A stretch of DNA of 64,000 nt from Maricaulis maris MCS10. GTDB lineage: Bacteria; Pseudomonadota; Alphaproteobacteria; Caulobacterales; Maricaulaceae. Below, in pieces: positions 1 to 64,000 of this stretch; position 1 is the stretch's first letter, and each line of letters starts with the position of its first letter. The position numbers and the translations under genes are program-made. The stretch spans positions 3,116,001 to 3,180,000 of the forward strand of contig NC_008347.1 of NCBI RefSeq assembly GCF_000014745.1, written 5' to 3'. The notes under the pieces are model-generated. The model ran no database searches, was not told the DNA's origin, and saw only the letters and a list, made by a program, of their open reading frames with translations.

Positions 1-169
1 TGAATTCGCCGGGACGGTATTCACGCATTCCTTATGACTGCCTGCACCTGCACGCCGTCACCCCGGCCCGCTAGGATCACCAATAGACCGGGTGCGTGAC
101 GGGATCGCGGATTGGATCAAATCTTGCACCGTGTGCGGTTGAAGTTGTTCAGAGTGAGTACTGTAGTCC
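1..169. other. Left edge, no gene seen
   Basis: No reading frame with a credible start, ribosome binding site or recognisable product lies here. An overlapping frame that starts near 112 has arginine- and histidine-rich composition typical of an out-of-frame shadow. The stretch probably holds the promoter of the TspO-like gene and the end of whatever lies to the left of the window. Confidence 0.5.
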
Positions 170-685
170 ATGGCCGAGAAACGGCACGGTCCAGGTGTCA
201 TTACCCTGCTGGTTTACCTGATTGGCGCTGCCTCGCTGGCAGGCGGCCTGTCGGGCTGGCTCCATGCGACCGGGGCGATGGAATGGGCCCGGACACTGGA
301 CGCGCCGAACTGGGCGCCCAGTTTTGCGCTGATGAACATCATCGGCCTGTTCATTCCCATATTCATCATCATCGCATTGTGGATTGCCCAGCGCAGCGGC
401 CGGGACGGCATGCGCCTGCTCTGCACACTGCTCATTGCCCTTCTGCTGGCGGGAATGGCCATGCAGATCTGCGTCTTCTTCGGCTCACGTGACCCGGCAC
501 TGGGTTTCCTTGCTGCCATGGCCATGTGGGTCTATGCGCTGTTCGCGACCGGCATTGTCGGACGCGCATCATCGCCCGCCGGCGTGCTATTGTGGGTGCC
601 CTTCGGCTGGCTCACCTTGCTGCTGGTCCTCGGCTTCGAATTGATGCGCCTGAACGCGCCCGGCACGTTTGCGGGCGGGCTCTGA
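170..685 (+). CDS. TspO/MBR-like integral membrane protein
   Basis: A 171-residue, very hydrophobic protein with about five predicted membrane segments, the size and topology of TspO/MBR (translocator protein) family members. The stretch around residues 40-70, with LDAPNWAPSFAL, resembles the family's L-x-x-P-x-W-x-P signature after the first helix. Known TspO proteins bind porphyrins or sterol-like ligands and in alphaproteobacteria modulate photosynthesis or stress genes; nothing here shows the ligand. The ATG at 170 has only a weak upstream GAGTGAG. It converges on mdh, with a shared hairpin terminator between them. Family assignment is likely but distant, since some TspO aromatic positions are replaced. 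Confidence 0.7.
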   Translation: MAEKRHGPGVITLLVYLIGAASLAGGLSGWLHATGAMEWARTLDAPNWAPSFALMNIIGLFIPIFIIIALWIAQRSGRDGMRLLCTLLIALLLAGMAMQICVFFGSRDPALGFLAAMAMWVYALFATGIVGRASSPAGVLLWVPFGWLTLLLVLGFELMRLNAPGTFAGGL

Positions 686-753
686 GCCGAGAGGTCCTGG
701 CGATGGGTGCGCAACCCATCATGATAGCCCTGGGAAGCTGGCTCCAGACATGA

Positions 754-781
754 AAACGCCGACCCGGTCGGGTCGGCGTTT
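754..781. terminator. Bidirectional rho-independent terminator
   Basis: A perfect 12-bp stem (754-765 with 770-781) closes a GGTC tetraloop. It is flanked by A-runs on the left arm and T-runs on the right arm, so it can end transcription of the TspO-like gene from the left and mdh from the right. Confidence 0.85.
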
Positions 782-804
782 CACGTCAAACTGCCCGTCA
801 CGCA

Positions 805-1838
<1,034 letters not shown>

Positions 1839-1945
1839 GACGGCGATATCGACGCAGGCGTCACGCGGACCCTTGAGGCGGTAGAATTCGTGCCGCCAGA
1901 ACACCGGGCAATGGGCAAGTGCCCGCACGCCTCCAACATGGCCGG

Positions 1946-2740
1946 TCAGCGCTGATACAGGACGTCGAACGCGGCCGGCTTGCGCGCGGGGACCGGCGTG
2001 ATCCCGGCGAAGCGCCGAAAATCCCGGGTCATGTGAGCCTGGTCGGCATAGCCGGCAAGGTCGGCGACTTCGCTCAACGGTCTACCCGCCTTGATGGCCT
2101 CCCGGGCCCGATGAAAACGGAAAATGCCGACCAGGTCGCCAGCGGGCAGACCGCATGACCGCTCGAACCGTCTTCGGATGGTTCGTTCGCCAAGCCCCGT
2201 GCGGGTCACCAGTTGCCGGATCGAAACGGCGTCGCCTCCCCTCAACGACGAGACGAGGTCGACGACATCATCAGGGAGCTCACACAGCCTGAGACAATCA
2301 TCCAGAAGCGGTGTGGAGATGGTCAGAAAATCGGCCGGGCTTGCTGCCTGGCGCGCCAATGCCAGCAATCTTTCTGACGGTCCCGGGCCGATGATGGTGT
2401 CAAGCGCGACGGACCGGTTGCGCCAGACGGAAGGGTCGCGCCCCAGCCCGCCGACCGCCCACGGGTGGAGACGGATTCCCAGCACATCCATCGGCCCCGA
2501 TAGTCCTAACGTGAGTGCCCGATTGAGGGGGCCATAGAGAAAGGCATCGGACTGACGCACCCAGCCGTCACCCGACCTCTCGAGTGGTGGTGTCCCGCGA
2601 TGCAGGATGATTTCACAACACCCGTCCGGTGCTATCATCTGCGGCGACTCGTCACCGCCATGACGCAAGTGCCACACCTCGGAGACGAGATCGGCCATAC
2701 CGCCCGTCACCGGTTCGACGTGGTATTCAACCTCGTCCAT
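1946..2740 (-). CDS. AraC-family transcriptional regulator (DUF6597-type N-terminus)
   Basis: A 264-residue DNA-binding protein. The last ~95 residues form an AraC/XylS double helix-turn-helix, including RQLVTRTGLGERTIRRRFE and LSEVADLAGYADQAHMTRDF, followed by the usual F-x-G-I-T-P segment. The N-terminal part, with IAPDGCCEIILHRG, matches the DUF6597 module common in AraC regulators of unknown signal. I start it at the ATG at 2740, which has an AGGGGG ribosome site six bases upstream; a second in-frame ATG seven codons further upstream lacks this. It is divergent from the small secreted protein at 2818, which could be its target. Effector unknown. Confidence 0.9.
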   Translation of the reverse strand: MDEVEYHVEPVTGGMADLVSEVWHLRHGGDESPQMIAPDGCCEIILHRGTPPLERSGDGWVRQSDAFLYGPLNRALTLGLSGPMDVLGIRLHPWAVGGLGRDPSVWRNRSVALDTIIGPGPSERLLALARQAASPADFLTISTPLLDDCLRLCELPDDVVDLVSSLRGGDAVSIRQLVTRTGLGERTIRRRFERSCGLPAGDLVGIFRFHRAREAIKAGRPLSEVADLAGYADQAHMTRDFRRFAGITPVPARKPAAFDVLYQR

Positions 2741-2817
2741 TTCGCCCCCTGTCCGGATCATTCAAGACGCCGTGTTCCGACCCTGTCAATAATGCGGCAC
2801 CAAGCCGGAGACCCATC

Positions 2818-3297
2818 ATGATCACCAGACCTCAGACCCGCCAAGCATCGCTCATCCGCACTTTGATCGTGCCCTGCCTTGTCGGCATTGCAGGATCTGC
2901 CGCCGCCGCGGATGATGGCGATCTCGATTGGCTCGCCGGTCACTGGAAGAGTGGTGGCGACGACCCTGTGATTGAGGAGATCTGGACCGACGATGCCGGT
3001 GGTCTCCTGCTTGGCCTCAACCGAACACAAGTCGGCGGTCAGGCGGTTGCCTTCGAGTTTCTGCGGATCGAACGCACCCCGACCGGAAGCCGCTATTGCG
3101 CCCAGCCGGGTGGTCGGCCGGCGACCTGTTTCGATCTGACCACCCTGTCCGCCAGCTCTGCCCGCTTTGAAAATCCGGACAACGACTTCCCGCAAATCAT
3201 CGAATACAGGCGCGACGGGCGCTCATTGACCGCCACGATCGCTGACCTGTCAGGCGAACAAGCCATGGTGTTCAGCTGGGAGCGCGTCGGAGACTGA
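2818..3297 (+). CDS. Secreted DUF6265-like protein
   Basis: A 159-residue protein with an N-terminal signal peptide ending near the Ala-rich stretch at residues 27-33, then a domain with DLDWLAGHWKS, EEIWTDDAGGLLLG, FEFLRIE and FENPDNDFPQIIEYRR. These are characteristic of the DUF6265 family of small periplasmic beta-rich proteins of unknown function. The ATG at 2818 has a GGAG site eight bases upstream and supersedes a longer frame. It is divergent from the AraC regulator, and its TGA abuts the stop of the O-methyltransferase on the other strand (TGATCA). Confidence 0.75.
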   Translation: MITRPQTRQASLIRTLIVPCLVGIAGSAAAADDGDLDWLAGHWKSGGDDPVIEEIWTDDAGGLLLGLNRTQVGGQAVAFEFLRIERTPTGSRYCAQPGGRPATCFDLTTLSASSARFENPDNDFPQIIEYRRDGRSLTATIADLSGEQAMVFSWERVGD

Positions 3298-3975
3298 TCA
3301 ACGCCGCATCGCCATCAGGATACCGTCGCCCAATGTCGTGAACGCCATGTCGACCCGATCATCATCCCGCACCTTGGCCGCCAGCACAGCCAGGGCCTCG
3401 GCGTCAGGGTCGGTCGCCCGCTTGGCCGGATCGGCCACGCTGCCGCTCCACAGCACATTGTCGAACAGGATCAGTCCGCCCGACCGGACCAGCTTGAGAC
3501 CCGCTTCGTAGTAGTCATCATATCCGGTCTTGTCGGCATCAATGAAAACCATGTCGACCGTGCCGCCGATCTCACTCACGAGATTCGTGAGGGTGTCCCG
3601 CGCATCGCCCAGCCGCAGATCAATCTGGTCGGCAATACCCGCCTCGTCCCAATACCCACGCGCCTTGTCTGTGTAGGGCTCGGAAATGTCGCAGCCGAAC
3701 AGTCGCGCCTCCGGTCCATGCATGTCGCGCATCGCCAGCATGGTCGCGAGGGCGGAGTAGCCGGTGAACACACCGACCTCCACCGCTGTCTTCGCGGACA
3801 CCAGACGGGCGCACATCTGCAGGAAAGCGCCCTGCTCGGGCGAGATCTGCATGCGGGCGATATCGCCCATCGCATCCGTTTCAAGGCGGCAACGCTCCAG
3901 AACCGATGGCTCGGCGCGGTTCGCGCCGCGCACATAGGCCGTCACATTGGCATTCAGGCCGATTGATCGTGACAT
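3298..3975 (-). CDS. Class I SAM-dependent O-methyltransferase (CCoAOMT-like)
   Basis: A 225-residue cytoplasmic methyltransferase of the cation-dependent catechol/caffeoyl-CoA O-methyltransferase family. Motif I appears as VEVGVFTGYSAL, the acidic SAM-binding segment as LFGCDIS, and the metal and substrate-binding segment as MVFIDADKTGYDDYY, followed by GGLILFDNVLWSG. Length and order fit bacterial members, whose physiological substrates are usually unknown. The ATG at 3975 is preceded by a strong GGAGGAG. The gene lies 17 bp downstream of zapE and is probably co-transcribed with it. Confidence 0.92.
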   Translation of the reverse strand: MSRSIGLNANVTAYVRGANRAEPSVLERCRLETDAMGDIARMQISPEQGAFLQMCARLVSAKTAVEVGVFTGYSALATMLAMRDMHGPEARLFGCDISEPYTDKARGYWDEAGIADQIDLRLGDARDTLTNLVSEIGGTVDMVFIDADKTGYDDYYEAGLKLVRSGGLILFDNVLWSGSVADPAKRATDPDAEALAVLAAKVRDDDRVDMAFTTLGDGILMAMRR

Positions 3976-3992
3976 CGTCTCTCCTCCATGGC

Positions 3993-5138
3993 TCAGGCCT
4001 GCCGGCTGGCCGGCTGGTCGCGCCGCTCGGCGGCGAGGTATTCATGCGTCCGCATTTCCATCAGGCGGGAGGCCGTCCGTTCGAACTCGAACGCCCCGTC
4101 ACCGGCCGGATAGAGATCAACAGGTTGCGCGTCCGCGCTCATGACCAGCTTCGCCCGCGCCTCATAGAGGGCGTCAATCAGGGTGACGAAACGCTTTGCC
4201 TCATTCCGCTTGTCCGGTGACAGCTTCGGAACGTATTCCAGCAGCACTGTATGGAAACGCTCGGCTATGGCCAGATAGTCCGCGGCGCCCAAGGGGCGGG
4301 CGCATAATTCGGAGAATGTGAACCGGGCCACCCCGGCAGCCTCGCGATCGACCTGCAGCGCCCGGCCATCGACATCGAGCGCACAGTGTTGCGGCACAGC
4401 GCCGGAGGTCAGGCGCTCCCAGGCTTTGTCCATGGCCAGCTCGGCATCCGCGGACAGGGGCGAATAGAAGACCGGCGCCGCTTCGAGCTGACGGAGGCGG
4501 AAATCGGTGCCGCCATCCAGTTCCATGACCTGCAGGCTTTGCTTGAGCAGCTCGATCACAGGCAGGAAGCGCTGGCGGTTCAGCCCGTTCTTGTAGAGAT
4601 CGTCGGGATGACGGTTCGAGGTCGCTACGAGGACCACGCCCCGCTTGAGGAATTGCTCGAACAGACGCCCCAGGATCGAAGCATCAGCGATGTCGGTGAC
4701 CTGAAACTCGTCGAAAGCGAGCAGGCGGGCCTGCCCGGCAATGGCCTTCGCCACCGGCGGAATCGGATCGTCGCCCGCACCGCGCACATATTCCGGTCGC
4801 TTTCGCCGCTCCGCATCGGACAGTTTCCGCCAGGCCGTCATCCGTCGATGAACGTCCTGCATGAATTCATGGAAGTGAGCCCGGCGCTTGGGAGAGACCG
4901 GCGCCTGGTCGACAAACAGATCCATCAACATGGACTTGCCCCGGCCGACACCGCCCCACAGATAGAGCCCGGTCGGCGCCGGGTCCGGCTTGCCGAACAA
5001 CTTCTTGCGGTCCGGTCGCCATGCCGCGAGCCGTGCTGACAGATCCGTCAGCGCGGCAGCCGCCCGCTCCTGCTCGGCATCTGCATTCAGGGTACCGGCT
5101 TCAATGCGCTGGCGCAGGACTGAAAGTGGCGTCGTCAT
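3993..5138 (-). CDS. zapE: Cell division protein ZapE (AFG1-like ATPase)
   Basis: A 381-residue P-loop ATPase of the ZapE/AFG1/LACE1 family. Walker A is GGVGRGKS (residues 62-69) and Walker B is [11 protein letters not shown]; the segment [21 protein letters not shown] is the family's sensor region. In E. coli ZapE associates with the Z-ring under stress; mitochondrial AFG1 assists quality control of respiratory complexes. The start at 5138 has a poor ribosome site, but the reading frame begins where the family normally does. Upstream is a ~180-bp divergent gap to the SnoaL-like gene. Confidence 0.93.
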
Positions 5139-5321
5139 GTCGCCAAGGCTTCGGCGTTGCGGGCGGCGAGGTCAATGGTGCCGGGGCGGACAAGCTGCGT
5201 TTGGGAGGAGCGGGCGCGGAAACACAGAAAATTGAACCGGGCAGCGATGTGTCCGGGATGGCCATATGGAACTGGCAGCGGCAAAGTCCCAATCGCTGGT
5301 TGGGGCCAACAGGATAACACC

Positions 5322-5786
5322 ATGAATTTTCTCCGATTGCTTTGTGCTTGTCTGCTCCTCTCCTCAGCCGGTGCCGCCGCACAATCCATAGATGACGGCT
5401 CGACGTTCACTGACGCGGAGTCCGAGATCCGCGCCGTGATTTCGGACTATTTCTGGGGACGTCAGGCGGGCGACCCCGAGCAATTGGGTCGCGCATTCAA
5501 CCTGGACAACGGACAGTTCGCGTATGTGCGCCGGACTGACGACGGCGACTCAGTTGTGGCCATGTCACTGGCGGATTTCGCCGCCCGGGCCGATGGGCCA
5601 CTTGCCAGTCCAAATGACGGCCGGATCCTGAGCCTCGACATAGTGGGTGACCAGATGGCGTTCGTGAAATTCGAACTGGCCGGCGAACCCCGCACATTCA
5701 TCGACTACTTTGTGCTCTACCAGGTCAATGGCCGCTGGACGATCCAATCCAAAACCTCGGCCGTATTCATGCATCAGGACGAATAG
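5322..5786 (+). CDS. Secreted lumazine-binding/SnoaL-like protein
   Basis: A 154-residue protein with a signal peptide (hydrophobic residues 3-17, cleavage near SAGAAA) and a cone-shaped NTF2/SnoaL-like domain. The pattern EIRAVISDYFWGRQAGD, an FIDYFVLYQVNGRW strand pair and a late KTSAVF is that of the putative lumazine-binding family (PF12893-type). Such proteins are usually small periplasmic ligand binders with unknown ligands. The ATG at 5322 has AGGA eight bases upstream; a longer frame from 5157 lacks a plausible start. Confidence 0.7.
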   Translation: MNFLRLLCACLLLSSAGAAAQSIDDGSTFTDAESEIRAVISDYFWGRQAGDPEQLGRAFNLDNGQFAYVRRTDDGDSVVAMSLADFAARADGPLASPNDGRILSLDIVGDQMAFVKFELAGEPRTFIDYFVLYQVNGRWTIQSKTSAVFMHQDE

Positions 5787-5823
5787 TCCGAAGCGGTCGC
5801 AAGCCGCTGTCGGCCGGCAAGAC

Positions 5824-6252
5824 TCAACCTGCGATGCCAGCCAGTGCCACGCGCATGGCATCCGGCAGCGGGACTGGCCGGCGTGTATCCCGGTCAACAT
5901 AGACATGGACGAAGCGACCCTGCGCTGCAGGATCGTCTTCGCCCTGCCTGAACAGGCCGATTTCAAAGCTGACTGATGAATTGCCCAGTCGGGCGACCCG
6001 AACACCGGCTTCCACTGTTTCCGGGAAGGCAAGCGGCGCGAAATAATTGCACCCGGTTTCGACCACAAGGCCGATAACCGCGCCCGCATGGATGTCGAGG
6101 CCGGCCTCCTCGATCAGGAAGCAATTCACTGCGGTATCAAAAAAGCCGTAATAGGCGGCATTGTTGATGTGGCCGTAAATATCGTTGTCCGCCCAACGGG
6201 TCGGCAAGGCTCGGATTCGGGGATAGGCGCTGCGGCCAAGCTTCTCGATCAC
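5824..6252 (-). CDS. Hotdog-fold acyl-CoA thioesterase
   Basis: A 142-residue 4-hydroxybenzoyl-CoA thioesterase-like protein (YbgC/FadM type). The N-terminal [20 protein letters not shown] holds the catalytic Asp and the typical D-x-x-GH-x-NN pattern. Known members hydrolyse acyl-CoA thioesters in the cytoplasm; the chain specificity cannot be read from sequence. It starts with GTG at 6252, overlapping the stop of the upstream alcohol dehydrogenase by four bases (GTGA), which indicates translational coupling in a two-gene operon. Confidence 0.9.
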
Positions 6253-7391
6253 AGCACCGACTCATAACAAGCGTGGGCGGCTTCCAGCGTCATCGGTCGC
6301 GGATTATTCTTCAAAAGGCGCTCCACCTTCATGGCGTCCTCGGCCATTTTTGGCAGGTCATTATGGGAGACACCGACCTGGCTCAGACGAGTTTCGATCC
6401 CGACGACGCCTGCAATGCGCTCCATTTCGGTGACCAAGGCTTCGGTCGAGGCTCCGGCGAGATCGAGATGCGCTGCCAGCTGCGTGTAAAGCGGCTCGGC
6501 GCTGGGTGCATTGTAGCGAAGGACTGGCGGCAACATCAGCGAGTTGGAGAGCCCGTGCGGCACATGGAATATCCCGCCGAGCGGGTAGGCCAGCGCATGG
6601 ACGGCGCCCACCGGGGCGTTGGCAAAGGCCTGGCCAGCCAGCAGCGCGCCCAGCAGCATGTCCTCGCGGGCCTCCATGTCGGCCCCGTCGAGGCAGGCCC
6701 GTTCGATCGATCCGTGCAGTTTCTTCAAACCGGCCAAGGCCAGAGCATCAGATACCGGATTTTTCTCGATCGCCGAGGTATAGGCCTCGATGGCATGCAC
6801 CATGGCGTCGATCCCGGTCGCCGCCGTGACATGGCGAGGCAGACCGAGCGTCAAAGCCGCATCGAGGACAGCCAGATCGCCATACAGGGCCGGATCATTG
6901 ACCCCCATTTTCGACGTTTCGCCGACGGTCACGACAGAAATCGGTGTGACCTCCGACCCGGTGCCCGCGGTCGTCGGGATCAGGATGAGCGGCAGTCTCT
7001 GACCCCGAACCTTGTTGACGCCATACATGTCGGACAGGGGCTGGTCACTGCCCAGCAGCAAGGCGACCAGCTTGGCTGTATCCAGTGACGACCCACCGCC
7101 AAAGCCAATCACCAATTGGGCGCCAAAATCGCGCGCCCTTGCGGTCGCCGCCAACACCATGTCTTCAGGCGGATCGGCGATCACCTCGTCCAGGACGAGC
7201 ACAGACAGACCCGCAACCTCCAGCTCGCCAAGTGGGGCATCAATCAGGCCGGCCTGTCGCACGCCCCGGTCAGTGACCAGGACGACACGCTCGACCCCGG
7301 CCAGGAGGGGGGCGGCTATGGTTGCCAATTCGGTCGCGGAACCGCGACCGGCGTGAATATGGGGAACGGTTCGGAACTGGAATGTGGCCAT
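6249..7391 (-). CDS. Iron-containing alcohol dehydrogenase
   Basis: A 380-residue group III (Fe-dependent) alcohol dehydrogenase. The NAD(P) loop [10 protein letters not shown] and the substrate region [14 protein letters not shown] are intact. The metal-ligand region shows [11 protein letters not shown] and [19 protein letters not shown], providing the expected Asp and three His. The fold oxidises or reduces primary alcohols and aldehydes; the specific substrate is not evident. First gene of an operon with the thioesterase. The ATG at 7391 lacks a clear Shine-Dalgarno sequence. Confidence 0.93.
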
Positions 7392-7447
7392 TTTGGGCTA
7401 TCAACACCGGTTTACAGTTAACGGTATGTTTTCCATGTCCTACCGGC

Positions 7448-7477
7448 TGGTTTTTGGCAAGAGGATGGTTTTTGGCA
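7448..7477. repeat. Direct repeat of TGGTTTTTGGCA in a divergent promoter region
   Basis: Two identical 12-mers (7448-7459 and 7466-7477) are spaced 18 bp start to start in the AT-rich 262-bp gap between the divergent alcohol dehydrogenase and STAS-like genes. Tandem repeats here could be an operator, but no regulator is suggested by the neighbourhood. Confidence 0.45.
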
Positions 7478-7501
7478 GGTCGTCGCGCATTTTGTACGCA
7501 T

Positions 7502-7530
7502 TTGAATTGATTGAGAAGCGTTGGTTAAAT
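7502..7530 (+). promoter_or_regulatory. Candidate promoter for STAS-like gene
   Basis: TTGAAT (7502-7507) and TTAAAT (7525-7530) with 17 bp between them, in the most AT-rich part of the gap. The predicted transcript would have a leader of about 115 nt before the ATG at 7654. Confidence 0.4.
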
Positions 7531-7653
7531 TGCAAAAATGTAAGGCGCCGCAGGCACTTCCGACAAAGCTGCTCATTTTCGAATACTGGCGAACGGCGTT
7601 CGGAAAACCTATTTTCGGACAGCAACAAAAACAAAAGTGTGTAGGTGTCGAGT

Positions 7654-8031
7654 ATGACGGTCAGGGTGGACCTTATAGATGGCGGGTCCGTCATCGAAAT
7701 TCGCGCTAGCGGGCAAGCGACCCGGCGCGAGGCCGGTTGGGCAACTGAGCGGGCCCGCGAGCTCAGTCAGGATCAGGCGGTGCGGGCCATACTGGCAGAC
7801 TGTCGCGATGCCGAACGTCAGAATTCGGCCAAACTGTCCGCCGAGATCATCGAGAATTTCGTGTACGCGCTGGAGCGCCCTCTCCCCACCGCCTACATCA
7901 TCCCGCAGGTCTGGGATAACACTTACCAGGCGTCCGTCAGGAACGAAATCAACGAGCTTCCCGAGCAGGCGCGTTTCTTTACCGATCGTGACGAAGCCCT
8001 GTCCTGGCTTGCCGTCGCGCAAACCGCCTGA
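7654..8031 (+). CDS. STAS/SpoIIAA-like small protein
   Basis: A 125-residue soluble protein with alternating short strands and amphipathic helices (VIEIRASGQATRREA; RAILADCRDA) and a C-terminal FFTDRDEALSWLA. This resembles STAS/SpoIIAA-like domains, where the last motif is the edge helix. Function unknown; such domains act in regulatory partner switching or lipid/nucleotide binding. The ATG at 7654 has an AGGTG site; an in-frame GTG three codons upstream is less likely. A second protein with the same C-terminal motif lies at 51249-51647. Confidence 0.65.
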   Translation: MTVRVDLIDGGSVIEIRASGQATRREAGWATERARELSQDQAVRAILADCRDAERQNSAKLSAEIIENFVYALERPLPTAYIIPQVWDNTYQASVRNEINELPEQARFFTDRDEALSWLAVAQTA

Positions 8032-8055
8032 AACAAGGCACACAAATTCCCAGCA

Positions 8056-8088
8056 AAAAGGCCTCCCGGGCAATCCGGGAGGCCTTTT
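8056..8088. terminator. Bidirectional rho-independent terminator
   Basis: A perfect 14-bp stem (8056-8069 with 8075-8088) around a GCAAT loop, with flanking A5 and T4 runs. It separates the convergent STAS-like and mmsA genes and can serve both. Confidence 0.88.
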
Positions 8089-8107
8089 GCATTCGTGTCG
8101 GATATCG

Positions 8108-9607
8108 TCAGTTCATGGTCGGAATGACAAAGGCCTGATCACCGATATCGCCGGTAGGCCAGCGTTGGGTGACCGTCTTGATCTTGGTGAAGAAGCGGAT
8201 CCCGTCCGTTCCATACTGATTGGTGTCGGTGAAGGCCGACCGTTTCCAGCCGCCGAATGAATGATAGGCGACCGGGACCGGGATCGGCACATTGATGCCG
8301 ACCATACCGACCTGGACCTTGGACGCGAACTCCCGCGCAGCCAGGCCGTTTCGCGTGAAGATGGCAACACCATTGCCATACTGGTGTTCGGACGGCAGAT
8401 GGGCCGCCTCGTCGAGACTGTCAGCGCGCACGACCTGCAGGACCGGCCCGAAAATCTCTTCCTGATAGGCCGTCATCGAGGGCTTGACGTTATCGAACAG
8501 GGTCGGCCCGATGAAGAAGCCCTTTTCATGGCCCTGAAGCTCAAATCCGCGCCCGTCGAGCAGGAGGTCTGCGCCCTCGTCAATACCGGTCTGGATCCAC
8601 TTCTCGATCGAAGCCCGATGGGCGGCAGACACGACCGGCCCGTAGTGGGCATCAGCATCTGTCGAGATACCAACACGCAATTTGGCGGCTTCTTCCTTGA
8701 TGCGGCCGACAAACTCATCGGCCGTATCCTGACCGACCGGCACAGCGACCGGGAGCGCCATGCAGCGCTCCCCGGCAGACCCGAAAGCCGCGCCCAGGAA
8801 ATCCGTCACGACCTGGTCCATATCGGCGTCAGGCATGATGATGCCGTGGTTCTTGGCTCCACCCATCGCCTGGAAACGCTTGCCCTGCTGGGCGCAAGTC
8901 TGGGCAATGTAGTGGGCGATGTTGGACGATCCGACAAATGACACCGCCTTGATGTCGTCATTGTGGAGCAGCGCGTCGACCGCAGTCTTGTCGCCATGGA
9001 CGATTTGCAGGACGCCTTCGGGCAGGCCCGCCTCGACCATGAGCTCAGCCAGTCGGACCGGAACCGAAGGATCCTTCTCCGACGGCTTCAAAATCATCGC
9101 ATTGCCGGTCGCGAGGGCCATGCCCATGAACCACATCGGGATCATGGCCGGGAAGTTGAACGGCGAGATACCGGCCACAACCCCCAGCGGCTGCCGCATC
9201 GAGTAAACGTCAATGCCGGTTCCGGCGCTTTCCGTGTACTCGCCCTTCAGCAGGTGAGGCACACCGCAGGCGAATTCGATCACTTCGAGACCGCGGATCA
9301 GATCACCCTTTGAATCGGCAACAACCTTGCCATGCTCGGACGACAGCAGCTCCGCCAAGCTGTCCATTTCCGCTTCAACAAGCGACTTGTAGGTCATCAA
9401 AACGCGCGCCCGCCTTTGCGGGTTCATCGCCGCCCACTTCACCTGGGCGGTCTTGGCGTCTGCGACCGCGCGCGCGACTTCGTCCGTCGTTGCAAACTGG
9501 ACGCGAGCCTGAACCGCCCCGGTATTCGGGTTGTAGACATCGCCGAACTGGCCGGACGTTCCAACGGTCGTCTTGCCATTGAGGAAATGGTGGATATCGC
9601 GTGTCAT
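8108..9607 (-). CDS. mmsA: Methylmalonate-semialdehyde dehydrogenase (CoA-acylating)
   Basis: A 499-residue aldehyde dehydrogenase-fold enzyme that converts methylmalonate semialdehyde (and malonate semialdehyde) to propionyl- or acetyl-CoA with NAD+ and CoA, in valine, thymine and inositol breakdown. Family-specific segments include GVVAGISPFNFPAMIPMW, the cofactor region GSSNIAHYI, and the catalytic cysteine in GSAGERCMALPVAV. The C-terminal YGTDGIRFFTK is typical. The ATG at 9607 has a GGGAGCG site and gives the standard length; an upstream in-frame start would add 13 atypical residues. Confidence 0.95.
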   Translation of the reverse strand: MTRDIHHFLNGKTTVGTSGQFGDVYNPNTGAVQARVQFATTDEVARAVADAKTAQVKWAAMNPQRRARVLMTYKSLVEAEMDSLAELLSSEHGKVVADSKGDLIRGLEVIEFACGVPHLLKGEYTESAGTGIDVYSMRQPLGVVAGISPFNFPAMIPMWFMGMALATGNAMILKPSEKDPSVPVRLAELMVEAGLPEGVLQIVHGDKTAVDALLHNDDIKAVSFVGSSNIAHYIAQTCAQQGKRFQAMGGAKNHGIIMPDADMDQVVTDFLGAAFGSAGERCMALPVAVPVGQDTADEFVGRIKEEAAKLRVGISTDADAHYGPVVSAAHRASIEKWIQTGIDEGADLLLDGRGFELQGHEKGFFIGPTLFDNVKPSMTAYQEEIFGPVLQVVRADSLDEAAHLPSEHQYGNGVAIFTRNGLAAREFASKVQVGMVGINVPIPVPVAYHSFGGWKRSAFTDTNQYGTDGIRFFTKIKTVTQRWPTGDIGDQAFVIPTMN

Positions 9608-9878
9608 GGATGCGCTCCCGAAATCTCGTGTGGATCCGCTCCTCAACGGGACCGGTTTATGGCCGCTGACTTAGTATGCAACGCTCGAGCTGTCGAGAAG
9701 GGAGGCTGTTGCGGCGAGTCGCCAAACAAACCTCTCCGCGAATTGAACCTGAACCACGATTTACAATTGAATTGCCCTTGCTAAGTCGCGTCGAACACGA
9801 AAAAGTCACCGCAGTTTTGTGGGCCCCGTCCATCGCCTGTCCAGGCCGTCGGCGGAGCCAGGTATTACGGGGAAATTC

Positions 9879-12800
9879 ATGCCGCACACACCGACACCGT
9901 TGACGCTCAAATCGCTCCTGGTCGCCAGCACCGCGATTGTGGGAATCGCCGCAGCCACGCCTGCTTTCGCGCAGGAAGAAGCGCCAACAGTGATTCCCAT
10001 CGACTCCGTCACACCGGAAGATCTGGTGGATTCCGCGACCGATGTCACCGGGGTCGGCATGTTCTTCCGCAATGACGGATTCGTATGCTCGGGTACGCTT
10101 ATCAATCCGCGCACTGTTCTCTTCGCTGCCCATTGCGTCAATGACCGGGCCGCGTCCGACTACGGTGACAGCATAGCCGCTGCGTGGTCATTCGGCAGCA
10201 ACTCGCTGCCGGGTTTCATCGACTGGATCAACAATAGTTTCGGTTCAAATCCGGACCTTGCAGTCTTCAACGTCGCGCAAGTCATCTACAATGCTGAATC
10301 CCTGGCGCGCCCGGATGGTTTCGGATTCCTGGAAGGCGATGTCGCGCTGTCAGTGCTGGACACGCCTGCCGGCAATATACCGACCTGGGCGCTCCTGTTC
10401 TCGGCGCTTCCTGCCCCGACGAGCTATACGCAGGAAACGGGATCAGGCTATCACGTCAATCTGGTCGGCTATGGCCGCACCGGCAGTGGGACAACCGGCG
10501 CCTCGATCGGTATCGACTGGCGTCGCCGCGCCGCCGAAAACTATATCGGCGCACTCGCTTCGATCGACGACCGAAACATATTCCTGTTCGGCAACGCCTT
10601 CGGCGACCTGCCGCAAAACCTCTATCATATCGACTTTGACGACCCGACCCGGACAAACCCGTTCGATTTCGACCTGTTCCGCGGCGATGCAGCCCCCAAT
10701 GAGGGCGCGACAGCCGGCGGCGATTCCGGAGGGCCGCTCATTCTTGATGCGGCAGGCAATGCCGGCGTTGACGAAGATCTCGTGATTGGCGTCCTGTCCG
10801 GCGGGTCCCGGTTTTTCGGACCACAAGTGTTCAGCAGCTATGGAACAAACGGTTTTTACCAGCCGCTCTACCTGTTCTGGGACTGGATCGTCGAAAACAA
10901 TCCCTATCGCTATGTGTCCACATCGGGAGCCGACGGCGACTGGGAGGACCCCGATCATTGGGTCACGATGCTAGACCCGGCCTTCCGCGTGATCGACTCC
11001 AATGGCGATATCGTCAATGGATTGCCGACCGATCCGGGCGAAGGCATCAATGACACGTCAGATCCTTGGGGAGAGATCTGTTTCGCGCCAACCCAGTGCC
11101 TGACGCTCGAAACCGGCGTGCTCGCCCCGTACACCGGCGAAGGTGCAGCACCCGGCGCGACGGTAGCCGCAGACGGCACCTCGAATTCATTGGGCACCAT
11201 AACACTGGATGGCGGCCCCCTGCCGACACGCCTGCCGGTTTCGGAAGACAATCCCGAATACGCCGTGACCGGCGGATCAGGATCCGGCGCCGAGCCGGGC
11301 CCGGCATCCGCCCTGCCGCCCGCCACCCTCGACAATGGCCTACCCGGTGCAACCGGATTCGTCGCCGACAACATCAACGCGACGTCCACTTCGATCGGCC
11401 GGTATTTTGACGTGACGCTGTCAGATGGCACCACCCGCCTGTCCAGCGCTGTCGAGATCGACCGCCTGACTTTGGCAGGCTCACAGGCCGGTCTGAATAT
11501 CGCCGCCAGCGGCAATCTGACCAGCCTGATCGAGATCATGCACCAGTCGGGCACCATGAATGTTGATGGCACGCTGTCCAGCTGGGGTGACTATCTCCTG
11601 ATGTCCGGTCTGCTGACCGGTTCGGGTACGATCAACACGCCGTACCTGACCAATATCATGGGACTGATCGCTCCGGGCGGGCTTGGAGAGATCGGCAATC
11701 TTACCGTCAATGGCAATGTTGTCCTGGCCTCGGCGAGTGGACTGGCGATTGACGTGTCACCGACCTCGAACGACCGGTTCACGGTTTCCGGCACGGTCTC
11801 GCTCGGCGGCATGCTCATGATCAATCCGGTGGATGGCTATACGCCCCGCTACGGCGACACGCGTTCCTTCATCTTCGCCGGAGCCTCGGCCGACGGCTTT
11901 ACCAATATCCATGACCTGCCCGGCGCCCTGCGGCCGACATTCAGCCAGGCCAATGGCGTTGTATCTTTTGCGATCGAGGCCGACCCGCTGGTCGACCAGG
12001 CCGAGTTCACCAACTACTTCCAGTACAATCTGGCTGCTGCGCTCGATGGCGGCCGCGCGGCTTCCTACGATGATCTGGCCGAGATCTATGGCTTGGTTGA
12101 CCTCCTCGAGGACGGCTATCTGACCGCCGCGTTCGACAGCTTCTCGCCGTATGAGACCGTGATGTTCGATCGGTCCGCACGCGCTCAGGTCAATGCACTC
12201 AGCGCGGCTCTGCGCGGTGAGATTGGTGGCCGGTTCACACAGGCCGGTGCCATGGCGGATGTCCTGGCCAGTGCCGAACTGCATGCCAATGGCATGGCCA
12301 GCTCCGTCAATCTGAGCGGTGCCAAGTCACTGTTCCGGCAGCCCGCAGCGGAGTCCGGCTCACGGCCTGATGCCGGCTGGCGCGCCTTCGGACAGATCGG
12401 CCTGATCCAGGGTGATGCGGGCCTCATCGCTGGCGCCGGTCGCTTCGACATCGACGGCGGCTTCACACTTATGGGCATTGAAGGTTTCAGCGACAGTGGC
12501 TGGTCAGCCGGCGCCGCGATCGGCCTGGCCCAGTCAGACGGCGGTGCGCCGTCCAGCGTGGGTTACGTCGCCACCGATGTTTCGACCACGCAATTCAGTG
12601 CTTTCGCCGGGTATCAGACAGAAAACTGGACGCTGGCCGGTTATGTCAGCCATTCAAGCCTGGAAAGTGACGGTCAGCGTCGCCTGGCCACCGGCAGCAC
12701 CTCGCGCCTGCAGCAGGATGGCGACGCCACTGGCGGCGGTGCCGAAGTCACCTATCGGGGCTGGACCGACCAACCACTCCGGATCGAGCCGACCGCCAGC

Positions 12801-13196
12801 CTTGAATACACCGACTTCAGCTTTGATGCGGCCACCAGCACCGGTGGTGCGGCCAGCCTGACGGTCGGCAGCCGGTCGGTCAGCAGCCTTCTGGCTCGGG
12901 TTGGTGCGACGGGTAGCTGGAACGCTTTCGGTGTCGAGCCTCACGTCTATCTCGGGGCTGCCCAGGACCTCGGTGATGGCGACGGCGTGTACTCGGCAAG
13001 TTTCACCAATGCCCCGTCAGTGGCATTCGCTGCACCGGGTGCGCTCACACTCGACCATATGTGGTTCGAAACGGCCATCGGGTTTGAAAAGACATTGTCC
13101 AACGGCGCGGTGTTCTCGTTCAACCACCAGCGCGAGATCAGTCGGAACTATATCAACCAGGCCGTTACCAGCATTGGTTTTTCCCTGCCGTTCTGA
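9879..13196 (+). CDS. Trypsin-like serine protease autotransporter
   Basis: A 1105-residue type V secretion protein. A signal peptide ends near ATPAFA (residues 26-31). A chymotrypsin-fold (S1) protease follows, with His85 in FAAHC, a candidate Asp154 in EGDVALS and Ser283 in GGDSGGP. After it lies a low-complexity, beta-helix-like passenger (roughly 480-740) rich in short Gly/Ser/Asp strands. The C-terminal ~270 residues look like an autotransporter barrel ending in SIGFSLPF, with a terminal Phe as expected for BAM substrates. The protease would be displayed or released at the cell surface. The ATG at 9879 has a GGGGAAA site and restores the signal peptide. Single-gene unit with its own terminator at 13220. 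Confidence 0.9.
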   Translation: MPHTPTPLTLKSLLVASTAIVGIAAATPAFAQEEAPTVIPIDSVTPEDLVDSATDVTGVGMFFRNDGFVCSGTLINPRTVLFAAHCVNDRAASDYGDSIAAAWSFGSNSLPGFIDWINNSFGSNPDLAVFNVAQVIYNAESLARPDGFGFLEGDVALSVLDTPAGNIPTWALLFSALPAPTSYTQETGSGYHVNLVGYGRTGSGTTGASIGIDWRRRAAENYIGALASIDDRNIFLFGNAFGDLPQNLYHIDFDDPTRTNPFDFDLFRGDAAPNEGATAGGDSGGPLILDAAGNAGVDEDLVIGVLSGGSRFFGPQVFSSYGTNGFYQPLYLFWDWIVENNPYRYVSTSGADGDWEDPDHWVTMLDPAFRVIDSNGDIVNGLPTDPGEGINDTSDPWGEICFAPTQCLTLETGVLAPYTGEGAAPGATVAADGTSNSLGTITLDGGPLPTRLPVSEDNPEYAVTGGSGSGAEPGPASALPPATLDNGLPGATGFVADNINATSTSIGRYFDVTLSDGTTRLSSAVEIDRLTLAGSQAGLNIAASGNLTSLIEIMHQSGTMNVDGTLSSWGDYLLMSGLLTGSGTINTPYLTNIMGLIAPGGLGEIGNLTVNGNVVLASASGLAIDVSPTSNDRFTVSGTVSLGGMLMINPVDGYTPRYGDTRSFIFAGASADGFTNIHDLPGALRPTFSQANGVVSFAIEADPLVDQAEFTNYFQYNLAAALDGGRAASYDDLAEIYGLVDLLEDGYLTAAFDSFSPYETVMFDRSARAQVNALSAALRGEIGGRFTQAGAMADVLASAELHANGMASSVNLSGAKSLFRQPAAESGSRPDAGWRAFGQIGLIQGDAGLIAGAGRFDIDGGFTLMGIEGFSDSGWSAGAAIGLAQSDGGAPSSVGYVATDVSTTQFSAFAGYQTENWTLAGYVSHSSLESDGQRRLATGSTSRLQQDGDATGGGAEVTYRGWTDQPLRIEPTASLEYTDFSFDAATSTGGAASLTVGSRSVSSLLARVGATGSWNAFGVEPHVYLGAAQDLGDGDGVYSASFTNAPSVAFAAPGALTLDHMWFETAIGFEKTLSNGAVFSFNHQREISRNYINQAVTSIGFSLPF

Positions 13197-13219
13197 TCCA
13201 ATCAGACCCGCTGACCAGG

Positions 13220-13250
13220 AAACACCCGGCCCTGAAAGGCCGGGTGTTTT
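13220..13250 (+). terminator. Rho-independent terminator after autotransporter
   Basis: A perfect 12-bp stem (13220-13231 with 13238-13249), CTGAAA loop, followed by a T-run, 24 bp after the autotransporter stop. Confidence 0.88.
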
Positions 13251-13324
13251 CGTCACTGCTGACAGAACGACGGATTGGCGGGCGGGCCACGTTCAACCAT
13301 CAATCACCAAACCCAGGAGATCCC

Positions 13325-14026
13325 ATGTTGCGAACGCTGACAGGACTAGGCGCCCTTGTTTTCCTGGCCGGCTGCGCGGGTGGACCGCGCGACCAGGAGG
13401 AACGCCCGGCCTCCGGTTTCGACAGCGCCGCCCGCCTTGTCGATCAGGGTCGGTATGCCGAAGCCCTGCCGATCCTGCGCTGCATCGCCGAACAGGGAGA
13501 GGGTTTTGAGATCGCCCAGTTTCTGGCTGGCCACAGCGCAATGGAAATGTCGCAAGCGGAAACCACGCCGGACATTCTGCGCGACGACATGCGAATTGAA
13601 GGATTCGAGCGACTAACAGCCGCCGGCAATGCGGGCTGGCCGTCTGCCCAAGCCGAACTTGCAGGCGCCTATGCCGAAATCGACACAGACCAGGCCCTGC
13701 GCGAAGCTGCCTATTGGGCCGCAGTCTATCGCCGCAATACCCGTGAACGCGCCTACGGACTCGATCGACTGGATAATCAGATCGAAGCCGACATTGAAGC
13801 CCGGCTGGACGATGCCGGACGGCTGGACGCCGCGGGTCGGGCCGATGCCTTCACACCGACGCCCTTGGTGCGGGGCAATGTCACACCGGAATGTGCACCC
13901 TATATCCGCAGCGCTCGTGGCAGTGGTCGTGGTGACGGTACGCAACGCAGACGTCGCGGCGGCGGACAGGGCGGCGGTCGAGGTGATGGCCAGGGTGGTG
14001 GTGGTCGCGGACCTGGCGGGGACTGA
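13325..14026 (+). CDS. Lipoprotein with helical repeat region and Gly/Arg-rich tail
   Basis: A 233-residue predicted lipoprotein with lipobox LAGC (Cys17). The central part (about 32-150) has Sel1/TPR-like helical segments, such as ARLVDQGRYAEALPIL, IAQFLAGHSAM and AQAELAGAYAEI. After a conserved-looking region with Cys near 196, the last ~35 residues are almost only Gly, Arg, Gln and Asp (GRGDG, RRRRGGG, GGRGDGQGGGG). The ATG at 13325 has an AGGAGA site. No family name can be given with certainty. The basic glycine-rich tail resembles nucleic-acid- or polysaccharide-binding disordered tails, which is odd for an envelope lipoprotein. Confidence 0.75.
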   Translation: MLRTLTGLGALVFLAGCAGGPRDQEERPASGFDSAARLVDQGRYAEALPILRCIAEQGEGFEIAQFLAGHSAMEMSQAETTPDILRDDMRIEGFERLTAAGNAGWPSAQAELAGAYAEIDTDQALREAAYWAAVYRRNTRERAYGLDRLDNQIEADIEARLDDAGRLDAAGRADAFTPTPLVRGNVTPECAPYIRSARGSGRGDGTQRRRRGGGQGGGRGDGQGGGGRGPGGD

Positions 14027-14042
14027 TCCGCGGAAAGCAGGC

Positions 14043-14375
14043 TCAGGACGCCTTTTCAAGCGCCTCGTCGTCGGTCCCGATCAGATCGGGACGATTGTGA
14101 CAGCACTCATCAACCAGAAAGCTGACCAGTTCGCGGGTCCCGGCAGGGTTCAGCGAATACAGCATGAACCGTGACCGCCGCTCGGCCCGGATCAGGCCCG
14201 CGCGCTCCAGTGCCTGCAAATGGCCGGTCATCGTCGAGGGCGGAATATCGAACCCTTGGGCCAGCTCGCCGGCAGATGCAGGTTCCGGCGCCTGATCGCA
14301 GAGAGTGCGAAACAAAGCGAGCCGAACAGGGTGTGCGAGCGCGGCGAAGCCGGCGAGAGCGTTGCGAGCCTTCAT
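14043..14375 (-). CDS. ArsR-family transcriptional regulator
   Basis: A 110-residue winged-helix repressor. LAHPVRLALFRTL is the standard ArsR start, followed by the recognition helix IPPSTMTGHLQALERAGLI. A C-terminal DECCHNRPDL carries the adjacent cysteine pair seen in a subgroup of ArsR proteins from arsenic clusters. No arsenite pump is nearby, although an arsenate reductase gene lies 40 kb away at 54697. The start at 14375 fits the family length; the longer frame adds 21 unlikely residues. It follows the gene at 14469-15131 on the same strand with a 93-bp gap. Confidence 0.9.
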   Translation of the reverse strand: MKARNALAGFAALAHPVRLALFRTLCDQAPEPASAGELAQGFDIPPSTMTGHLQALERAGLIRAERRSRFMLYSLNPAGTRELVSFLVDECCHNRPDLIGTDDEALEKAS

Positions 14376-14468
14376 ACATTCCCGGTTACGGGTGAAGCAT
14401 GACCGCTCCGTACAAGTTCGGTGAAAGTTTTGCGACAACCGGTATGCTGCTGTCGTCTGGCGACCTGA

Positions 14469-15131
14469 TTACCCGACTTGTTGGCGGCCCGGCAGCAGGC
14501 GTTCAAACAATCGCCTGACAAGGCCATTGCGAATGCCGCGAGGCCGGCGTGACGGATCCCCCACCTTGGCCAGCCCGGCCAGCGCAGTAGCGTCGCTCAC
14601 CTGTCCGGTCTTGCGAAAGACGGCCGCCTCACCGCCGATCCGGGCCTCCAGCTGCCAGCTTGGGTCCTGATCCAAGGCATCCGCCAACCGGGCGCAGGCA
14701 CCGTGGTCTGCGCCGAGCAGCACCAGCACGCCCCCCTCCCGCAGATGACCCGAGACATGACGCCAATTGCCTGCCATTGCAGGAAATCCAGTCTCTGAGC
14801 CAAAGATCGCCAGATCGAATGCCGGGGCGCCCTGTACAATGCGGGCCGCCGGGCCACCGCTGAGGGCATCTGTCGGAATGGCGCGACGATCACAGGCGGC
14901 CTGAAGTGCCTCGATGGCGCCCATCGTCGCGACGATCTGATGATGCGCGCCGCGCTTGAGACAGACCGCCCCCAGATCACCGGCGCCAATCTGGATGGTC
15001 CGCTGGCCCGGCTTGACGGTGGTCGCTAAAAAGTCAGCGACGAGATCGTCCTGGACTCGGGCCCGCTTCACGGGCAGGCGGCGGACTTCACCGGCGGGAA
15101 GGACATCGGTCATCGTCATGGCGTGTTCCAT
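14469..15131 (-). CDS. Rossmann-fold, methyltransferase-like protein of unknown function
   Basis: About 220 residues. The order of segments RTIQIGAGDLGAVCL, HHQIVATMGAIEAL, FDLAIFGSETG and LREGGVLVLLGAD resembles a class I SAM-methyltransferase core, but the usual E/D-x-G-x-G-x-G motif I is degenerate. A basic C-terminal stretch (RRPRGIRNGLVRRLFERLL) could be amphipathic. I do not recognise a specific family. Three starts are possible (15131, 15119, 15113), none with a strong ribosome site. It is divergent from the acyltransferase at 15265. Confidence 0.6.
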   Translation of the reverse strand: MEHAMTMTDVLPAGEVRRLPVKRARVQDDLVADFLATTVKPGQRTIQIGAGDLGAVCLKRGAHHQIVATMGAIEALQAACDRRAIPTDALSGGPAARIVQGAPAFDLAIFGSETGFPAMAGNWRHVSGHLREGGVLVLLGADHGACARLADALDQDPSWQLEARIGGEAAVFRKTGQVSDATALAGLAKVGDPSRRPRGIRNGLVRRLFERLLPGRQQVG

Positions 15132-15264
15132 TCGTGAACAAGGCGTTAACGTCTGACTGCGGCGTCGCAAGCCGCGGGCCACTCCGTCAATCTTCCGGTA
15201 ACCCTGTTGGCCGTCAGGATGGAATTTCATTGCGTCCATGCGATAGCGGGAGTTTCTTGCGGTC

Positions 15265-16110
15265 ATGACCGACCCCTCTTCATTGCCCGAACCGGCAAAG
15301 CCTCACATTGTCGATGAACTGATCGAGGATCGCGCTCCGCGTCTCATCGGTACGCCGCTATGGCCGCTGGTGAAGGCTGCTGCCTACCCCATGCTCGGCT
15401 ACCGCCGCGCGGTCGCCATGGCTGATGCCATTGCCGACCTTTCAGGAACAGAATGCTTTGAATGGGCATCGGACTATCTGCGCCTCGATGCTCACTGCGA
15501 AGGCTTGGACAATGTGCCCGAAAAGGGCGCCTGCGTGATTGTCGCCAACCATCCCGGCGGCATCGCTGACGGCATCGCGCTGTGGGACAGCCTCAAGACC
15601 AGGCGATCTGATCTGCTCTACTTCGCCAATCGTGACGCGTTGAAGGTCTGCCCCGGACTGGAAGAGCGCGTCATTCCTGTTGAGTGGCGCGACCAGCACC
15701 GCGACCGCAATCAGAGCCGTGAAGTCCTGCGCCGCGCCATCGATGCCTTCAAGGCCGACCAGTGCATCGTCCTGTTTCCGTCGGGACGAATGTCAGAATG
15801 GAGCTGGAAGGATTGGCGCCTGCGCGAAAAACCCTGGCAGCCGACCGCCATCAGCCTGGCCCGGAAATTCAATGCCCCCGTCATCCCGCTTGCCGTTCGC
15901 CAGCGCATGCCTTTGCTCTACTACGCTCTCGCCCAGATCAATGAGGAACTGAAAGACATGACGATATTCCACGGCCTCATGGGCAAGGCCGGCGCCCGCT
16001 ACGAGCTGGCCTATGGCCGCCCGATGATCATCGGCAAGGATGACGGCAGCGACGCCCAGGTCACCGAAATGTTCCGGGATATCTGCGAACGGACCGCCTG
16101 GAGGCGATAG
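15265..16110 (+). CDS. Lysophospholipid/glycerol acyltransferase (PlsC-like)
   Basis: A 281-residue acyltransferase. The catalytic block is VIVANHPGGIADG (around residue 95), an H-x5-D variant of the NH-x4-D motif. Next come the substrate-binding IVLFPSGRMSEW and the later PVIPLAVRQR. Proteins of this shape acylate lysophospholipids, lyso-ornithine lipids or related glycolipids at the inner membrane; specificity is not readable. It may be related to the OlsA-like group by the NHP-GG pattern, but no OlsB-type gene is adjacent. Ends at a strong terminator shared with sdhB. Confidence 0.85.
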   Translation: MTDPSSLPEPAKPHIVDELIEDRAPRLIGTPLWPLVKAAAYPMLGYRRAVAMADAIADLSGTECFEWASDYLRLDAHCEGLDNVPEKGACVIVANHPGGIADGIALWDSLKTRRSDLLYFANRDALKVCPGLEERVIPVEWRDQHRDRNQSREVLRRAIDAFKADQCIVLFPSGRMSEWSWKDWRLREKPWQPTAISLARKFNAPVIPLAVRQRMPLLYYALAQINEELKDMTIFHGLMGKAGARYELAYGRPMIIGKDDGSDAQVTEMFRDICERTAWRR

Positions 16111-16133
16111 CCCAGCGGTTCCTGTCGACAAAA

Positions 16134-16165
16134 AAGCCCCGCCGGATCGGGATCGGGCGGGGCTT
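16134..16165. terminator. Bidirectional terminator between acyltransferase and sdhB
   Basis: A 10-bp GC-rich stem (16134-16143 with 16156-16165) with a 12-nt loop. A six-base A-run on the left serves as the U-run for minus-strand transcription of the sdh operon; the plus-strand side has only TTG. Confidence 0.75.
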
Positions 16166-16188
16166 GTTCATTTCGGCAGAGCGACAGC

Positions 16189-16968
16189 CTAGCCCTCGCG
16201 CTCGACCATCATCTGCTTGATCTCACCGATGGCCTCGGCCGGGTTCAGCCCCTTCGGGCAGACCTGGGCGCAATTCATGATGGTGTGGCAGCGATAGAGC
16301 TTGAACGGGTCATTGAGCTCATCGAGGCGCTCGCCCGTGGCTTCATCGCGGCTGTCGGCCAGCCAGCGATAGGCTTGCAGCAGGGCCGCCGGACCCATGT
16401 ATTTGTCGCCATTCCACCAATAGGACGGGCAGGCGGTCGAGCAGGAGGCGCACATGATGCACTCGTAGAGCCCGTCCAGCTTTTCGCGCTGCTCGGGGCT
16501 TTGTTTCCACTCTTTCTCGGGTGCCGGCGTATCGGTCTTGAGATAGGGCTTCACGGCCGCGTGCTGGGCGTAGAATTGCGTCAGATCCGGGATCAGGTCG
16601 CGAACCACCGGCTGGTGCGGCAGCGGCGAGATGGTGATGTCACCCTTGTACTCGTCGATACCAGAGGTACAGGCGATCGTGTTGCGACCGCCGATATTCA
16701 TCGAGCAGGAGCCACACACGCCCTCGCGGCAGGAGCGGCGGAAGGCCAGCGAGGCGTCGACATTGTTCTTGATCCACAACAGGGCATCGAGAACCATCGG
16801 CCCGCAATCATCCATGTCGACCTTGTAGGTGTCCCAGCTGGGCGTCTCGTCGGTTTCCGGGTTGTAGCGGTAAACCTTGAACGTGCGGGTGTTGGTCGCG
16901 CCGTCCGGCTTGGGATGGGTCTTGCCCTTTTTCGGGGCGGAACCTTTGGGAAGTGTCAGCTGAACCAT
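16189..16968 (-). CDS. sdhB: Succinate dehydrogenase iron-sulfur subunit
   Basis: A 259-residue subunit of respiratory complex II that passes electrons from SdhA to quinone. The [2Fe-2S] ligands lie in [15 protein letters not shown] with a distal IAC, the [4Fe-4S] cluster in [12 protein letters not shown], and the [3Fe-4S] cluster in [17 protein letters not shown]. Length and order are normal. It is the last gene of the operon, 12 bp after the DUF3052 gene rather than directly after sdhA. Confidence 0.98.
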
Positions 16969-16980
16969 GCGGGTCCTCGT

Positions 16981-17406
16981 TCAGTTCACGACGCGCTTGG
17001 CGCGCGGGATCATCAGTTTCAGGCCGGACCAGATCGCGTCGACGGCGCACACTTTCACATCGACCAGGTCGATGGGCAGGGCGACATCACGGATCACGTC
17101 CTCGGTCATGTCGGTTTCGACTTTCGACGCCTTCTTGGGCCAGGAGACCCAGATCATGCCGTCTTGTCGGATGGATGAGCGCAAGCGCGGCAGATCGGTT
17201 TCGAACTCGGTACGCACCTTTGTGAAATAGTGCACATAGTCGAGCTCATCACCGGCCTCGGCCGTCGCCTGTTCGCGGGCAAAGACCGCCGCCGAGCGCA
17301 GATCGTCATGCGCTTCGGGCAGATTCAGGAATGCCACAGCCTGCCCGTCCTTGAGACCGAGCTTTCCTGGCAGGGGCGTGCCTGAATATCCGGCGGTTTG
17401 CGCCAT
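16981..17406 (-). CDS. DUF3052-family protein inside the sdh operon
   Basis: A 141-residue soluble protein. GYSGTPLPGKLGL near the N-terminus, WVSWPKKASKVETDMTEDVIR in the middle and VDVKVCAVDAIWSGLKLMI at the end are the hallmarks of the DUF3052 family, whose members have no known function. Its ATG lies two bases after the sdhA stop, with the ribosome site AGGA overlapping that stop, and its own stop is 12 bp before sdhB. So it is translated as part of the sdhCDA-x-B message. Placement suggests, but does not prove, a role linked to complex II, such as assembly, cofactor insertion or regulation. The known SdhA flavinylation factor SdhE is a different family. Confidence 0.88.
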   Translation of the reverse strand: MAQTAGYSGTPLPGKLGLKDGQAVAFLNLPEAHDDLRSAAVFAREQATAEAGDELDYVHYFTKVRTEFETDLPRLRSSIRQDGMIWVSWPKKASKVETDMTEDVIRDVALPIDLVDVKVCAVDAIWSGLKLMIPRAKRVVN

Positions 17407-17408
17407 TC

Positions 17409-19196
17409 CTAGTAAACCCGCGCCTTCGGCTTGATGTACTCGATATCATTGGACATCGTGTAGGTGTGGACCGGGCGGTAGTCGATCTTCACATTGCCGG
17501 CCTCGTCGCACCAGGCGAGCGTGTGCTTCATCCAGTTTTCGTCGTCACGATCGGAGAAGTCTTCGCGGGCATGGGCGCCGCGGCTCTCTTCACGATTGGC
17601 CGCGCCGTTCACCGTCACGGCCGCCTGGCTGAGCAGGTTGTCCATCTCGAGGGTTTCCATGAGATCGGTATTCCAGACCATGGTGCGGTCGGTGACACCG
17701 ATATCGGCCATGCCCGTATAGACCTGTTTGATCGCCTCAACGCCCTCGGCGAGCACGTCGCCCGTCCGGAAAACGGCACAATTATTCTGCATGGAACGCT
17801 GCATTTCCAGCCGCAGCTTGGCGGTCGGCGTGCCGCCGGCGGCATTGCGGTACTTGTCGAGACGATCTAGCGAAAGCTGACCGTCCGTGCTCTTGATCTC
17901 CGGCTGGCTGGCACCGGCCTTGGTCGTCTCGCCCAGGCGCAGGCCAGCGGCGCGGCCGAAGACCACGAGGTCGATCAGCGAGTTCGAGCCGAGACGATTG
18001 GCGCCATGCACCGAGACGCAGGCCGCTTCGCCGACAGCCATCAGGCCCGGCACGACCGTATCGGCATCACCGCCGACCTTGGTCAGGACTTCGCCGTGAT
18101 AATTGGTCGGGATACCGCCCATATTGTAGTGGACCGTCGGCAGGACCGGGATCGGCTCCTTGGTCACATCGACACCGGCAAAGACGCGCGCACTCTCCGA
18201 AATGCCCGGCAGGCGCTCGCCCAGAATGTCCGGATCGAGATGGTCGAGATGGAGGTGGATATGGTCGCCATTGGCGCCGACACCGCGGCCTTCGCGGATT
18301 TCCATCGTCATCGAGCGTGAGACCACATCGCGGGAAGCGAGGTCTTTCGCGGATGGGGCATAGCGCTCCATGAAGCGCTCGCCGTTGGAATTGGTCAGAT
18401 AGCCGCCTTCGCCGCGGGCGCCCTCGGTGATCAGGCAGCCGGCGCCGTAAATGCCGGTCGGGTGGAATTGCACGAATTCCATGTCCTGGAGCGGCAGGCC
18501 GGCGCGCAGCACCATGGCATTGCCGTCACCGGTACAGGTGTGGGCCGAAGTGGCGGAGAAATAGGCGCGGCCATAGCCGCCCGTCGCCAGGACCACGGTC
18601 TGGGCGCGGAAACGGTGCAGCGTACCGTCATCCAGCTTCCAGGCGGTGATACCGCGGCAGACACCGTCATCATCCATGATCAGATCGAGCGCGAAATACT
18701 CGATGAAGAATTCGGTCTCATTGCGAACCGACTGGCCATAAAGCGTGTGCAGGATGGCGTGACCGGTGCGGTCGGCAGCGGCACAGGTGCGCTGGACCGG
18801 GCCTTCGCCGTAATTCTTGGTCATGCCGCCAAAGGCGCGCTGATAGATCTTGCCGTCTTCGGTGCGCGAGAAGGGCACGCCCCAGTGCTCGAGCTCGTAC
18901 ACGGCGGCCGGCGCTTCACGGCAGAGGTATTCAATGGCGTCCTGGTCGCCCAGCCAGTCTGACCCCTTGACGGTGTCATACATGTGCCAGCGCCAGTCAT
19001 CCTCGCCCATGTTTCCGAGCGAGGCGGAAATCCCGCCCTGGGCCGCAACCGTGTGCGAGCGGGTCGGGAAGACCTTGGTGATACAGGCGGTCTTCAGACC
19101 GGCCTGGGAAGCTCCGAGCGCTGCACGAAGGCCCGAGCCCCCGGCGCCCACGACGACCACGTCATAGGTGTGATCGATCCATTTGTATTCGGCCAT
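17409..19196 (-). CDS. sdhA: Succinate dehydrogenase flavoprotein subunit
   Basis: A 595-residue flavoprotein that oxidises succinate to fumarate with covalently bound FAD. It shows the N-terminal [15 protein letters not shown], the SHTVAAQGG segment with the FAD-linking histidine, the substrate loop [21 protein letters not shown], and [19 protein letters not shown]. Length is normal. It starts 12 bp after sdhD. The adjoining downstream gene is DUF3052, not sdhB. Confidence 0.98.
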
Positions 19197-19208
19197 GTCG
19201 TGCGTCCG

Positions 19209-19580
19209 TTAAAGCGCGAGTTTGAGCAGGGCAAAGGCGGTGACGAGCCACAGCCCCAGCGTCAGGAAAGTGTTTGCCAGCATCAAAAGCGTCTTGGTGC
19301 CGTGCTTGTGGACATAGTCCTCGATGATCACCTGCATACCCAGACGCATGTGCGACAAACCCGCCGTCAGGGTGAGCAGGGTGATGATGGCACCAGCCGG
19401 GCTGGAAAAGAATTCGGCGGCGCTGGCGGGCGCGCCGGATTTTGCCAGCATCCAGACGAAGACAGGCGCCAGGAAGAAAAGCGCGATCGAGGTCACACGG
19501 TGGACAATCCAGTGGCTGGCGCCATGGCCGGATGCGCCGAGCCCGCGAACCTTGGCGGTGGGAGTACGATAATCACTCAT
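19209..19580 (-). CDS. sdhD: Succinate dehydrogenase hydrophobic anchor subunit
   Basis: A 123-residue membrane anchor with three predicted transmembrane helices. It contains the conserved GASHWIVHRVTSIALFFLAP, with the quinone-site region, and HMRLGMQVIIEDYVH, whose histidine is a likely haem b ligand. With SdhC it anchors complex II and binds ubiquinone. The start is one base past the sdhC stop, so translation is coupled. Confidence 0.95.
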   Translation of the reverse strand: MSDYRTPTAKVRGLGASGHGASHWIVHRVTSIALFFLAPVFVWMLAKSGAPASAAEFFSSPAGAIITLLTLTAGLSHMRLGMQVIIEDYVHKHGTKTLLMLANTFLTLGLWLVTAFALLKLAL

Positions 19581-19581
19581 C

Positions 19582-19974
19582 TCAAATCCCCAGATCGAGC
19601 CAGATCAGCGCGGTCGGGATGACGGCACCGAAGATGATCAGGATGGAGCGCAGGTTCGACCCTTTGGGATCATAGCCCTTGCCGGCATCCCACAGCAGGT
19701 GACGCAGGCCATTGAGCCAGTGATAGCTGACCGAATAGGTCAGGGCGATCAGGCCGAAGCGGGTCACCCAGGCCATCCAGCCCTCGAACAGGAAGCTGAT
19801 CGAACCTTCGGCGCCGAAGGCGAGAAGGACGACCCAGACGCTGATCGCGACAGCGCCGATATAATTTGCCACTCCGGTGGCACGATGAAGGATGGATGAC
19901 GCCATCGTCGCGTGCCAGCGCCACACCTGCAGGTGTGGCGACATCGGACGCGGATCAGACCAGTCGGAAGCCAT
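19582..19974 (-). CDS. sdhC: Succinate dehydrogenase cytochrome b556 subunit
   Basis: A 130-residue, three-helix membrane subunit. RPMSPHLQVWRW is the family signature before helix one, SILHRATGVANY carries the quinone-site Ser/Arg, and YHWLNGLRHLLWDAG holds the haem-ligand histidine. First gene of the operon, about 70 nt downstream of a candidate promoter. A 22-bp perfect palindrome lies within codons 12-19, in the signature motif. Confidence 0.96.
   Translation of the reverse strand: MASDWSDPRPMSPHLQVWRWHATMASSILHRATGVANYIGAVAISVWVVLLAFGAEGSISFLFEGWMAWVTRFGLIALTYSVSYHWLNGLRHLLWDAGKGYDPKGSNLRSILIIFGAVIPTALIWLDLGI
19919..19940. repeat. 22-bp perfect palindrome inside sdhC
   Basis: CGCCACACCTG is followed immediately by its reverse complement. 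It lies in the early coding region over the conserved SPHLQVWRW motif, so it may simply reflect codon choice for that motif, or it could form an mRNA hairpin near the start of the sdh message. Confidence 0.6.
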
Positions 19975-20049
19975 GCGGCAGCCTTTCGCTCTTTTGTCCG
20001 GAACCTGCGCGGCAGCCCCGCCGGCGCAGAAAGTCAGTGTCGGTGCAGC

Positions 20050-20077
20050 ACAATAGGCCTGAAGTTGTCAGGGTCAA
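20050..20077 (-). promoter_or_regulatory. Candidate promoter for sdhCDA-DUF3052-sdhB
   Basis: On the minus strand TTGACC (20072-20077) and TATTGT (20050-20055) are spaced 16 bp. The implied leader before the sdhC ATG is about 70 nt. Confidence 0.5.
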
Positions 20078-20140
20078 CGCAATGGAGAGTGTACCGCTGA
20101 CAACATCCAGACATTTTTTCCGGGATTCGGTACGCAATCG

Positions 20141-20168
20141 CGTTGCGAAACCCCGTCCGCGCCCTAGA
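20141..20168 (+). promoter_or_regulatory. Candidate promoter for SDR gene
   Basis: TTGCGA (20141-20146) and TAGATT (20163-20168) with a 16-bp spacer, about 22-28 bp before the SDR start codon. Arranged divergently from the sdh promoter in the same 222-bp gap. Confidence 0.4.
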
Positions 20169-20196
20169 TTGGAGGCAAGACCATGAGGAATCCGAC

Positions 20197-21066
20197 ATGA
20201 GCCAGACCCAGCCCTCCGCCGTTGTGACAGGCGCATCCACCGGCATTGGCGCGGCTTGCGCCAAACGACTCGTCGACGAAGGCTGGCGCGTGTTTGCCGG
20301 GGTCCGGAAGAACGAAGATGGCGAGCGCCTCAAGGCAGAACTGGGCGCCAATCTGATCCCGGTGACCATCGATGTGACTGACACCGACAGCGTCCGGGCC
20401 GCCGCAGCCATCGTCCGCGAGGCGCTGGACGGCCAGACGCTAAAGGGCCTGGTCAACAATGCAGGGATTGCGGTCGCGGGGCCGATGCTGGAATTGCCGA
20501 TCGAGGAATTCCAGAACCAGATGGACGTCAATGTGACAGGCATAGTCCGCGTCACACAGGCTTTCGGCCCGCTTCTGGGGGTCGATGAAGGCCTGACCGG
20601 CGGGCCGGGCCGCATCGTCATGATGTCCTCGGTCGCCGGCGAAATGGGGGCGCCCTTCCTGGGCCCCTATGCAGCGTCCAAACACGCCGTAGAGGGGATC
20701 AGCAAGTCGCTGCGGCGCGAACTGATGCTCTATGGCATCGAGGTGATCGTCATTGGTCCGGGTGCGGTGGCCACCCCGATCTGGTCAAAGGCCGAAGAGA
20801 TCGACACGACGCCCTACGAAAACAGTCCATTCTACGAGGCGATGACCCGTATCCAGGGCTGGATGGCGAAGAACGGCCCGGACGGGTTCCCGCCCTCCAA
20901 GATCGCCGACCGGGTTTTCCGGGCCTTCACCGACGCCAAGCCGCGCTTCCGCTACGCCATTGTTCCGGACCGCCTGACCAACTGGTCCCTGCCCCGGATG
21001 CTGCCGGAGCGGATAGTCAACAACATGGTCGCCAAGCGGGTCGGATTGCAGCGCAAGGGCCGCTGA
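20197..21066 (+). CDS. Short-chain dehydrogenase/reductase
   Basis: A 289-residue classical SDR. The NAD(P) motif TGASTGIG is at residues 11-18, NNAG near 87, and a catalytic Ser-Tyr-Lys set in MMSSVAGEM and YAASKHAVEG. Substrate unknown; the C-terminal extension beyond the core is typical of retinol/steroid dehydrogenase-like SDRs. The ATG at 20197 follows an AGGA site; the longer frame is not credible. Confidence 0.93.
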   Translation: MSQTQPSAVVTGASTGIGAACAKRLVDEGWRVFAGVRKNEDGERLKAELGANLIPVTIDVTDTDSVRAAAAIVREALDGQTLKGLVNNAGIAVAGPMLELPIEEFQNQMDVNVTGIVRVTQAFGPLLGVDEGLTGGPGRIVMMSSVAGEMGAPFLGPYAASKHAVEGISKSLRRELMLYGIEVIVIGPGAVATPIWSKAEEIDTTPYENSPFYEAMTRIQGWMAKNGPDGFPPSKIADRVFRAFTDAKPRFRYAIVPDRLTNWSLPRMLPERIVNNMVAKRVGLQRKGR

Positions 21067-21145
21067 CCGCCCTTCACGACAATGACGGACCGGCTTGCGG
21101 GCCGTCTCGCGGCGGGCCATCCTCTGGCCAACAGGGGAGAGGTCC

Positions 21146-22987
21146 ATGCTTTTTCATCGTTCTGCCGGTTTGCTAGCCGGTGCTTCACTGCTCGCGCTGA
21201 GCCTGGCTGTTCCGCCCGCGTCCATAGCCGCGTCGATGCCATTGCTCGCCAAGACCGCTGTCCAGGCCGACGACGTTTCAGCCAGCGCCGCATTCAACGC
21301 CCTGATCGAGGACTTCGAAGCCTTCGAACATGAAAACAGCCCCGGCGCCCGCGCCCGCGACGGTGATCTGGAAGCGGCCGGACAATGGTATGATGTCAGC
21401 GAAGCGTCGCTGGACGCACAGGCAACAGCGGAAGCGAACTTCCTGCAACGCCTTGAGGCCATCGATGCGGCGGCACTCGACGACAATGAACGGATTTCCC
21501 ACGCCGTTCTTGATTACATCCTGCGCTTCCGTGTTGAACTGGCACCGTTCGACGAAGCCCGTCGTCCCTTCAACAATGACAGCGGATTTTTCTCCGCCCC
21601 GTCCTACGCGTCGGCCTCCACTCGTTTGCGCACCATTGATCGCGCCGATGCCTGGGTGACACGCATCAACGCCATCCCCGGCTTTTTCGATGCCAATATC
21701 GAGTGGATGCGCCGGGGTCTCGCCGATGGGTTCACGCAGCCCCGCCTGATCGCTGAACTGGCGGCCTCCCAGGTGGAGGCGCTGAGCGATCCCGACACGC
21801 TGCACGGTCTGCTGATCGCCCCGATCGAGGGCATGCCCGAAAACCTTCCCGCCGACGAGCTTGCCCGTGTGCGCGACGAGGCCGAAACCGCTATTCGGGA
21901 CTCCGCCATCCCGGCCTATGAAAACCTGCTGGCCTTCTTGCGCGACGAATACATCCCGCAGACCCGCGAGAGTCTGGGGGTTTCCGAAGTTCCCGAGGGT
22001 CGTCAGTACTACCAGACCCTGGTGCGCTATCACACGACCCTGGATACCTCGCCCGAGGAAGTCCATCAGCGCGGTCTCAATGAAGTCGCCCGCATTCGTG
22101 GCGAGATGGATGAGGTGATCGAGCGGTCCGGTTTCGAAGGGAGCTTCGCGGAGTTTCTCAACTTCCTGCGTACCGACCCGCAATTCTATGCCGAGACGCC
22201 GGAAGAGCTGCTGATGCACGCCGCCTGGATTTCCAAGCGCGCTGATGACGCCATGCCGCGTTTCTTCGGGCATCTGCCGCGCCTTCCCTATGGCGTCCGG
22301 CCGGTTCCAGACACCATGGCGCCGACCTACACCACGGGCCGCTACTGGCCGGGCGATATCGATAACGGCGTGGCCGGCGGCTATATGGTCAACACTTATG
22401 ACCTGACCCAGCGCCCGCTCTACACGCTGCCGGCACTCACCGTGCACGAAGCAGTGCCGGGCCACCACCACCAGATTTCCATTGCCGCCGAGCTGGAGGA
22501 CGTCCCCGATTTCCGCCGCAACAGCTACATCACCGCCTTCGGTGAAGGCTGGGGCCTCTATACCGAGACCCTTGCGACCGACATGGGCCTGTACACCACG
22601 CCCTACGAGGAATTCGGGCGGCTGACCTATGAAATGTGGCGCGCCTGCCGTCTCGTCGTCGATACAGGCATCCACTACATGGGCTGGACCCAGGACCAGG
22701 CCGAAGCCTGCCTGTTGGAGAACTCGGCCCTCGCCCCGCACAATGTCCGCACCGAAGTTCAGCGCTACATTTCCTGGGCTGGTCAGGCCCTGGCCTACAA
22801 GTCGGGCGAATTGTTGATGCGCGACCTGCGGGCTCGCGCAGAAGCTCGTCTGGGCACTGATTTCGACATCCGCGCCTTCCACGACCATCTGTTGGCGGAC
22901 GGCGCCATGCCGCTCTCGGCCCTGGAGGCCAAAATGGTCGACTGGATCGAGGAACAGGCCGCAGCTGTGACGGAGCAATCGGAATGA
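21146..22987 (+). CDS. DUF885-family secreted metallopeptidase-like protein
   Basis: A 613-residue exported protein. The signal peptide ends near residues 27-30. The rest is an all-helical DUF885 protein with the zinc-site-like TVHEAVPGHHHQIS and the downstream GEGWGLYTE, whose Glu and His resemble those of M32/M2-like carboxypeptidases. Members are usually annotated as peptidases without tested substrate. The ATG at 21146 has a GGGGAGAGG site. Its last four bases overlap the start of the next gene (ATGA), so the two are co-translated. Confidence 0.88.
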   Translation: MLFHRSAGLLAGASLLALSLAVPPASIAASMPLLAKTAVQADDVSASAAFNALIEDFEAFEHENSPGARARDGDLEAAGQWYDVSEASLDAQATAEANFLQRLEAIDAAALDDNERISHAVLDYILRFRVELAPFDEARRPFNNDSGFFSAPSYASASTRLRTIDRADAWVTRINAIPGFFDANIEWMRRGLADGFTQPRLIAELAASQVEALSDPDTLHGLLIAPIEGMPENLPADELARVRDEAETAIRDSAIPAYENLLAFLRDEYIPQTRESLGVSEVPEGRQYYQTLVRYHTTLDTSPEEVHQRGLNEVARIRGEMDEVIERSGFEGSFAEFLNFLRTDPQFYAETPEELLMHAAWISKRADDAMPRFFGHLPRLPYGVRPVPDTMAPTYTTGRYWPGDIDNGVAGGYMVNTYDLTQRPLYTLPALTVHEAVPGHHHQISIAAELEDVPDFRRNSYITAFGEGWGLYTETLATDMGLYTTPYEEFGRLTYEMWRACRLVVDTGIHYMGWTQDQAEACLLENSALAPHNVRTEVQRYISWAGQALAYKSGELLMRDLRARAEARLGTDFDIRAFHDHLLADGAMPLSALEAKMVDWIEEQAAAVTEQSE

Positions 22988-23595
22988 TCGCCTTCGCCAT
23001 TACCGACGCTCTCGTGGTGGTCGGCGCCTTTCTCGGCATCTATCTGCTTTGGCCGCATCGCCGCGATGGCAAGGTCCGGATGATCCGCTTCGGCCTCGGC
23101 TTTATGGCCTTCGCGGCGCTGATCGGCGTGGTCCGGTTTGCATCGGGCCAGGTCACTGAACTGGCAGGCCTGCATGGTATGGCGACCGATTTCGCCGGGG
23201 CAGCCGGCCTCCTGCTGATCGCCACGGGACTGATGCTCAAGACCCGCGCCGTCAAGCTGGACAGTGGTGTCACCCGCTATATCCGCTACGGCATTCCGGC
23301 CCTGGTTGCCTTCCTCATGTTCTTTCCCGGCACGACAACCCTGATCAGCCTGTTGCCGATCCTGGCGCTTGTGATCGGTCTTGCCGCGAGCGCCATGCTG
23401 ACCCTGCACGGACAACGTCCGGCCGGGCTGGTCTGGCTGGCCAGCTTTGTGTTGATCGGGGCGGTTTCGCTGCTGATCGGTGGCAGCCGGACAGAGAGCA
23501 CGCTGGGGATCACCAACTGGCACATATATCATGCCGCCCTGGGTCTCTGGGCGGTGATGGTCGGCGAGGCGACAAACCGGCTGATGAAGCGCTGA
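22984..23595 (+). CDS. Integral membrane protein of unknown function
   Basis: A 203-residue protein with about six hydrophobic segments, few charged loops and a short basic cytoplasmic loop (WPHRRDGKVR). No family is recognised with confidence. Its start overlaps the DUF885 gene by four bases, which suggests the two products work together, for example a membrane partner for the exported peptidase-like protein, though this is inference from coupling only. Confidence 0.75.
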   Translation: MIAFAITDALVVVGAFLGIYLLWPHRRDGKVRMIRFGLGFMAFAALIGVVRFASGQVTELAGLHGMATDFAGAAGLLLIATGLMLKTRAVKLDSGVTRYIRYGIPALVAFLMFFPGTTTLISLLPILALVIGLAASAMLTLHGQRPAGLVWLASFVLIGAVSLLIGGSRTESTLGITNWHIYHAALGLWAVMVGEATNRLMKR

Positions 23596-23647
23596 TTGCC
23601 CGCGCCGCTTGACGATAAGCCGCCACTCCACCACTTATCCGCTCTCA

Positions 23648-24982
23648 ATGAGCACGCATGATGACAATCCGGCCGCTTCCGGTGCCGACACGCCGCCGAC
23701 CCGGCCTGTCGACGCAGAAGCCGCGCTCGAAATCCTGACCTTCGGCTGCCGGCTGAATGCCTGGGAGAGCGAGGTCATGCGCAAGCATGCCCGCGATCAG
23801 GGCCTGACCAATACCATTCTTGTGAACACCTGTGCGGTCACCAATGAGGCTGTCCGCCAGGCCCGCCAGAACATCCGCCGCGCCCGCCGCGACAATCCGG
23901 ACGCCCAGATCATCGTCACCGGCTGCGCGGCCCAGGTCGATCCGGACATGTTCGGCAGGATGCCGGAAGTAAACCGGGTGATCGGCAATGACGACAAGCT
24001 GAAAGCGGAAACGTTCAAACCCGCCGATCTCTTGGGCGGCACCGAAAAGGTGCGCGTCAACGACATCATGAGCGTGACCGAGACCGCCGGTCATCTGGTC
24101 GAGGGCATGGAGGGGCGCGCCCGGGCCTATGTCCAGGTCCAGAATGGCTGTGACCATCGCTGCACCTTCTGCATCATCCCCTATGGCCGCGGCAATTCGC
24201 GCTCGGTGGGCGCTGGCGAGGTGGTCGATCAGATCAAGACTCTGGTCGATAGCGGCCACAGCGAGGTCGTGCTGACCGGGGTCGATCTGACCTCCTGGGG
24301 CGAGGACCTGCCAGGCAAGCCGCCACTGGGGCGTCTGGTCCAGTCCATCCTGAAACATGTTCCGGACCTGCCGCGACTGCGCCTGTCCTCGATCGACGCG
24401 ATTGAAATCGATGAGGCGCTGTTCGAAGCGGTGACGGGTGAGACGCGGATCGCGCCCTATCTGCACCTGTCGCTGCAGGCCGGCGACGACATGATCCTCA
24501 AGCGCATGAAGCGGCGTCATCTGCGCGATGACGCGATTGCCCTGTGCGAGCGGTTGAAGTCGGCCCGACCCGAAATCGCCTTCGGCGCCGACATGATCGC
24601 GGGCTTCCCGACCGAGACCGATGCCATGTTCGAAAACTCGATCCGCCTGGTCGACGAGTGCCGGCTCGCCTATCTGCACGTCTTCCCCTATTCGCCGCGT
24701 CCCGGGACACCAGCAGCGCGCATGCCGCAGCTCGAGCGCGCGGTGATCAAGGATCGCGCCAACCGGCTCCGCGCCAAGGCCGACGAGGCTCTCAGCCGGC
24801 ACCTCGACGGGATGATCGGGTTGGAGAGGGCCGCTCTGGTTGAAAAGCCGGGCTTTGCCCGCGCCGGAAACTTTGCCGGCATCCGCATCGAAGAAGCCGA
24901 ATTCCCGCGGGCCGGTGCGCTTGTCGATATCGCAATATCGGGGCATGACGGGCGTGAATTACAGGGGGTCATCACCGGATGA
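23648..24982 (+). CDS. mtaB: tRNA t6A37 methylthiotransferase MtaB
   Basis: A 444-residue radical-SAM methylthiotransferase that adds a methylthio group to t6A at position 37 of tRNAs, forming ms2t6A. The N-terminal UPF0004 domain has TFGCRLN, NTCAVTNEA and VTGCAAQ, whose cysteines bind one cluster. The radical-SAM CxxxCxxC is CDHRCTFCIIPYGRG, and a short TRAM-like C-terminus follows. MtaB rather than MiaB is favoured by CRLN and the short tail. The ATG at 23648 lacks a good ribosome site; a TTG at 23609 is an alternative. The stop overlaps ftsY by four bases. Confidence 0.93.
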   Translation: MSTHDDNPAASGADTPPTRPVDAEAALEILTFGCRLNAWESEVMRKHARDQGLTNTILVNTCAVTNEAVRQARQNIRRARRDNPDAQIIVTGCAAQVDPDMFGRMPEVNRVIGNDDKLKAETFKPADLLGGTEKVRVNDIMSVTETAGHLVEGMEGRARAYVQVQNGCDHRCTFCIIPYGRGNSRSVGAGEVVDQIKTLVDSGHSEVVLTGVDLTSWGEDLPGKPPLGRLVQSILKHVPDLPRLRLSSIDAIEIDEALFEAVTGETRIAPYLHLSLQAGDDMILKRMKRRHLRDDAIALCERLKSARPEIAFGADMIAGFPTETDAMFENSIRLVDECRLAYLHVFPYSPRPGTPAARMPQLERAVIKDRANRLRAKADEALSRHLDGMIGLERAALVEKPGFARAGNFAGIRIEEAEFPRAGALVDIAISGHDGRELQGVITG

Positions 24983-25908
24983 GCGAGAAGAAGCCCGGTT
25001 TCTTCTCCCGACTGGCACAGGGGCTCAAACGCTCCTCGTCCAAGCTGGGAGACAGCGTCAGCGCGATTTTCACCAAGCGCAAACTCGATCGCGAGGCGCT
25101 GGAAGAGCTTGAAGACGTCCTGATCGCGGCCGACCTGGGCGCGGCAGCGGCCATGCAGGTCACTGAACGCCTGGCCAAGGACCGGTTCGACAAGGAAGTT
25201 TCCGACGAAGAGGTCCGTGAAGCCCTGGCAGAGGTGGTCGCCGAAACGCTGACGCCGCTGGAGCAAGGGCTGGATCTGAGCGGTGCCCGGCCCCAGGTCG
25301 TGCTGTTTGTCGGGGTAAACGGCTCAGGCAAGACCACGACGCTGGGCAAGATTGCGGTCAAGCTGAAGCGCGAGGGTCGCAATCCGATCCTGGCCGCCGG
25401 GGACACTTTCCGCGCCGCCGCCATCGAGCAGGTCTCGGTCTGGGGAGAGCGGGCCAAGTCGCCAGTGATCAAACGGGAAATCGGTGCTGATGCGGCAGGT
25501 CTCGCCTTCGACGCCATCGACCAGGCCGACCGCGACGGTCATGACGTCGTCTTGATCGACACCGCCGGACGCCTGCAAAACAAGGCGGAGCTGATGGATG
25601 AGCTGCGCAAGGTCGTGCGGGTCATCAAGAAGCGCATGCCGGACGCGCCGCATCATGTTGTCCTCGTGCTGGACGGCACGGTCGGCTCCAACGCCGTGTC
25701 GCAGGCCCAGGCCTTCCTGGAAGCCTCCGAAGTAACCGGCGTGGTGATGACCAAGCTGGACGGGACCGCCAAGGGCGGCGCCCTGGTCCAGGTCGCCGAG
25801 AAGTTCCAGCTGCCAATCCACTATATCGGTATCGGCGAGGGAGAAGAGGACTTACAGCCCTTCTCGGCCCGCGATTTCTCGCGCGCCCTGGCCGGGCTGG
25901 AAAGCTAG
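24979..25908 (+). CDS. ftsY: Signal recognition particle receptor FtsY
   Basis: A 309-residue SRP GTPase that docks ribosome-nascent-chain-SRP complexes at the membrane. The G1 motif is GVNGSGKTTTLGK, followed by GDTFRAAAIEQ, DTAGRLQNKAELMDEL and TKLDGTAKGG. The acidic A domain of enterobacterial FtsY is replaced by a short basic segment (FFSRLAQGLKRSSSKL), usual for alphaproteobacteria. Translationally coupled to mtaB (ATGA). Its partner ffh lies at 62110. Confidence 0.97.
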   Translation: MSEKKPGFFSRLAQGLKRSSSKLGDSVSAIFTKRKLDREALEELEDVLIAADLGAAAAMQVTERLAKDRFDKEVSDEEVREALAEVVAETLTPLEQGLDLSGARPQVVLFVGVNGSGKTTTLGKIAVKLKREGRNPILAAGDTFRAAAIEQVSVWGERAKSPVIKREIGADAAGLAFDAIDQADRDGHDVVLIDTAGRLQNKAELMDELRKVVRVIKKRMPDAPHHVVLVLDGTVGSNAVSQAQAFLEASEVTGVVMTKLDGTAKGGALVQVAEKFQLPIHYIGIGEGEEDLQPFSARDFSRALAGLES

Positions 25909-25911
25909 CGC

Positions 25912-26760
25912 TTGGACAACACGCTCGCCCTCGCCACCCTGGCCATGTTGGGCTCGGCACTGGCCCATGCGGTCATGACCCTGCTGACCAAGAAGGCGAC
26001 CGACAAGCTCGTCTTTCGTGGCCTGACCCAGGGCTTCCTGGCTGTTCTCATTCTGCCCTGGCTCCTGTTCCAGCCCATTCCTCCGTGGGAAGTCTGGCGT
26101 TTCCTGCTCACCGGCGCAGTGGTGATCTGGGCCTTCAACATGCTGTTGGTCGCGGCTTTCAACGAGGGGGAGATGAATCTCGCCTATCCGGTCATGCGCG
26201 GCGCAGCGCCGGCGCTGGCGGCGTTGGCTGCATTCGTGTTTCTCGGCGAGACGGTTTCGCTCGGACAGTTGGCCGGGCTCGGCGTTGCGACAGCGGCGCT
26301 GATCGGCTTTGCCTGGCCCGAACGTGACGGCAAACCCAAGCTGAAACTGATCCTTCTGGCCCTCGCCGCAGCCAGCATGACGGCCAGCTATACCGTGATC
26401 GATGCGGCCGGTGTGCGGGTTTCAGGTCAGCTTTTCATCTATCTGGGCTGGTTCTTCGTCCTGTCCGGCGTGACCATCCTGCCGACGGCGATCTTTCGGC
26501 GCGGCACAAGCTTCCTGTCCATCGCTCGGCAGGAAACCCGACCGGCCCTGATGTGCATGGGTTTCAACCTCGCCACCTACGGGCTGGCCCTTTATGCCTA
26601 CGCCAATGCCCCGGTCGCGCCCATGGCCGCCCTGCGTGAGCTTTCCATCGTATTGGGAGCCCTGCTCGCCGCGCTCGTGCTGAAGGAACCCTTCGGCGGA
26701 CGGCGCATCCTGCTTGCAATCTGCCTTGCTGCCGGGCTCGTATTGCTTCAGGTGATGTAA
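25912..26760 (+). CDS. EamA/DMT-family transporter
   Basis: A 282-residue protein with ten predicted membrane helices in two EamA repeats (first about 5-140, second about 145-280), including GEMNLAYPVMRGAAP and ELSIVLGALLAALVLKE. Such drug/metabolite transporters export small metabolites; the substrate is unknown. I accept a TTG start at 25912, four bases after the ftsY stop with GGAAAG upstream; the first in-frame ATG would cut into the first helix. Confidence 0.88.
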   Translation: MDNTLALATLAMLGSALAHAVMTLLTKKATDKLVFRGLTQGFLAVLILPWLLFQPIPPWEVWRFLLTGAVVIWAFNMLLVAAFNEGEMNLAYPVMRGAAPALAALAAFVFLGETVSLGQLAGLGVATAALIGFAWPERDGKPKLKLILLALAAASMTASYTVIDAAGVRVSGQLFIYLGWFFVLSGVTILPTAIFRRGTSFLSIARQETRPALMCMGFNLATYGLALYAYANAPVAPMAALRELSIVLGALLAALVLKEPFGGRRILLAICLAAGLVLLQVM

Positions 26761-26781
26761 ACCGCAAACGGAGTGCTGACC

Positions 26782-27429
26782 TTGGCCCAGACCCAGAAAA
26801 CGTCCGAGCAGGGCTCGCGCCTCCTCATCGATGCCGGCCCCATCGGGGTCTGGATCGTCGTCTACAATGTCGCGCGCATGTTCGCCGCTGACCAGGCGAT
26901 CTATATCGGCACCGGCGCCTATATGGTCGCCGCAACCATCGCCTTGGCAATGTCGATCCGGATCGAACGACGCATTCCGCCGATGCTGGTCTTCACCACC
27001 GTCATCGTATTGTTCTTCGGGGCGCTGGGAATATTCCTGCAAGACCCGGTCTTCATCTACGCCAAACCCACCATCATCAATCTGTTCCTGTCCTATCTCG
27101 TTCTGGTCAGCCTGGCGCTGGGCCACAATATCTGGAAGGTGTTCTTCGGGCATATCTTCGAACTGACGGATCGCGCCTGGACCCTTCTCGCCATCCGATG
27201 GGCCCTCTGGTTCCAATTCCTCGCCGGCCTCAATGAGGTCATGTGGCGTCACATCACTGACAGCGTGGTGCCCGAAAGCGCGCGCTGGTTCGCCGGGCTG
27301 GAATTGAGCGAGGCCTTTTGGTCAAACGCCAAGCTTGGCGTGATGGTGCTGTCGGTCTTGTTCGCCGCATCGCAAATGCCGCTGATCCTCAAGAACCAGC
27401 CGAAAACCCCAGCAGAACCCGACGCCTGA
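26782..27429 (+). CDS. yciB: Inner membrane-spanning protein YciB (septation protein A)
   Basis: A 215-residue polytopic membrane protein of the YciB/IspZ family, implicated in cell envelope integrity and septation through contacts with division and elongation proteins. Typical parts are LLIDAGPIGVWIVVYNVAR, FGALGIFLQDPVFIYAKPTIIN and NEVMWRHITDSVVPESARWF. I use the TTG at 26782, eight bases after a CGGAG site; the GTG at 26773 overlaps that site. The ftsY-EamA-yciB order points to one transcript. Confidence 0.92.
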   Translation: MAQTQKTSEQGSRLLIDAGPIGVWIVVYNVARMFAADQAIYIGTGAYMVAATIALAMSIRIERRIPPMLVFTTVIVLFFGALGIFLQDPVFIYAKPTIINLFLSYLVLVSLALGHNIWKVFFGHIFELTDRAWTLLAIRWALWFQFLAGLNEVMWRHITDSVVPESARWFAGLELSEAFWSNAKLGVMVLSVLFAASQMPLILKNQPKTPAEPDA

Positions 27430-27513
27430 CACCGACATTCCGTGTTCGGACATTTGTCATTCCTGCGTTATAAATCCGCCCTAGGATGAATTCCCGAACA
27501 GGCGGGGGCGGTC

Positions 27514-28119
27514 ATGGCGCACGACAAGCACGACACCAAGGAATTCCATCTCTCGGAGTCACCCGGCCATCTGCTCCACAGGGCCCAGCAGTTCGCGGCA
27601 GAACGATTCACCAAGGCGATGGCGGGAGCCAAGCTGACCCAGCGTCAGTTCGCCGTCCTGCATGCGACCGCCGAAGAAGAAGGCCTGACCCAGACCCAGC
27701 TGGTCAAATCGACCGGGATCGACCGCTCCACCCTCGCCGAGCTGGTCGCCCGAATGGTCAAGAATGGCCTGCTCGAACGGGAAAAGCTTCCCGACGATGC
27801 CCGCGCCAATGCAGTCAAGCTGACCGATGACGGACGGGCGCTGCTTGAAGCGGCGACGCTCGGCGCGAAGGAGGCTGACAAGGCAATCCTGTCGGCCCTC
27901 CCGAAAAACAAGCGCGCGAGTTTCCTGGAGACCCTGCGCCGGATAGCGGAGACGCTCGAAAAGGGCGAGGAGGCAGCCAAACAGGCCAAGATCAAGGTCA
28001 AAGAGAAAAAGAAGAAGGCCAAGAAGAAGGCCAAGGAAAAAGCCAAGGCAAAGGCCAAGAAAGCAGCTCGAAAATCGAAGAAGGTTTCGGCTGACGCAGC
28101 GCCGAAAACCGGCACCTAG
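27514..28119 (+). CDS. MarR-family regulator with histone-H1-like Lys/Ala tail
   Basis: A 201-residue protein. Residues 15-145 are a MarR winged helix, with LTQRQFAVLHA, TQTQLVKSTGIDRSTLAELV (recognition helix) and KNGLLEREKLPDDARANAVKLT (wing). From about residue 150 a tail of some 50 residues is nearly all Lys, Ala and Glu (KEKKKKAKKK, KAKAKAKKAARKS), like eukaryotic H1 or bacterial H1-like proteins. Such tails bind DNA nonspecifically. The DNA there repeats AAGAAGGCC-type units, so slippage could vary its length. Its stop overlaps the ccmG stop on the other strand (CTAG). Confidence 0.9.
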   Translation: MAHDKHDTKEFHLSESPGHLLHRAQQFAAERFTKAMAGAKLTQRQFAVLHATAEEEGLTQTQLVKSTGIDRSTLAELVARMVKNGLLEREKLPDDARANAVKLTDDGRALLEAATLGAKEADKAILSALPKNKRASFLETLRRIAETLEKGEEAAKQAKIKVKEKKKKAKKKAKEKAKAKAKKAARKSKKVSADAAPKTGT

Positions 28120-28622
28120 TTCCGCAGCGCTCGATCCAGCGCCGGATAGATGACCTGCCGCAGGGCATCCGGTGTCAGTGGGCCGGGCCAGCGGGCCAGA
28201 ATCTCGCCATTTGCAATGACAAGGGTCTCAGGCGCGCCCTCAATGCCGAGGGCTCGCACAGACTGGTTGTTGTCATCCTGCATGACGCCCACAAACGGGT
28301 CTCCCAGCACATCAAGAAACTGATTGGCAGCCTCCGGCGTATCCCGCCAGTTCAGCCCGTAGATCGCGATACCCTCGCTGCGCAAGGCCATCAGCACCGG
28401 ATGCTCGGCATGGCAAGGCGCGCACCAGCTGCCCCAGACATTGAGCAACCAGACGCCGTCAACCAAAGCGGCATCGAAGCTTTCGCGCCCCTCCAGCGGG
28501 GTCGTGGTGAGCGCCGGCATCGGGATTGGCACCGGAGCGCTGCGATCATCCCAGAAGCGCCAGCCAAGCGCCGCAACCAGTCCGATCAAGGCCAACCATG
28601 CCGCAATCCGGATCGTCTGCAT
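28116..28622 (-). CDS. ccmG: Thiol:disulfide interchange protein CcmG/DsbE
   Basis: A 168-residue membrane-anchored thioredoxin-like protein that reduces apocytochrome c (or CcmH) cysteines in the periplasm during cytochrome c maturation. It has an N-terminal anchor helix, the redox motif WCAPC, and the CcmG features LLNVWGSWCAPC and GLNWRD. The ATG at 28622 shares its A with the ccmD stop (TGATG), so reinitiation is likely. Last gene of the ccm cluster in this window. Confidence 0.95.
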   Translation of the reverse strand: MQTIRIAAWLALIGLVAALGWRFWDDRSAPVPIPMPALTTTPLEGRESFDAALVDGVWLLNVWGSWCAPCHAEHPVLMALRSEGIAIYGLNWRDTPEAANQFLDVLGDPFVGVMQDDNNQSVRALGIEGAPETLVIANGEILARWPGPLTPDALRQVIYPALDRALRN

Positions 28623-28777
28623 CAAGCTTCATCCCGTTCCAGCCGACGCAAGGCTTCACGCGCCTGCCGCCGCTCGATGAGAGCGTGAGCGACCAGCCCT
28701 GCCAGGGCCAGGACAGACGCCGCCCAAGTCGGCCAGACGAAGGCCGCATAGCCGCCCATTTCCAGAAACTCGCTCAT
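28622..28777 (-). CDS. ccmD: Haem exporter protein CcmD
   Basis: A 51-residue gene lying exactly between ccmC and ccmG. The protein starts MSEFLEMGGYAAFVWPTW, has one membrane helix (AASVLALAGLVAHAL) and a charged cytoplasmic tail (ERRQAREALRRLERD). This is the standard CcmD layout. CcmD helps release haem-loaded CcmE from the CcmABC complex. Its ATG overlaps the ccmC stop (ATGA) and its TGA overlaps the ccmG start (TGATG), which confirms it as part of the operon. It is below the length cutoff of many gene finders. Confidence 0.93.
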   Translation of the reverse strand: MSEFLEMGGYAAFVWPTWAASVLALAGLVAHALIERRQAREALRRLERDEA

Positions 28778-29523
28778 GACACAACCTCTTCTCGCGCCCG
28801 GGCGGCTTGCTCACGCTGGCGCTGCAAGGTGCGCACGCGCCGCCGGATCGCCTGGCTGCGCAGACGGTAGAGCACCAGCCAGCCGGCAAAGCAGGTATAG
28901 GCCAGGATCATGACCAGGAGCGGCCAGAGCTGGCTGGCGTGGATGGTTGGGCCGTCAAGGCGGATGATCGAGGCGGGCTGGTGAAGGCTCGACCACCAGT
29001 CGACCGAGAATTTCACGATGACCAGATTGACGATCCCCGCCATCGCCAGGACAGCACCGGTGCGCGCGGCCTGCTGGGTATCCTCGAGTGCCGCCCGCAG
29101 CGCCATATAGCCCAGATAGACCAGCAGCAGCACGAGCACCGAGGTCATCCGTGCATCCCATTCCCACCAGGTCCCCCACATCGGCTTGCCCCAGAGCGAG
29201 CCGGTGAACAGGGCGAGCACAGTGAACACCGCACCGATCGGCGCGATGATCTCGGCTGCCGTGTCGGCCAACGCGTGGCGCCAGACGAAATAGACAAAAC
29301 TGGCCACCGCCAGCGCCGCATAGAGCGCCATTGCCATATAGGCCGCCGGCACATGCACATACATGATCCGGATCGTTTCACCCTGCTGGTAGTCGGGTGG
29401 CGAGCCGAGCAAGGCCAGCCAGACACCAACAGCCAACAACAGCACGGCCAGGACACCGAACACCGGGATCAGGGCCCGGGCGAGCTGGTCGAAGCGTTGC
29501 GGATTGGAGAAGTAGGACAGCAT
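28774..29523 (-). CDS. ccmC: Haem exporter protein CcmC
   Basis: A 249-residue, six-helix inner membrane protein that presents haem to CcmE. The tryptophan-rich WWD-type motif GTWWEWDARMTS and flanking conserved histidines (YVHVPAAYMA; SSLHQPASI) are present. It follows ccmB after a 53-bp gap, the only gap larger than a few bases in the cluster, and overlaps ccmD. Confidence 0.96.
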   Translation of the reverse strand: MLSYFSNPQRFDQLARALIPVFGVLAVLLLAVGVWLALLGSPPDYQQGETIRIMYVHVPAAYMAMALYAALAVASFVYFVWRHALADTAAEIIAPIGAVFTVLALFTGSLWGKPMWGTWWEWDARMTSVLVLLLVYLGYMALRAALEDTQQAARTGAVLAMAGIVNLVIVKFSVDWWSSLHQPASIIRLDGPTIHASQLWPLLVMILAYTCFAGWLVLYRLRSQAIRRRVRTLQRQREQAARAREEVVS

Positions 29524-29576
29524 GTCAGCTCACTTACTGTGCCGCTGCCCTGCGGGCAACTGCGACCGATTTTCCG

Positions 29577-30245
29577 TCAGCCCAACCGGCTCCGCAAGGC
29601 CGCAACAATCCCGAATGGTGCCAGCGCCGTTGTTCCAAGCGAGACGGCGACCGTCAGCAGCAGGTTGGCCAGCGCCCGCTCATCGCCTGCAAGGGCCGAC
29701 CGACCAGCCCCGGCAGCGAAAATCAGAACCGGCACCATCATTGGCGTGGCGATCAGTGCAATCAGCAAACCACTACGACGGACACCCGCCGCCAGAGCTC
29801 CGGCGAAGCCGGCGATCAGGGACAGCGCCGGTATGGCGGCCAGCAGGGCCAGGGCTCCCACGCAGGCAGGAAGCACCGGCACGCCATACATCATGGCGCC
29901 CAGCAGCCCGATCACGGGTAGCGGCCACAGCGTGGCCAAGGCCTGCCCCATGACCTTGGCCAGCACCAGCCATGGCAGCGACAAACCACTCAACAGATAA
30001 AGCTCGGCGGTGCCATCGGCATGATCATCGCCAAACAGGCGGTCGGCCGATTGCAGCACTGACAGCAAGGCCGCGAAACCCATGATGCCCGGTCCCACCG
30101 CAACCAGCAGGTCGGCGGCCGGTCCGATGGCCAGCGGCGCCAACGTGATCGCGCCGAGGAAAAAGGCAGCCGGTCCGGCAGGACCGCCGCCGCCCGCCCA
30201 GGCCAGCCCGGCTTCGCGGGAGAAAATGGCTCCGAAAGCGCTCAT
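29577..30245 (-). CDS. ccmB: Haem exporter protein CcmB
   Basis: A 222-residue, six-helix permease subunit of the CcmAB(C) transporter. The conserved LFGDDHADGTAELYLLSGLSL segment, which binds the ATPase, is present near residues 65-85. The ATG at 30245 overlaps the ccmA stop by four bases; an upstream in-frame start would extend it into ccmA and is unlikely. Confidence 0.95.
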   Translation of the reverse strand: MSAFGAIFSREAGLAWAGGGGPAGPAAFFLGAITLAPLAIGPAADLLVAVGPGIMGFAALLSVLQSADRLFGDDHADGTAELYLLSGLSLPWLVLAKVMGQALATLWPLPVIGLLGAMMYGVPVLPACVGALALLAAIPALSLIAGFAGALAAGVRRSGLLIALIATPMMVPVLIFAAGAGRSALAGDERALANLLLTVAVSLGTTALAPFGIVAALRSRLG

Positions 30246-30895
30246 CTGTGCGCCCCGAGGTCGATTCGTTTGGCGTCCGGCCAATCCAGGGACTGATGCG
30301 TCGCTGCGATCACACTTCCGCCGCGGGAACGATGCCAGTCCACAAGCGCTGCCAGGCGCGCTCGTCCACCGCCATCGAGCGGACCGGCGGGCTCGTCAAG
30401 CAACCAGATCGGCCGGTTGGCCAGCGCAACCCTGACCAGCGCACAACGGCGCTGTTGGCCCCGCGACAGGCGGCTGGCCGGTCGGTCGATCAGGCTCTCA
30501 ATGGCCATCGCGCGCATCAAGGGCAGGATAGGATCGCGGCCCTGATCATTCATCTTCGCCCAGAAGCGCAAACTCTGTCTCGGCGTCTCGACAGGTTTGA
30601 GGCCATCCGCATGACCCAACCAGGCAACAAGCTCGGAGGCACTGTCAGCCTTTGGGCCCTCACCGAAAACAACACGTCCCGCATCAGGGCGGACAAATCC
30701 GGCGACCGCGCGCAGCAGGGTTGTCTTGCCAGTCCCGTTGGGGCCACTCATCAGCATCGCCTGGCCCGGGGCCAGATCGAGGCTGAAATCGCGGACCAGC
30801 GTGATGTCGCCGCGGCTCAGCGACAGACCGGAAACACGAAGCGTCTCGGGCTGCAGATCGGGCAGGTCGGGGAATTTCTCGGTCATCGTCGGCAT
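30242..30895 (-). CDS. ccmA: Haem ABC exporter ATP-binding protein CcmA
   Basis: A ~217-residue ABC ATPase. Walker A is GPNGTGKTTLLR, the signature is RLSRGQQRRCALVR, Walker B is IWLLDEPAGPLD, and the His-switch is AATHQSLD. With CcmB it powers release of holo-CcmE in cytochrome c maturation. The start is uncertain between 30895 and 30886, as neither has a strong ribosome site. First gene of the cluster, divergent from acnA across ~160 bp. Confidence 0.94.
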   Translation of the reverse strand: MPTMTEKFPDLPDLQPETLRVSGLSLSRGDITLVRDFSLDLAPGQAMLMSGPNGTGKTTLLRAVAGFVRPDAGRVVFGEGPKADSASELVAWLGHADGLKPVETPRQSLRFWAKMNDQGRDPILPLMRAMAIESLIDRPASRLSRGQQRRCALVRVALANRPIWLLDEPAGPLDGGGRARLAALVDWHRSRGGSVIAATHQSLDWPDAKRIDLGAHR

Positions 30896-30948
30896 CACTT
30901 TGCATGTCGCCTGACAGCACCCCATCCGTCAACGCGCGCAACGCCGCA

Positions 30949-30976
30949 TTGCAGCAAAGCGAATGTCCGGCTAAAA
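30949..30976 (+). promoter_or_regulatory. Candidate promoter for acnA
   Basis: TTGCAG (30949-30954) and CTAAAA (30971-30976) spaced 16 bp, implying a leader of about 75 nt before the acnA ATG. Visual call only. Confidence 0.3.
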
Positions 30977-31056
30977 CCCGCCAAAACATGTGGCCGTAAA
31001 CTGCGGCTGACCTCCCCACCGGGTATTTCACCCCTGACCCCATGAGGACGACCCAT

Positions 31057-33732
31057 ATGGCCTCTCTCGACAGTTTTTCCTGTAAACGCACCCTCACCGC
31101 TGCCGGTGAGACCTATGCCTATTATGACCTGAAGGTCGCCGAGGCGAACGGGCTGGCCGGAGTTTCCCGCCTGCCGGGTTCGCTGAAAGTGCTTCTGGAA
31201 AACCTGCTGCGCTTTGAAGACGGCAAGACTGTCACCAAGGCCGATATCGAGGCGATGGCCGAATGGCTGACGACCCGCAAGTCGACCCATGAGATCGCCT
31301 ACCGCCCGGCCCGTGTGGTCATGCAGGACTTCACCGGCGTTCCGGCCGTCGTTGACCTGGCCGCCATGCGCGATGCAGCCACCAAGCTTGGCGCCGACCC
31401 GGACCGTATCAACCCGCAGGTCCCCGTCGACCTGGTGATCGACCACTCCGTCATGGTCGACAATTTCGGCCAAGCCGACAGCTTCGCCAAGAATGTCGAG
31501 CGCGAGTACCAGCGCAATGGCGAGCGTTACAAATTCCTCAAATGGGGCGCCAAGGCGTTTGACAATTTCCGCGTCGTCCCGCCGGGCACCGGCATCATCC
31601 ACCAGGTCAATCTGGAAAATCTGGCCCAGGCTGTCTGGACCAAGGACGAAAACGGCGAAACCATCGCCTATCCGGACACTTGCGTCGGCACCGACAGCCA
31701 CACCACCATGATCAATGGCCTCGCCGTGCTGGGCTGGGGTGTTGGTGGTATCGAGGCCGAGGCCGCCATGCTCGGCCAGCCGGTCTCCATGCTGATCCCG
31801 GAAGTGATCGGCTTCGAACTGACCGGCAAGCTGCCGGAAGGCGCCACGGCGACCGACCTCGTTCTGAAAGTTGTCGAAATGCTGCGCGCGAAGGGTGTGG
31901 TCGGCAAGTTCGTGGAATTCTACGGCACCGGTCTCGACCACCTGTCGCTGGAAGACGAAGCCACCATCGCGAACATGGCTCCGGAATACGGCGCCACTTG
32001 CGGCTTCTTCCCGGTCGACAATGAAACGCTGGCCTATCTCACAGCAACCGGACGCGACGACAAGCGCGTCGCCCTGGTCGAGGCCTATTCCAAGGCCCAA
32101 GGCATGTTCCGCCCGGATTATGATGCCGACCCGGTCTTCACCGACACGCTGCATCTCGACATGTCGGAAGTCGTTCCGGCCGTCTCCGGCCCGAAGCGCC
32201 CGCAGGACTGGATCGAACTGTCCAATGCCTCCGCCGGCTTTGCCCGCATCATGGAAAGCGAATACGGCAAGGGCGACGAACTGGACAAATCCGCCCCGGT
32301 CGAGGGTGAGGACTATGACTTCACCAATGGCAATGTCGCGATCGCTGCGATCACATCGTGCACCAATACGTCCAACCCGTCGGTCATGCTTGGCGCCGGC
32401 CTCCTGGCCCGCAATGCGGTGGCCAAGGGGCTGAAGACCAAGCCGTGGGTGAAAACCTCGCTGGCCCCGGGCTCTCAGGTTGTCACCGACTACCTGCTGC
32501 GTGCCGGCCTGAATGATGATCTCGACGCTCTCGGCTTCGACCTCGTGGGCTATGGCTGCACAACCTGTATCGGCAATTCCGGTCCGCTGCCGCCGGCGAT
32601 CTCCAAGACCATCAACGAGAATGATCTGGTCGCCACCTCGGTGCTGTCTGGCAACCGCAATTTCGAAGGCCGGATCTCGCCGGACGTGCGTGCCAACTAT
32701 CTGGCCTCACCGCCGCTGGTTGTCGCCTACGCTCTCGCCGGTTCGATGAAGGTCAATCTGGCCACCGACCCGCTGGGCCAGGACCAGGACGGCAATGACG
32801 TCTATCTCAAGGACATCTGGCCGACCTCCGCCGAGATCGCCGAAGTGGTTCGCACCTCGGTGACCCCGGACATGTTCGCCAAGCGTTATGCCAATGTGTT
32901 CAAGGGCGACGACGCCTGGGGCGGCATCGAGGTTTCCGGCGGCCTGACCTATGCCTGGGATCACACCTCCACCTATGTGCAGAACCCGCCCTATTTCGAA
33001 GGCATGACGATGGAGCCGGAAAGCCCGGGCGATGTCGTCAATGCCAAGATCATGGGCCTGTTTGGCGACAGCATCACCACCGACCACATCTCGCCGGCCG
33101 GTTCGATCAAGGCCGACAGCCCGGCCGGTCGCTACCTGCAGGAACGCCAGGTTCCGGTTCTGGAGTTCAACTCCTACGGCTCACGGCGCGGCAATCACGA
33201 AGTGATGATGCGCGGCACGTTCGCCAATATCCGCATCAAGAACAAGATGCTGGACGGTGTTGAAGGCGGTTACACGCTGAAGGACGGCAAGCAGGTCGAC
33301 ATTTTCGACGCCTGCATGGAGCATCAGTCCGAAGGCACACCGCTGGTCGTTTTTGGTGGCAAGGAATACGGCACCGGCTCATCGCGTGACTGGGCTGCCA
33401 AGGGCACCCGCCTTCTGGGCGTCAAGGCGGTCATCGCCGAGAGCTTCGAGCGTATCCACCGCTCCAACCTGATCGGCATGGGCGTGCTGCCCCTGCAGTT
33501 CGAGGACGGCGCCAGCTGGGAAGCCCTCGGGATGACTGGCGACGAAACGGTCACCATTCTCGGCATTGAGGCTCTCGAGCCGCGCGCTGTCATGACCGTC
33601 TCGATCACCTTCCCGGACGGCACCGTGAAGACGGCCCCGGCCCGCGCCCGGATCGATACCGAGAACGAGCTGGAATACTTCCGCCACGGCGGCATCCTGC
33701 ACTACGTGTTGCGCAATCTCGCTGCCTCCTAG
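31057..33732 (+). CDS. acnA: Aconitate hydratase A
   Basis: An 891-residue monomeric aconitase of the AcnA/IRP1 type that isomerises citrate to isocitrate. Cluster cysteines lie in [13 protein letters not shown] and [14 protein letters not shown]. Also seen are [40 protein letters not shown] and the swivel-domain [13 protein letters not shown]. Length is normal. The ATG at 31057 has a GAGGA site eight bases upstream. Together with mdh and sdh it is the third TCA-cycle locus in the window. Confidence 0.98.
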
Positions 33733-33753
33733 GGCACAGCGGCACAAGAAGCT

Positions 33754-33795
33754 CCCGCCCGCGTCACAGCCAATTGATTGGATGATGCGGGCGGG
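33754..33795. terminator. Two-tier hairpin after acnA
   Basis: A 9-bp GC stem (33754-33762 with 33787-33795) encloses a small CCAA/TTGG hairpin. No T-run follows, so it is at best a weak acnA terminator; it also overlaps the putative promoter of the next gene. Confidence 0.4.
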
Positions 33796-33806
33796 GATGC
33801 TTATCT
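33778..33806 (+). promoter_or_regulatory. Candidate promoter giving a near-leaderless DUF1223 transcript
   Basis: TTGGAT (33778-33783) and TTATCT (33801-33806) are spaced 17 bp. The DUF1223 ATG begins seven bases after the -10 box, where transcription would start, and no Shine-Dalgarno sequence is present. Confidence 0.4.
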
Positions 33807-33812
33807 AGACCC

Positions 33813-34559
33813 ATGAAATGGCTTGCTGCCCTCCTCCTGTCCGCTTTCGAATGGGCCTGCCTTCCCGCCGCTGGCGCGTTTGAAGAGCCCGGCGCTGACG
33901 ATGAGCGCCCGGTCCTGGTGGAACTCTTCACGAGCCAGGGATGCGGACTGTGCCCGGAAGCCAACCGTTATCTCGGCGAGCTTGACCAGCGCGAAAATGT
34001 GTTCGTTCTCGCCTATGCGGTGTCCTATTGGGACATGTATGGTTGGACCGACACCTATGCCCGACCCGAATATGTCCAGCGCCAGCGCACCTATCTACCC
34101 CGGCTTGATGTGCCACGCCTTTACACACCCCATTTTGTGGTCGACGGCGTTACCGATGCGCCCGGTTGGGAGCAAGACGCGGTTGCCAATGCCGTCGACG
34201 CGCGCTTGACAGCTATGCCAGGCAGCCCAGTGATCACAGTCGCCGACGGCCCGTTCGGGTCTTTTCAGGTATCACTTGACGGTGAAGCTCCAGAGGAGGA
34301 CCTGGATGTCTGGCTTGTCGCCTACGCACCGGGCTGGGCGTCTGTTTCCGTCCGCTCCGGCGAGAATGAGGGGCTCGACATGCTTCACTATAACATGGTG
34401 AAGAGTCTGACTTATCTAGGCAATTGGTCCGGCGGCCCGGCCGTTTTCACCGGCGAGAGTTTTCGCCGTTTTGGCACGGTCGCAATTGTCCAAGGTGCCA
34501 ATGGTGGCCCGGTCTATGGTTATGCCCGCGTCGCCGCCAGAGGGGCTGCGCCCCGCTAA
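33813..34559 (+). CDS. DUF1223-family exported thioredoxin-like protein
   Basis: A 248-residue protein with an N-terminal signal peptide and the DUF1223 core: LVELFTSQGCGLCPEANRYL, with a CxxC, then YAVSYWDMYGWTDTYARPEY and YTPHFVVDGV. Members are periplasmic thioredoxin-fold proteins of unproven role. The gene lacks a ribosome site and is probably read from a leaderless message. Its stop overlaps that of actR on the opposite strand (CTAA). Confidence 0.9.
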   Translation: MKWLAALLLSAFEWACLPAAGAFEEPGADDERPVLVELFTSQGCGLCPEANRYLGELDQRENVFVLAYAVSYWDMYGWTDTYARPEYVQRQRTYLPRLDVPRLYTPHFVVDGVTDAPGWEQDAVANAVDARLTAMPGSPVITVADGPFGSFQVSLDGEAPEEDLDVWLVAYAPGWASVSVRSGENEGLDMLHYNMVKSLTYLGNWSGGPAVFTGESFRRFGTVAIVQGANGGPVYGYARVAARGAAPR

Positions 34560-35107
34560 CGCGGCGCGCGCTTGGCGAGTATTCGCTGCAGGGTACGGCG
34601 GTGCATGTTCAACCGGCGCGCTGTTTCAGAGACGTTGTGATCGCAGAGCTCGAACACGCGCTGGATGTGTTCCCAGCGGACCCGGTCGGCAGACATCGGG
34701 TTTTCCGGCGGTTCGGGCTTGTCTTCCGGGTGGGCCAGAAGCGCCTTGATGATGTCGTCGGCATCGGCCGGCTTGGACAGATAATCAACCGCACCGGCCT
34801 TAACCGCAGCCACGGCGGTAGCAATATTGCCATAGCCGGTGAGCATGACGACCCGGCAGTCCGCCCGCGAGGCGTGCAATGCCTTCACCACATCCAGACC
34901 GTCGCCATCCTGCAGGCGCAGGTCCAGAACGGCAAAGGCTGGCGGGTTGGACCGCGCCACTTCCTTGGCTTCATCTACCGTCGCCACTGCGGAGACGATG
35001 AAGCCGCGCCCGGTCATGGCCCGACCCAGCCGGGTCCGGAATGGCGCGTCATCATCGAGGATGAGAAGGGATTTGTCGTCGGGAAGCTCGTATTCGATCT
35101 CGCTCAC
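34556..35107 (-). CDS. actR: Redox response regulator ActR/RegA/PrrA
   Basis: A 183-residue response regulator. The receiver has the acidic pair LILDDD, the phosphoacceptor Asp62 in AVLDLRLQDGDG, and the Thr/Lys switch (MLTGYG, YLSKPAD). A proline-rich linker (EDKPEPPENP) leads to the Fis-type HTH VSETARRLNMHRRTLQRILAK, near-invariant in this family. RegA-type regulators control respiration, carbon and nitrogen fixation and photosynthesis by redox state. The start is GTG at 35107. It follows actS on the same strand with a 37-bp gap. Confidence 0.95.
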   Translation of the reverse strand: MSEIEYELPDDKSLLILDDDAPFRTRLGRAMTGRGFIVSAVATVDEAKEVARSNPPAFAVLDLRLQDGDGLDVVKALHASRADCRVVMLTGYGNIATAVAAVKAGAVDYLSKPADADDIIKALLAHPEDKPEPPENPMSADRVRWEHIQRVFELCDHNVSETARRLNMHRRTLQRILAKRAPR

Positions 35108-35144
35108 GCGTCGGTCCTCGCAAAATCCGATGGTGACTCACTAT

Positions 35145-36470
35145 CTAGCCCAGTGAGTGCTGCGCCTCCACCCGTTTGCGCGGCCAGCGGATCGAGACAA
35201 CTGCCCCGCCAGGCGCCGGAGCATTGTCGAAGCGCACCACGCCGCCGCTTTTTTCGATCATTGTCTTGGCAATGAAGACCCCCAACCCCAGCCCGCCCTG
35301 CCCCGGCGTTCCCGAACGGGTAGTCACGTAGGGCTCACCGATCTTTGACAGGACATCAGAGGTAAAACCGGGCCCGTCATCCATCACACGGACATAGATG
35401 TTCGACCGGTCCCAGCGACCTTCCACCACAACGCGGGCCACAGCGAAATCAACCGAGTTCTCGACGAAATTTCCGATCCCGTAGAGCAGCTCGGGGATCC
35501 GCCGCAGGATTGGCGCCTCCCCCTCGGCCGAATCACCCAGTTGAACCGTCACGACCGGCCCCAGCCCTCGCAGGGGTGCACTTGCCTCTTCGAGAGCAGC
35601 CAGCATTTCGATGCGATCATGGCGTTCGTCGGACGCTTCCTGGACCTCGCCCAGGCGCTTCAGAATGTCGCGGCAGCGTCGCGCCTGTGTGACCAGCAAC
35701 TCGGCATCCTCGCTCAACGCCGTTCCAGCCCCGATTTCGCGCAACATTTCCTTGGCGGTCAGCTGGATGGTTGCCAATGGCGTCCCCAGCTCGTGCGCCG
35801 CTGCAGCCGACAGCGCCCCCAGCGCCGAAAGGCGTTGCTCGCGCGACAGGACACTCTGTGTCGCCGCCAGCGCAGTCGCCATGCGCTTGCCCTCATGGCT
35901 GACCCGCCAAGAATAGACGGCCGTGAAGGCCACTGCGATGAAGATCGCAGCCCACAGGCCAAAGACATACATGCCTGGCAGGTCCAGCGTGGCCTCGCCA
36001 TACCAGGGCAGTGGCAGGCTCCACAACCACATCGCACCCGTCCCGGCCACGGCGATGGCGGCAACCCCGCTTGACCAGCGCGGCGGCAGGGCGGCAACGG
36101 CGATGATGATCGGCGCGGCCAACATCACCACAAAGGGGTTTTGCAGCCCGCCGGTGAGCATCAACAGCGCGCACATTTGCAGGACGTCATAGCCCAGCTG
36201 GGCGAACGCCTCCCAGTCGCGGGCAAATTTCTGTGGCGGCACGGCAAGCGTCAACCAGGTGTTGACCAGAGCGCTGAGGGCGATGATGCCCAGGCAAAAG
36301 CCGATAGGGAGTTCGAAGCCGGCGAAAAAATGCACGATCAGGATTGTCGCCGTCTGGCCACCGACGGCCAGCCAGCGCAGCATGACCAGGGTTCGCAGCC
36401 TCAACCGGCCAAAGACCGGCGTCAGATGGGCGTCCGCACCATAAGGGTCCCAATCACTATCATTGACCAT
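35145..36470 (-). CDS. actS: Redox sensor histidine kinase ActS/RegB/PrrB
   Basis: A 441-residue membrane kinase with six N-terminal helices. The quinone-sensing heptapeptide GGLQNPF (107-113) is intact. The H-box is AAAAHELGTPLATIQL with His226, and Cys266 in the redox box RRCRDIL matches the redox-active cysteine of RegB. The ATP-binding N, G1 and G2 boxes follow (NFVENSVDFA, DDGPGF, GGLGLGVFIAK). It senses ubiquinone redox state and controls ActR. It is divergent from the Sco gene, the classic regB-senC arrangement. Confidence 0.96.
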   Translation of the reverse strand: MVNDSDWDPYGADAHLTPVFGRLRLRTLVMLRWLAVGGQTATILIVHFFAGFELPIGFCLGIIALSALVNTWLTLAVPPQKFARDWEAFAQLGYDVLQMCALLMLTGGLQNPFVVMLAAPIIIAVAALPPRWSSGVAAIAVAGTGAMWLWSLPLPWYGEATLDLPGMYVFGLWAAIFIAVAFTAVYSWRVSHEGKRMATALAATQSVLSREQRLSALGALSAAAAHELGTPLATIQLTAKEMLREIGAGTALSEDAELLVTQARRCRDILKRLGEVQEASDERHDRIEMLAALEEASAPLRGLGPVVTVQLGDSAEGEAPILRRIPELLYGIGNFVENSVDFAVARVVVEGRWDRSNIYVRVMDDGPGFTSDVLSKIGEPYVTTRSGTPGQGGLGLGVFIAKTMIEKSGGVVRFDNAPAPGGAVVSIRWPRKRVEAQHSLG

Positions 36471-36619
36471 GACATGTCTCCCGCAAGCGTGACCGCTCGC
36501 CGCGATGGACAGAGGAGGGGCTTGGCCCTACCTTCGCACACGCAGCAAAACCGATGTGTTTGGACTAACATGCTTCGTCCGCGCGCGGATAGATCGCGCC
36601 GGGCTTACCAGGAGTGACA

Positions 36620-37252
36620 ATGCCACGCCCATTGCTCTGGCTTCTCATCGCCGCACCCACCGTACTCCTGATCGCGTTTTTCACGCAGCTCGTGACGAAT
36701 AGCGACAGGCAGGACGTGCGACGTGGCGCCGTACGCACCAGCGGCGAGGCTCAGATCGGCGGCCCCTTCGAACTTGTCGACCAGACCGGCACGACGGTCA
36801 CACACGAGACATATGCCGGCAAATTGATGCTGATCTATTTCGGCTACACCTATTGCCCGGACGCCTGCCCGTTTTCGCTTCAGATCATGGCCGCGGCGAT
36901 GGACCAGTTGGACGCCGACCAGCGCGCCCGGATCCAGCCGATCCTGATCAGCTTCGACCCCGAGCGCGACACGGTGGAGCAGATGGCCCGCTATGTCAGC
37001 TCACCCGCCTTTCCGGACGGGCTGGTCGGCCTGACCGGTACAGAAGAGCAAATCGCGGCCGCCGCGCGGGTCTATCGCGTTGTCTATCAACGCGCCGAGG
37101 ATGCCGGCAGCGGTGACTATCTGATGGACCACTCATCCTTCATCTATCTGATGGATGGCAATGGCGTATTCGTGGACGTTTTCCCAACCGGCGTCGATCC
37201 GGTTGATCTCACGGCACGCCTGCAAGACTTCCTTGAGGAAAATCCCGGATAG
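36620..37252 (+). CDS. Sco1/SenC/PrrC-family copper chaperone
   Basis: A 210-residue protein with an N-terminal membrane anchor and a thioredoxin-like domain. The copper ligands are Cys79 and Cys83 in YCPDACPF and His171 in MDHSSFIYLMD. Sco proteins deliver copper to the CuA site of cytochrome c oxidase or keep its thiols reduced. The ATG at 36620 is five bases after AGGAG; a GTG just upstream overlaps that site. Divergent from actS, as in regB-senC loci. Confidence 0.93.
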   Translation: MPRPLLWLLIAAPTVLLIAFFTQLVTNSDRQDVRRGAVRTSGEAQIGGPFELVDQTGTTVTHETYAGKLMLIYFGYTYCPDACPFSLQIMAAAMDQLDADQRARIQPILISFDPERDTVEQMARYVSSPAFPDGLVGLTGTEEQIAAAARVYRVVYQRAEDAGSGDYLMDHSSFIYLMDGNGVFVDVFPTGVDPVDLTARLQDFLEENPG

Positions 37253-37296
37253 TCATCCGGATTAGTGACGGCCCTGCGCCGGCGCGAGGAGAGCCC

Positions 37297-38559
37297 ATGC
37301 TGTACAGCGTTTATGAATTCAATCGCATTGCGATGACACCCTGGCGGGCCGCGGCCAATGCCACGCGCCAGGTGATGCGCTCGCCGATGAACCCGATGGG
37401 CGACACCATGGCCGGACGGACCATGGCCGCTGCAGCCGAGCTGTTTGAATCCGTCACCCGGCGCTATGCCAAACCTGAATGGATGATCGACCAGACCGAA
37501 ATCAATGGGCAGACGGTCGGGGTCAGCGAACAGGTCATCTGGACCAAACCCTGGTGCTCGATCGTACACTTCGAACGCGATCACGATGCCCTGGTCGCGG
37601 CGCGGGGTGACACGCCGGACCGCAAGGTTCTCTTTGTCGCGCCGATGTCGGGTCACTACGCCACCCTGCTGCGCGGGACAGTCGAAGCCTTCCTGCCAGA
37701 CAGCGAGGTCTATATCACCGACTGGCAGGACGCTCGCATGGTGCCGGTCACCGACGGTCGCTTCGATCTGGATGACTTCACCAGCTATATTCGCGAAATG
37801 ATCGCCCAGCTCGGACCGGACCTGCACGTAGTCGCGGTCTGTCAGCCTGGCCCGCCGACCCTCGCCGCCATCGCCATGATGGCAGAGGATGATGACCCCA
37901 ACCGGCCCGCCTCGATGACGTTCATGGGCTCGCCGATTGATACACGCCTGTCGCCGACGGTTCCGAACAAGCTGGCCGAAGAAAAGCCATTCGACTGGTT
38001 TGCCAACAATCTGATCCACACGGTACCGGCCCCCAATCCGGGCGCTTTCCGCCGGGTCTATCCAGGCTTCCTTCAGCTGGCTGGCTTCATGAACATGAAT
38101 CTGGACCGTCATGTCGATGCGCACTGGAATTTCTACACCCATCTGGTCGAGGGAGATGGCGACAGTGCTGAAAAGCACCGGACCTTCTACGACGAGTATC
38201 TGGCTGTGATGGACCTATCTGAGGAATTCTACCTGCAAACGATCACCGACGTGTTCCAGGAGCACAAGCTGGCGCGGGGCATACAAACGCATGGAGACCG
38301 CACGGTCGATCCATCGGCCATCAGGGACGTCGCTCTTCTGACCGTTGAAGGCGAGAATGACGATATTTCCGGGATCGGCCAGACCCAGGCAGCCCACACC
38401 CTGTGCGGCAACCTGCCGGACGCCCTCCAGCAGGACTGGGTGCAGCCCTCGGTCGGGCATTACGGGGTATTCAACGGGCGCCGCTTCCGTGAGGAAATCG
38501 CACCGCGGATGAAGTCTTTCATGGATGAAACGGGCAAGGCGGCGCTCGCAACCCGCTAA
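37297..38559 (+). CDS. phaZ: Intracellular poly(3-hydroxybutyrate) depolymerase PhaZ
   Basis: A 420-residue cytoplasmic depolymerase that mobilises PHB granules. The conserved start (LYSVYEFNRIAMTPWR) and the catalytic-site motif VAVCQPGPP, with Cys182 as nucleophile in place of Ser, identify the PhaZ family; a late GHYGVFNG supplies the likely catalytic His. Length is normal. It sits 44 bp after the Sco gene, and a strong terminator follows. Confidence 0.95.
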   Translation: MLYSVYEFNRIAMTPWRAAANATRQVMRSPMNPMGDTMAGRTMAAAAELFESVTRRYAKPEWMIDQTEINGQTVGVSEQVIWTKPWCSIVHFERDHDALVAARGDTPDRKVLFVAPMSGHYATLLRGTVEAFLPDSEVYITDWQDARMVPVTDGRFDLDDFTSYIREMIAQLGPDLHVVAVCQPGPPTLAAIAMMAEDDDPNRPASMTFMGSPIDTRLSPTVPNKLAEEKPFDWFANNLIHTVPAPNPGAFRRVYPGFLQLAGFMNMNLDRHVDAHWNFYTHLVEGDGDSAEKHRTFYDEYLAVMDLSEEFYLQTITDVFQEHKLARGIQTHGDRTVDPSAIRDVALLTVEGENDDISGIGQTQAAHTLCGNLPDALQQDWVQPSVGHYGVFNGRRFREEIAPRMKSFMDETGKAALATR

Positions 38560-38583
38560 CCCCCTCTCCGCCCAGCACAACAA

Positions 38584-38616
38584 AAAAGGCGCCGCCCGAG
38601 ATGGGTGGCGCCTTTT
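38584..38616. terminator. Bidirectional terminator after phaZ
   Basis: A 14-bp stem (38584-38597 with 38603-38616, one G-U pair) with a GAGAT loop and flanking A- and T-runs, between convergent phaZ and the secreted protein gene. Confidence 0.87.
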
Positions 38617-38637
38617 CTGCTTGTGTGCGGCCCTGGA

Positions 38638-40206
38638 TCAGGGCGCTTCGGACGTGAAGGTCAATCCGAGTGAGTTAAAGTCAAAGGTGCCGGCCTCGAT
38701 ATCGACCAGCATGCCTCCGATGCTCAGCGGCGCAGGCGGGGTCATGTCGACCGTCAGAGTGCCACCCTGATTGATGAAGTTGGTCAGCGCAGTCGAAAGC
38801 TGTGCCAGGACCGGGCGCGGAATTTCAGGCGGTGCCGCCATCAACCCCATTCCGAGCATTGCACCAGCCTGGACACGCAGCTCTTCCTTGCTGATGCCTT
38901 GTGTTGTGGCACCTGCTTCCAGAGCCCGGTCGAGAATTGACAGGTCAACCAGACGCATCGAGATGTTGTTGATCAGCAAGGGCGCCATCAGCTGTGCGAC
39001 GACGTCCATCTGTGCCTCTTCGTCGGAGCCGTCCATTGCCCCCAGTGTCGCCATGGTGTCGGGCAGGCTCTCGAGGTAGGCATCATAGCCGGCGACATCC
39101 TGCCCCATTTCGAGGCGCAGGCCGTCGGTCAGCTCGATATAGTTGTCGCCCGTGGTGTAGGCGCGGCCTGTGTTCTCATCGTAGATCGAATTGGCCGCCA
39201 TGCGCAGCTCAAGCTGCTCATAGCCAAGCATGCCGAGCCCCATGGCAAGTTGTGCACCGGCCGGTTTTGACGGATCGGGAATCAGCATTGCCGAGCCAAG
39301 CTCCGCCGTACTGGTGATGCGCGAACCGGAACGCTCCATCGCCGCCGTGAAGTGATCCATCGAGAAATGGACACCAGACGCCTCAACGAGAATATCGCGA
39401 ATGGCAAAGCTGTCATAGACGTCGAGCGGTGATAGGAAGGCGCTCTGGTAATAGGCCTGCGCGACAGAACTGTCATCGGCACCGGCGGCGGCCGCGTCCA
39501 TCATGTCCGCATAGGCTTGCGTCTGGAAGCCGACCAACGAGATCTCGCCCAGGCTCACCGTTACGTCATCGCCGCTTTCGTCAACTCCGGAAAACCCGAA
39601 GCCCAGCATGGCCATGCGGCCGAGTTCGACACGGGTATAGTTCTCGATCACAAGGCGGGCGAGGCTGAATTCAAAAAGACCTGACTCGTCGGCGCCGGTG
39701 CCCGACAACCCGTCAATGCTGAAGCCCTCGAATTCATAGGTGTTCCAGGCCGGCTCGTAGTCTTCATCGGTCTCGCCAGCAACCGCACGGCCAAAATCAG
39801 TTGTAAGCGCCGCATTGGGTCCGTCCAGACTGATCCGGTCCAGGCGGATCACGGTCCCGTCCTCGTTGTCGGTTCCCGATATTCCTTCCAGCGACAGGCC
39901 GTCGAACAGGACCTCACCATTGGAATCGAGGCGCAGGGCCTCGAAGGTCATCCGGTCCGCGTGTACCTCATCGGTCGAGTCGACAGTCTCGTCGTCGAAA
40001 TTGGAGAAGGTCACATCATTGAGTGAGTAACGGCCGTTGCGGTAGTCGACGCTCTCATAGCTGATGGACTCATGGGAGCCGTCAAGGCCCATCCGGGTCA
40101 TTGCTGCCTCGGCAGCGGACCGGCTTTGCGCTTCCACACTGCCTGCCGGCAACATGTAGACGATGACGCTGGCGGCAGCGGCGGCAGTAAGCAGATTATG
40201 TCTCAT
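38638..40206 (-). CDS. Large secreted protein of unknown function
   Basis: A 522-residue exported protein with signal peptide MRHNLLTAAAA...SVEAQS. It is acidic, poor in Lys and Cys, and shows recurring strand-like units of the type DGLSLEGISG, IRLDRISLDGPN, EFEGFSIDGLSG and LARLVIENYTRVELG. These suggest a repeated beta structure in which each unit describes a similar strand-turn element. I do not recognise a family. The ATG at 40206 has an AAGGGGG site. It stands between phaZ and the penicillin-binding protein, as a separate unit with its own promoter region. Confidence 0.75.
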   Translation of the reverse strand: MRHNLLTAAAAASVIVYMLPAGSVEAQSRSAAEAAMTRMGLDGSHESISYESVDYRNGRYSLNDVTFSNFDDETVDSTDEVHADRMTFEALRLDSNGEVLFDGLSLEGISGTDNEDGTVIRLDRISLDGPNAALTTDFGRAVAGETDEDYEPAWNTYEFEGFSIDGLSGTGADESGLFEFSLARLVIENYTRVELGRMAMLGFGFSGVDESGDDVTVSLGEISLVGFQTQAYADMMDAAAAGADDSSVAQAYYQSAFLSPLDVYDSFAIRDILVEASGVHFSMDHFTAAMERSGSRITSTAELGSAMLIPDPSKPAGAQLAMGLGMLGYEQLELRMAANSIYDENTGRAYTTGDNYIELTDGLRLEMGQDVAGYDAYLESLPDTMATLGAMDGSDEEAQMDVVAQLMAPLLINNISMRLVDLSILDRALEAGATTQGISKEELRVQAGAMLGMGLMAAPPEIPRPVLAQLSTALTNFINQGGTLTVDMTPPAPLSIGGMLVDIEAGTFDFNSLGLTFTSEAP

Positions 40207-40313
40207 TGTGACCCCCTTATTGGATCGGTGTTTTCAATTCCCTCAACGGAGAGTTTAACACCGCAATTGCGACACGTCGCTGAAACCTGGCGCTGTTTTG
40301 GGGGGATTCCGTG

Positions 40314-42323
40314 TCAGTCCCGTCCCCCCAATCCGGCCAGAAAAGCGCCGATCGGGTCTTCGCTGGAGTTGTCCGCGGCCTCGTCGGCCGGTTCGGGCAA
40401 AGTCGCCGCTTCAATGTCGGTTTGCGGGAGCTGGGCGATGCGCGCCGCAACCGGGTCGACCCGGGCCTGCAAGCCATCACGGGGGGCAGCGGCCAGGAAA
40501 GCCTGGAAGATCCGCGCAGGTGGGCCACCGCCGGTCGCCCGGTCGGTTGGCGAGTTATCATCATTGCCAGTCCAGACAACTGTCACCAGCTGACCATCAA
40601 ATCCCGCGAACCAGGCATCCCGAAAATCGTTCGTCGTGCCCGTCTTTCCGCCGATCGTGAGGCCCGACACAGCCGCCCGTCGACCGGTACCCTGCCTGAC
40701 ATTGCTGATGAACAGATCACGCATACGCGCCCCGGTTCTCGCGTCCAGAACCAATTCTGCCGTACTGGCAGGTGCCGCAAAGACCAGATCGCCCGACGGC
40801 GTCTCGATCCGATCGATCCCGTAGGCCTGCGCCCGAACCCCACCATTGGCAAAGGGTGTGTAGGCCGAGGCCAGCTCGACAGGCGTGACCTCAAACACTC
40901 CAAGGGCAAGGGAACGGTCGACCCGCATCGTGCTTTCGATGCCCAATCGGCGCGCCAGGCGGGCGACATGTCCCCGACCGGTCTCTTCTGCAATCTGCAC
41001 CGCGATTGAATTGGAGGACCGGATAAAACCCTCACGCAGGCTCATCTCGCCGCGATACTCGTCATTGTAGTTTTGCGGTGCCCAGTCACCGATCCGCACG
41101 GGCGCGTCATTGCGTCTGTCTTCCGGCGACAGACCCGCTTCGAACGCCGAGGCGTAGACGAAGGGCTTGAAGGCCGAACCCGGCTGGCGACGGGCCAGTA
41201 CCGCGCGATTGAACTGCGAGCGCGCATAGGACCGCCCGCCGACCATTGCTCGCACCGCGCCGTCATGGGCCAGTGAAATAAGCGCGCCCTCGCCGGCACC
41301 TGACGCCAGTTCGGAATCGTCCAGTATACCGCTGACCGCTGCCTCGGCCGCTCTCTGGGCATCCACATCAAGCGTCGTGTGCACAACCAGGTCACCATGA
41401 TCCAGACCCGCAATCCCGCGAACCTGTTCGGCGGCCCAGTCGACAAAGTATTGGGCCCCTTGACTGGACGCACCTCGTGACACCCGAATAGGCGTCCGCG
41501 CGGCTTCGATGCGTTCGGCTTCGGTGATGCGTCCGGTTTGCGCCATCAGGTCCAACACGACCGTCGCACGCGCGGCGGCTCGCTGGGCGTCATTGACCGG
41601 GCTGTAGCGCGATGGCGCTTTCAGCAAGCCGGCCAGCAGCGCCGCTTCACCAAGTCCCAGCTCACTCGCCGGCCTTGAAAAATAGCGCAATGAGGCCGCT
41701 TCAACGCCATAGGCACCACCGCCGAAATAGACACGATTGAGATAGAGTTCGAGGATTTCATCCTTGCTGAACCGGCTTTCGAGCCAGAAGGCCAGCATCA
41801 TCTCCTGCACCTTGCGGCGCAGGGTTCGCTCGGGCGACAGGAACAGATTCTTGGCCAGCTGCTGGGTGAGCGTCGAACCGCCCTGGACCACACGCCCGGC
41901 CCGCAGATTGGCGACCATGGCACGACCAAGACCGATGATGTCAACGCCGGGATGGCTGTAAAAGCGGCGATCCTCGACCGCCAGCACGGCATCAACCAGG
42001 TAAGGTGGGAGGTTGTCGATGGTCACCTCGTGACCATGCGCCGAACCTCGCCGGGCAATCAGGGCGCCATCCTGATCGAGAAAGGTGATGGTGGCGGTGC
42101 GTTCGATTGCCTGAAGCCCACTGGTGTCCGGAAGGTCGCGCGCTATCGATACCAGCCATCCGCCGACAAACAGCGCGCCGATGATGAACAGGCTGGCGAA
42201 AGTCCGGAACCAGGGGAAGCCGCCCGCAGTCGATTTGCGACGGGTTGGTCGTTTACGGGTGCGCGACGGTGCCGCCGAACGGGCGCGCTGCGCCGCCTGT
42301 GATTTTCCGGGCCGGCGGGCCAT
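40314..42323 (-). CDS. Class A penicillin-binding protein (PBP1A type)
   Basis: A 669-residue bifunctional peptidoglycan synthase. An Arg/Lys-rich cytoplasmic tail precedes one membrane helix. The GT51 glycosyltransferase shows EDRRFYSHPGVD, GGSTLTQQLAKNLFL and RKVQEMMLAFWLE. The transpeptidase motifs are the S-x-x-K GSAFKPF, the SSN in FIRSSNSIAVQ and the GGKTGTTNDFRDAW box. An acidic C-terminal tail follows. The ATG at 42323 is preceded by GAGGA. Shorter than typical MrcA (~850), lacking the large OB insert; PBP1A-family in the broad sense. Confidence 0.95.
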   Translation of the reverse strand: MARRPGKSQAAQRARSAAPSRTRKRPTRRKSTAGGFPWFRTFASLFIIGALFVGGWLVSIARDLPDTSGLQAIERTATITFLDQDGALIARRGSAHGHEVTIDNLPPYLVDAVLAVEDRRFYSHPGVDIIGLGRAMVANLRAGRVVQGGSTLTQQLAKNLFLSPERTLRRKVQEMMLAFWLESRFSKDEILELYLNRVYFGGGAYGVEAASLRYFSRPASELGLGEAALLAGLLKAPSRYSPVNDAQRAAARATVVLDLMAQTGRITEAERIEAARTPIRVSRGASSQGAQYFVDWAAEQVRGIAGLDHGDLVVHTTLDVDAQRAAEAAVSGILDDSELASGAGEGALISLAHDGAVRAMVGGRSYARSQFNRAVLARRQPGSAFKPFVYASAFEAGLSPEDRRNDAPVRIGDWAPQNYNDEYRGEMSLREGFIRSSNSIAVQIAEETGRGHVARLARRLGIESTMRVDRSLALGVFEVTPVELASAYTPFANGGVRAQAYGIDRIETPSGDLVFAAPASTAELVLDARTGARMRDLFISNVRQGTGRRAAVSGLTIGGKTGTTNDFRDAWFAGFDGQLVTVVWTGNDDNSPTDRATGGGPPARIFQAFLAAAPRDGLQARVDPVAARIAQLPQTDIEAATLPEPADEAADNSSEDPIGAFLAGLGGRD

Positions 42324-42452
42324 GCTCGATCCTCGTCGCAAACAGGGAGGTCCATCTGCGCGCAGCAGGGTTAATTCCCCATGAAGGCAGGCCTTAAAGG
42401 CTTGCGCTCGGATCAGCCTGACTGCACGATATGGCTGAAGAGGGGCCCCACC

Positions 42453-42632
42453 ATGTCAGTCAAGCGTTCACTTCTTGTCCTTGCTGTACTTCTGGGCGCG
42501 GTCAGCCTGTCAGGCTGTATCGCGATCTATGAAGGCACCGACTCGGTATGCCCGCATGGCGACCCAAATGCCGACAATTGGCCCTATTGCGGTGCTGCGC
42601 CACCCGGCGGCGCCCAGCCCTATGACGACTGA
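42453..42632 (+). CDS. Small lipoprotein
   Basis: A 59-residue protein with a textbook lipobox LSGC (Cys22) after a hydrophobic signal (LLVLAVLLGAVS). The mature part is only 38 residues, with two more cysteines (SVCPHGD and PYCGAAPP) that could pair, and a Pro/Gly-rich end. The GAGGGG site upstream supports the start at 42453. Function unknown. Its 3' end overlaps the antiporter gene on the opposite strand by 13 bp. Confidence 0.75.
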   Translation: MSVKRSLLVLAVLLGAVSLSGCIAIYEGTDSVCPHGDPNADNWPYCGAAPPGGAQPYDD

Positions 42633-44491
42633 TCTGGCGCGGAACTTTCCGACTCGGTGCCTGGCGCCGCAAAGCGGATCAGAATTGTTCCCGGCTGCGT
42701 CGGCGGCTCGCGGCCCGTTCCCAACAGGTGAAAAGCGCCATTGGGAAGGCGGGCAATGACAAGGTCCGGACTGTCTCCGACGTCGGCCATATAGGCCTCC
42801 AGTGGATAGGTTTCCGAAAGCTTGGTGTTGCGGAAACGCCAACCCTGCCACCAGTCCCGAGCCAATCCGTCATACCCGCGACCTCGCCGGATGAGGGTAC
42901 GGCCCCGCGCCGTGTAGGCAATGGCCCGGGGGTCATCCTCGACCTTTTCGGCATCGGCCGGGCCGTCGAAACCGGACAATTGGAACACCCGGCTACGCCC
43001 CAGCTCCGGCCCGTATTCGATACAAACCAGGGCGTTGTAGGCATCATTTGGTGAGGCCGCCAACAGCGCCGAGAAACGCGCGACTTCCAATTGCCAGTCG
43101 GCCGCCTCGGACAGGACCTCGCCATAATGGACTTCATGGCCGGCCAACCGCGCTGCGCGCAGGCGTCGCCAACTGGTATCAGCAATGGTGACCGGGATTT
43201 CGGCTTTCTTGAGGGCATCGGCCAAACCGAGGCTCCACGGATTGGCACCGACCAGCAACAAGCGCTCGGGTCCCGACTGTGACAGGCCGAGCAGACGAGC
43301 CAGCGGAGCCACCGCAAAACCACATCCGAACACGCTGATAAAAATGGTCACGAAGACAAGCGGCGCCAGGATTGCCGCATCCTCGCGCCCGACCTCGATC
43401 AGACTCGCCGCGAGATGGCCGGCCGCGGCCGCCGCCACTACGCCGCGCGGGCCGACAATGCCGACAAAGGCCGTCTCCTTCAGATTCAGCCCCGAGCCCC
43501 ATGTCGCCAACGCGACAGTGACCGGCCTGACAAGAAGAATGAACACCGCGACGAAAGCCAGATGCCAGCCATTGAGGGCGAGCAGATCGGACGGGGCGAG
43601 ATCGGCGGCCAGGACCACAAACACGCTGGCAACCAGGATCGATGCAATGCCTTCCTTGAAACGTCGCATCTCCTCGATCGAGGCCAGACGGGAATTGGCC
43701 ACGACCAGACCAAAGAGCGTCACCGCAACGAGGCCGGTTTCATTGGCCAGGGCATCCGCAACCGAAAAGCAGACCAGCACGGCGGCCAGGACCAGGGGGG
43801 CTTTCATCGGCTCGGGAACCCAGCCACGCCGGAAGGCCCGCGACAGGCCTGCGCCGAAGCCGAATCCGAGGGCTGCTCCAATCACTGCGCCGAATACCAG
43901 AGCCATGCCGGCCTGAACCCAATCCTGTCCCAGTGCCGTCTGACGGATCGCCTCGAATACCAAGACAGCCGAAAGCGCACCGATCGGATCGTTGACGATG
44001 CCTTCCCATTTGAGGACAGAGGCTATCCGGGACGGCAGCTTGGCCTGACGCAGAAGTGGCAGGACCACTGTGGGGCCCGTGGTTGTCAACAAGGCCCCGA
44101 TCATGGCCGAGAGGTCCCAAGCCAGACCGGCAACATAGTGCAGGGCCAGCACCGCACCCGCCCAACCCAGTGGGAAGCCCAGAAACACCATGCGCCGGAC
44201 CGGTCCCGACGCATCACGCAGCTCGCGAAAATTGAGCGTGATGCCGCCTTCAAACAGGATCACCGCAACCGCCAGGGCAATCATCGGACGCAGGTAATCG
44301 CCGAAGGCCGCGGACGGATGGACCAGCGGAGACCCGGCGACAACAGCCCAGATAGGCCCGAGAATCAGGCCTGCGCCCATCATCAGGACAATCGATGGCC
44401 AGCGCAGGCGCCAGGCCAGCCACTGTGCAGCGACACCTGAACCGGCGATGAGTGCGATAGTCAGGGTGAGGTCAGGTCCGGTCTCTATCAT
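42620..44491 (-). CDS. CPA1-type Na+(K+)/H+ antiporter with RCK-like C-terminus
   Basis: A 623-residue membrane protein. The first ~400 residues hold 12-13 helices of a cation/proton antiporter (GAGLILGPIWAV, EGGITLNFRELRD, TTTGPTVVLPLLRQ, WEGIVNDPIGALSAV with the ion-binding ND pair, GPRGVVAAAAAGHLA). From residue ~410 a Rossmann-like RCK/TrkA-N region (RLLLVGANPWSLGLADALKK) suggests nucleotide gating. NhaP/KefB-like proteins exchange Na+ or K+ for protons. The specific ion cannot be told. Confidence 0.9.
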   Translation of the reverse strand: MIETGPDLTLTIALIAGSGVAAQWLAWRLRWPSIVLMMGAGLILGPIWAVVAGSPLVHPSAAFGDYLRPMIALAVAVILFEGGITLNFRELRDASGPVRRMVFLGFPLGWAGAVLALHYVAGLAWDLSAMIGALLTTTGPTVVLPLLRQAKLPSRIASVLKWEGIVNDPIGALSAVLVFEAIRQTALGQDWVQAGMALVFGAVIGAALGFGFGAGLSRAFRRGWVPEPMKAPLVLAAVLVCFSVADALANETGLVAVTLFGLVVANSRLASIEEMRRFKEGIASILVASVFVVLAADLAPSDLLALNGWHLAFVAVFILLVRPVTVALATWGSGLNLKETAFVGIVGPRGVVAAAAAGHLAASLIEVGREDAAILAPLVFVTIFISVFGCGFAVAPLARLLGLSQSGPERLLLVGANPWSLGLADALKKAEIPVTIADTSWRRLRAARLAGHEVHYGEVLSEAADWQLEVARFSALLAASPNDAYNALVCIEYGPELGRSRVFQLSGFDGPADAEKVEDDPRAIAYTARGRTLIRRGRGYDGLARDWWQGWRFRNTKLSETYPLEAYMADVGDSPDLVIARLPNGAFHLLGTGREPPTQPGTILIRFAAPGTESESSAPDQSS

Positions 44492-44556
44492 CTGGTGGTG
44501 TTAGCGCGTTTCGTTCCATTCGTCGCCCCGTTGGCGACATACCCTGGGAGGCTGTA

Positions 44557-44814
44557 ATGGACGCTTTACCGCAAGAGGCTCAACTGGCCCTGACATCTTT
44601 CCTGATCGCTTTGGCAGTCGGCGGGCCCGTGGCCCTGTTCGGAGCCGCTACGTCCATCACCTGGCTGCGCCGGATCGGGTCCTTCATGGTCCGCCGCCGG
44701 CTGGTGACCGGACTCCTTGCCAGCTTGCTGGGTGGCGCCGGCCTGTTTGGTTCCGGCCTGGCCGACGTGGGCCCTGACATGGTCGCCAACCTGATCGGCA
44801 CTTTTTTCGTCTAG
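44557..44814 (+). CDS. Small membrane protein
   Basis: An 85-residue protein with two hydrophobic segments (TSFLIALAVGGPVALFGAAT; LLASLLGGAGLFGSGLA) separated by a basic loop (RRIGSFMVRRR). GGGAGG upstream of the ATG supports translation. No family recognised. Its stop overlaps the stop of the next gene on the other strand (CTAG). Confidence 0.65.
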   Translation: MDALPQEAQLALTSFLIALAVGGPVALFGAATSITWLRRIGSFMVRRRLVTGLLASLLGGAGLFGSGLADVGPDMVANLIGTFFV

Positions 44815-45341
44815 CTGGCGCCCTCATCCGAGTGGACCAAATCAAAACCGATGGTCCGGCCACCATAATCGCCGTTGTCATACAGGTCGGCCTGGTCACT
44901 GAACCAGGCAACCAGATGGGCATGCAGTTTTTCAAAAACACCCTGCAAGGCGTCCGCATCGAGGGGCAGGTTCAGATCGAAGACCGGACCGTTTGCGATG
45001 GCAATTTCGACATGCCGGCCCTTCTTCGCGCACGTCAGCACCAATCGCGTCCAGTCGCCAGTGCGAGAGACCTTGACTGCCAGCCCGAATGAAATGGCCC
45101 CAAGTGGCAAGAAACCGCTCCCGGAGACAGAAAAGGCCCCCGACCGGTACGGTCGGGGCGTCCAAGCTCCCTGGGGCGGCACAAGATGCACACAAACATC
45201 ACCCTGGGCGCCGAGAAAGCGGCAGAAGCCGGTGGAAATGTTCTCGGCTACCGAGCGGATCACCGCATAATTGTCCAGCGAGCATCCGCCATAGCGTTCC
45301 GCCGCATCGGCCAGGTCGTCGAACCGGGTCCTGTCGCTCAT
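44811..45341 (-). CDS. Hypothetical cytoplasmic protein
   Basis: A 176-residue soluble protein without signal peptide or membrane segments. It has a helix-rich first part (RFDDLADAAERYGG, YAVIRSVAENISTGF), a beta-rich core (DVCVHLVPPQGAWTPR, FGLAVKVSRTGDWTRLVLTC) and a C-terminal helix. Family not recognised. It is divergent from the glycerophosphodiesterase lipoprotein gene across 62 bp. Confidence 0.65.
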   Translation of the reverse strand: MSDRTRFDDLADAAERYGGCSLDNYAVIRSVAENISTGFCRFLGAQGDVCVHLVPPQGAWTPRPYRSGAFSVSGSGFLPLGAISFGLAVKVSRTGDWTRLVLTCAKKGRHVEIAIANGPVFDLNLPLDADALQGVFEKLHAHLVAWFSDQADLYDNGDYGGRTIGFDLVHSDEGAS

Positions 45342-45403
45342 TTGTCACTCCCGTGCGATACCGGCTCAAGCTAGTGTGCTTGCACTGGAAACGGGAGAGG
45401 GTC

Positions 45404-46399
45404 TTGCGACAAATCTTTATTAGCCTTGGCATCCTGGCTGGAATGGCCGCCTGTTCCGCCGAGGATCAGGCGGCGACACCGCGTGTGTGGACTACGCTCG
45501 ACGGCGAGGCGCCGCTTGTGATCGCCCATCGCGGTGCCAGTGGCGACCGCCCCGAACACACGATCGAGGGCTACACATTGGCCATCGAACAAGGCGCCGA
45601 CGTGATCGAGCCGGACCTGGTGATGACCTCGGATGGCGTACTGGTGGTACGGCATGACCATTATCTCTCGACCACCACCGATATCGCCGACCATCCGGAA
45701 TTTGCCGACCGTCAACGTGTGCAGGGAGGCCGCAACGACTGGTGGGTCGAGGATTTCACCCTCGCCGAAATCCGCACTCTGAGAGCACGCCAGCCCTGGC
45801 CCGAACGTGATCAAACTCATAATGACCGCTACCTGATTCCGACCTTTGAAGAGGTTCTGGATCTGGCGCACTCGCATGGCGTCCGCACCGAGCCTGAAAT
45901 CAAGGCGCCCGGACACTTCGTCACCATCGGCCTCGACCCGCTACCCGAACTTGTTCGCATCCTGCGGGCCCGTGGCCTCGATACAGCCGACGCTCCCACT
46001 GCGATCCAGTGCTTCGAACCGGACTTCCTGGCCCGCCTCAACGGCGAGATCGAAACGCCGCTCTTGATGCTGGTCTTCCCGATGATCGAGCTGGACCCGG
46101 ACGCCGATCCACTCACGCCAACCGTGGCGCTGACCGATGCCGCCACCTTTGCCGATGGCGTCGGGCCGGCAAAATCTCTGGTCATGTCGGCGGATGGAAC
46201 GGACACCGGTTTTGTTGCCGAAGCGCACGCGCTCGGACTAAGCGTCCACCCATGGACATTCCGCGATGATGTCCCCGTTGCCGACGGCGTCAATATCGAA
46301 TCCGAATTGCGTCGGGCCTTTGAAATTGGTGTCGATGGCGTGTTCACCGACTTTCCCGCGACCGCCATAGGCGTTCGTGCGGACATGGCTGGCGAGTAA
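45404..46399 (+). CDS. Glycerophosphodiester phosphodiesterase lipoprotein
   Basis: A 331-residue GDPD TIM-barrel enzyme that hydrolyses glycerophosphodiesters to glycerol-3-phosphate and an alcohol. Catalytic residues lie in IAHRGASGDRPEHTI, DVIEPDLVMTSDGVLVVRHD and a later EPEIKAPG. I choose the TTG start at 45404 after GGGAGAGG, because it yields a proper lipoprotein signal with lipobox MAAC (Cys17). So the enzyme is anchored at the envelope, facing the periplasm. This is GlpQ-like. Confidence 0.9.
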   Translation: MRQIFISLGILAGMAACSAEDQAATPRVWTTLDGEAPLVIAHRGASGDRPEHTIEGYTLAIEQGADVIEPDLVMTSDGVLVVRHDHYLSTTTDIADHPEFADRQRVQGGRNDWWVEDFTLAEIRTLRARQPWPERDQTHNDRYLIPTFEEVLDLAHSHGVRTEPEIKAPGHFVTIGLDPLPELVRILRARGLDTADAPTAIQCFEPDFLARLNGEIETPLLMLVFPMIELDPDADPLTPTVALTDAATFADGVGPAKSLVMSADGTDTGFVAEAHALGLSVHPWTFRDDVPVADGVNIESELRRAFEIGVDGVFTDFPATAIGVRADMAGE

Positions 46400-46414
46400 A
46401 ACCAGGCAAAGAAA

Positions 46415-46444
46415 AACGGCGCGGGGCGGATGCCCTGCGCCGTT
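46415..46444. terminator. Terminator between convergent GDPD and csp genes
   Basis: A 13-bp GC-rich stem (46415-46427 with 46432-46444, one G-U pair) closes a GGAT loop. An A5 run on the left is the U-tract for the minus-strand csp transcript; on the plus strand the T-run is short. Confidence 0.8.
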
Positions 46445-46471
46445 CTCCAGATCTTGCGATCCCGGTCTGCC

Positions 46472-46684
46472 TTAGTCGGCGAGCTGCAGATCAACCGCCT
46501 TCGGGCCCTTGCCGCGACGATCCGGCTCGGTTTCGAAGGAGACTTTCTGGCCATCGCTCAGACCCGGCAGGCCAGAAGCCTGGACGGCAGAGATGTGGAC
46601 GAAGACGTCATCGCCGCCCTCATCCGGTGTGATGAAGCCAAAGCCCTTGCTCTGGTTGAAGAATTTAACGACACCTGTAGACAT
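46472..46684 (-). CDS. Cold shock protein (CspA family)
   Basis: A 70-residue single cold-shock domain. RNP1 is KGFGFI and RNP2 is VFVHI; the rest ([25 protein letters not shown]) is canonical. It binds single-stranded RNA and DNA and acts as an RNA chaperone. The ATG at 46684 is supported by family length; the longer frame is a shadow. The ribosome site lies in GGGAAGGTTCCC just before the start, a small inverted repeat that could pair. Confidence 0.95.
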
Positions 46685-47052
46685 TGGGAACCTTCCCGGT
46701 ATGCATGCCCCGCGTCCGGGCATAAAATAAGTGCAGTGCCAGCGTCCTGACACCGATATTACGGACGTAGAAAGTCGGGGAAGGCTGAAGTCTATAGGCC
46801 CGATGTCGTTCAACCATGGCGGACATGGCTTGGACGCCGGGTAGGCGATCAGTATTCCGTCCGGCCAGTTCGGCCGCCCGTCCAAGCCCTTATGCGCACG
46901 AAATCGCGTGCAAGGCAAATGAAACTCCTATGGCACTGCTAGCGTGCAGCGCCTCAAACGAGACCTGGAGCATTCGCCATGATCGATGATTACCGCAACC
47001 CTGCGGCCAGCCTATCCTCAGCATTTTGCCAGTGCCGCAGCGAGGATCGTGA
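46685..47052. other. Divergent intergenic region with csp leader
   Basis: A 368-bp gap between the divergent csp and small membrane protein genes. On the csp side an AT-richer stretch (about 46725-46770) and a short inverted repeat at the ribosome site suggest a 5' leader, as is common for csp genes. I cannot point to a definite promoter. Long frames through it have arginine-rich shadow composition. Confidence 0.4.
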
Positions 47053-47346
47053 ATGACCCGGCGCGGCTTTCTCGAGCGATCCCGGCGCAACCGTCGCAAG
47101 CAAGCCGAATCCGGTCGCTCCTTCGACCCCGCCGCGATGATCCGCCTGGCCTTTTTCGGGGTGGCGATACTCGTTGCCGGTGCCGTCTATGTCGGTTTCT
47201 GGAGACAGGGCGATACGATCTACAATGGCCCGTGGGGTTTGATGCAGCGACTGATCACACCTGTTTTTCTGGGCGCAAACGCGCTCGAGATATTCGTATT
47301 GGTCGTCGTTGGGCTGGTGGCCTGGAGAATTTGGCGACGGCTTTGA
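47053..47346 (+). CDS. Small two-helix membrane protein
   Basis: A 97-residue protein with a strongly basic N-terminus (RRGFLERSRRNRRKQ), two membrane helices (IRLAFFGVAILVAGAVYVGF; ALEIFVLVVVGLVAWRIW) and a short periplasmic loop. A GAGGA precedes the ATG. No family recognised. Confidence 0.65.
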   Translation: MTRRGFLERSRRNRRKQAESGRSFDPAAMIRLAFFGVAILVAGAVYVGFWRQGDTIYNGPWGLMQRLITPVFLGANALEIFVLVVVGLVAWRIWRRL

Positions 47347-47362
47347 CGCGGCGAGCTCGCGG

Positions 47363-47758
47363 TCAGACCGACTCAAGCAGCTCGATCAGATACCCGTCCG
47401 GGTCCTTTGCGAAGCCGACGACGGCACCGCCCACTTCGGCTGCGGGCTCCGGGTCACGGATGACAGGCAGACCCGCCGCCCTGATCCGCTCTGCCAATAG
47501 CTTTGGGTCAGCAACTCTCAGGACGATCTTCACCGGATTGTCAGCATAGTTTCGAGCGCTGCCATCGGTCCAGTGCATCAGGGCAATGGCGCTGCCTCCA
47601 TCCGGAAACAACAGGATGACCTCGTCCATATGGCCAAGGGACAGATCCAGGACGCGCTTCATTCCAAGCGTGTTTTCATAAAACGCCGCCGACGCGGCCA
47701 GGTCGCTAACGCCAATTCCAAATGCCGCCACACTTGGAAGACTGTCAGGCTTGCTCAT
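47363..47758 (-). CDS. VOC/glyoxalase-fold protein
   Basis: A 131-residue vicinal-oxygen-chelate protein with two beta-alpha-beta-beta-beta repeats (AFGIGVSDLAASAAFYENTLGM; PVKIVLRVADPKLLAERIRAAGL) ending FAKDPDGYLIELLE, where Glu is a typical metal ligand. Could be a lactoylglutathione lyase-like or fosfomycin/bleomycin-type protein; substrate unknown. The start at 47758 fits domain length and has a GGGGGAGG upstream; a longer frame adds 80 implausible residues. Confidence 0.85.
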   Translation of the reverse strand: MSKPDSLPSVAAFGIGVSDLAASAAFYENTLGMKRVLDLSLGHMDEVILLFPDGGSAIALMHWTDGSARNYADNPVKIVLRVADPKLLAERIRAAGLPVIRDPEPAAEVGGAVVGFAKDPDGYLIELLESV

Positions 47759-48071
47759 GACACGGTTGGCCTCCCCCGGCCGTTCAGCCGGCAGATCCAT
47801 TTGTATCATTGTGTCAGACACCAGCCTGAAACGTCGGAACTGCCGAGGCGTCGATATGGAAATTCGGTCCGCAATCGGCACAAATTCACCAAACATGTCA
47901 ACAACTGCGGTTGATCGGTCCAAAATCTGGTGCCAAATCGAACTTTCAGACAATGAGCCGCTAAACCGATGCCCGGCCATGACATCATCCCTAGCCACGA
48001 CGCGGTCCCGGGTTTAATGCCTCTTCTGTCGGCATGGATCGGACAACGGGCAAACTGAAAGGTCGAGAATA
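47759..48071. other. Divergent promoter region, VOC protein and asd
   Basis: A 313-bp gap with somewhat lower GC than its surroundings. It should hold the promoters of the two divergent genes. I see no convincing -35/-10 pair, repeat or RNA element. Confidence 0.4.
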
Positions 48072-49097
48072 ATGGGCGTTAAAATCGCGGTATTCGGCGC
48101 TACGGGTGCGGTTGGCAAGGAAATGCTCACCATTCTGGCTGAGCGCCTGTTCCCTGCCGACGAAGTCCACGCTCTGGCCAGTCGGAAATCGATGGGTGTC
48201 GAGCTCTCCTATGGCGACAGAACCCTGCGCTGCAAGAATGCCGAAACCTTCGACTTTTCCAGCGTCGATCTGGTGCTGATGTCGGCCGGCGGCGATGTGT
48301 CGAAGGAATGGGCCCCGAAAATCACCAAGGCCGGTGCCATTGTCGTCGACAATTCCTCTGCCTGGCGGATGGATCCGGACGTTCCGCTGGTGGTACCCGA
48401 AGTCAATCTCGATGCGCTCGACGGCGTTGGCAAGAAGCGGATCGTCGCCAACCCGAACTGCTCGACGATCCAGCTCGTGGTTGCCCTCAAACCGATCCAT
48501 GACCGCGTCGGAATCAAACGCGTCAATTGCGCGACCTACCAGTCCGTGTCCGGCGGTGGCCAGGCCGCGATGGATGAATTGTGGACCCAGACCAAGGGCA
48601 TCTACGTCAACGACCCGATCGAGCCCCAGACATTCACCAAGCAGATCGCTTTCAATGTCATCCCCCATATCGACGTCTTCATGGAAGACGGCTCCACCAA
48701 GGAAGAGTGGAAGATGATGGTGGAGACCAAGAAGATCCTCGACACCAAGATCAAGCTGTTCGCGACCTGCGCGCGGGTGCCGGTTTTTGTCGGCCATTCG
48801 ATCGCCGCCCACCTCGAACTTGAAGCACCGATGTCGTCGGGCGAGGCGCGCGACCTGCTGCGCGAAAGCCCGGGCCTGATGGTCATCGATAAGCGCGAGG
48901 ATGAAGGTTACATCACCCCCGTCGAATGTGTGGGCGAGTTTGCGACATTCGTATCCCGCGTCCGCGAGGACCCGACCGTCGAGAACGGGCTCGCGCTTTG
49001 GATCGTGTCAGACAATCTGCGCAAGGGTGCCGCCCTGAACGCCGTGCAGATTGCCGAAGGGCTCCTCAACAAGGGCCTTCTGGGCAAGGCGGGCTGA
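48072..49097 (+). CDS. asd: Aspartate-semialdehyde dehydrogenase
   Basis: A 341-residue enzyme that reduces aspartyl phosphate to aspartate semialdehyde, feeding lysine/diaminopimelate, threonine and methionine synthesis. NADP motif FGATGAVGKEML, catalytic Cys in NPNCSTIQ, substrate-binding GGGQAAMDEL and RVPVFVGHS are present. Length is standard. ATG at 48072 after GGTCGAG. Confidence 0.97.
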   Translation: MGVKIAVFGATGAVGKEMLTILAERLFPADEVHALASRKSMGVELSYGDRTLRCKNAETFDFSSVDLVLMSAGGDVSKEWAPKITKAGAIVVDNSSAWRMDPDVPLVVPEVNLDALDGVGKKRIVANPNCSTIQLVVALKPIHDRVGIKRVNCATYQSVSGGGQAAMDELWTQTKGIYVNDPIEPQTFTKQIAFNVIPHIDVFMEDGSTKEEWKMMVETKKILDTKIKLFATCARVPVFVGHSIAAHLELEAPMSSGEARDLLRESPGLMVIDKREDEGYITPVECVGEFATFVSRVREDPTVENGLALWIVSDNLRKGAALNAVQIAEGLLNKGLLGKAG

Positions 49098-49195
49098 TCA
49101 GCCCGGCGCCGCAAGGCAGCCATGCGCAACAAGCGGGTCGCCATCGACAGGCGGGCTCCCTATGTGCGGTGTCAGTCATCGACCAAGGAGTCCGC

Positions 49196-50098
49196 ATGTC
49201 TACCGACACATCGACCGATATGCGGCGCGCCCTCGCAGCCGGTCTCTCAGGCTATCTGATCTGGGGCATTTCTCCGCTCTTCTTCCAAACGCTCGAATTT
49301 GCCAGTGCGGTAGAGATCATACTGCACCGGGTCGTGTGGGCCGTGCCTCTGCTGGCGGGCTCTCTCGCGCTGTCCGGACGATTGCGCGCCTCGCTTGGCG
49401 TCCTCTCGGACCGCCGCACCCTGCTGACCCTTTTGGCAACGTCCGCCCTGATCTCGGTGAATTGGTGGGGCTTCATATTCGCGGTCAATACCGGGCATGT
49501 CCTTCAGGCTTCGCTGGGCTATTACATCAACCCGCTCATGAGCGTTGCGGTCGGCGTCATCATCCTGCGCGAACCGCTGGGCCCCTGGCGCATCGCCGCC
49601 ATCGCGCTGGCAGCACTCGGGGTCGCCAACCAGATCATCACGGTCGGCGAAGTCCCGTGGCTGTCGCTGATGCTGGCCACCACATTCACCGCCTATGGAT
49701 ATCTGCGCAAAGTCGCCGCGGTCGACGGGCGGGCAGGCCTGTTGTGGGAAACCTTGTTCCTCTTCCCCTTCGCGATCATCGGCCTGGTCTGGCTGCAGGT
49801 CAGCGGCGCGGGGCACTTCACCGAGAACCCTTCCCAGGCAGGGCTTCTCATGGCCGCCGGACTGGTCACCGTCGTGCCACTCCTGCTTTACACGATCGGG
49901 GTCCGGGGACTTCGCCTTTCGACCATGGGGCTGTTGCAATTCATCGCGCCGACCCTCCAATTCACGATCGGCATCCTGACCGGAGAGACCTTCGAAACGG
50001 GCCATCTGATCACTTTCGCCTTCATCTGGTCCGGCGTCGGATGTTTCACCTGGAGCCAACTGCGCCGCGAACGAAAACTGGCCGCTGCGGCTGACTAG
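49196..50098 (+). CDS. rarD: RarD-type EamA transporter
   Basis: A 300-residue, ten-helix drug/metabolite transporter. GYLIWGISPLFFQTL, WWGFIFAVNTGHVLQASLGYYINPL and GLLQFIAPTLQFTIG are diagnostic of the RarD subgroup. Substrate is unproven (named after a chloramphenicol-sensitivity phenotype in Pseudomonas). ATG at 49196 with AAGGAG six bases upstream; a longer frame is excluded. Confidence 0.94.
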   Translation: MSTDTSTDMRRALAAGLSGYLIWGISPLFFQTLEFASAVEIILHRVVWAVPLLAGSLALSGRLRASLGVLSDRRTLLTLLATSALISVNWWGFIFAVNTGHVLQASLGYYINPLMSVAVGVIILREPLGPWRIAAIALAALGVANQIITVGEVPWLSLMLATTFTAYGYLRKVAAVDGRAGLLWETLFLFPFAIIGLVWLQVSGAGHFTENPSQAGLLMAAGLVTVVPLLLYTIGVRGLRLSTMGLLQFIAPTLQFTIGILTGETFETGHLITFAFIWSGVGCFTWSQLRRERKLAAAAD

Positions 50099-50208
50099 CG
50101 TCGCCTCGCGCACGACCACCCTTGACCAGGCTGGTCGGCTGGCCTTTGCTGTTGGGCAGCAAGCGATTGATCTCGAAGTGAATTCGAGGCCGGAACCGAG
50201 GATTCTCC

Positions 50209-51180
50209 ATGACTGATTTTCCGGCGCCACAACGGATCGCCACCAATGGTATCGAACTGTCGGTTCACCTTGCCGGTCCGGAGGCTGGCCAACCACTCCT
50301 GCTGGTTCATGGCTGGCCGGAGCTGGCCTATTCCTGGAAGAACCAGATCAGCGTCCTGGCCGAAGCCGGCTATCGCGTGATCGCGCCGGATCTGCGCGGT
50401 TTTGGCGGTTCCGACTGTCCCGACGGGATCGACGCCTACGCAATTGATGCGCTGATCGCCGATCTGACCGGATTGCTGGACGCCCTCGGGCATGAAAAAG
50501 CCGTCTGGGTCGGCCATGACTGGGGCGGCATCATCACCTGGCATGCGGCCATGCTGGCAGCGGACCGATTTGATGGCGTCATTGGCGTCAACACCCCACA
50601 CCTGCCGCGTGGCGCCCAGCCGCCGACTGAGGCCTTCCGCGAAATTGGCGGCGAGGATCACTATATCCTGCGCTTTCAGGAGCCCGGATTTGCGGAAGGC
50701 GTGTTCGAGGGCAAGGAAGACGATTTCTTCGCCTTCATCTTTGGCGCCCCTCCGAAAGTCGGAAAGCTGGAAGACTACTATCCGGAAATCACGCACATCC
50801 CTGCACAGTTCGCGGCCTTTGACGGTCGGGCGGAGAAGCGGATCGTCGTGAGGCCGGAGGATCGTGCGATCTATGCCGATGCCTACCGCAAGACCGGATT
50901 TGGCCCTGGCATCAATCTCTACCGGAATTTCGACGCCAACTGGCAGCGCATGGGCGGGGTCGACCATCGCATTGCGCTGCCATGCCTGATGGTTTCAGCG
51001 GAGCTGGACTTCATGCTGCCGCCCAAACTGGCCGGATGGATGCCGGCCTTGTGCAAGGATGTGGAGTTTGCCGTCCTCGACGCCTGCGGACACTGGACCA
51101 TGTGGGAACAGCCCGATGCCCTGAACGGCTATATGCTGGAGTGGCTGGAAAGACGGTTTCCGGCCTCTGGCCGAGCCTGA
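50209..51180 (+). CDS. Epoxide hydrolase-like alpha/beta hydrolase
   Basis: A 323-residue hydrolase. HGWPELAYSW holds the HGxP oxyanion motif, the nucleophile is Asp in VGHDWGGII (about residue 104) and the catalytic His is in CGHWTMWE. An Asp nucleophile with HGxP indicates the epoxide hydrolase group (soluble EH-like) rather than an esterase. The natural substrate is unknown. Confidence 0.92.
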   Translation: MTDFPAPQRIATNGIELSVHLAGPEAGQPLLLVHGWPELAYSWKNQISVLAEAGYRVIAPDLRGFGGSDCPDGIDAYAIDALIADLTGLLDALGHEKAVWVGHDWGGIITWHAAMLAADRFDGVIGVNTPHLPRGAQPPTEAFREIGGEDHYILRFQEPGFAEGVFEGKEDDFFAFIFGAPPKVGKLEDYYPEITHIPAQFAAFDGRAEKRIVVRPEDRAIYADAYRKTGFGPGINLYRNFDANWQRMGGVDHRIALPCLMVSAELDFMLPPKLAGWMPALCKDVEFAVLDACGHWTMWEQPDALNGYMLEWLERRFPASGRA

Positions 51181-51248
51181 CCGAATTCTCTGGCACGCAG
51201 GCCATCGCCTCGGCTACGCTCTGGCAGGGCTGAGACTGCGGGGTTGGA

Positions 51249-51647
51249 ATGAGCAAATCCGGGTGGGTCATCCACGGCTCGCGAAAGGTGGCGGAACTCG
51301 ACTTCGGCGCCGACACGACCATGCTGAACCTGCGACACGCCATCGCGGAGCTTCCTGGCATGCCGGGGTGGGCCAGGGATTTCGACATGCTCCTGGTAAT
51401 CAGTGACGAGGCCTCACTCGAGTCCTTCACCATGGAGGCCATGCAGGCGCACCAAGTCTTCATGCGTACCTGGAATGAGCGCTACCGGCAGGGGCATTCG
51501 CCCAAGACCGCCCTCGTGTGCGCCAGCGACCTCAAACGGATCATCCCGGAATTATGGTCTGCGATGACCCGTGAGGGCTGGAAAACCCAGATCGGGATTT
51601 TCACCAACCGGGCCGAGGCCTTGGAATGGTTGGCAGGACCGGATTGA
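51249..51647 (+). CDS. STAS-like small protein
   Basis: A 132-residue soluble protein, 68 bp downstream of the epoxide hydrolase gene. It has strand-helix alternation (FDMLLVISDEASLESF, KTALVCASDLKRIIPELW) and ends GIFTNRAEALEWLAG, the same C-terminal motif as the protein at 7654-8031. Probably a STAS/SpoIIAA-like domain of unknown role. No clear Shine-Dalgarno beyond GGAATG overlapping the start. Confidence 0.65.
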   Translation: MSKSGWVIHGSRKVAELDFGADTTMLNLRHAIAELPGMPGWARDFDMLLVISDEASLESFTMEAMQAHQVFMRTWNERYRQGHSPKTALVCASDLKRIIPELWSAMTREGWKTQIGIFTNRAEALEWLAGPD

Positions 51648-51669
51648 GCCGGTCGTAACGGCACCTGGC

Positions 51670-52809
51670 TCAAAGACAGCCGTAAACCGCTTCGATGATC
51701 CGGACCGGACGCGGGTCGCCCGCAAGGTGATGATGCTGGCGGTTCATGACATAGGCACCGGTCAGGCCGCGCACCGGATCCGCGAAGGCGCAGGAACCGC
51801 CCCAGCCTGAATGACCGACCGTCTCCGGCGTCGGGCCATAAAAGCCGGGCTTGATATTGCGCATGATGCCAGCACCCCAGGAGAGGTCGAAGGGCAGGAC
51901 CTTGTCAGGCCCGCTGACGCGTTCCTTGACCAGTTCCGCCAGGGTGGCCTCGGAGAGGAAACGCTTGCCCTCCAGGCGACCTGCATCGGCGTAGGGCGTC
52001 ATCAACCTGGCCAGGGCGGGCGCCGTCGCATGCGCATTAGCGGCCGGGAACTCGGCCTTGCGCCATTCAGTGGCACCACGTCGGCCAGGCGAAGACCAGG
52101 GCTTCAGGAAGGCCAGCTCGCGCGGCTGGGTCCGCTCGCCAAGGTCCGGGACCTGGCGAGGCATGGCGTGCTCGGCGGTCCGCCCATGCTCGCTTTCCGG
52201 CAGGCCGACATGAAAATCGATCTTGCGGGGGCCAAACACTTCCTCACGAAGAATGGCACCGATGGAGCGGCCATCCGTGCGCCGTGCGAGCGCATCGGCA
52301 ATGAAGCCGAAGGTGACCGGATGATATCCGGACCCTGTCCCCAGCGGCCACAATGGCGCCTGTCGGGCCAGGCGGTCCTCGATCAGCGCAGCGTCAAACC
52401 AGTCACCGGGGTCCATCTCCTCAGCGAGACCAGGCAGGCCGGCCTGGTGAGACAAGGCCTGCGCCACCGTGACCGACGACTTCCCACCGGCGGCAAATTC
52501 GGGCCAGTAGTCGGCAACCGGTGCGTCGTAGGAAAGAAGACCGCGATCGACAAGACGGGCGAGAATCAGGGCCGCAATGGCTTTTCCCGTCGAGTAGACC
52601 GGCACGAGCGTGTCCGCTTCCCACTCGCGGGTTTTCTTTCGGTCCGCCCAACCGGCATGGATGTCGACGACCATTTCGCCATCAAGTGTCAGCGAGAAGC
52701 CGGCGCCGATCTCGTCATGATCGACCCAATTGACAAGAAAGGCGTCGGCCACGGGTTCGAATCCAGTGGCCACATAACCATGAAGGGCAGGCAGGGTGTC
52801 GGTGTTCAT
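51670..52809 (-). CDS. Class C beta-lactamase-fold serine hydrolase (EstB-like)
   Basis: A 379-residue serine hydrolase. The S-x-x-K nucleophile motif is VYSTGK, the second motif Tyr is in SGYHPVTFG, and the third element is HSGWGGS in place of KTG. This pattern belongs to family VIII carboxylesterases and D-aminopeptidase-like enzymes rather than true AmpC. No signal peptide is seen, so it is probably cytoplasmic and not an antibiotic-resistance enzyme. The start at 52809 fits family length. Confidence 0.9.
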   Translation of the reverse strand: MNTDTLPALHGYVATGFEPVADAFLVNWVDHDEIGAGFSLTLDGEMVVDIHAGWADRKKTREWEADTLVPVYSTGKAIAALILARLVDRGLLSYDAPVADYWPEFAAGGKSSVTVAQALSHQAGLPGLAEEMDPGDWFDAALIEDRLARQAPLWPLGTGSGYHPVTFGFIADALARRTDGRSIGAILREEVFGPRKIDFHVGLPESEHGRTAEHAMPRQVPDLGERTQPRELAFLKPWSSPGRRGATEWRKAEFPAANAHATAPALARLMTPYADAGRLEGKRFLSEATLAELVKERVSGPDKVLPFDLSWGAGIMRNIKPGFYGPTPETVGHSGWGGSCAFADPVRGLTGAYVMNRQHHHLAGDPRPVRIIEAVYGCL

Positions 52810-52841
52810 GTGAACTTGGCTAACGTGTGCCGCGATGGCGA

Positions 52842-53717
52842 TCAAGCGAACTGGACGGCCTCGGCCTGCAAAGTCAGAAGGGGCGCTGACAGGACGTCTG
52901 TTGCCGCTACCAGAGGCAGCTCCGGTGCGCCCCACTCATTCGCCCGCATCACAAGGCTGACCGTCGACGCAACCGCGTGTTCCAGCGCCTGCCGGGCGCT
53001 ATCGCCAGCCATCATCCGGCTTGTGAAAGCGGCCGTCAGAACGTCGCCCGTCCCGTTCGGTGCTTTCGGGAGCCGGTCATGGGTCACCAGCCAGGCCTCC
53101 GCGCTATCGACATAGAGAACACCGATCTGCCCATGCCTCGGCAGCGATGAAACGAGGACCGGACGCTCCATCGCCCGGGCCGCCCGGACAATCGAGGCGA
53201 GATCGGTCAATGGTCGTCCGGTGATGTGGCCGAGCTCAAACAGGTTGGGCGTGACCAGGTCGGCCCGGCTGATCAGCTGGTCCTTGATGGCCGCTGCGAT
53301 GGCCGGTGCCACATACAGGCCGCCCGGCGCATCTCCCATGATCGGGTCAACGATAATGGCCGGCGTCGGAGCAAAGGCCTTCACGCCCTTGTTCACCCGC
53401 CGCCCCTTGCGAACCACATCGATCACAGCGGCCGTGTCGAAGACCTGACCGACATCCGCGAAATAGCCAGTCAGGACAATGTCGGTGATATCCAGCAGGC
53501 CTTGATCGGCAATTCCCGACAAGACGCCCTCGAACTGGTCCTGTTCGACCTCTCCACCGCCCGGGGCGCCCCAGCCGGGATGTCGCCCGTACAGGACGGT
53601 CGGCACCAGCATGGTGTCGATCTTCGCGGCATTGAGCACGCGCTGGGAGGCCCCGCCCCCCACAGGGGAGGCGGCAACGTGACTGGAAAGGATCAGCGCC
53701 ATCGGCATGGAAATCAT
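52842..53717 (-). CDS. pdxY: Pyridoxal kinase
   Basis: A 291-residue ribokinase-superfamily enzyme phosphorylating pyridoxal in the PLP salvage pathway. Seen are the N-terminal LSSHVAASPVGGGAS, VDPIMGD, LVTPNLFELGHITG and the anion-hole PNGTGDVLTAAF. PdxY/PdxK type; the two cannot be separated here. It lies 32 bp before the serine hydrolase gene on the same strand and 45 bp from the divergent lyase gene. Confidence 0.92.
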   Translation of the reverse strand: MISMPMALILSSHVAASPVGGGASQRVLNAAKIDTMLVPTVLYGRHPGWGAPGGGEVEQDQFEGVLSGIADQGLLDITDIVLTGYFADVGQVFDTAAVIDVVRKGRRVNKGVKAFAPTPAIIVDPIMGDAPGGLYVAPAIAAAIKDQLISRADLVTPNLFELGHITGRPLTDLASIVRAARAMERPVLVSSLPRHGQIGVLYVDSAEAWLVTHDRLPKAPNGTGDVLTAAFTSRMMAGDSARQALEHAVASTVSLVMRANEWGAPELPLVAATDVLSAPLLTLQAEAVQFA

Positions 53718-53762
53718 GCTATATCCAAAACCTCACCGAGCAGAAGCCCCGGAAACGACTTG

Positions 53763-54611
53763 ATGCGACGACTGATCCGTTCGGCCCTTTTTGTGCCTGC
53801 CTCCAAACCCCGGGCGATCGAGAAGGCTGCCCATGTCGGGGCCGACCTTCTCATTCTGGACCTGGAAGATGCTGTCGGGCCGGATGAAAAGGGCGAGGCG
53901 CGCACGGCGGTCGATGTCGCGATGCACTGCTGGGAAGCATCAGGATCGGTGCGCGCCGTCCGGGTCAATGCACTCGACAGCGAGTGGGGCGCCGCGGACA
54001 TGCGGGCTGCCGCACGGGCTGACGCCATAGTCCTTCCGAAAGTCGAGCAAGTCGGCGACTTGCATGCAGCCCGCTCGGCACTCAGCTCGCATGGGTCTTC
54101 GATCCCGATCTGGGCGATGATCGAGACCCCGCGCGCCCTTCTGGCCCTCAACGCCATTTCCAGTGCCGTCGGTACAGGGCTGGCGGGCCTGATTGCCGGG
54201 ACCAATGATCTTTGCAAGGAGCTTCGCTGTTCGCCCGAGCATGAACGGCTGGCGCTGGTTCCCCATCTGGTGAACATGGTCTGCGCCGCCCGGGCGAGAG
54301 GCCTGTATGTGCTCGATGGGGTCTATAATCATTTCAAGGACCCCAAGGGGTTTCGGGCCGAGGCCGAGCAGGGTCGTGCCCTGGGATTTGATGGCAAGTC
54401 ACTGATCCATCCGGGCCAGGTCGACCTGGCCCATCTTTATTTCGGACCGACAGCACGCGATCTCGAGCATGCCGCGAAGATCGTCGCCGCCTTCGCCAGT
54501 CCGGAAAATGCCGGCAAGGGCGTCATCGCTCTGGACGGTGACATGGTGGAACGCCTGCATCTTGAGGCCGCCCGGGCATTGCTGTCGACCGCTAGCGAAA
54601 ACGATTCCTGA
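53763..54611 (+). CDS. HpcH/HpaI aldolase / citrate lyase beta-like (CitE family)
   Basis: A 282-residue TIM-barrel lyase. The signatures are RSALFVPASKPRAIEKA, LLILDLEDAVGPDEK, WAMIETPRALLAL (metal-ligand Glu), GTNDLCKEL and GFDGKSLIHPGQ. Members cleave CoA esters such as malyl-CoA, citramalyl-CoA or methylmalyl-CoA; no alpha/gamma citrate lyase subunits are nearby, so a stand-alone malyl-CoA or citramalyl-CoA lyase is likelier. The ATG at 53763 follows GGAAACG. Confidence 0.9.
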   Translation: MRRLIRSALFVPASKPRAIEKAAHVGADLLILDLEDAVGPDEKGEARTAVDVAMHCWEASGSVRAVRVNALDSEWGAADMRAAARADAIVLPKVEQVGDLHAARSALSSHGSSIPIWAMIETPRALLALNAISSAVGTGLAGLIAGTNDLCKELRCSPEHERLALVPHLVNMVCAARARGLYVLDGVYNHFKDPKGFRAEAEQGRALGFDGKSLIHPGQVDLAHLYFGPTARDLEHAAKIVAAFASPENAGKGVIALDGDMVERLHLEAARALLSTASENDS

Positions 54612-54696
54612 GACGTGAAACGCAGGCAAAATGCAGAGCAAGACTTGATGTTGCAGCACAAGACCGGCTTTCATGGCTGCTCTTGAGGGACCCTAA

Positions 54697-55050
54697 ATGA
54701 CCGATTCGACGATTATCTGGCACAATCCGCGCTGTTCCAAATCCCGGCAAACGCTGGCATTGCTGGAAGCTCGCGGCGGCGATCTTGAAGTGCGCGACTA
54801 CACGGAAGACATGCCGAGCGTGGCCGAGTTGAAAGCCGTCATGAAAAAGCTCGGCTTTGTGTCTGCGCACGAATGGTTGCGCAAGGCGGAGCCCGATTAC
54901 CGCGAACTCGGCCTCAAGGCGATCGAAGACGAAGAAGCTCTGTTCAAGGCCATGGCCAAATACCCCAAATTGATCGAGCGCCCGGTGGTCATTCATGGAG
55001 ACCGCGCCATGATCGGACGTCCGCCGGAGCAGGTTCTGGAGCTTTTCTAG
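54697..55050 (+). CDS. arsC: Arsenate reductase (glutaredoxin type)
   Basis: A 117-residue ArsC/Spx-fold protein. Catalytic Cys13 is in NPRCSKSRQTL, and the anion-binding Arg in IERPVVI. It is the ArsC/YffB-like length, and reduces arsenate using glutathione/glutaredoxin if it is a true ArsC. No arsenite efflux gene is adjacent, so the role in arsenic resistance is not certain. Confidence 0.9.
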   Translation: MTDSTIIWHNPRCSKSRQTLALLEARGGDLEVRDYTEDMPSVAELKAVMKKLGFVSAHEWLRKAEPDYRELGLKAIEDEEALFKAMAKYPKLIERPVVIHGDRAMIGRPPEQVLELF

Positions 55051-55059
55051 CATTCTTCG

Positions 55060-55590
55060 TCAGTCGGTCGCTGCGACCAGCTCACCACGATATTGAACGA
55101 TCAGTCCGACCAGCGGCAGGCTGAGCGCGACATCGAAAACATGCCTGTCACCGGCGCTGCGTTCATTCGCAACGACCCGTGGCGACAGGGCTTCTGGCAG
55201 TCGAATTCCCCACAGCGTGACCCCCTGTCGATCGAAGTGCAGGACCTCGTCCGCAAGTCGCAGTCGGAAGCTCAAACCAAACGGGCCGAAGCGTTCGGTC
55301 AGCAATCCGGCTGCACGACCCTGCCAGGTTGAAAAATGGCGCCCGTCATACCAGCGCTCGAGCAGTTCTCCTGCCCCCGACTTGCTGACCTTGACCAGGG
55401 CCGGTTGTTGTCGCCCTGCTTTTGGCAGACCCAGGATGCCGGCGATCAATGGGGCCAACGGGCGGGACCCGCGAACAATGTCTACGGTACCTTCAAACAG
55501 CACCGTCGAGTCCGGTGAATGGAGGGCCCGGGTGACCGGTGCCAGCAATGACCAGTCTGATCCCAGCAAGGCCTGATAGAGATGCGTCAT
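55060..55590 (-). CDS. DUF4166-domain protein
   Basis: A 176-residue protein matching the DUF4166 pattern: LYQALLGSDWSLLAPVTRALH at the start, LLTERFGPFGLSFRLRL in the middle and FDVALSLPLVGLIVQYRGELV at the end. Function unknown. The start at 55590, ten bases after the stop of the GbsR regulator, is preceded by GAGG. Two-gene operon with that regulator. Confidence 0.8.
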   Translation of the reverse strand: MTHLYQALLGSDWSLLAPVTRALHSPDSTVLFEGTVDIVRGSRPLAPLIAGILGLPKAGRQQPALVKVSKSGAGELLERWYDGRHFSTWQGRAAGLLTERFGPFGLSFRLRLADEVLHFDRQGVTLWGIRLPEALSPRVVANERSAGDRHVFDVALSLPLVGLIVQYRGELVAATD

Positions 55591-55600
55591 GCCGGATGCC

Positions 55601-56125
55601 TCAGCCACCCACAAAGCGGGCAATCTTCGTACCCAGCCCCATCAGCTTGACCAGCGTTCCCTGGGGCAGTTTTCGAATCTGGGCATACCAGCCGGTCAGG
55701 TTTGTCACGAACCCTTCCATGCGACGCAGGCGGTCGCGAGCCATTTGTGGAGTTTCGGGGTCGGCATCCGCGGCATCGGCGCACTCACGCAAGATCTCGA
55801 TCAAGGGATCGATTTCGCGCTGTTTTCGTGCCTCTGCGATTGCCATCAGCATGTCCCAAGGCTCGTGGGTCGCCGTGAAGTGGTCGCGGCGGTCGCCCAA
55901 AACATGCTCGCGTCGCACCAGCGCAAGTCCTTGCAGTTCCTTGAGGGAATTCGAGACGTTCGACCGGGCAATCTGCAACACCTCGGAAATGTCTTCTGCA
56001 TGCAGCGGCGCATCGGTCAGATAAAGTAGCGCATGTATCTGTGCGATCGAGCGGTTCACGCCCCAGCGTGACCCCATCTCTCCCCAGTGGACGACAAAGC
56101 GCTGCATCGGTGCCGAGAGCTTCAT
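55601..56125 (-). CDS. GbsR/MarR-family transcriptional regulator
   Basis: A 174-residue winged-helix protein of the GbsR group. HWGEMGSRWGVNRSIAQIHALLYL is the family hallmark, followed by LHAEDISEVLQIARSNVSNSLKEL (recognition helix) and the wing VRREHVLGDRRDHF. GbsR regulates choline/glycine betaine genes in Bacillus; members in proteobacteria have mostly unknown ligands. AAAGG lies seven bases before the start. An AGTTC-N5-GAACT inverted repeat sits 22 bp upstream. Confidence 0.92.
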   Translation of the reverse strand: MKLSAPMQRFVVHWGEMGSRWGVNRSIAQIHALLYLTDAPLHAEDISEVLQIARSNVSNSLKELQGLALVRREHVLGDRRDHFTATHEPWDMLMAIAEARKQREIDPLIEILRECADAADADPETPQMARDRLRRMEGFVTNLTGWYAQIRKLPQGTLVKLMGLGTKIARFVGG

Positions 56126-56146
56126 CCGGTACCTTTCTCTTTTTTC

Positions 56147-56161
56147 AGTTCAAACAGAACT
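56147..56161. promoter_or_regulatory. Possible GbsR operator
   Basis: AGTTCAAACAGAACT, 5-bp arms around 5 bases, lies 22 bp upstream of the GbsR-family start. The position would suit autorepression; short arms make chance occurrence possible. Confidence 0.3.
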
Positions 56162-56209
56162 AACATGGCAGCCAGGGCCTGTCCCGTGGCCTCCTGCCGC
56201 AGTCGGGGA

Positions 56210-57115
56210 TCAGGCGGCCGGGGCTTCCAGGATCTCCCGGATCGCATCGCCAAGCTGTATCGCCTCGTCAGCGCGGGCCGAACCCTTGCGCCATGCCACG
56301 CCGATTTCACGCCCGGCGACCGGTGGATCAAAGGCCCGAACCTCGAGGCCCATCCTGTCGACGAGCCCGGCATCGACCGCCATCCGGGGCAGGAGAGTGG
56401 CCCCTAACCCCGATTTCACCATGTGGACAAGCGTATGCAGGCTGGTTGCCGCAAAATCCGACCGCGCAGACCCGGTCGAACACGCGGCCAGGGCGTGATC
56501 GCGAAGACAATGACCATCTTCCAGCAGCAAGAGCGGTTCATCGGTCAGATCATCGGGCGACAGCTTGGCCTTGCTGGCCAGCGGATGGTCCGGCGGCGCC
56601 GCAAACAGGAATTCGTCCGACCAGACTGCATGGGTTTCAATCAGTGCCGCATCGTAGGGCAAGGCTATCAGGGCAGCATCAATCCGGCGCTCCCGCAGCG
56701 CTTCAAACAGACGGTCGGTCAGGTCTTCGCGCAGGAATAGTTCGAGCTCTGGGAATCGGGATCTGAGGGCGGGCAGGACCTGCGGCAGCAAAAAAGGCGC
56801 AATGGTCGGAATCACTCCCAGACGGAATGGGCCAGCCAGGGGCTCGCCAGCCGCTTGCGCGGCGACGACCAGGTCTTCCGCCTCAGTCATGACCCGCTGG
56901 GCCCGCTCCAGCACCACATCGCCAGCGGGTGTCAGGACCGCTCCGCGGGCGCCCCGCTCCACCAGCACCGTCCCCAGGATCGCCTCCAACTCCTTGATTG
57001 CGGCGCTCAATGTCGGCTGGGTCACGAAGACGGCCTCGGCGGCCCTGGAGAAACTTCCATGCTCGGCAAGGGCGATGATGAATTGCAGTTGGCGGAGGGT
57101 TGGGAGCTGCGTCAT
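56210..57115 (-). CDS. oxyR: Hydrogen peroxide sensor OxyR (LysR family)
   Basis: A 301-residue LysR-type activator. N-terminal HTH: SFSRAAEAVFVTQPTLSAAIKELE. The peroxidatic Cys203 lies in EDGHCLRDHAL and the resolving Cys212 in ACSTG, nine residues apart as in E. coli OxyR (199/208), so peroxide sensing is expected. It is divergent from ahpC, with its start codon inside a 27-bp perfect inverted repeat. Confidence 0.95.
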   Translation of the reverse strand: MTQLPTLRQLQFIIALAEHGSFSRAAEAVFVTQPTLSAAIKELEAILGTVLVERGARGAVLTPAGDVVLERAQRVMTEAEDLVVAAQAAGEPLAGPFRLGVIPTIAPFLLPQVLPALRSRFPELELFLREDLTDRLFEALRERRIDAALIALPYDAALIETHAVWSDEFLFAAPPDHPLASKAKLSPDDLTDEPLLLLEDGHCLRDHALAACSTGSARSDFAATSLHTLVHMVKSGLGATLLPRMAVDAGLVDRMGLEVRAFDPPVAGREIGVAWRKGSARADEAIQLGDAIREILEAPAA

Positions 57116-57137
57116 AGGTATTGATATTACCTATGAC
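57111..57137. promoter_or_regulatory. 27-bp palindromic operator between oxyR and ahpC
   Basis: GTCATAGGTA, then TTGATAT, then the perfect inverse TACCTATGAC. The ATAG/CTAT ends recall OxyR recognition half-sites, though the spacing is not the E. coli ATAG-N7-CTAT. The repeat covers the oxyR start codon (57113-57115), so bound protein would block both initiation and elongation of oxyR while sitting about 105 bp upstream of ahpC. Confidence 0.75.
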
Positions 57138-57240
57138 TTATCCAAAAACAATCCATTGGATTTATTCCTTTTCACGCGTCACATCGGCGCCATCACTGAT
57201 GACCGGCGCTCGGGCCGGTCCGTCCAACTGGAGAGACATA

Positions 57241-57786
57241 ATGCTGGGTATCGGCGAAAAACTTCCTGATTTTGAAATTGTCGGCGTGAAGCCGGGCTTC
57301 AACGCGCACGAGGAAAACGGTGAGTCGGCTTTCGAGCCGATCAACCAGGAAAGCTTCGACGGCAAGTGGAAGGTCATCTTCTTCTATCCGAAGGATTTCA
57401 CCTTTGTCTGCCCGACCGAGATCGTGGCCTTCGCCAACCTGGCCGAGGAATTTGCCGACCGCGACGCCGTCATCATGGGCGGTTCGTCGGACAATGAGTT
57501 CTGCAAGCTGGCCTGGCGCCGTGAGCATCCCGATCTCGACAAGCTCGGCATGTGGCAGTTTGCCGACACGACCGGTTCGCTGATCGACAGCCTGGGCATC
57601 CGCTCCGAAGAAGGCGTCGCCTATCGTGCGACCTTCATTGTCGACCCGCACAACGTGATCCAGCACGTCTATGTGACGAACCTGAATGTCGGCCGCAATC
57701 CGGAAGACACGCTGCGTGTCCTCGACGCCCTGCAGACGGACGAGCTTTGCCCGTGCAACCGTCCGGTTGGCGGCGACACGCTGTAA
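57241..57786 (+). CDS. ahpC: Peroxiredoxin AhpC
   Basis: A 181-residue typical 2-Cys peroxiredoxin that reduces H2O2 and organic peroxides. Peroxidatic Cys57 is in DFTFVCPTE; the C-terminal DELCPCNRP has Cys170 and Cys172, one the resolving residue. Sequence is of the AhpE/AhpD-paired actinobacterial/alphaproteobacterial AhpC type, consistent with ahpD downstream and no ahpF. ATG at 57241 after GGAGAGA. Confidence 0.96.
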
Positions 57787-57795
57787 CCACGAAAC

Positions 57796-57832
57796 AGGCT
57801 GATGGCCCCTCCCTCCGGCGGGCCATCAGCCT
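57796..57832 (+). terminator. Attenuator/terminator between ahpC and ahpD
   Basis: A perfect 13-bp stem (57796-57808 with 57820-57832) with an 11-nt loop and a short T-run. It probably lowers ahpD expression relative to ahpC through partial read-through. Confidence 0.75.
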
Positions 57833-57935
57833 TTCCCGGAGCTGCCGCTCAGGCGTGCCTGGCACACAGTTCCGGGAAACCCCAATCCAATATTGCGAAT
57901 GCGTTTCATCCGCATATCGTCCACAGGAGTTTATG

Positions 57936-58457
57936 ATGTCGATCGATGCCCTCAAGAATGAGCTGCCGGAATACGCCAAGGATCTGAAACTCAACCTGTC
58001 CTCACTGGGGCGCGAGACCGAGCTTGATGACCAGAAGAAGTGGGGCACATTCCTCGCCTCGGCCCATGCGGTCGGCGAACCCAAAACCCTGGCGGCCATC
58101 AAGGCTGAAGCCGAGACCCGACTGAGCGATGAAGCGCTGACCGCTGCCAAGGCCGCATCGGCAATCATGGGCATGAACAATGTCTATTACCGCTTCGTCC
58201 ACCTTTCCAAGAACAAGGAATACGCGACGCTTCCGGCCAAGCTGCGCATGAACATCCTCGCCAATCCGGGCGTCGACAAGGCCGATTTCGAGCTGTGGTC
58301 GCTGGCGGTTTCCGCGATCAATGGCTGCGGCTTGTGCATCGACAGCCACGAAGCCGAATTGCGCAAGCACGGTCTGACCACCACCCAGGTCCAGGCCGCC
58401 GTGCGAATTGCCGCGACCGTAAACGCCATCGCCGCAGTTCTGGCCGCCGAATCCTGA
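57936..58457 (+). CDS. ahpD: Alkyl hydroperoxidase AhpD
   Basis: A 173-residue carboxymuconolactone-decarboxylase-fold enzyme. The redox CxxC is Cys131/Cys134 in [11 protein letters not shown] with His138. AhpD recycles AhpC using lipoamide/dihydrolipoyl components, replacing AhpF. Two adjacent ATGs exist; the second at 57936 has AGGAG at better spacing. It follows ahpC after a hairpin, in the same direction. Confidence 0.95.
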
Positions 58458-58521
58458 TTCTCTGCCCCTTGTCACAATTGGGGCGGTCTCAACAACCGCC
58501 TCCAATTGGCTGATAGAAGAT

Positions 58522-58536
58522 TTAAAAACGAGTTAC
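58522..58536. promoter_or_regulatory. CtrA-like element TTAA-N7-TTAC
   Basis: TTAA-AAACGAG-TTAC differs at one base from the CtrA consensus TTAA-N7-TTAA. It lies 11 bp upstream of the -35 box of the small membrane protein gene, a position suitable for a CtrA-like regulator. Confidence 0.35.
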
Positions 58537-58547
58537 CCACAGGCCAG

Positions 58548-58575
58548 TTGATTCTCAAAAATAAGTCCGTATAAT
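58548..58575 (+). promoter_or_regulatory. Near-consensus sigma-70 promoter, leaderless gene
   Basis: TTGATT (58548-58553), 16 bp, then a consensus TATAAT (58570-58575). The start codon of the next gene is at 58582, seven bases after the -10 box, so transcription should begin at or next to the A of ATG. Confidence 0.7.
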
Positions 58576-58581
58576 GAGCTT

Positions 58582-58884
58582 ATGTCCATGATTGACCATA
58601 CGCTCGACCCTCTACCCCGTCGCTCCACCGGAACGGACCATGATGTCCGTGGCGGACAGATCTGGTTTTCGCGCGACACAATCAACAAGGCCCGCAGCCA
58701 TGCCGATGAGTCCTGGCTGCAGGTGTCCCGGACCGCACAGGTCGGTACCGGCATGGCCCTTCTCGGCCTCGCCCTGGGCAGCGGCAATCTTGGATCACTC
58801 CTGATCCTGGCCGGCCTTGTCGCGATCCTCAGCAATATGCCCGCCCTGATCCTCAAGGCGACCTACGCCTCCAAGGCGGACTGA
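58582..58884 (+). CDS. Small membrane protein, probably leaderless
   Basis: A 100-residue protein. The first half is hydrophilic (PLPRRSTGTDHDVRGG, INKARSHADESW). The second half has two hydrophobic segments (TGMALLGLALGSGNLGSLLILAGLVAILS) forming a hairpin or single long segment. No family recognised. The ATG has no Shine-Dalgarno sequence but sits exactly where the strong upstream promoter should start transcription, indicating a leaderless mRNA. Confidence 0.7.
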   Translation: MSMIDHTLDPLPRRSTGTDHDVRGGQIWFSRDTINKARSHADESWLQVSRTAQVGTGMALLGLALGSGNLGSLLILAGLVAILSNMPALILKATYASKAD

Positions 58885-58903
58885 CCACCACCACGTCGAA
58901 TGA

Positions 58904-58931
58904 TTGACCCCGTCAACGCACACTCTAGTGT
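58904..58931 (+). promoter_or_regulatory. Candidate promoter for symporter gene
   Basis: TTGACC (58904-58909) and TAGTGT (58926-58931) spaced 16 bp, giving a leader of about 45 nt before the ATG at 58983. The -10 box lies inside a palindrome (58917-58934). Confidence 0.5.
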
Positions 58932-58934
58932 GCG
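58917..58934. promoter_or_regulatory. 18-bp palindromic operator on symporter promoter
   Basis: CGCACACT-CT-AGTGTGCG has perfect 8-bp arms and covers the -10 box of the dicarboxylate/amino-acid symporter. Its position suits a repressor; no regulator gene is adjacent to assign it to. Confidence 0.65.
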
Positions 58935-58982
58935 AACCGATACGCGTGCGCCCAAGGCATGCGGACATCGGGGAGAGATTTC

Positions 58983-60257
58983 ATGGGCTGGTGGTTCAAG
59001 ATCAAATTGTGGCAGCGCGTGCTGGCGGCTCTGGTGCTGGGTGTCGCGTTCGGGCTGATTGCATCCAACACGATGGGTCAGGATGCCGCCACCAACTGGA
59101 TTGACACCTATGTCCGCCCTGTCGGCCTGCTGTTCATCAACTTGATCCGCATGTTGATCGTGCCTTTGATCTTCACCACGCTGGTGGCTGGCGTGATCGC
59201 CATGGGCAAACCCTCCAAACTGGGATCACTTGGCCTGAAAACCATCGGGCTGTACCTGGTGACCACCTTCTTTGCGAACGTGATCGGCCTGACATTCGGT
59301 GCTTTGTTCAAGCCCGGTGCGGGTGTTGACCTGGCCGGAGTCGAAGCCGTTCCCGTCAACACGGACCCACCGTCTGTAACGGAGCGTTTGCTTGAAATAG
59401 TGCCGACCAATCCCGTCGCCGCCCTCGCGGACGGTGATGTGCTGGCGATCATCTTCTTCTCGCTCTTCCTGGGCGTTGCCATCCTGTCGACCGGCGCTGC
59501 CGGAAAGCCGCTTGGCGACTTGTTCAACTCGGCATCGGAAGTCGTCCTTAAAATTACGCACTACGTTATGGAAGTTGCCCCGTTCGGGGTGTTCGCACTG
59601 GTGAGCTACACGGCGGCCAGCCAGGGTCTCGAAGCCTTGCAGTCCATTCTGGTCCTGATCGTCGCCGTCTATCTCGGCTTGATCGCCCACGCGATCATCA
59701 CCTATGGCTTCCTCGTACGAATTGTTCTGAACCTGCCCCTGGTGCGTTTCTTCCGCGGCATGACCGACCCGATTGCGGTCGCATATTCGACGGCGTCTTC
59801 GTCGGCCACCCTGCCGGTGACCATCGCCGCTGCCTCCGACAATCTGGGCATCAAAAAGTCCGTCGCCGGCTCTGTTCTGCCGCTGGGCGCCACGATCAAC
59901 ATGGACGGAACAGCCCTTTACCTTGGCATCCTGGCACTCTTTACGGCCCAGGCTTTCGGCTATGATCTCACCTTCATGAACTATGTGATGATCGCCTTCA
60001 CTGCCGCGATCGTCTCGATTGGCGCGGCCGGCATTCCGTCCGCCTCGCTGTTCCTGCTGGCGATCGTTCTCGAGACCTTCGGCGTGACACCGGAACACAC
60101 CGCGATTGTCGTCGGCTTCATCCTCCCGGTTGACCGGATCATGGACATGGCCCGCACCGCCGTGAACGTGACCGGCGATGCCGCCGTCGCGACTGCCGTC
60201 GCCAAGTGGGAAGGCGAGCTGGACGAGAAACGCTTCCGCGACCCTGCCGTGATCTAG
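58983..60257 (+). CDS. Dicarboxylate/amino acid:cation symporter (DAACS family)
   Basis: A 424-residue transporter with eight helices and two re-entrant hairpins, related to DctA, GltP and GltPh. Substrate-site signatures are the serine-rich SSSATLPVTI, NMDGTALYLG and IPSASLFLLAIVLE. It imports C4-dicarboxylates or acidic amino acids with Na+ or H+; the exact substrate is open. ATG at 58983 after GGGGAGAG. Feeds the TCA genes elsewhere in the window if C4 acids are the substrate. Confidence 0.93.
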   Translation: MGWWFKIKLWQRVLAALVLGVAFGLIASNTMGQDAATNWIDTYVRPVGLLFINLIRMLIVPLIFTTLVAGVIAMGKPSKLGSLGLKTIGLYLVTTFFANVIGLTFGALFKPGAGVDLAGVEAVPVNTDPPSVTERLLEIVPTNPVAALADGDVLAIIFFSLFLGVAILSTGAAGKPLGDLFNSASEVVLKITHYVMEVAPFGVFALVSYTAASQGLEALQSILVLIVAVYLGLIAHAIITYGFLVRIVLNLPLVRFFRGMTDPIAVAYSTASSSATLPVTIAAASDNLGIKKSVAGSVLPLGATINMDGTALYLGILALFTAQAFGYDLTFMNYVMIAFTAAIVSIGAAGIPSASLFLLAIVLETFGVTPEHTAIVVGFILPVDRIMDMARTAVNVTGDAAVATAVAKWEGELDEKRFRDPAVI

Positions 60258-60327
60258 CGCGACGGGGAGACGGCCCGGCAGACCCGATTCCTGTCGGGTC
60301 TGAACGGGCAGCAAGGGGCGAGGAGAT

Positions 60328-60936
60328 ATGCGTGTGAAAATGCCCTATCGCATCGTCGAACTGGTGGTGGCGGCGAGTGTCGTCGTCATCTCCGTCGCCT
60401 CCCTGTTCGTGGCCGTGCATCAGAGCGTGGTCATGGAGCGCACCCTGGCCGCCAGCGTCTGGCCGGTCATGGAATTCCAGCACGGGAATTACGATACGAC
60501 CCGGGACATGCGCTCGCTCATTTTCGAGTTCACCAATAGCGGGTTGGGCCCGGCTCAGGTGCGCTATATGCGCCTCATCAATGAGGGTGAAGCGGTGCAA
60601 TCACCGCTGCATTACTTTGCCGAGTGCTGCGCGCCAGCAAGCCTCACGAGCGAGGAAAGGAACGCGCATGTCGAACGCCTGTTCATGGATGGCAGCCTGT
60701 TCCTTGTGACCGAGGTCATTGGCGGACGGGTGTTCGCACCACAGCAGACCGTCGTGTTTGCTCGGCTGGATTATCCTGAAAACCCTGAAGCCCGGGCCGT
60801 CTGGGAGGCCCTGAACACAGCCCGGCGCACGCTGGAGATCGAGCTTTGCTATTGCTCGGTCTTTGATGATTGCTGGCTGGCGAATTTTCCCCAACAAACG
60901 CGTGAACCGATCGACCAGTGCCGGATCGAGGACTGA
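60328..60936 (+). CDS. Membrane-anchored protein of unknown function
   Basis: A 202-residue protein with one N-terminal helix (IVELVVAASVVVISVASLFVAV) and a periplasmic or cytoplasmic beta-rich domain (WPVMEFQHGNYDTTRD, IFEFTNSGLGPAQVRYM, LEIELCYCSVFDDCWL). Four to five cysteines in the domain could pair. The pattern resembles small immunoglobulin-like domains behind a single anchor. No family recognised. GGAG precedes the ATG. Confidence 0.7.
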   Translation: MRVKMPYRIVELVVAASVVVISVASLFVAVHQSVVMERTLAASVWPVMEFQHGNYDTTRDMRSLIFEFTNSGLGPAQVRYMRLINEGEAVQSPLHYFAECCAPASLTSEERNAHVERLFMDGSLFLVTEVIGGRVFAPQQTVVFARLDYPENPEARAVWEALNTARRTLEIELCYCSVFDDCWLANFPQQTREPIDQCRIED

Positions 60937-60990
60937 TCCGCTGTCCGAGATGTGACGTAGCAGACGCATGTCCAACAACACCGATCCCAC

Positions 60991-61335
60991 ATGCGCTCCC
61001 TGATCCGCCTCCTCGCTGCCCTCGGTACAGCTGCGCTGACCGGTCTGATCATCCTGGCAATCTGGCAAGGCGACTTCTCGTCCGCCGGCGCGTGGCTGAC
61101 CACGCGCCCCTGGGGACGGGTCACGCTTTTTGACCTTTATTTCGGCTTCCTGATCAGCGCGGTCCTCATTGCGGCCGTGGAGCGGGACTGGCGATCAACC
61201 TTGTTCTGGGTCTTGCCGGTTTTCGTGCTGGGCAATGTCTGGACCGGCATCTGGCTGTGCATCCGCGCGAGGCGGGTTTTGTCACTCTCGACGCGATCAG
61301 GCCGCACCCATCATCAAAGCCCCGGCGAGCCGTGA
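60991..61335 (+). CDS. Small three-helix membrane protein (DUF1475-like)
   Basis: A 114-residue protein with three membrane segments. The segment WGRVTLFDLYFGFLISAVLIAAVERD resembles the core of DUF1475 proteins, of unknown function. It follows the gene at 60328 on the same strand with a 54-bp gap. Confidence 0.6.
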   Translation: MRSLIRLLAALGTAALTGLIILAIWQGDFSSAGAWLTTRPWGRVTLFDLYFGFLISAVLIAAVERDWRSTLFWVLPVFVLGNVWTGIWLCIRARRVLSLSTRSGRTHHQSPGEP

Positions 61336-61713
61336 TCCATTCCGGCCCCGGCGACGTAGATATCCCGTCCCAAGAGTGGCCGCGGCTTTCCCCTCCATAC
61401 ACCCGCGTCACTCTGCCTCGCGCCGAACTACCCGACTGTTTGTCCCAACGGGTGGTTCGGCGCACTCCGTCCCCTCAATCGGGTCGTTCACCAGCGCGTG
61501 ATCAGCCGGACCTTGAATGGCCCGGGCGGCCTCCCATATTGGGGCCACAATTAGAGCTTACGCCGATCTGACAAGTTGAAGCGTGTTTGAGTTGTCTTAA
61601 CGATAAACCCGTTTCACCCACCCTGCGGTAGGGCTCCGTTAACGGACTCAACCGTGAAATGACACCGCGCAAACACGGCGCAGACAGGTCGGGCATGTCG
61701 CCCGGAGGACAAG
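61336..61713. other. 378-bp stretch without a gene, with a long hairpin
   Basis: No frame here has credible codon use. The only structure is a 14-bp inverted repeat (61421-61434 with 61449-61462, one mismatch that would be G-U in RNA) around a 14-nt loop, not followed by a T-run. The right half becomes AT-richer before the next small gene. Confidence 0.6.
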
Positions 61714-61899
61714 ATGGACAAGGCACAGTTCGCAATCAGCATGCTCGCAAAGACAGCCCTTCTGTGGCTGACGGCAGCGCTGATCTTTGCCTCGCTGTTC
61801 GGCGTCATGCTGTCTGCCCGTCCGGACGGTCCCAGCCTGCGCTTCTCGCAGAGCGAGACCGTGGCCGTGGCCGGTGACGCAGCCGCCGGCGCCCGCTAG
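61714..61899 (+). CDS. Small single-pass membrane protein
   Basis: A 61-residue protein with one strong hydrophobic segment (LAKTALLWLTAALIFASLFGVML) and a short polar C-terminus. A GGAGGAC ribosome site six bases upstream of the ATG supports it as a real gene despite its size. No family recognised. Confidence 0.65.
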   Translation: MDKAQFAISMLAKTALLWLTAALIFASLFGVMLSARPDGPSLRFSQSETVAVAGDAAAGAR

Positions 61900-61932
61900 C
61901 GCCTGACAGGCTGGTCTCGGCCCGCTTGCGGC

Positions 61933-61961
61933 TTGACTCTTTTCCACACGGCACGTACTAG
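61933..61961 (+). promoter_or_regulatory. Candidate ffh promoter with GC-rich discriminator
   Basis: TTGACT (61933-61938), 17 bp, TACTAG (61956-61961), then GC-rich CCCCGC. Such discriminators are typical of growth-rate or stringently controlled promoters. Confidence 0.45.
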
Positions 61962-62074
61962 CCCCGCTTCATCATGCAAGCACACCGCTTGTCTTACCGG
62001 CACATCCGCCCCAACTGGTCGGGGGAGGTCGGCGAGAACCCTGCTCGGCGAAGTTTTCGCTCAGCGGGGCTGGT
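61957..62074 (+). ncRNA. Structured ffh leader or possible small RNA
   Basis: A 12-bp inverted repeat (61957-61968 with 62063-62074, one G-U) encloses several small hairpins: 61976-61992 (6 bp), 62009-62024 (4 bp plus CC/GG extension), 62033-62047 (4 bp) and 62048-62060 (5 bp). It ends 35 bp before the ffh ATG. The outer repeat overlaps the putative -10 box, so if that promoter is right only the inner hairpins are transcribed. The 4.5S RNA signature is absent. Confidence 0.3.
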
Positions 62075-62109
62075 TTGCTTTGCGTTGATGGCGATGGATT
62101 GAGGTTTTG

Positions 62110-63675
62110 ATGTTCGACACACTCACAGAACGACTTGGCGGCGTCTTCGACAAGCTCACCGGACGCGGTGTTCTGTCGGAGAAGGATGTCGATGCGGCGC
62201 TGCGCGAAATCCGCGTCGCCCTGCTCGAAGCCGATGTCGCCCTGGATGTTGTGAAGGCTGCGACCAAGCAGATCCGTGAACGCGCCGTCGGTGAAGACGT
62301 GATCCGCGCCGTGTCGCCGGGCCAGCAAGTCATCAAGATCGTCCATGACGCGCTCGTCGACCTGCTGGGCGGGGAAGGCGAGCCGGTCGGCCTGTCGCTC
62401 GAGGGCGAACCGCCGATCGCCATCCTGATGGCCGGCCTGCAGGGCTCGGGCAAGACCACGACCTCGGCCAAGCTGGCCAAGCGCATCCAGGAAACACAGA
62501 AGAAGAAGGTCCTGCTGGCCTCGCTCGACACCCGTCGCCCGGCGGCGATGGAGCAGTTGCAGCAGCTGGCCGGACAGATCGACGTCGCCTTCCTGCCGAT
62601 CGTGCCAAACCAACGCGCCGTCGACATCGCAAAACGCGCGATGAATGCGGGTCGCCTGCAGGGCTTTGACGTCGTCATACTCGACACCGCCGGTCGCACC
62701 TCGATCGATGAAGAGATGATGGCCGAGGCGCATGATATCGCCCGCGTCACCAATCCGCGCGAGACCCTGCTGGTCGCCGATGCCCTGACCGGTCAGGACG
62801 CCGTCGAGACCGCCCGCCGCTTCCATGACCGCCTGCCGCTGACCGGCCTGGTCCTGACCCGGATGGATGGTGATGGCCGTGGCGGCGCTGCCCTTTCCAT
62901 GCGCCACGTCACCGGCCTGCCGATCAAATTCCTCGGTGTGTCGGAAAAACCCGACGGGCTCGACGCCTTCGACGCCAAGCGCGTCGCCGGCCGCATCCTC
63001 GGTCGCGGTGACATCATCTCGCTGGTCGAGAAGGCCGCGCAGAATGTCGACGAGGAAAAAGCCGCCCGCATGGCCAAGAAAATGGCCAAGGGCAAATTCG
63101 ATCTCGACGATTTGCGCGAACAGTTCAGCCAGCTCAAGACCATGGGCGGGCTTGGCGGGATCATGGGCATGCTGCCGGGCATGAACAAGAAGATGCAGGC
63201 CCAGGCGGCCGCTGCCGGCATGGACGACAAGATGCTGACCCGCCAGGAAGCCATCATCCTGTCGATGACCAAGCAGGAACGCGCCAAGCCGGAAATTCTG
63301 AAAGCCAGCCGCAAGAAGCGCATCGCCGCCGGTTCCGGCGTCCAGGTCGCGGACGTCAACAAGCTGATCAAGATGCACCGCCAGATGGCCGACATGATGA
63401 AGAAGGCCGCCAAGGGCGGCCGCGGCGGTCTCGCCGGCATGATGGGCGGTATGGGCGGCGGCATGCCACCAGGCATGGGCGGCCAGATGGGCGGCATGAA
63501 CCCGGCCGATATGGGCCGCGCCACACAAGACCTGCTCGGCGGCAAGGCGCCATCCGGCTCACAGCTGCCTGGCCTGGGCAATTCAAACACCAGCAAGCCT
63601 GCGAGCCTGCCGGGACTGGGTGGCGGCATGCCGCTCGGTCCGGACGGGTTGCCGCTCGGTCTGCCGAAGAAATAA
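62110..63675 (+). CDS. ffh: Signal recognition particle protein Ffh
   Basis: A 521-residue SRP GTPase that binds signal peptides of nascent membrane proteins with 4.5S RNA. The N domain starts MFDTLTERLG. G motifs: GLQGSGKTTTSAKL, DTAGRTSIDEEMM, TRMDGDGRGGAAL. The M domain follows, with the RNA-binding region rich in SxxGxGxx (RIAAGSGVQVADVNKLIK). The C-terminal ~80 residues are extended and very rich in Met and Gly (GGMGGGMPPGMGG). The ATG at 62110 follows GAGG. Partner of ftsY at 24979. Confidence 0.97.
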   Translation: MFDTLTERLGGVFDKLTGRGVLSEKDVDAALREIRVALLEADVALDVVKAATKQIRERAVGEDVIRAVSPGQQVIKIVHDALVDLLGGEGEPVGLSLEGEPPIAILMAGLQGSGKTTTSAKLAKRIQETQKKKVLLASLDTRRPAAMEQLQQLAGQIDVAFLPIVPNQRAVDIAKRAMNAGRLQGFDVVILDTAGRTSIDEEMMAEAHDIARVTNPRETLLVADALTGQDAVETARRFHDRLPLTGLVLTRMDGDGRGGAALSMRHVTGLPIKFLGVSEKPDGLDAFDAKRVAGRILGRGDIISLVEKAAQNVDEEKAARMAKKMAKGKFDLDDLREQFSQLKTMGGLGGIMGMLPGMNKKMQAQAAAAGMDDKMLTRQEAIILSMTKQERAKPEILKASRKKRIAAGSGVQVADVNKLIKMHRQMADMMKKAAKGGRGGLAGMMGGMGGGMPPGMGGQMGGMNPADMGRATQDLLGGKAPSGSQLPGLGNSNTSKPASLPGLGGGMPLGPDGLPLGLPKK

Positions 63676-63682
63676 CTGATAC

Positions 63683-64000
63683 ATGACTTTGACCCATCAC
63701 ATACGCGCTGACGAAGCCGACCTACTCAGGACATCTGTCGATGCTGAGGGCATGGTTTTGGCAAGAGCCGCATGTCATCACATCAAAGAGGGGTGGGTCG
63801 AAGCCGAAGCCGTTTGGATCATGCGCCGGGATCAGGCACCAGTATGCCTGACCGCAGAATGGTTCGAAACCGATTCCGGCGATCGCTATGGCGCTATCAG
63901 TGCAAAATTGGACGATGAGCCCGATGAATCTGCTGTCCAGGTTCGTGGTTGTGAAGCGTGGATTCACGACGTCGATATCCTGTCGGTTCACCACAACCAA
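63683..64000 (+). CDS. Partial ORF at right edge
   Basis: An open frame of 106 codons from an ATG seven bases after the ffh stop, running off the window with no stop. The protein begins MTLTHHIRADEADLLR and is acidic and soluble-looking, with Cys near residues 31 and 56. It reads better than the reverse-strand frame, but base composition is less GC-rich than its neighbours and the ribosome site is poor. No family recognised; rpsP often follows ffh, but this is not rpsP. Confidence 0.45.
   Translation, partial: MTLTHHIRADEADLLRTSVDAEGMVLARAACHHIKEGWVEAEAVWIMRRDQAPVCLTAEWFETDSGDRYGAISAKLDDEPDESAVQVRGCEAWIHDVDILSVHHNQ

Follow-up and report, generated by a model that had tools for sequence, protein, structure and literature searches.

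A divergent DUF3052 gene between sdhA and sdhB of Maricaulis maris: old linkage to the complex II genes and a tentative helper role

The succinate dehydrogenase (complex II) operon of Maricaulis maris MCS10 lies on the minus strand of the 64,000-nucleotide stretch of DNA analysed here (the window; positions 3116001-3180000 of NC_008347.1), in the order sdhC-D-A-X-B, where X is a DUF3052-like gene. The open reading frame coordinates agree with the initial annotation, which had placed this gene between sdhA and sdhB with gaps of 2 bp and 12 bp, respectively. The features, in window coordinates, are:

19582..19974, minus strand: sdhC, cytochrome b556 subunit (TIGR02970; Pfam and NCBIfam)
19209..19580, minus strand: sdhD, hydrophobic membrane anchor (TIGR02968; Pfam and NCBIfam)
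17409..19196, minus strand: sdhA, succinate dehydrogenase flavoprotein subunit (TIGR01816)
17407..17411, minus strand: stop/start junction with no spaced Shine-Dalgarno sequence, GA separating the sdhA stop TAG from the ATG of the DUF3052-like gene
16981..17406, minus strand: DUF3052-like gene, 141 amino acids, predicted trimmed methyltransferase-like (pseudo-methyltransferase) fold (open reading frame, PF11253 match below cut-off, structure model, dN/dS)
16969..16980, minus strand: 12-bp spacer 5' of sdhB, containing GAGGA (16974-16978), 5 nt from the sdhB ATG
16189..16968, minus strand: sdhB, iron-sulphur subunit (Pfam and NCBIfam)
16137..16152, minus strand: terminator-like stem 3' of sdhB, a consensus match only

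By the same consensus matching, six terminator-like sites were found in the region, with 2.8 expected.

The gene was at first labelled simply DUF3052, a name that holds at the superfamily level, although the window protein itself scores below threshold. Against PF11253 (DUF3052) it gives an E-value of 0.011 and 16.1 bits, compared with a curated cut-off of 22.7, in an alignment that is near full-length (residues 16-134 to profile positions 4-124 of 125). The superfamily name is valid because each of the 20 rows in alignment A1, made from relatives, matches PF11253 at E <= 0.1, the best at 4.4e-7, and because four of ten relatives scanned singly (L012, L024, L009, and L173) pass the cut-off; the other six are below it. 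DUF3052 is the sole Pfam family matched by the window protein up to E 10, so neither SdhE (PF03937) nor DUF1674 (PF07896) is among its matches. There was no NCBIfam match, and searches with phmmer and with a profile found no sequence relative among solved structures. From its sequence, then, the window protein is a divergent DUF3052 protein. That DUF3052 has no assigned function, as the initial annotation said, is in line with the literature searched on DUF3052, Rv2239c, and alphaproteobacterial succinate dehydrogenase assembly factors, in which no described DUF3052 function or sdh link was found; the passages concerned of a Gardnerella proteome table and of an Rv2239c protein-chip study mention DUF3052 and contain nothing on function.

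A predicted model of the window protein (mean pLDDT 91.3, pTM 0.85, from 20 sequences) has a Rossmann-like methyltransferase fold by both Foldseek and VIA-align, an assignment that applies to the predicted model only. Foldseek returned 138 matches at E <= 0.001, mostly methyltransferases. The first-ranked was the N-terminal methyltransferase-like domain of anamorsin (E 1.8e-5, TM 0.51 by query), with PrmA and other methyltransferases nearly tied in score. The top VIA-align match was 3i9f (Z 11.6, rmsd 3.3 over 129 residues), and 659 of the 1000 chains compared had Z >= 8; anamorsin was not among the best 50 matches listed. Such consistent matching to methyltransferases is what speaks for a true SAM-dependent enzyme, acting on a complex II subunit or on a quinone-pathway molecule. 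Against this, the six strands and about four helices of the model are fewer than in the canonical methyltransferase fold, and the glycine-rich SAM motif is missing. Among 188 sequences kept for the conservation count (11 long-branch rows were dropped), none has GxG in the aligned stretch 23-38 (beta1-alphaA, after the first strand), where the motif would sit, and 184 have Pro30 there instead. A working methyltransferase is improbable on these counts. The predicted fold and the absent motif together suggest a pseudo-methyltransferase, the window protein resembling an enzyme whose usual SAM-binding loop has been lost.

The possible roles first proposed for the protein had included insertion of iron-sulphur clusters. 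The cysteine motifs that hold such clusters, as in anamorsin/CIAPIN1, were not found: there is one cysteine in 141 residues, and since it is replaced by alanine in most sdh-linked relatives, direct iron-sulphur binding is unlikely. A role as iron-sulphur carrier was rejected on the same evidence.

At the start of the gene, the sequence AGGA runs across the sdhA stop codon and directly touches the ATG, with no spacer at all, and same-genus relatives have TAGGCATG, TGATCATG, or TGATCGATG in its place. Being neither well spaced nor conserved, it does not make a normal ribosome site, which is how the initial annotation had interpreted it, and coupling to sdhA termination becomes the likelier arrangement. 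The DUF3052-like gene is probably translated by stop/start coupling of this kind; co-translation with the complex II subunits, as flatly stated before, is better worded as probable translational coupling. The sdhB gene has a GAGGA of its own, and GAGGACCC is found in six of the seven gene-bearing same-genus sdhB junctions listed, the seventh having an extra gene before sdhB. One Maricaulis-type genome (L031, G205) carries an additional gene, apparently for a secreted protein, between the DUF3052-like gene and sdhB. In six of six same-genus pairs, dN/dS of the DUF3052-like gene is 0.08-0.16, indicating that it is constrained by purifying selection, though less so than SdhB (0.01-0.12 in the same pairs).

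Within the genus, the gene is found in 9 of 19 genomes, in all nine between sdhA and sdhB, and is absent from the other 10. Three of these 10 were read at the junction, where sdhA and sdhB are 11-12 bp apart; absence of the gene in about half of the genus is accompanied by no other visible change in the operon.

More widely, samples were drawn from three orders: Caulobacterales, to which the window belongs (gene in 62 of 200 genomes, at sdh in 8 of the 62); Rhizobiales (gene in 37 of 249, at sdh in 25 of the 37, one of these recognized with longer flanks); and Rhodobacterales (gene in 18 of 196, at sdh in 6 of the 18). Order labels were inferred from the genome at the centre of a sample, a Mesorhizobium record for Rhizobiales and an Aliiroseovarius record for Rhodobacterales. 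Genes in the flanks were called as open reading frames, without a gene finder. Reading farther out at the majority of unlinked loci in these orders (some 8 kb, or as far as the contig reached) yielded no sdh-linked case beyond the one in Rhizobiales; flanks of about 3 kb were read at L256 and L257-L288, and of about 1.5 kb at L249 and in a class-wide sample. In the latter, the gene is present in at least 14 of 385 genomes, a possible undercount given that at most 10 candidates were scored per genome, and apart from the window's own genome, sdh was within about 1.5 kb in none of 13. The tabulation of sdh linkage that the initial annotation had proposed thus comes out divided: 39 of 117 gene-bearing genomes in the three orders have the gene at sdh, with the linked copies in one supported clade (see below), but 78 have it elsewhere, as do the 13 of the class sample.

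A closer set, the 80 named loci that best match the window protein out of a larger number in the scan, and biased accordingly, has sdhA or sdhB within 5-kb flanks in 58 cases. Of these, 53 are between sdhA and sdhB, three are just behind sdhB, and two have only sdhA in view. Among these are records of Mesorhizobium, Aminobacter, Devosia, Maritalea, Kaistia, Pleomorphomonas, Kangsaoukella, and Frigidibacter. Around the 58 linked loci, a single further neighbour cluster is found in two orders, at one locus in each; apart from it none spans orders, which marks sdh as the partner that is kept. A few of the sequences read are irregular. DUF3052-like copies are split, interrupted, or partial in single genomes: those of G784 (L254/L408) and G097 (L283) are in split or frameshifted pieces, and that of G751 (L255/L409) is a partial, C-terminal match. 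In another genome (G143 C1 2113754-2114527; L050, L065) sdhB has an in-frame TGA, which is either genuine or due to an error in sequencing. A Rhizobium leguminosarum plasmid (L369, NZ_CP022567.1) has an unlinked copy, with the annotation hypothetical protein.

The linked copies are also close to one another by descent. In a tree of 199 rows, from which duplicates and sequences of <110 or >180 residues had been removed beforehand, the sdh label requires six changes, against a mean of 66 for shuffled labels, and none of 500 shuffles was as low; all 91 linked rows fall inside a group of 116 (SH-aLRT 95). In a tree of 72 rows, the 51 linked ones are in a group of 55 (support 94/80) together with four unlinked, one of which, L210, proved to be linked once more of its flank was read. 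With a few unlinked copies inside the linked group, exclusive monophyly is rejected for the linked copies as a whole (p-AU 0.0126); a single clade for those of the window's family is compatible with the data (p-AU 0.434). Most simply, the gene would have settled at sdh once, long ago, and then have been lost many times and moved a few times; repeated gain at the same position is a further possibility. Transfer of the sdh operon between orders was rejected as the cause of linkage in the window's family by SdhB similarity: SdhB sequences with and without the gene are 88-99% alike within the genus, and about 70-74% alike to those of other orders. The linkage, which recurs in all three orders, is real and old, and to that extent favours some tie to complex II.

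It could be asked whether the gene is simply a passing mobile or selfish element, or a decaying insertion. Its patchy presence within the genus, the plasmid-borne copy, the broken pieces in G784 and G097, and the partial match in G751 are of the kind such an origin would leave, but selection on the gene is purifying, the linked copies form an old clade, the plasmid copy is one among 72,556 plasmid records, and neither a phage nor a PADLOC match was found. This explanation is already disfavoured, and its chances look very slim. The absence of phage and PADLOC matches also led to rejection of the gene as a phage or defence gene.

A harder question is whether the position says anything about function. 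The main rival to a complex II role is that this is a general DUF3052 pseudo-methyltransferase with no special role there, which in one clade has settled, and stayed, in a gene-tolerant, steadily expressed junction. Linked and unlinked copies do have the same invariant core (GYS, KLG, HxF, WxSWxKK, DxKVxA, and WSGLK), kept by unlinked relatives that include Bacteroidota and Chloroflexota, and at the thresholds used the linked group is set apart only at positions 26, 29, 62, and 79. Other lineages keep the gene beside other partners: unlinked copies are near genes for OsmC (11 loci) and DinB (nine), in Bacteroidota plus a class locus, and near those for ribosomal protein L31 (16) and sulfotransferase (six). 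The junction, for its part, accepts other content. Seventy Rhizobiales junctions were drawn from 117 genomes of that sample with SdhB (the 30 with the highest scores and 40 others): 23 are tight (<= 60 bp), 13 have 61-250 bp, and seven have DUF3052, versus 27 in which other DNA exceeds 250 bp or (nine of the 27) no sdhA was seen in the stretch fetched. The gene is also patchy: mapped onto a tree of SdhA/SdhB from 25 genomes in the window's family, its presence requires five changes, at least four by starred branches. What this general reading leaves unexplained is that the sdh position is kept across three orders, as no other neighbour is, and that it survives the entry of other genes into the junction on either side, or a shift of the gene to just behind sdhB. 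It is nevertheless close behind the complex II reading preferred below, and nearly as plausible.

Single unrelated genes are often housed at the alphaproteobacterial sdhA-sdhB junction, for example at L323, L330, L308, and L084; the contents seen include FkbM-type and TylF-like methyltransferases and an alpha/beta hydrolase, with DUF4197 seen in the window's family. Genes of the OsmC and DinB families adjoin the Bacteroidota copies L111, L123, L153, L164, L171, L172, L176, L178, L181, and L183, hinting at thiol or peroxide stress in that phylum.

Maturation of bacterial complex II is credited to few factors. Two of these were looked for in the genus: SdhE (PF03937) is present in 19 of 19 genomes and DUF1674 (PF07896) in 18 of 19, the missing case being in a genome 69% complete, in each case with or without the DUF3052-like gene. 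In the window's genome (G000), their genes are at 1631248-1631469 and 3202774-3202917, both outside the window. Since both are there regardless, the DUF3052-like gene is neither a substitute for them nor required; the possibility of a substitute was rejected. No SdhA or SdhB position consistently tracks presence of the gene in five pairs (SdhB) and three pairs (SdhA C-terminus), a weak test.

One cross-phylum hint comes from Corynebacterium diphtheriae, where the portion of PMC13001254 that concerns it includes the DUF3052 gene DIP1686 among 66 iron- and DtxR-induced genes, along with sdhC, sdhA, sdhB, aconitase, ferritin, and cytochrome bd. This list links DUF3052 to complex II and iron by co-regulation only.

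Taken together, the best single guess, although a tentative one, is that complex II or its iron-sulphur upkeep is aided by the protein in an optional, non-catalytic manner. Probably produced along with SdhA and SdhB through stop/start coupling in sdhCDA-X-B, the protein would use its invariant Lys, Arg, and Trp residues to bind SdhB, an SdhA-SdhB intermediate, or some anionic ligand, and so might improve assembly or repair of complex II under stress. In favour are the clustering of linked copies, the position between sdhA and sdhB at 53 of 58 loci, sdh as nearly the sole neighbour kept, the dN/dS values, the anamorsin match, and the DIP1686 list. Against it are the core common to linked and unlinked copies, the 78 of 117 and 13 of 13 genomes with the gene elsewhere, its absence from 10 of 19 in the genus, the presence of SdhE and DUF1674 regardless, and the other genes hosted by the junction; it is weakened as well by the lack of a tracking SdhA or SdhB position, by anamorsin being one match of 138, and by the distance of the Corynebacterium member. 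Of the accessory factor for succinate dehydrogenase envisaged in the initial annotation, what stands is the old, kept linkage; a dedicated factor is possible, but fits poorly with the common core, the half of the genus lacking the gene, the independent presence of SdhE and DUF1674, and the mixed contents of the junction.

A more ambitious and rather doubtful extension, by analogy with the anamorsin domain in eukaryotic iron-sulphur assembly, would place the protein in an undescribed class of complex II factors in bacteria. Translated along with SdhA and SdhB, such a pseudo-methyltransferase without SAM might escort or repair the iron-sulphur subunit, and unlinked DUF3052 proteins of other phyla would do so in trans.

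If the protein does serve complex II, it would be a new sort of helper for a core enzyme, and would provide the first testable role for DUF3052, which is spread over several phyla; if not, the locus is a clear case of an unrelated gene that has long persisted within a respiratory operon. A natural experiment is available in the genus, where the junction is otherwise similar in close relatives that have or lack the gene.

Compared with known systems, the window protein shares with DUF3052 (PF11253) homology along nearly the whole profile and differs in falling under its gathering score. According to the passage of PMC4255298 that deals with it, the actinobacterial DUF3052 gene invariably adjoins a possible thiol-specific antioxidant gene, not sdh as in the window; the Corynebacterium protein is only distantly related within the family, and in the 66-gene list DIP1686 is not near sdh. 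With the N-terminal domain of anamorsin/Dre2 (CIAPIN1), the window protein would have in common a trimmed methyltransferase fold, as far as the prediction goes: Dre2, the yeast counterpart of anamorsin, is described in the relevant part of PMC3440578 as having a methyltransferase fold without two helices and one strand. The cysteine-rich, cluster-binding tail of anamorsin/Dre2 has no equivalent in the window protein, nor is there a sequence match between them, DUF3052 being the only one to E 10. SdhE/SDHAF2 and the SDHAF4-like DUF1674 belong to different families, are encoded elsewhere in the genome, and occur independently of the window gene; if the helper reading is right, they and the DUF3052-like protein would have the same target enzyme.
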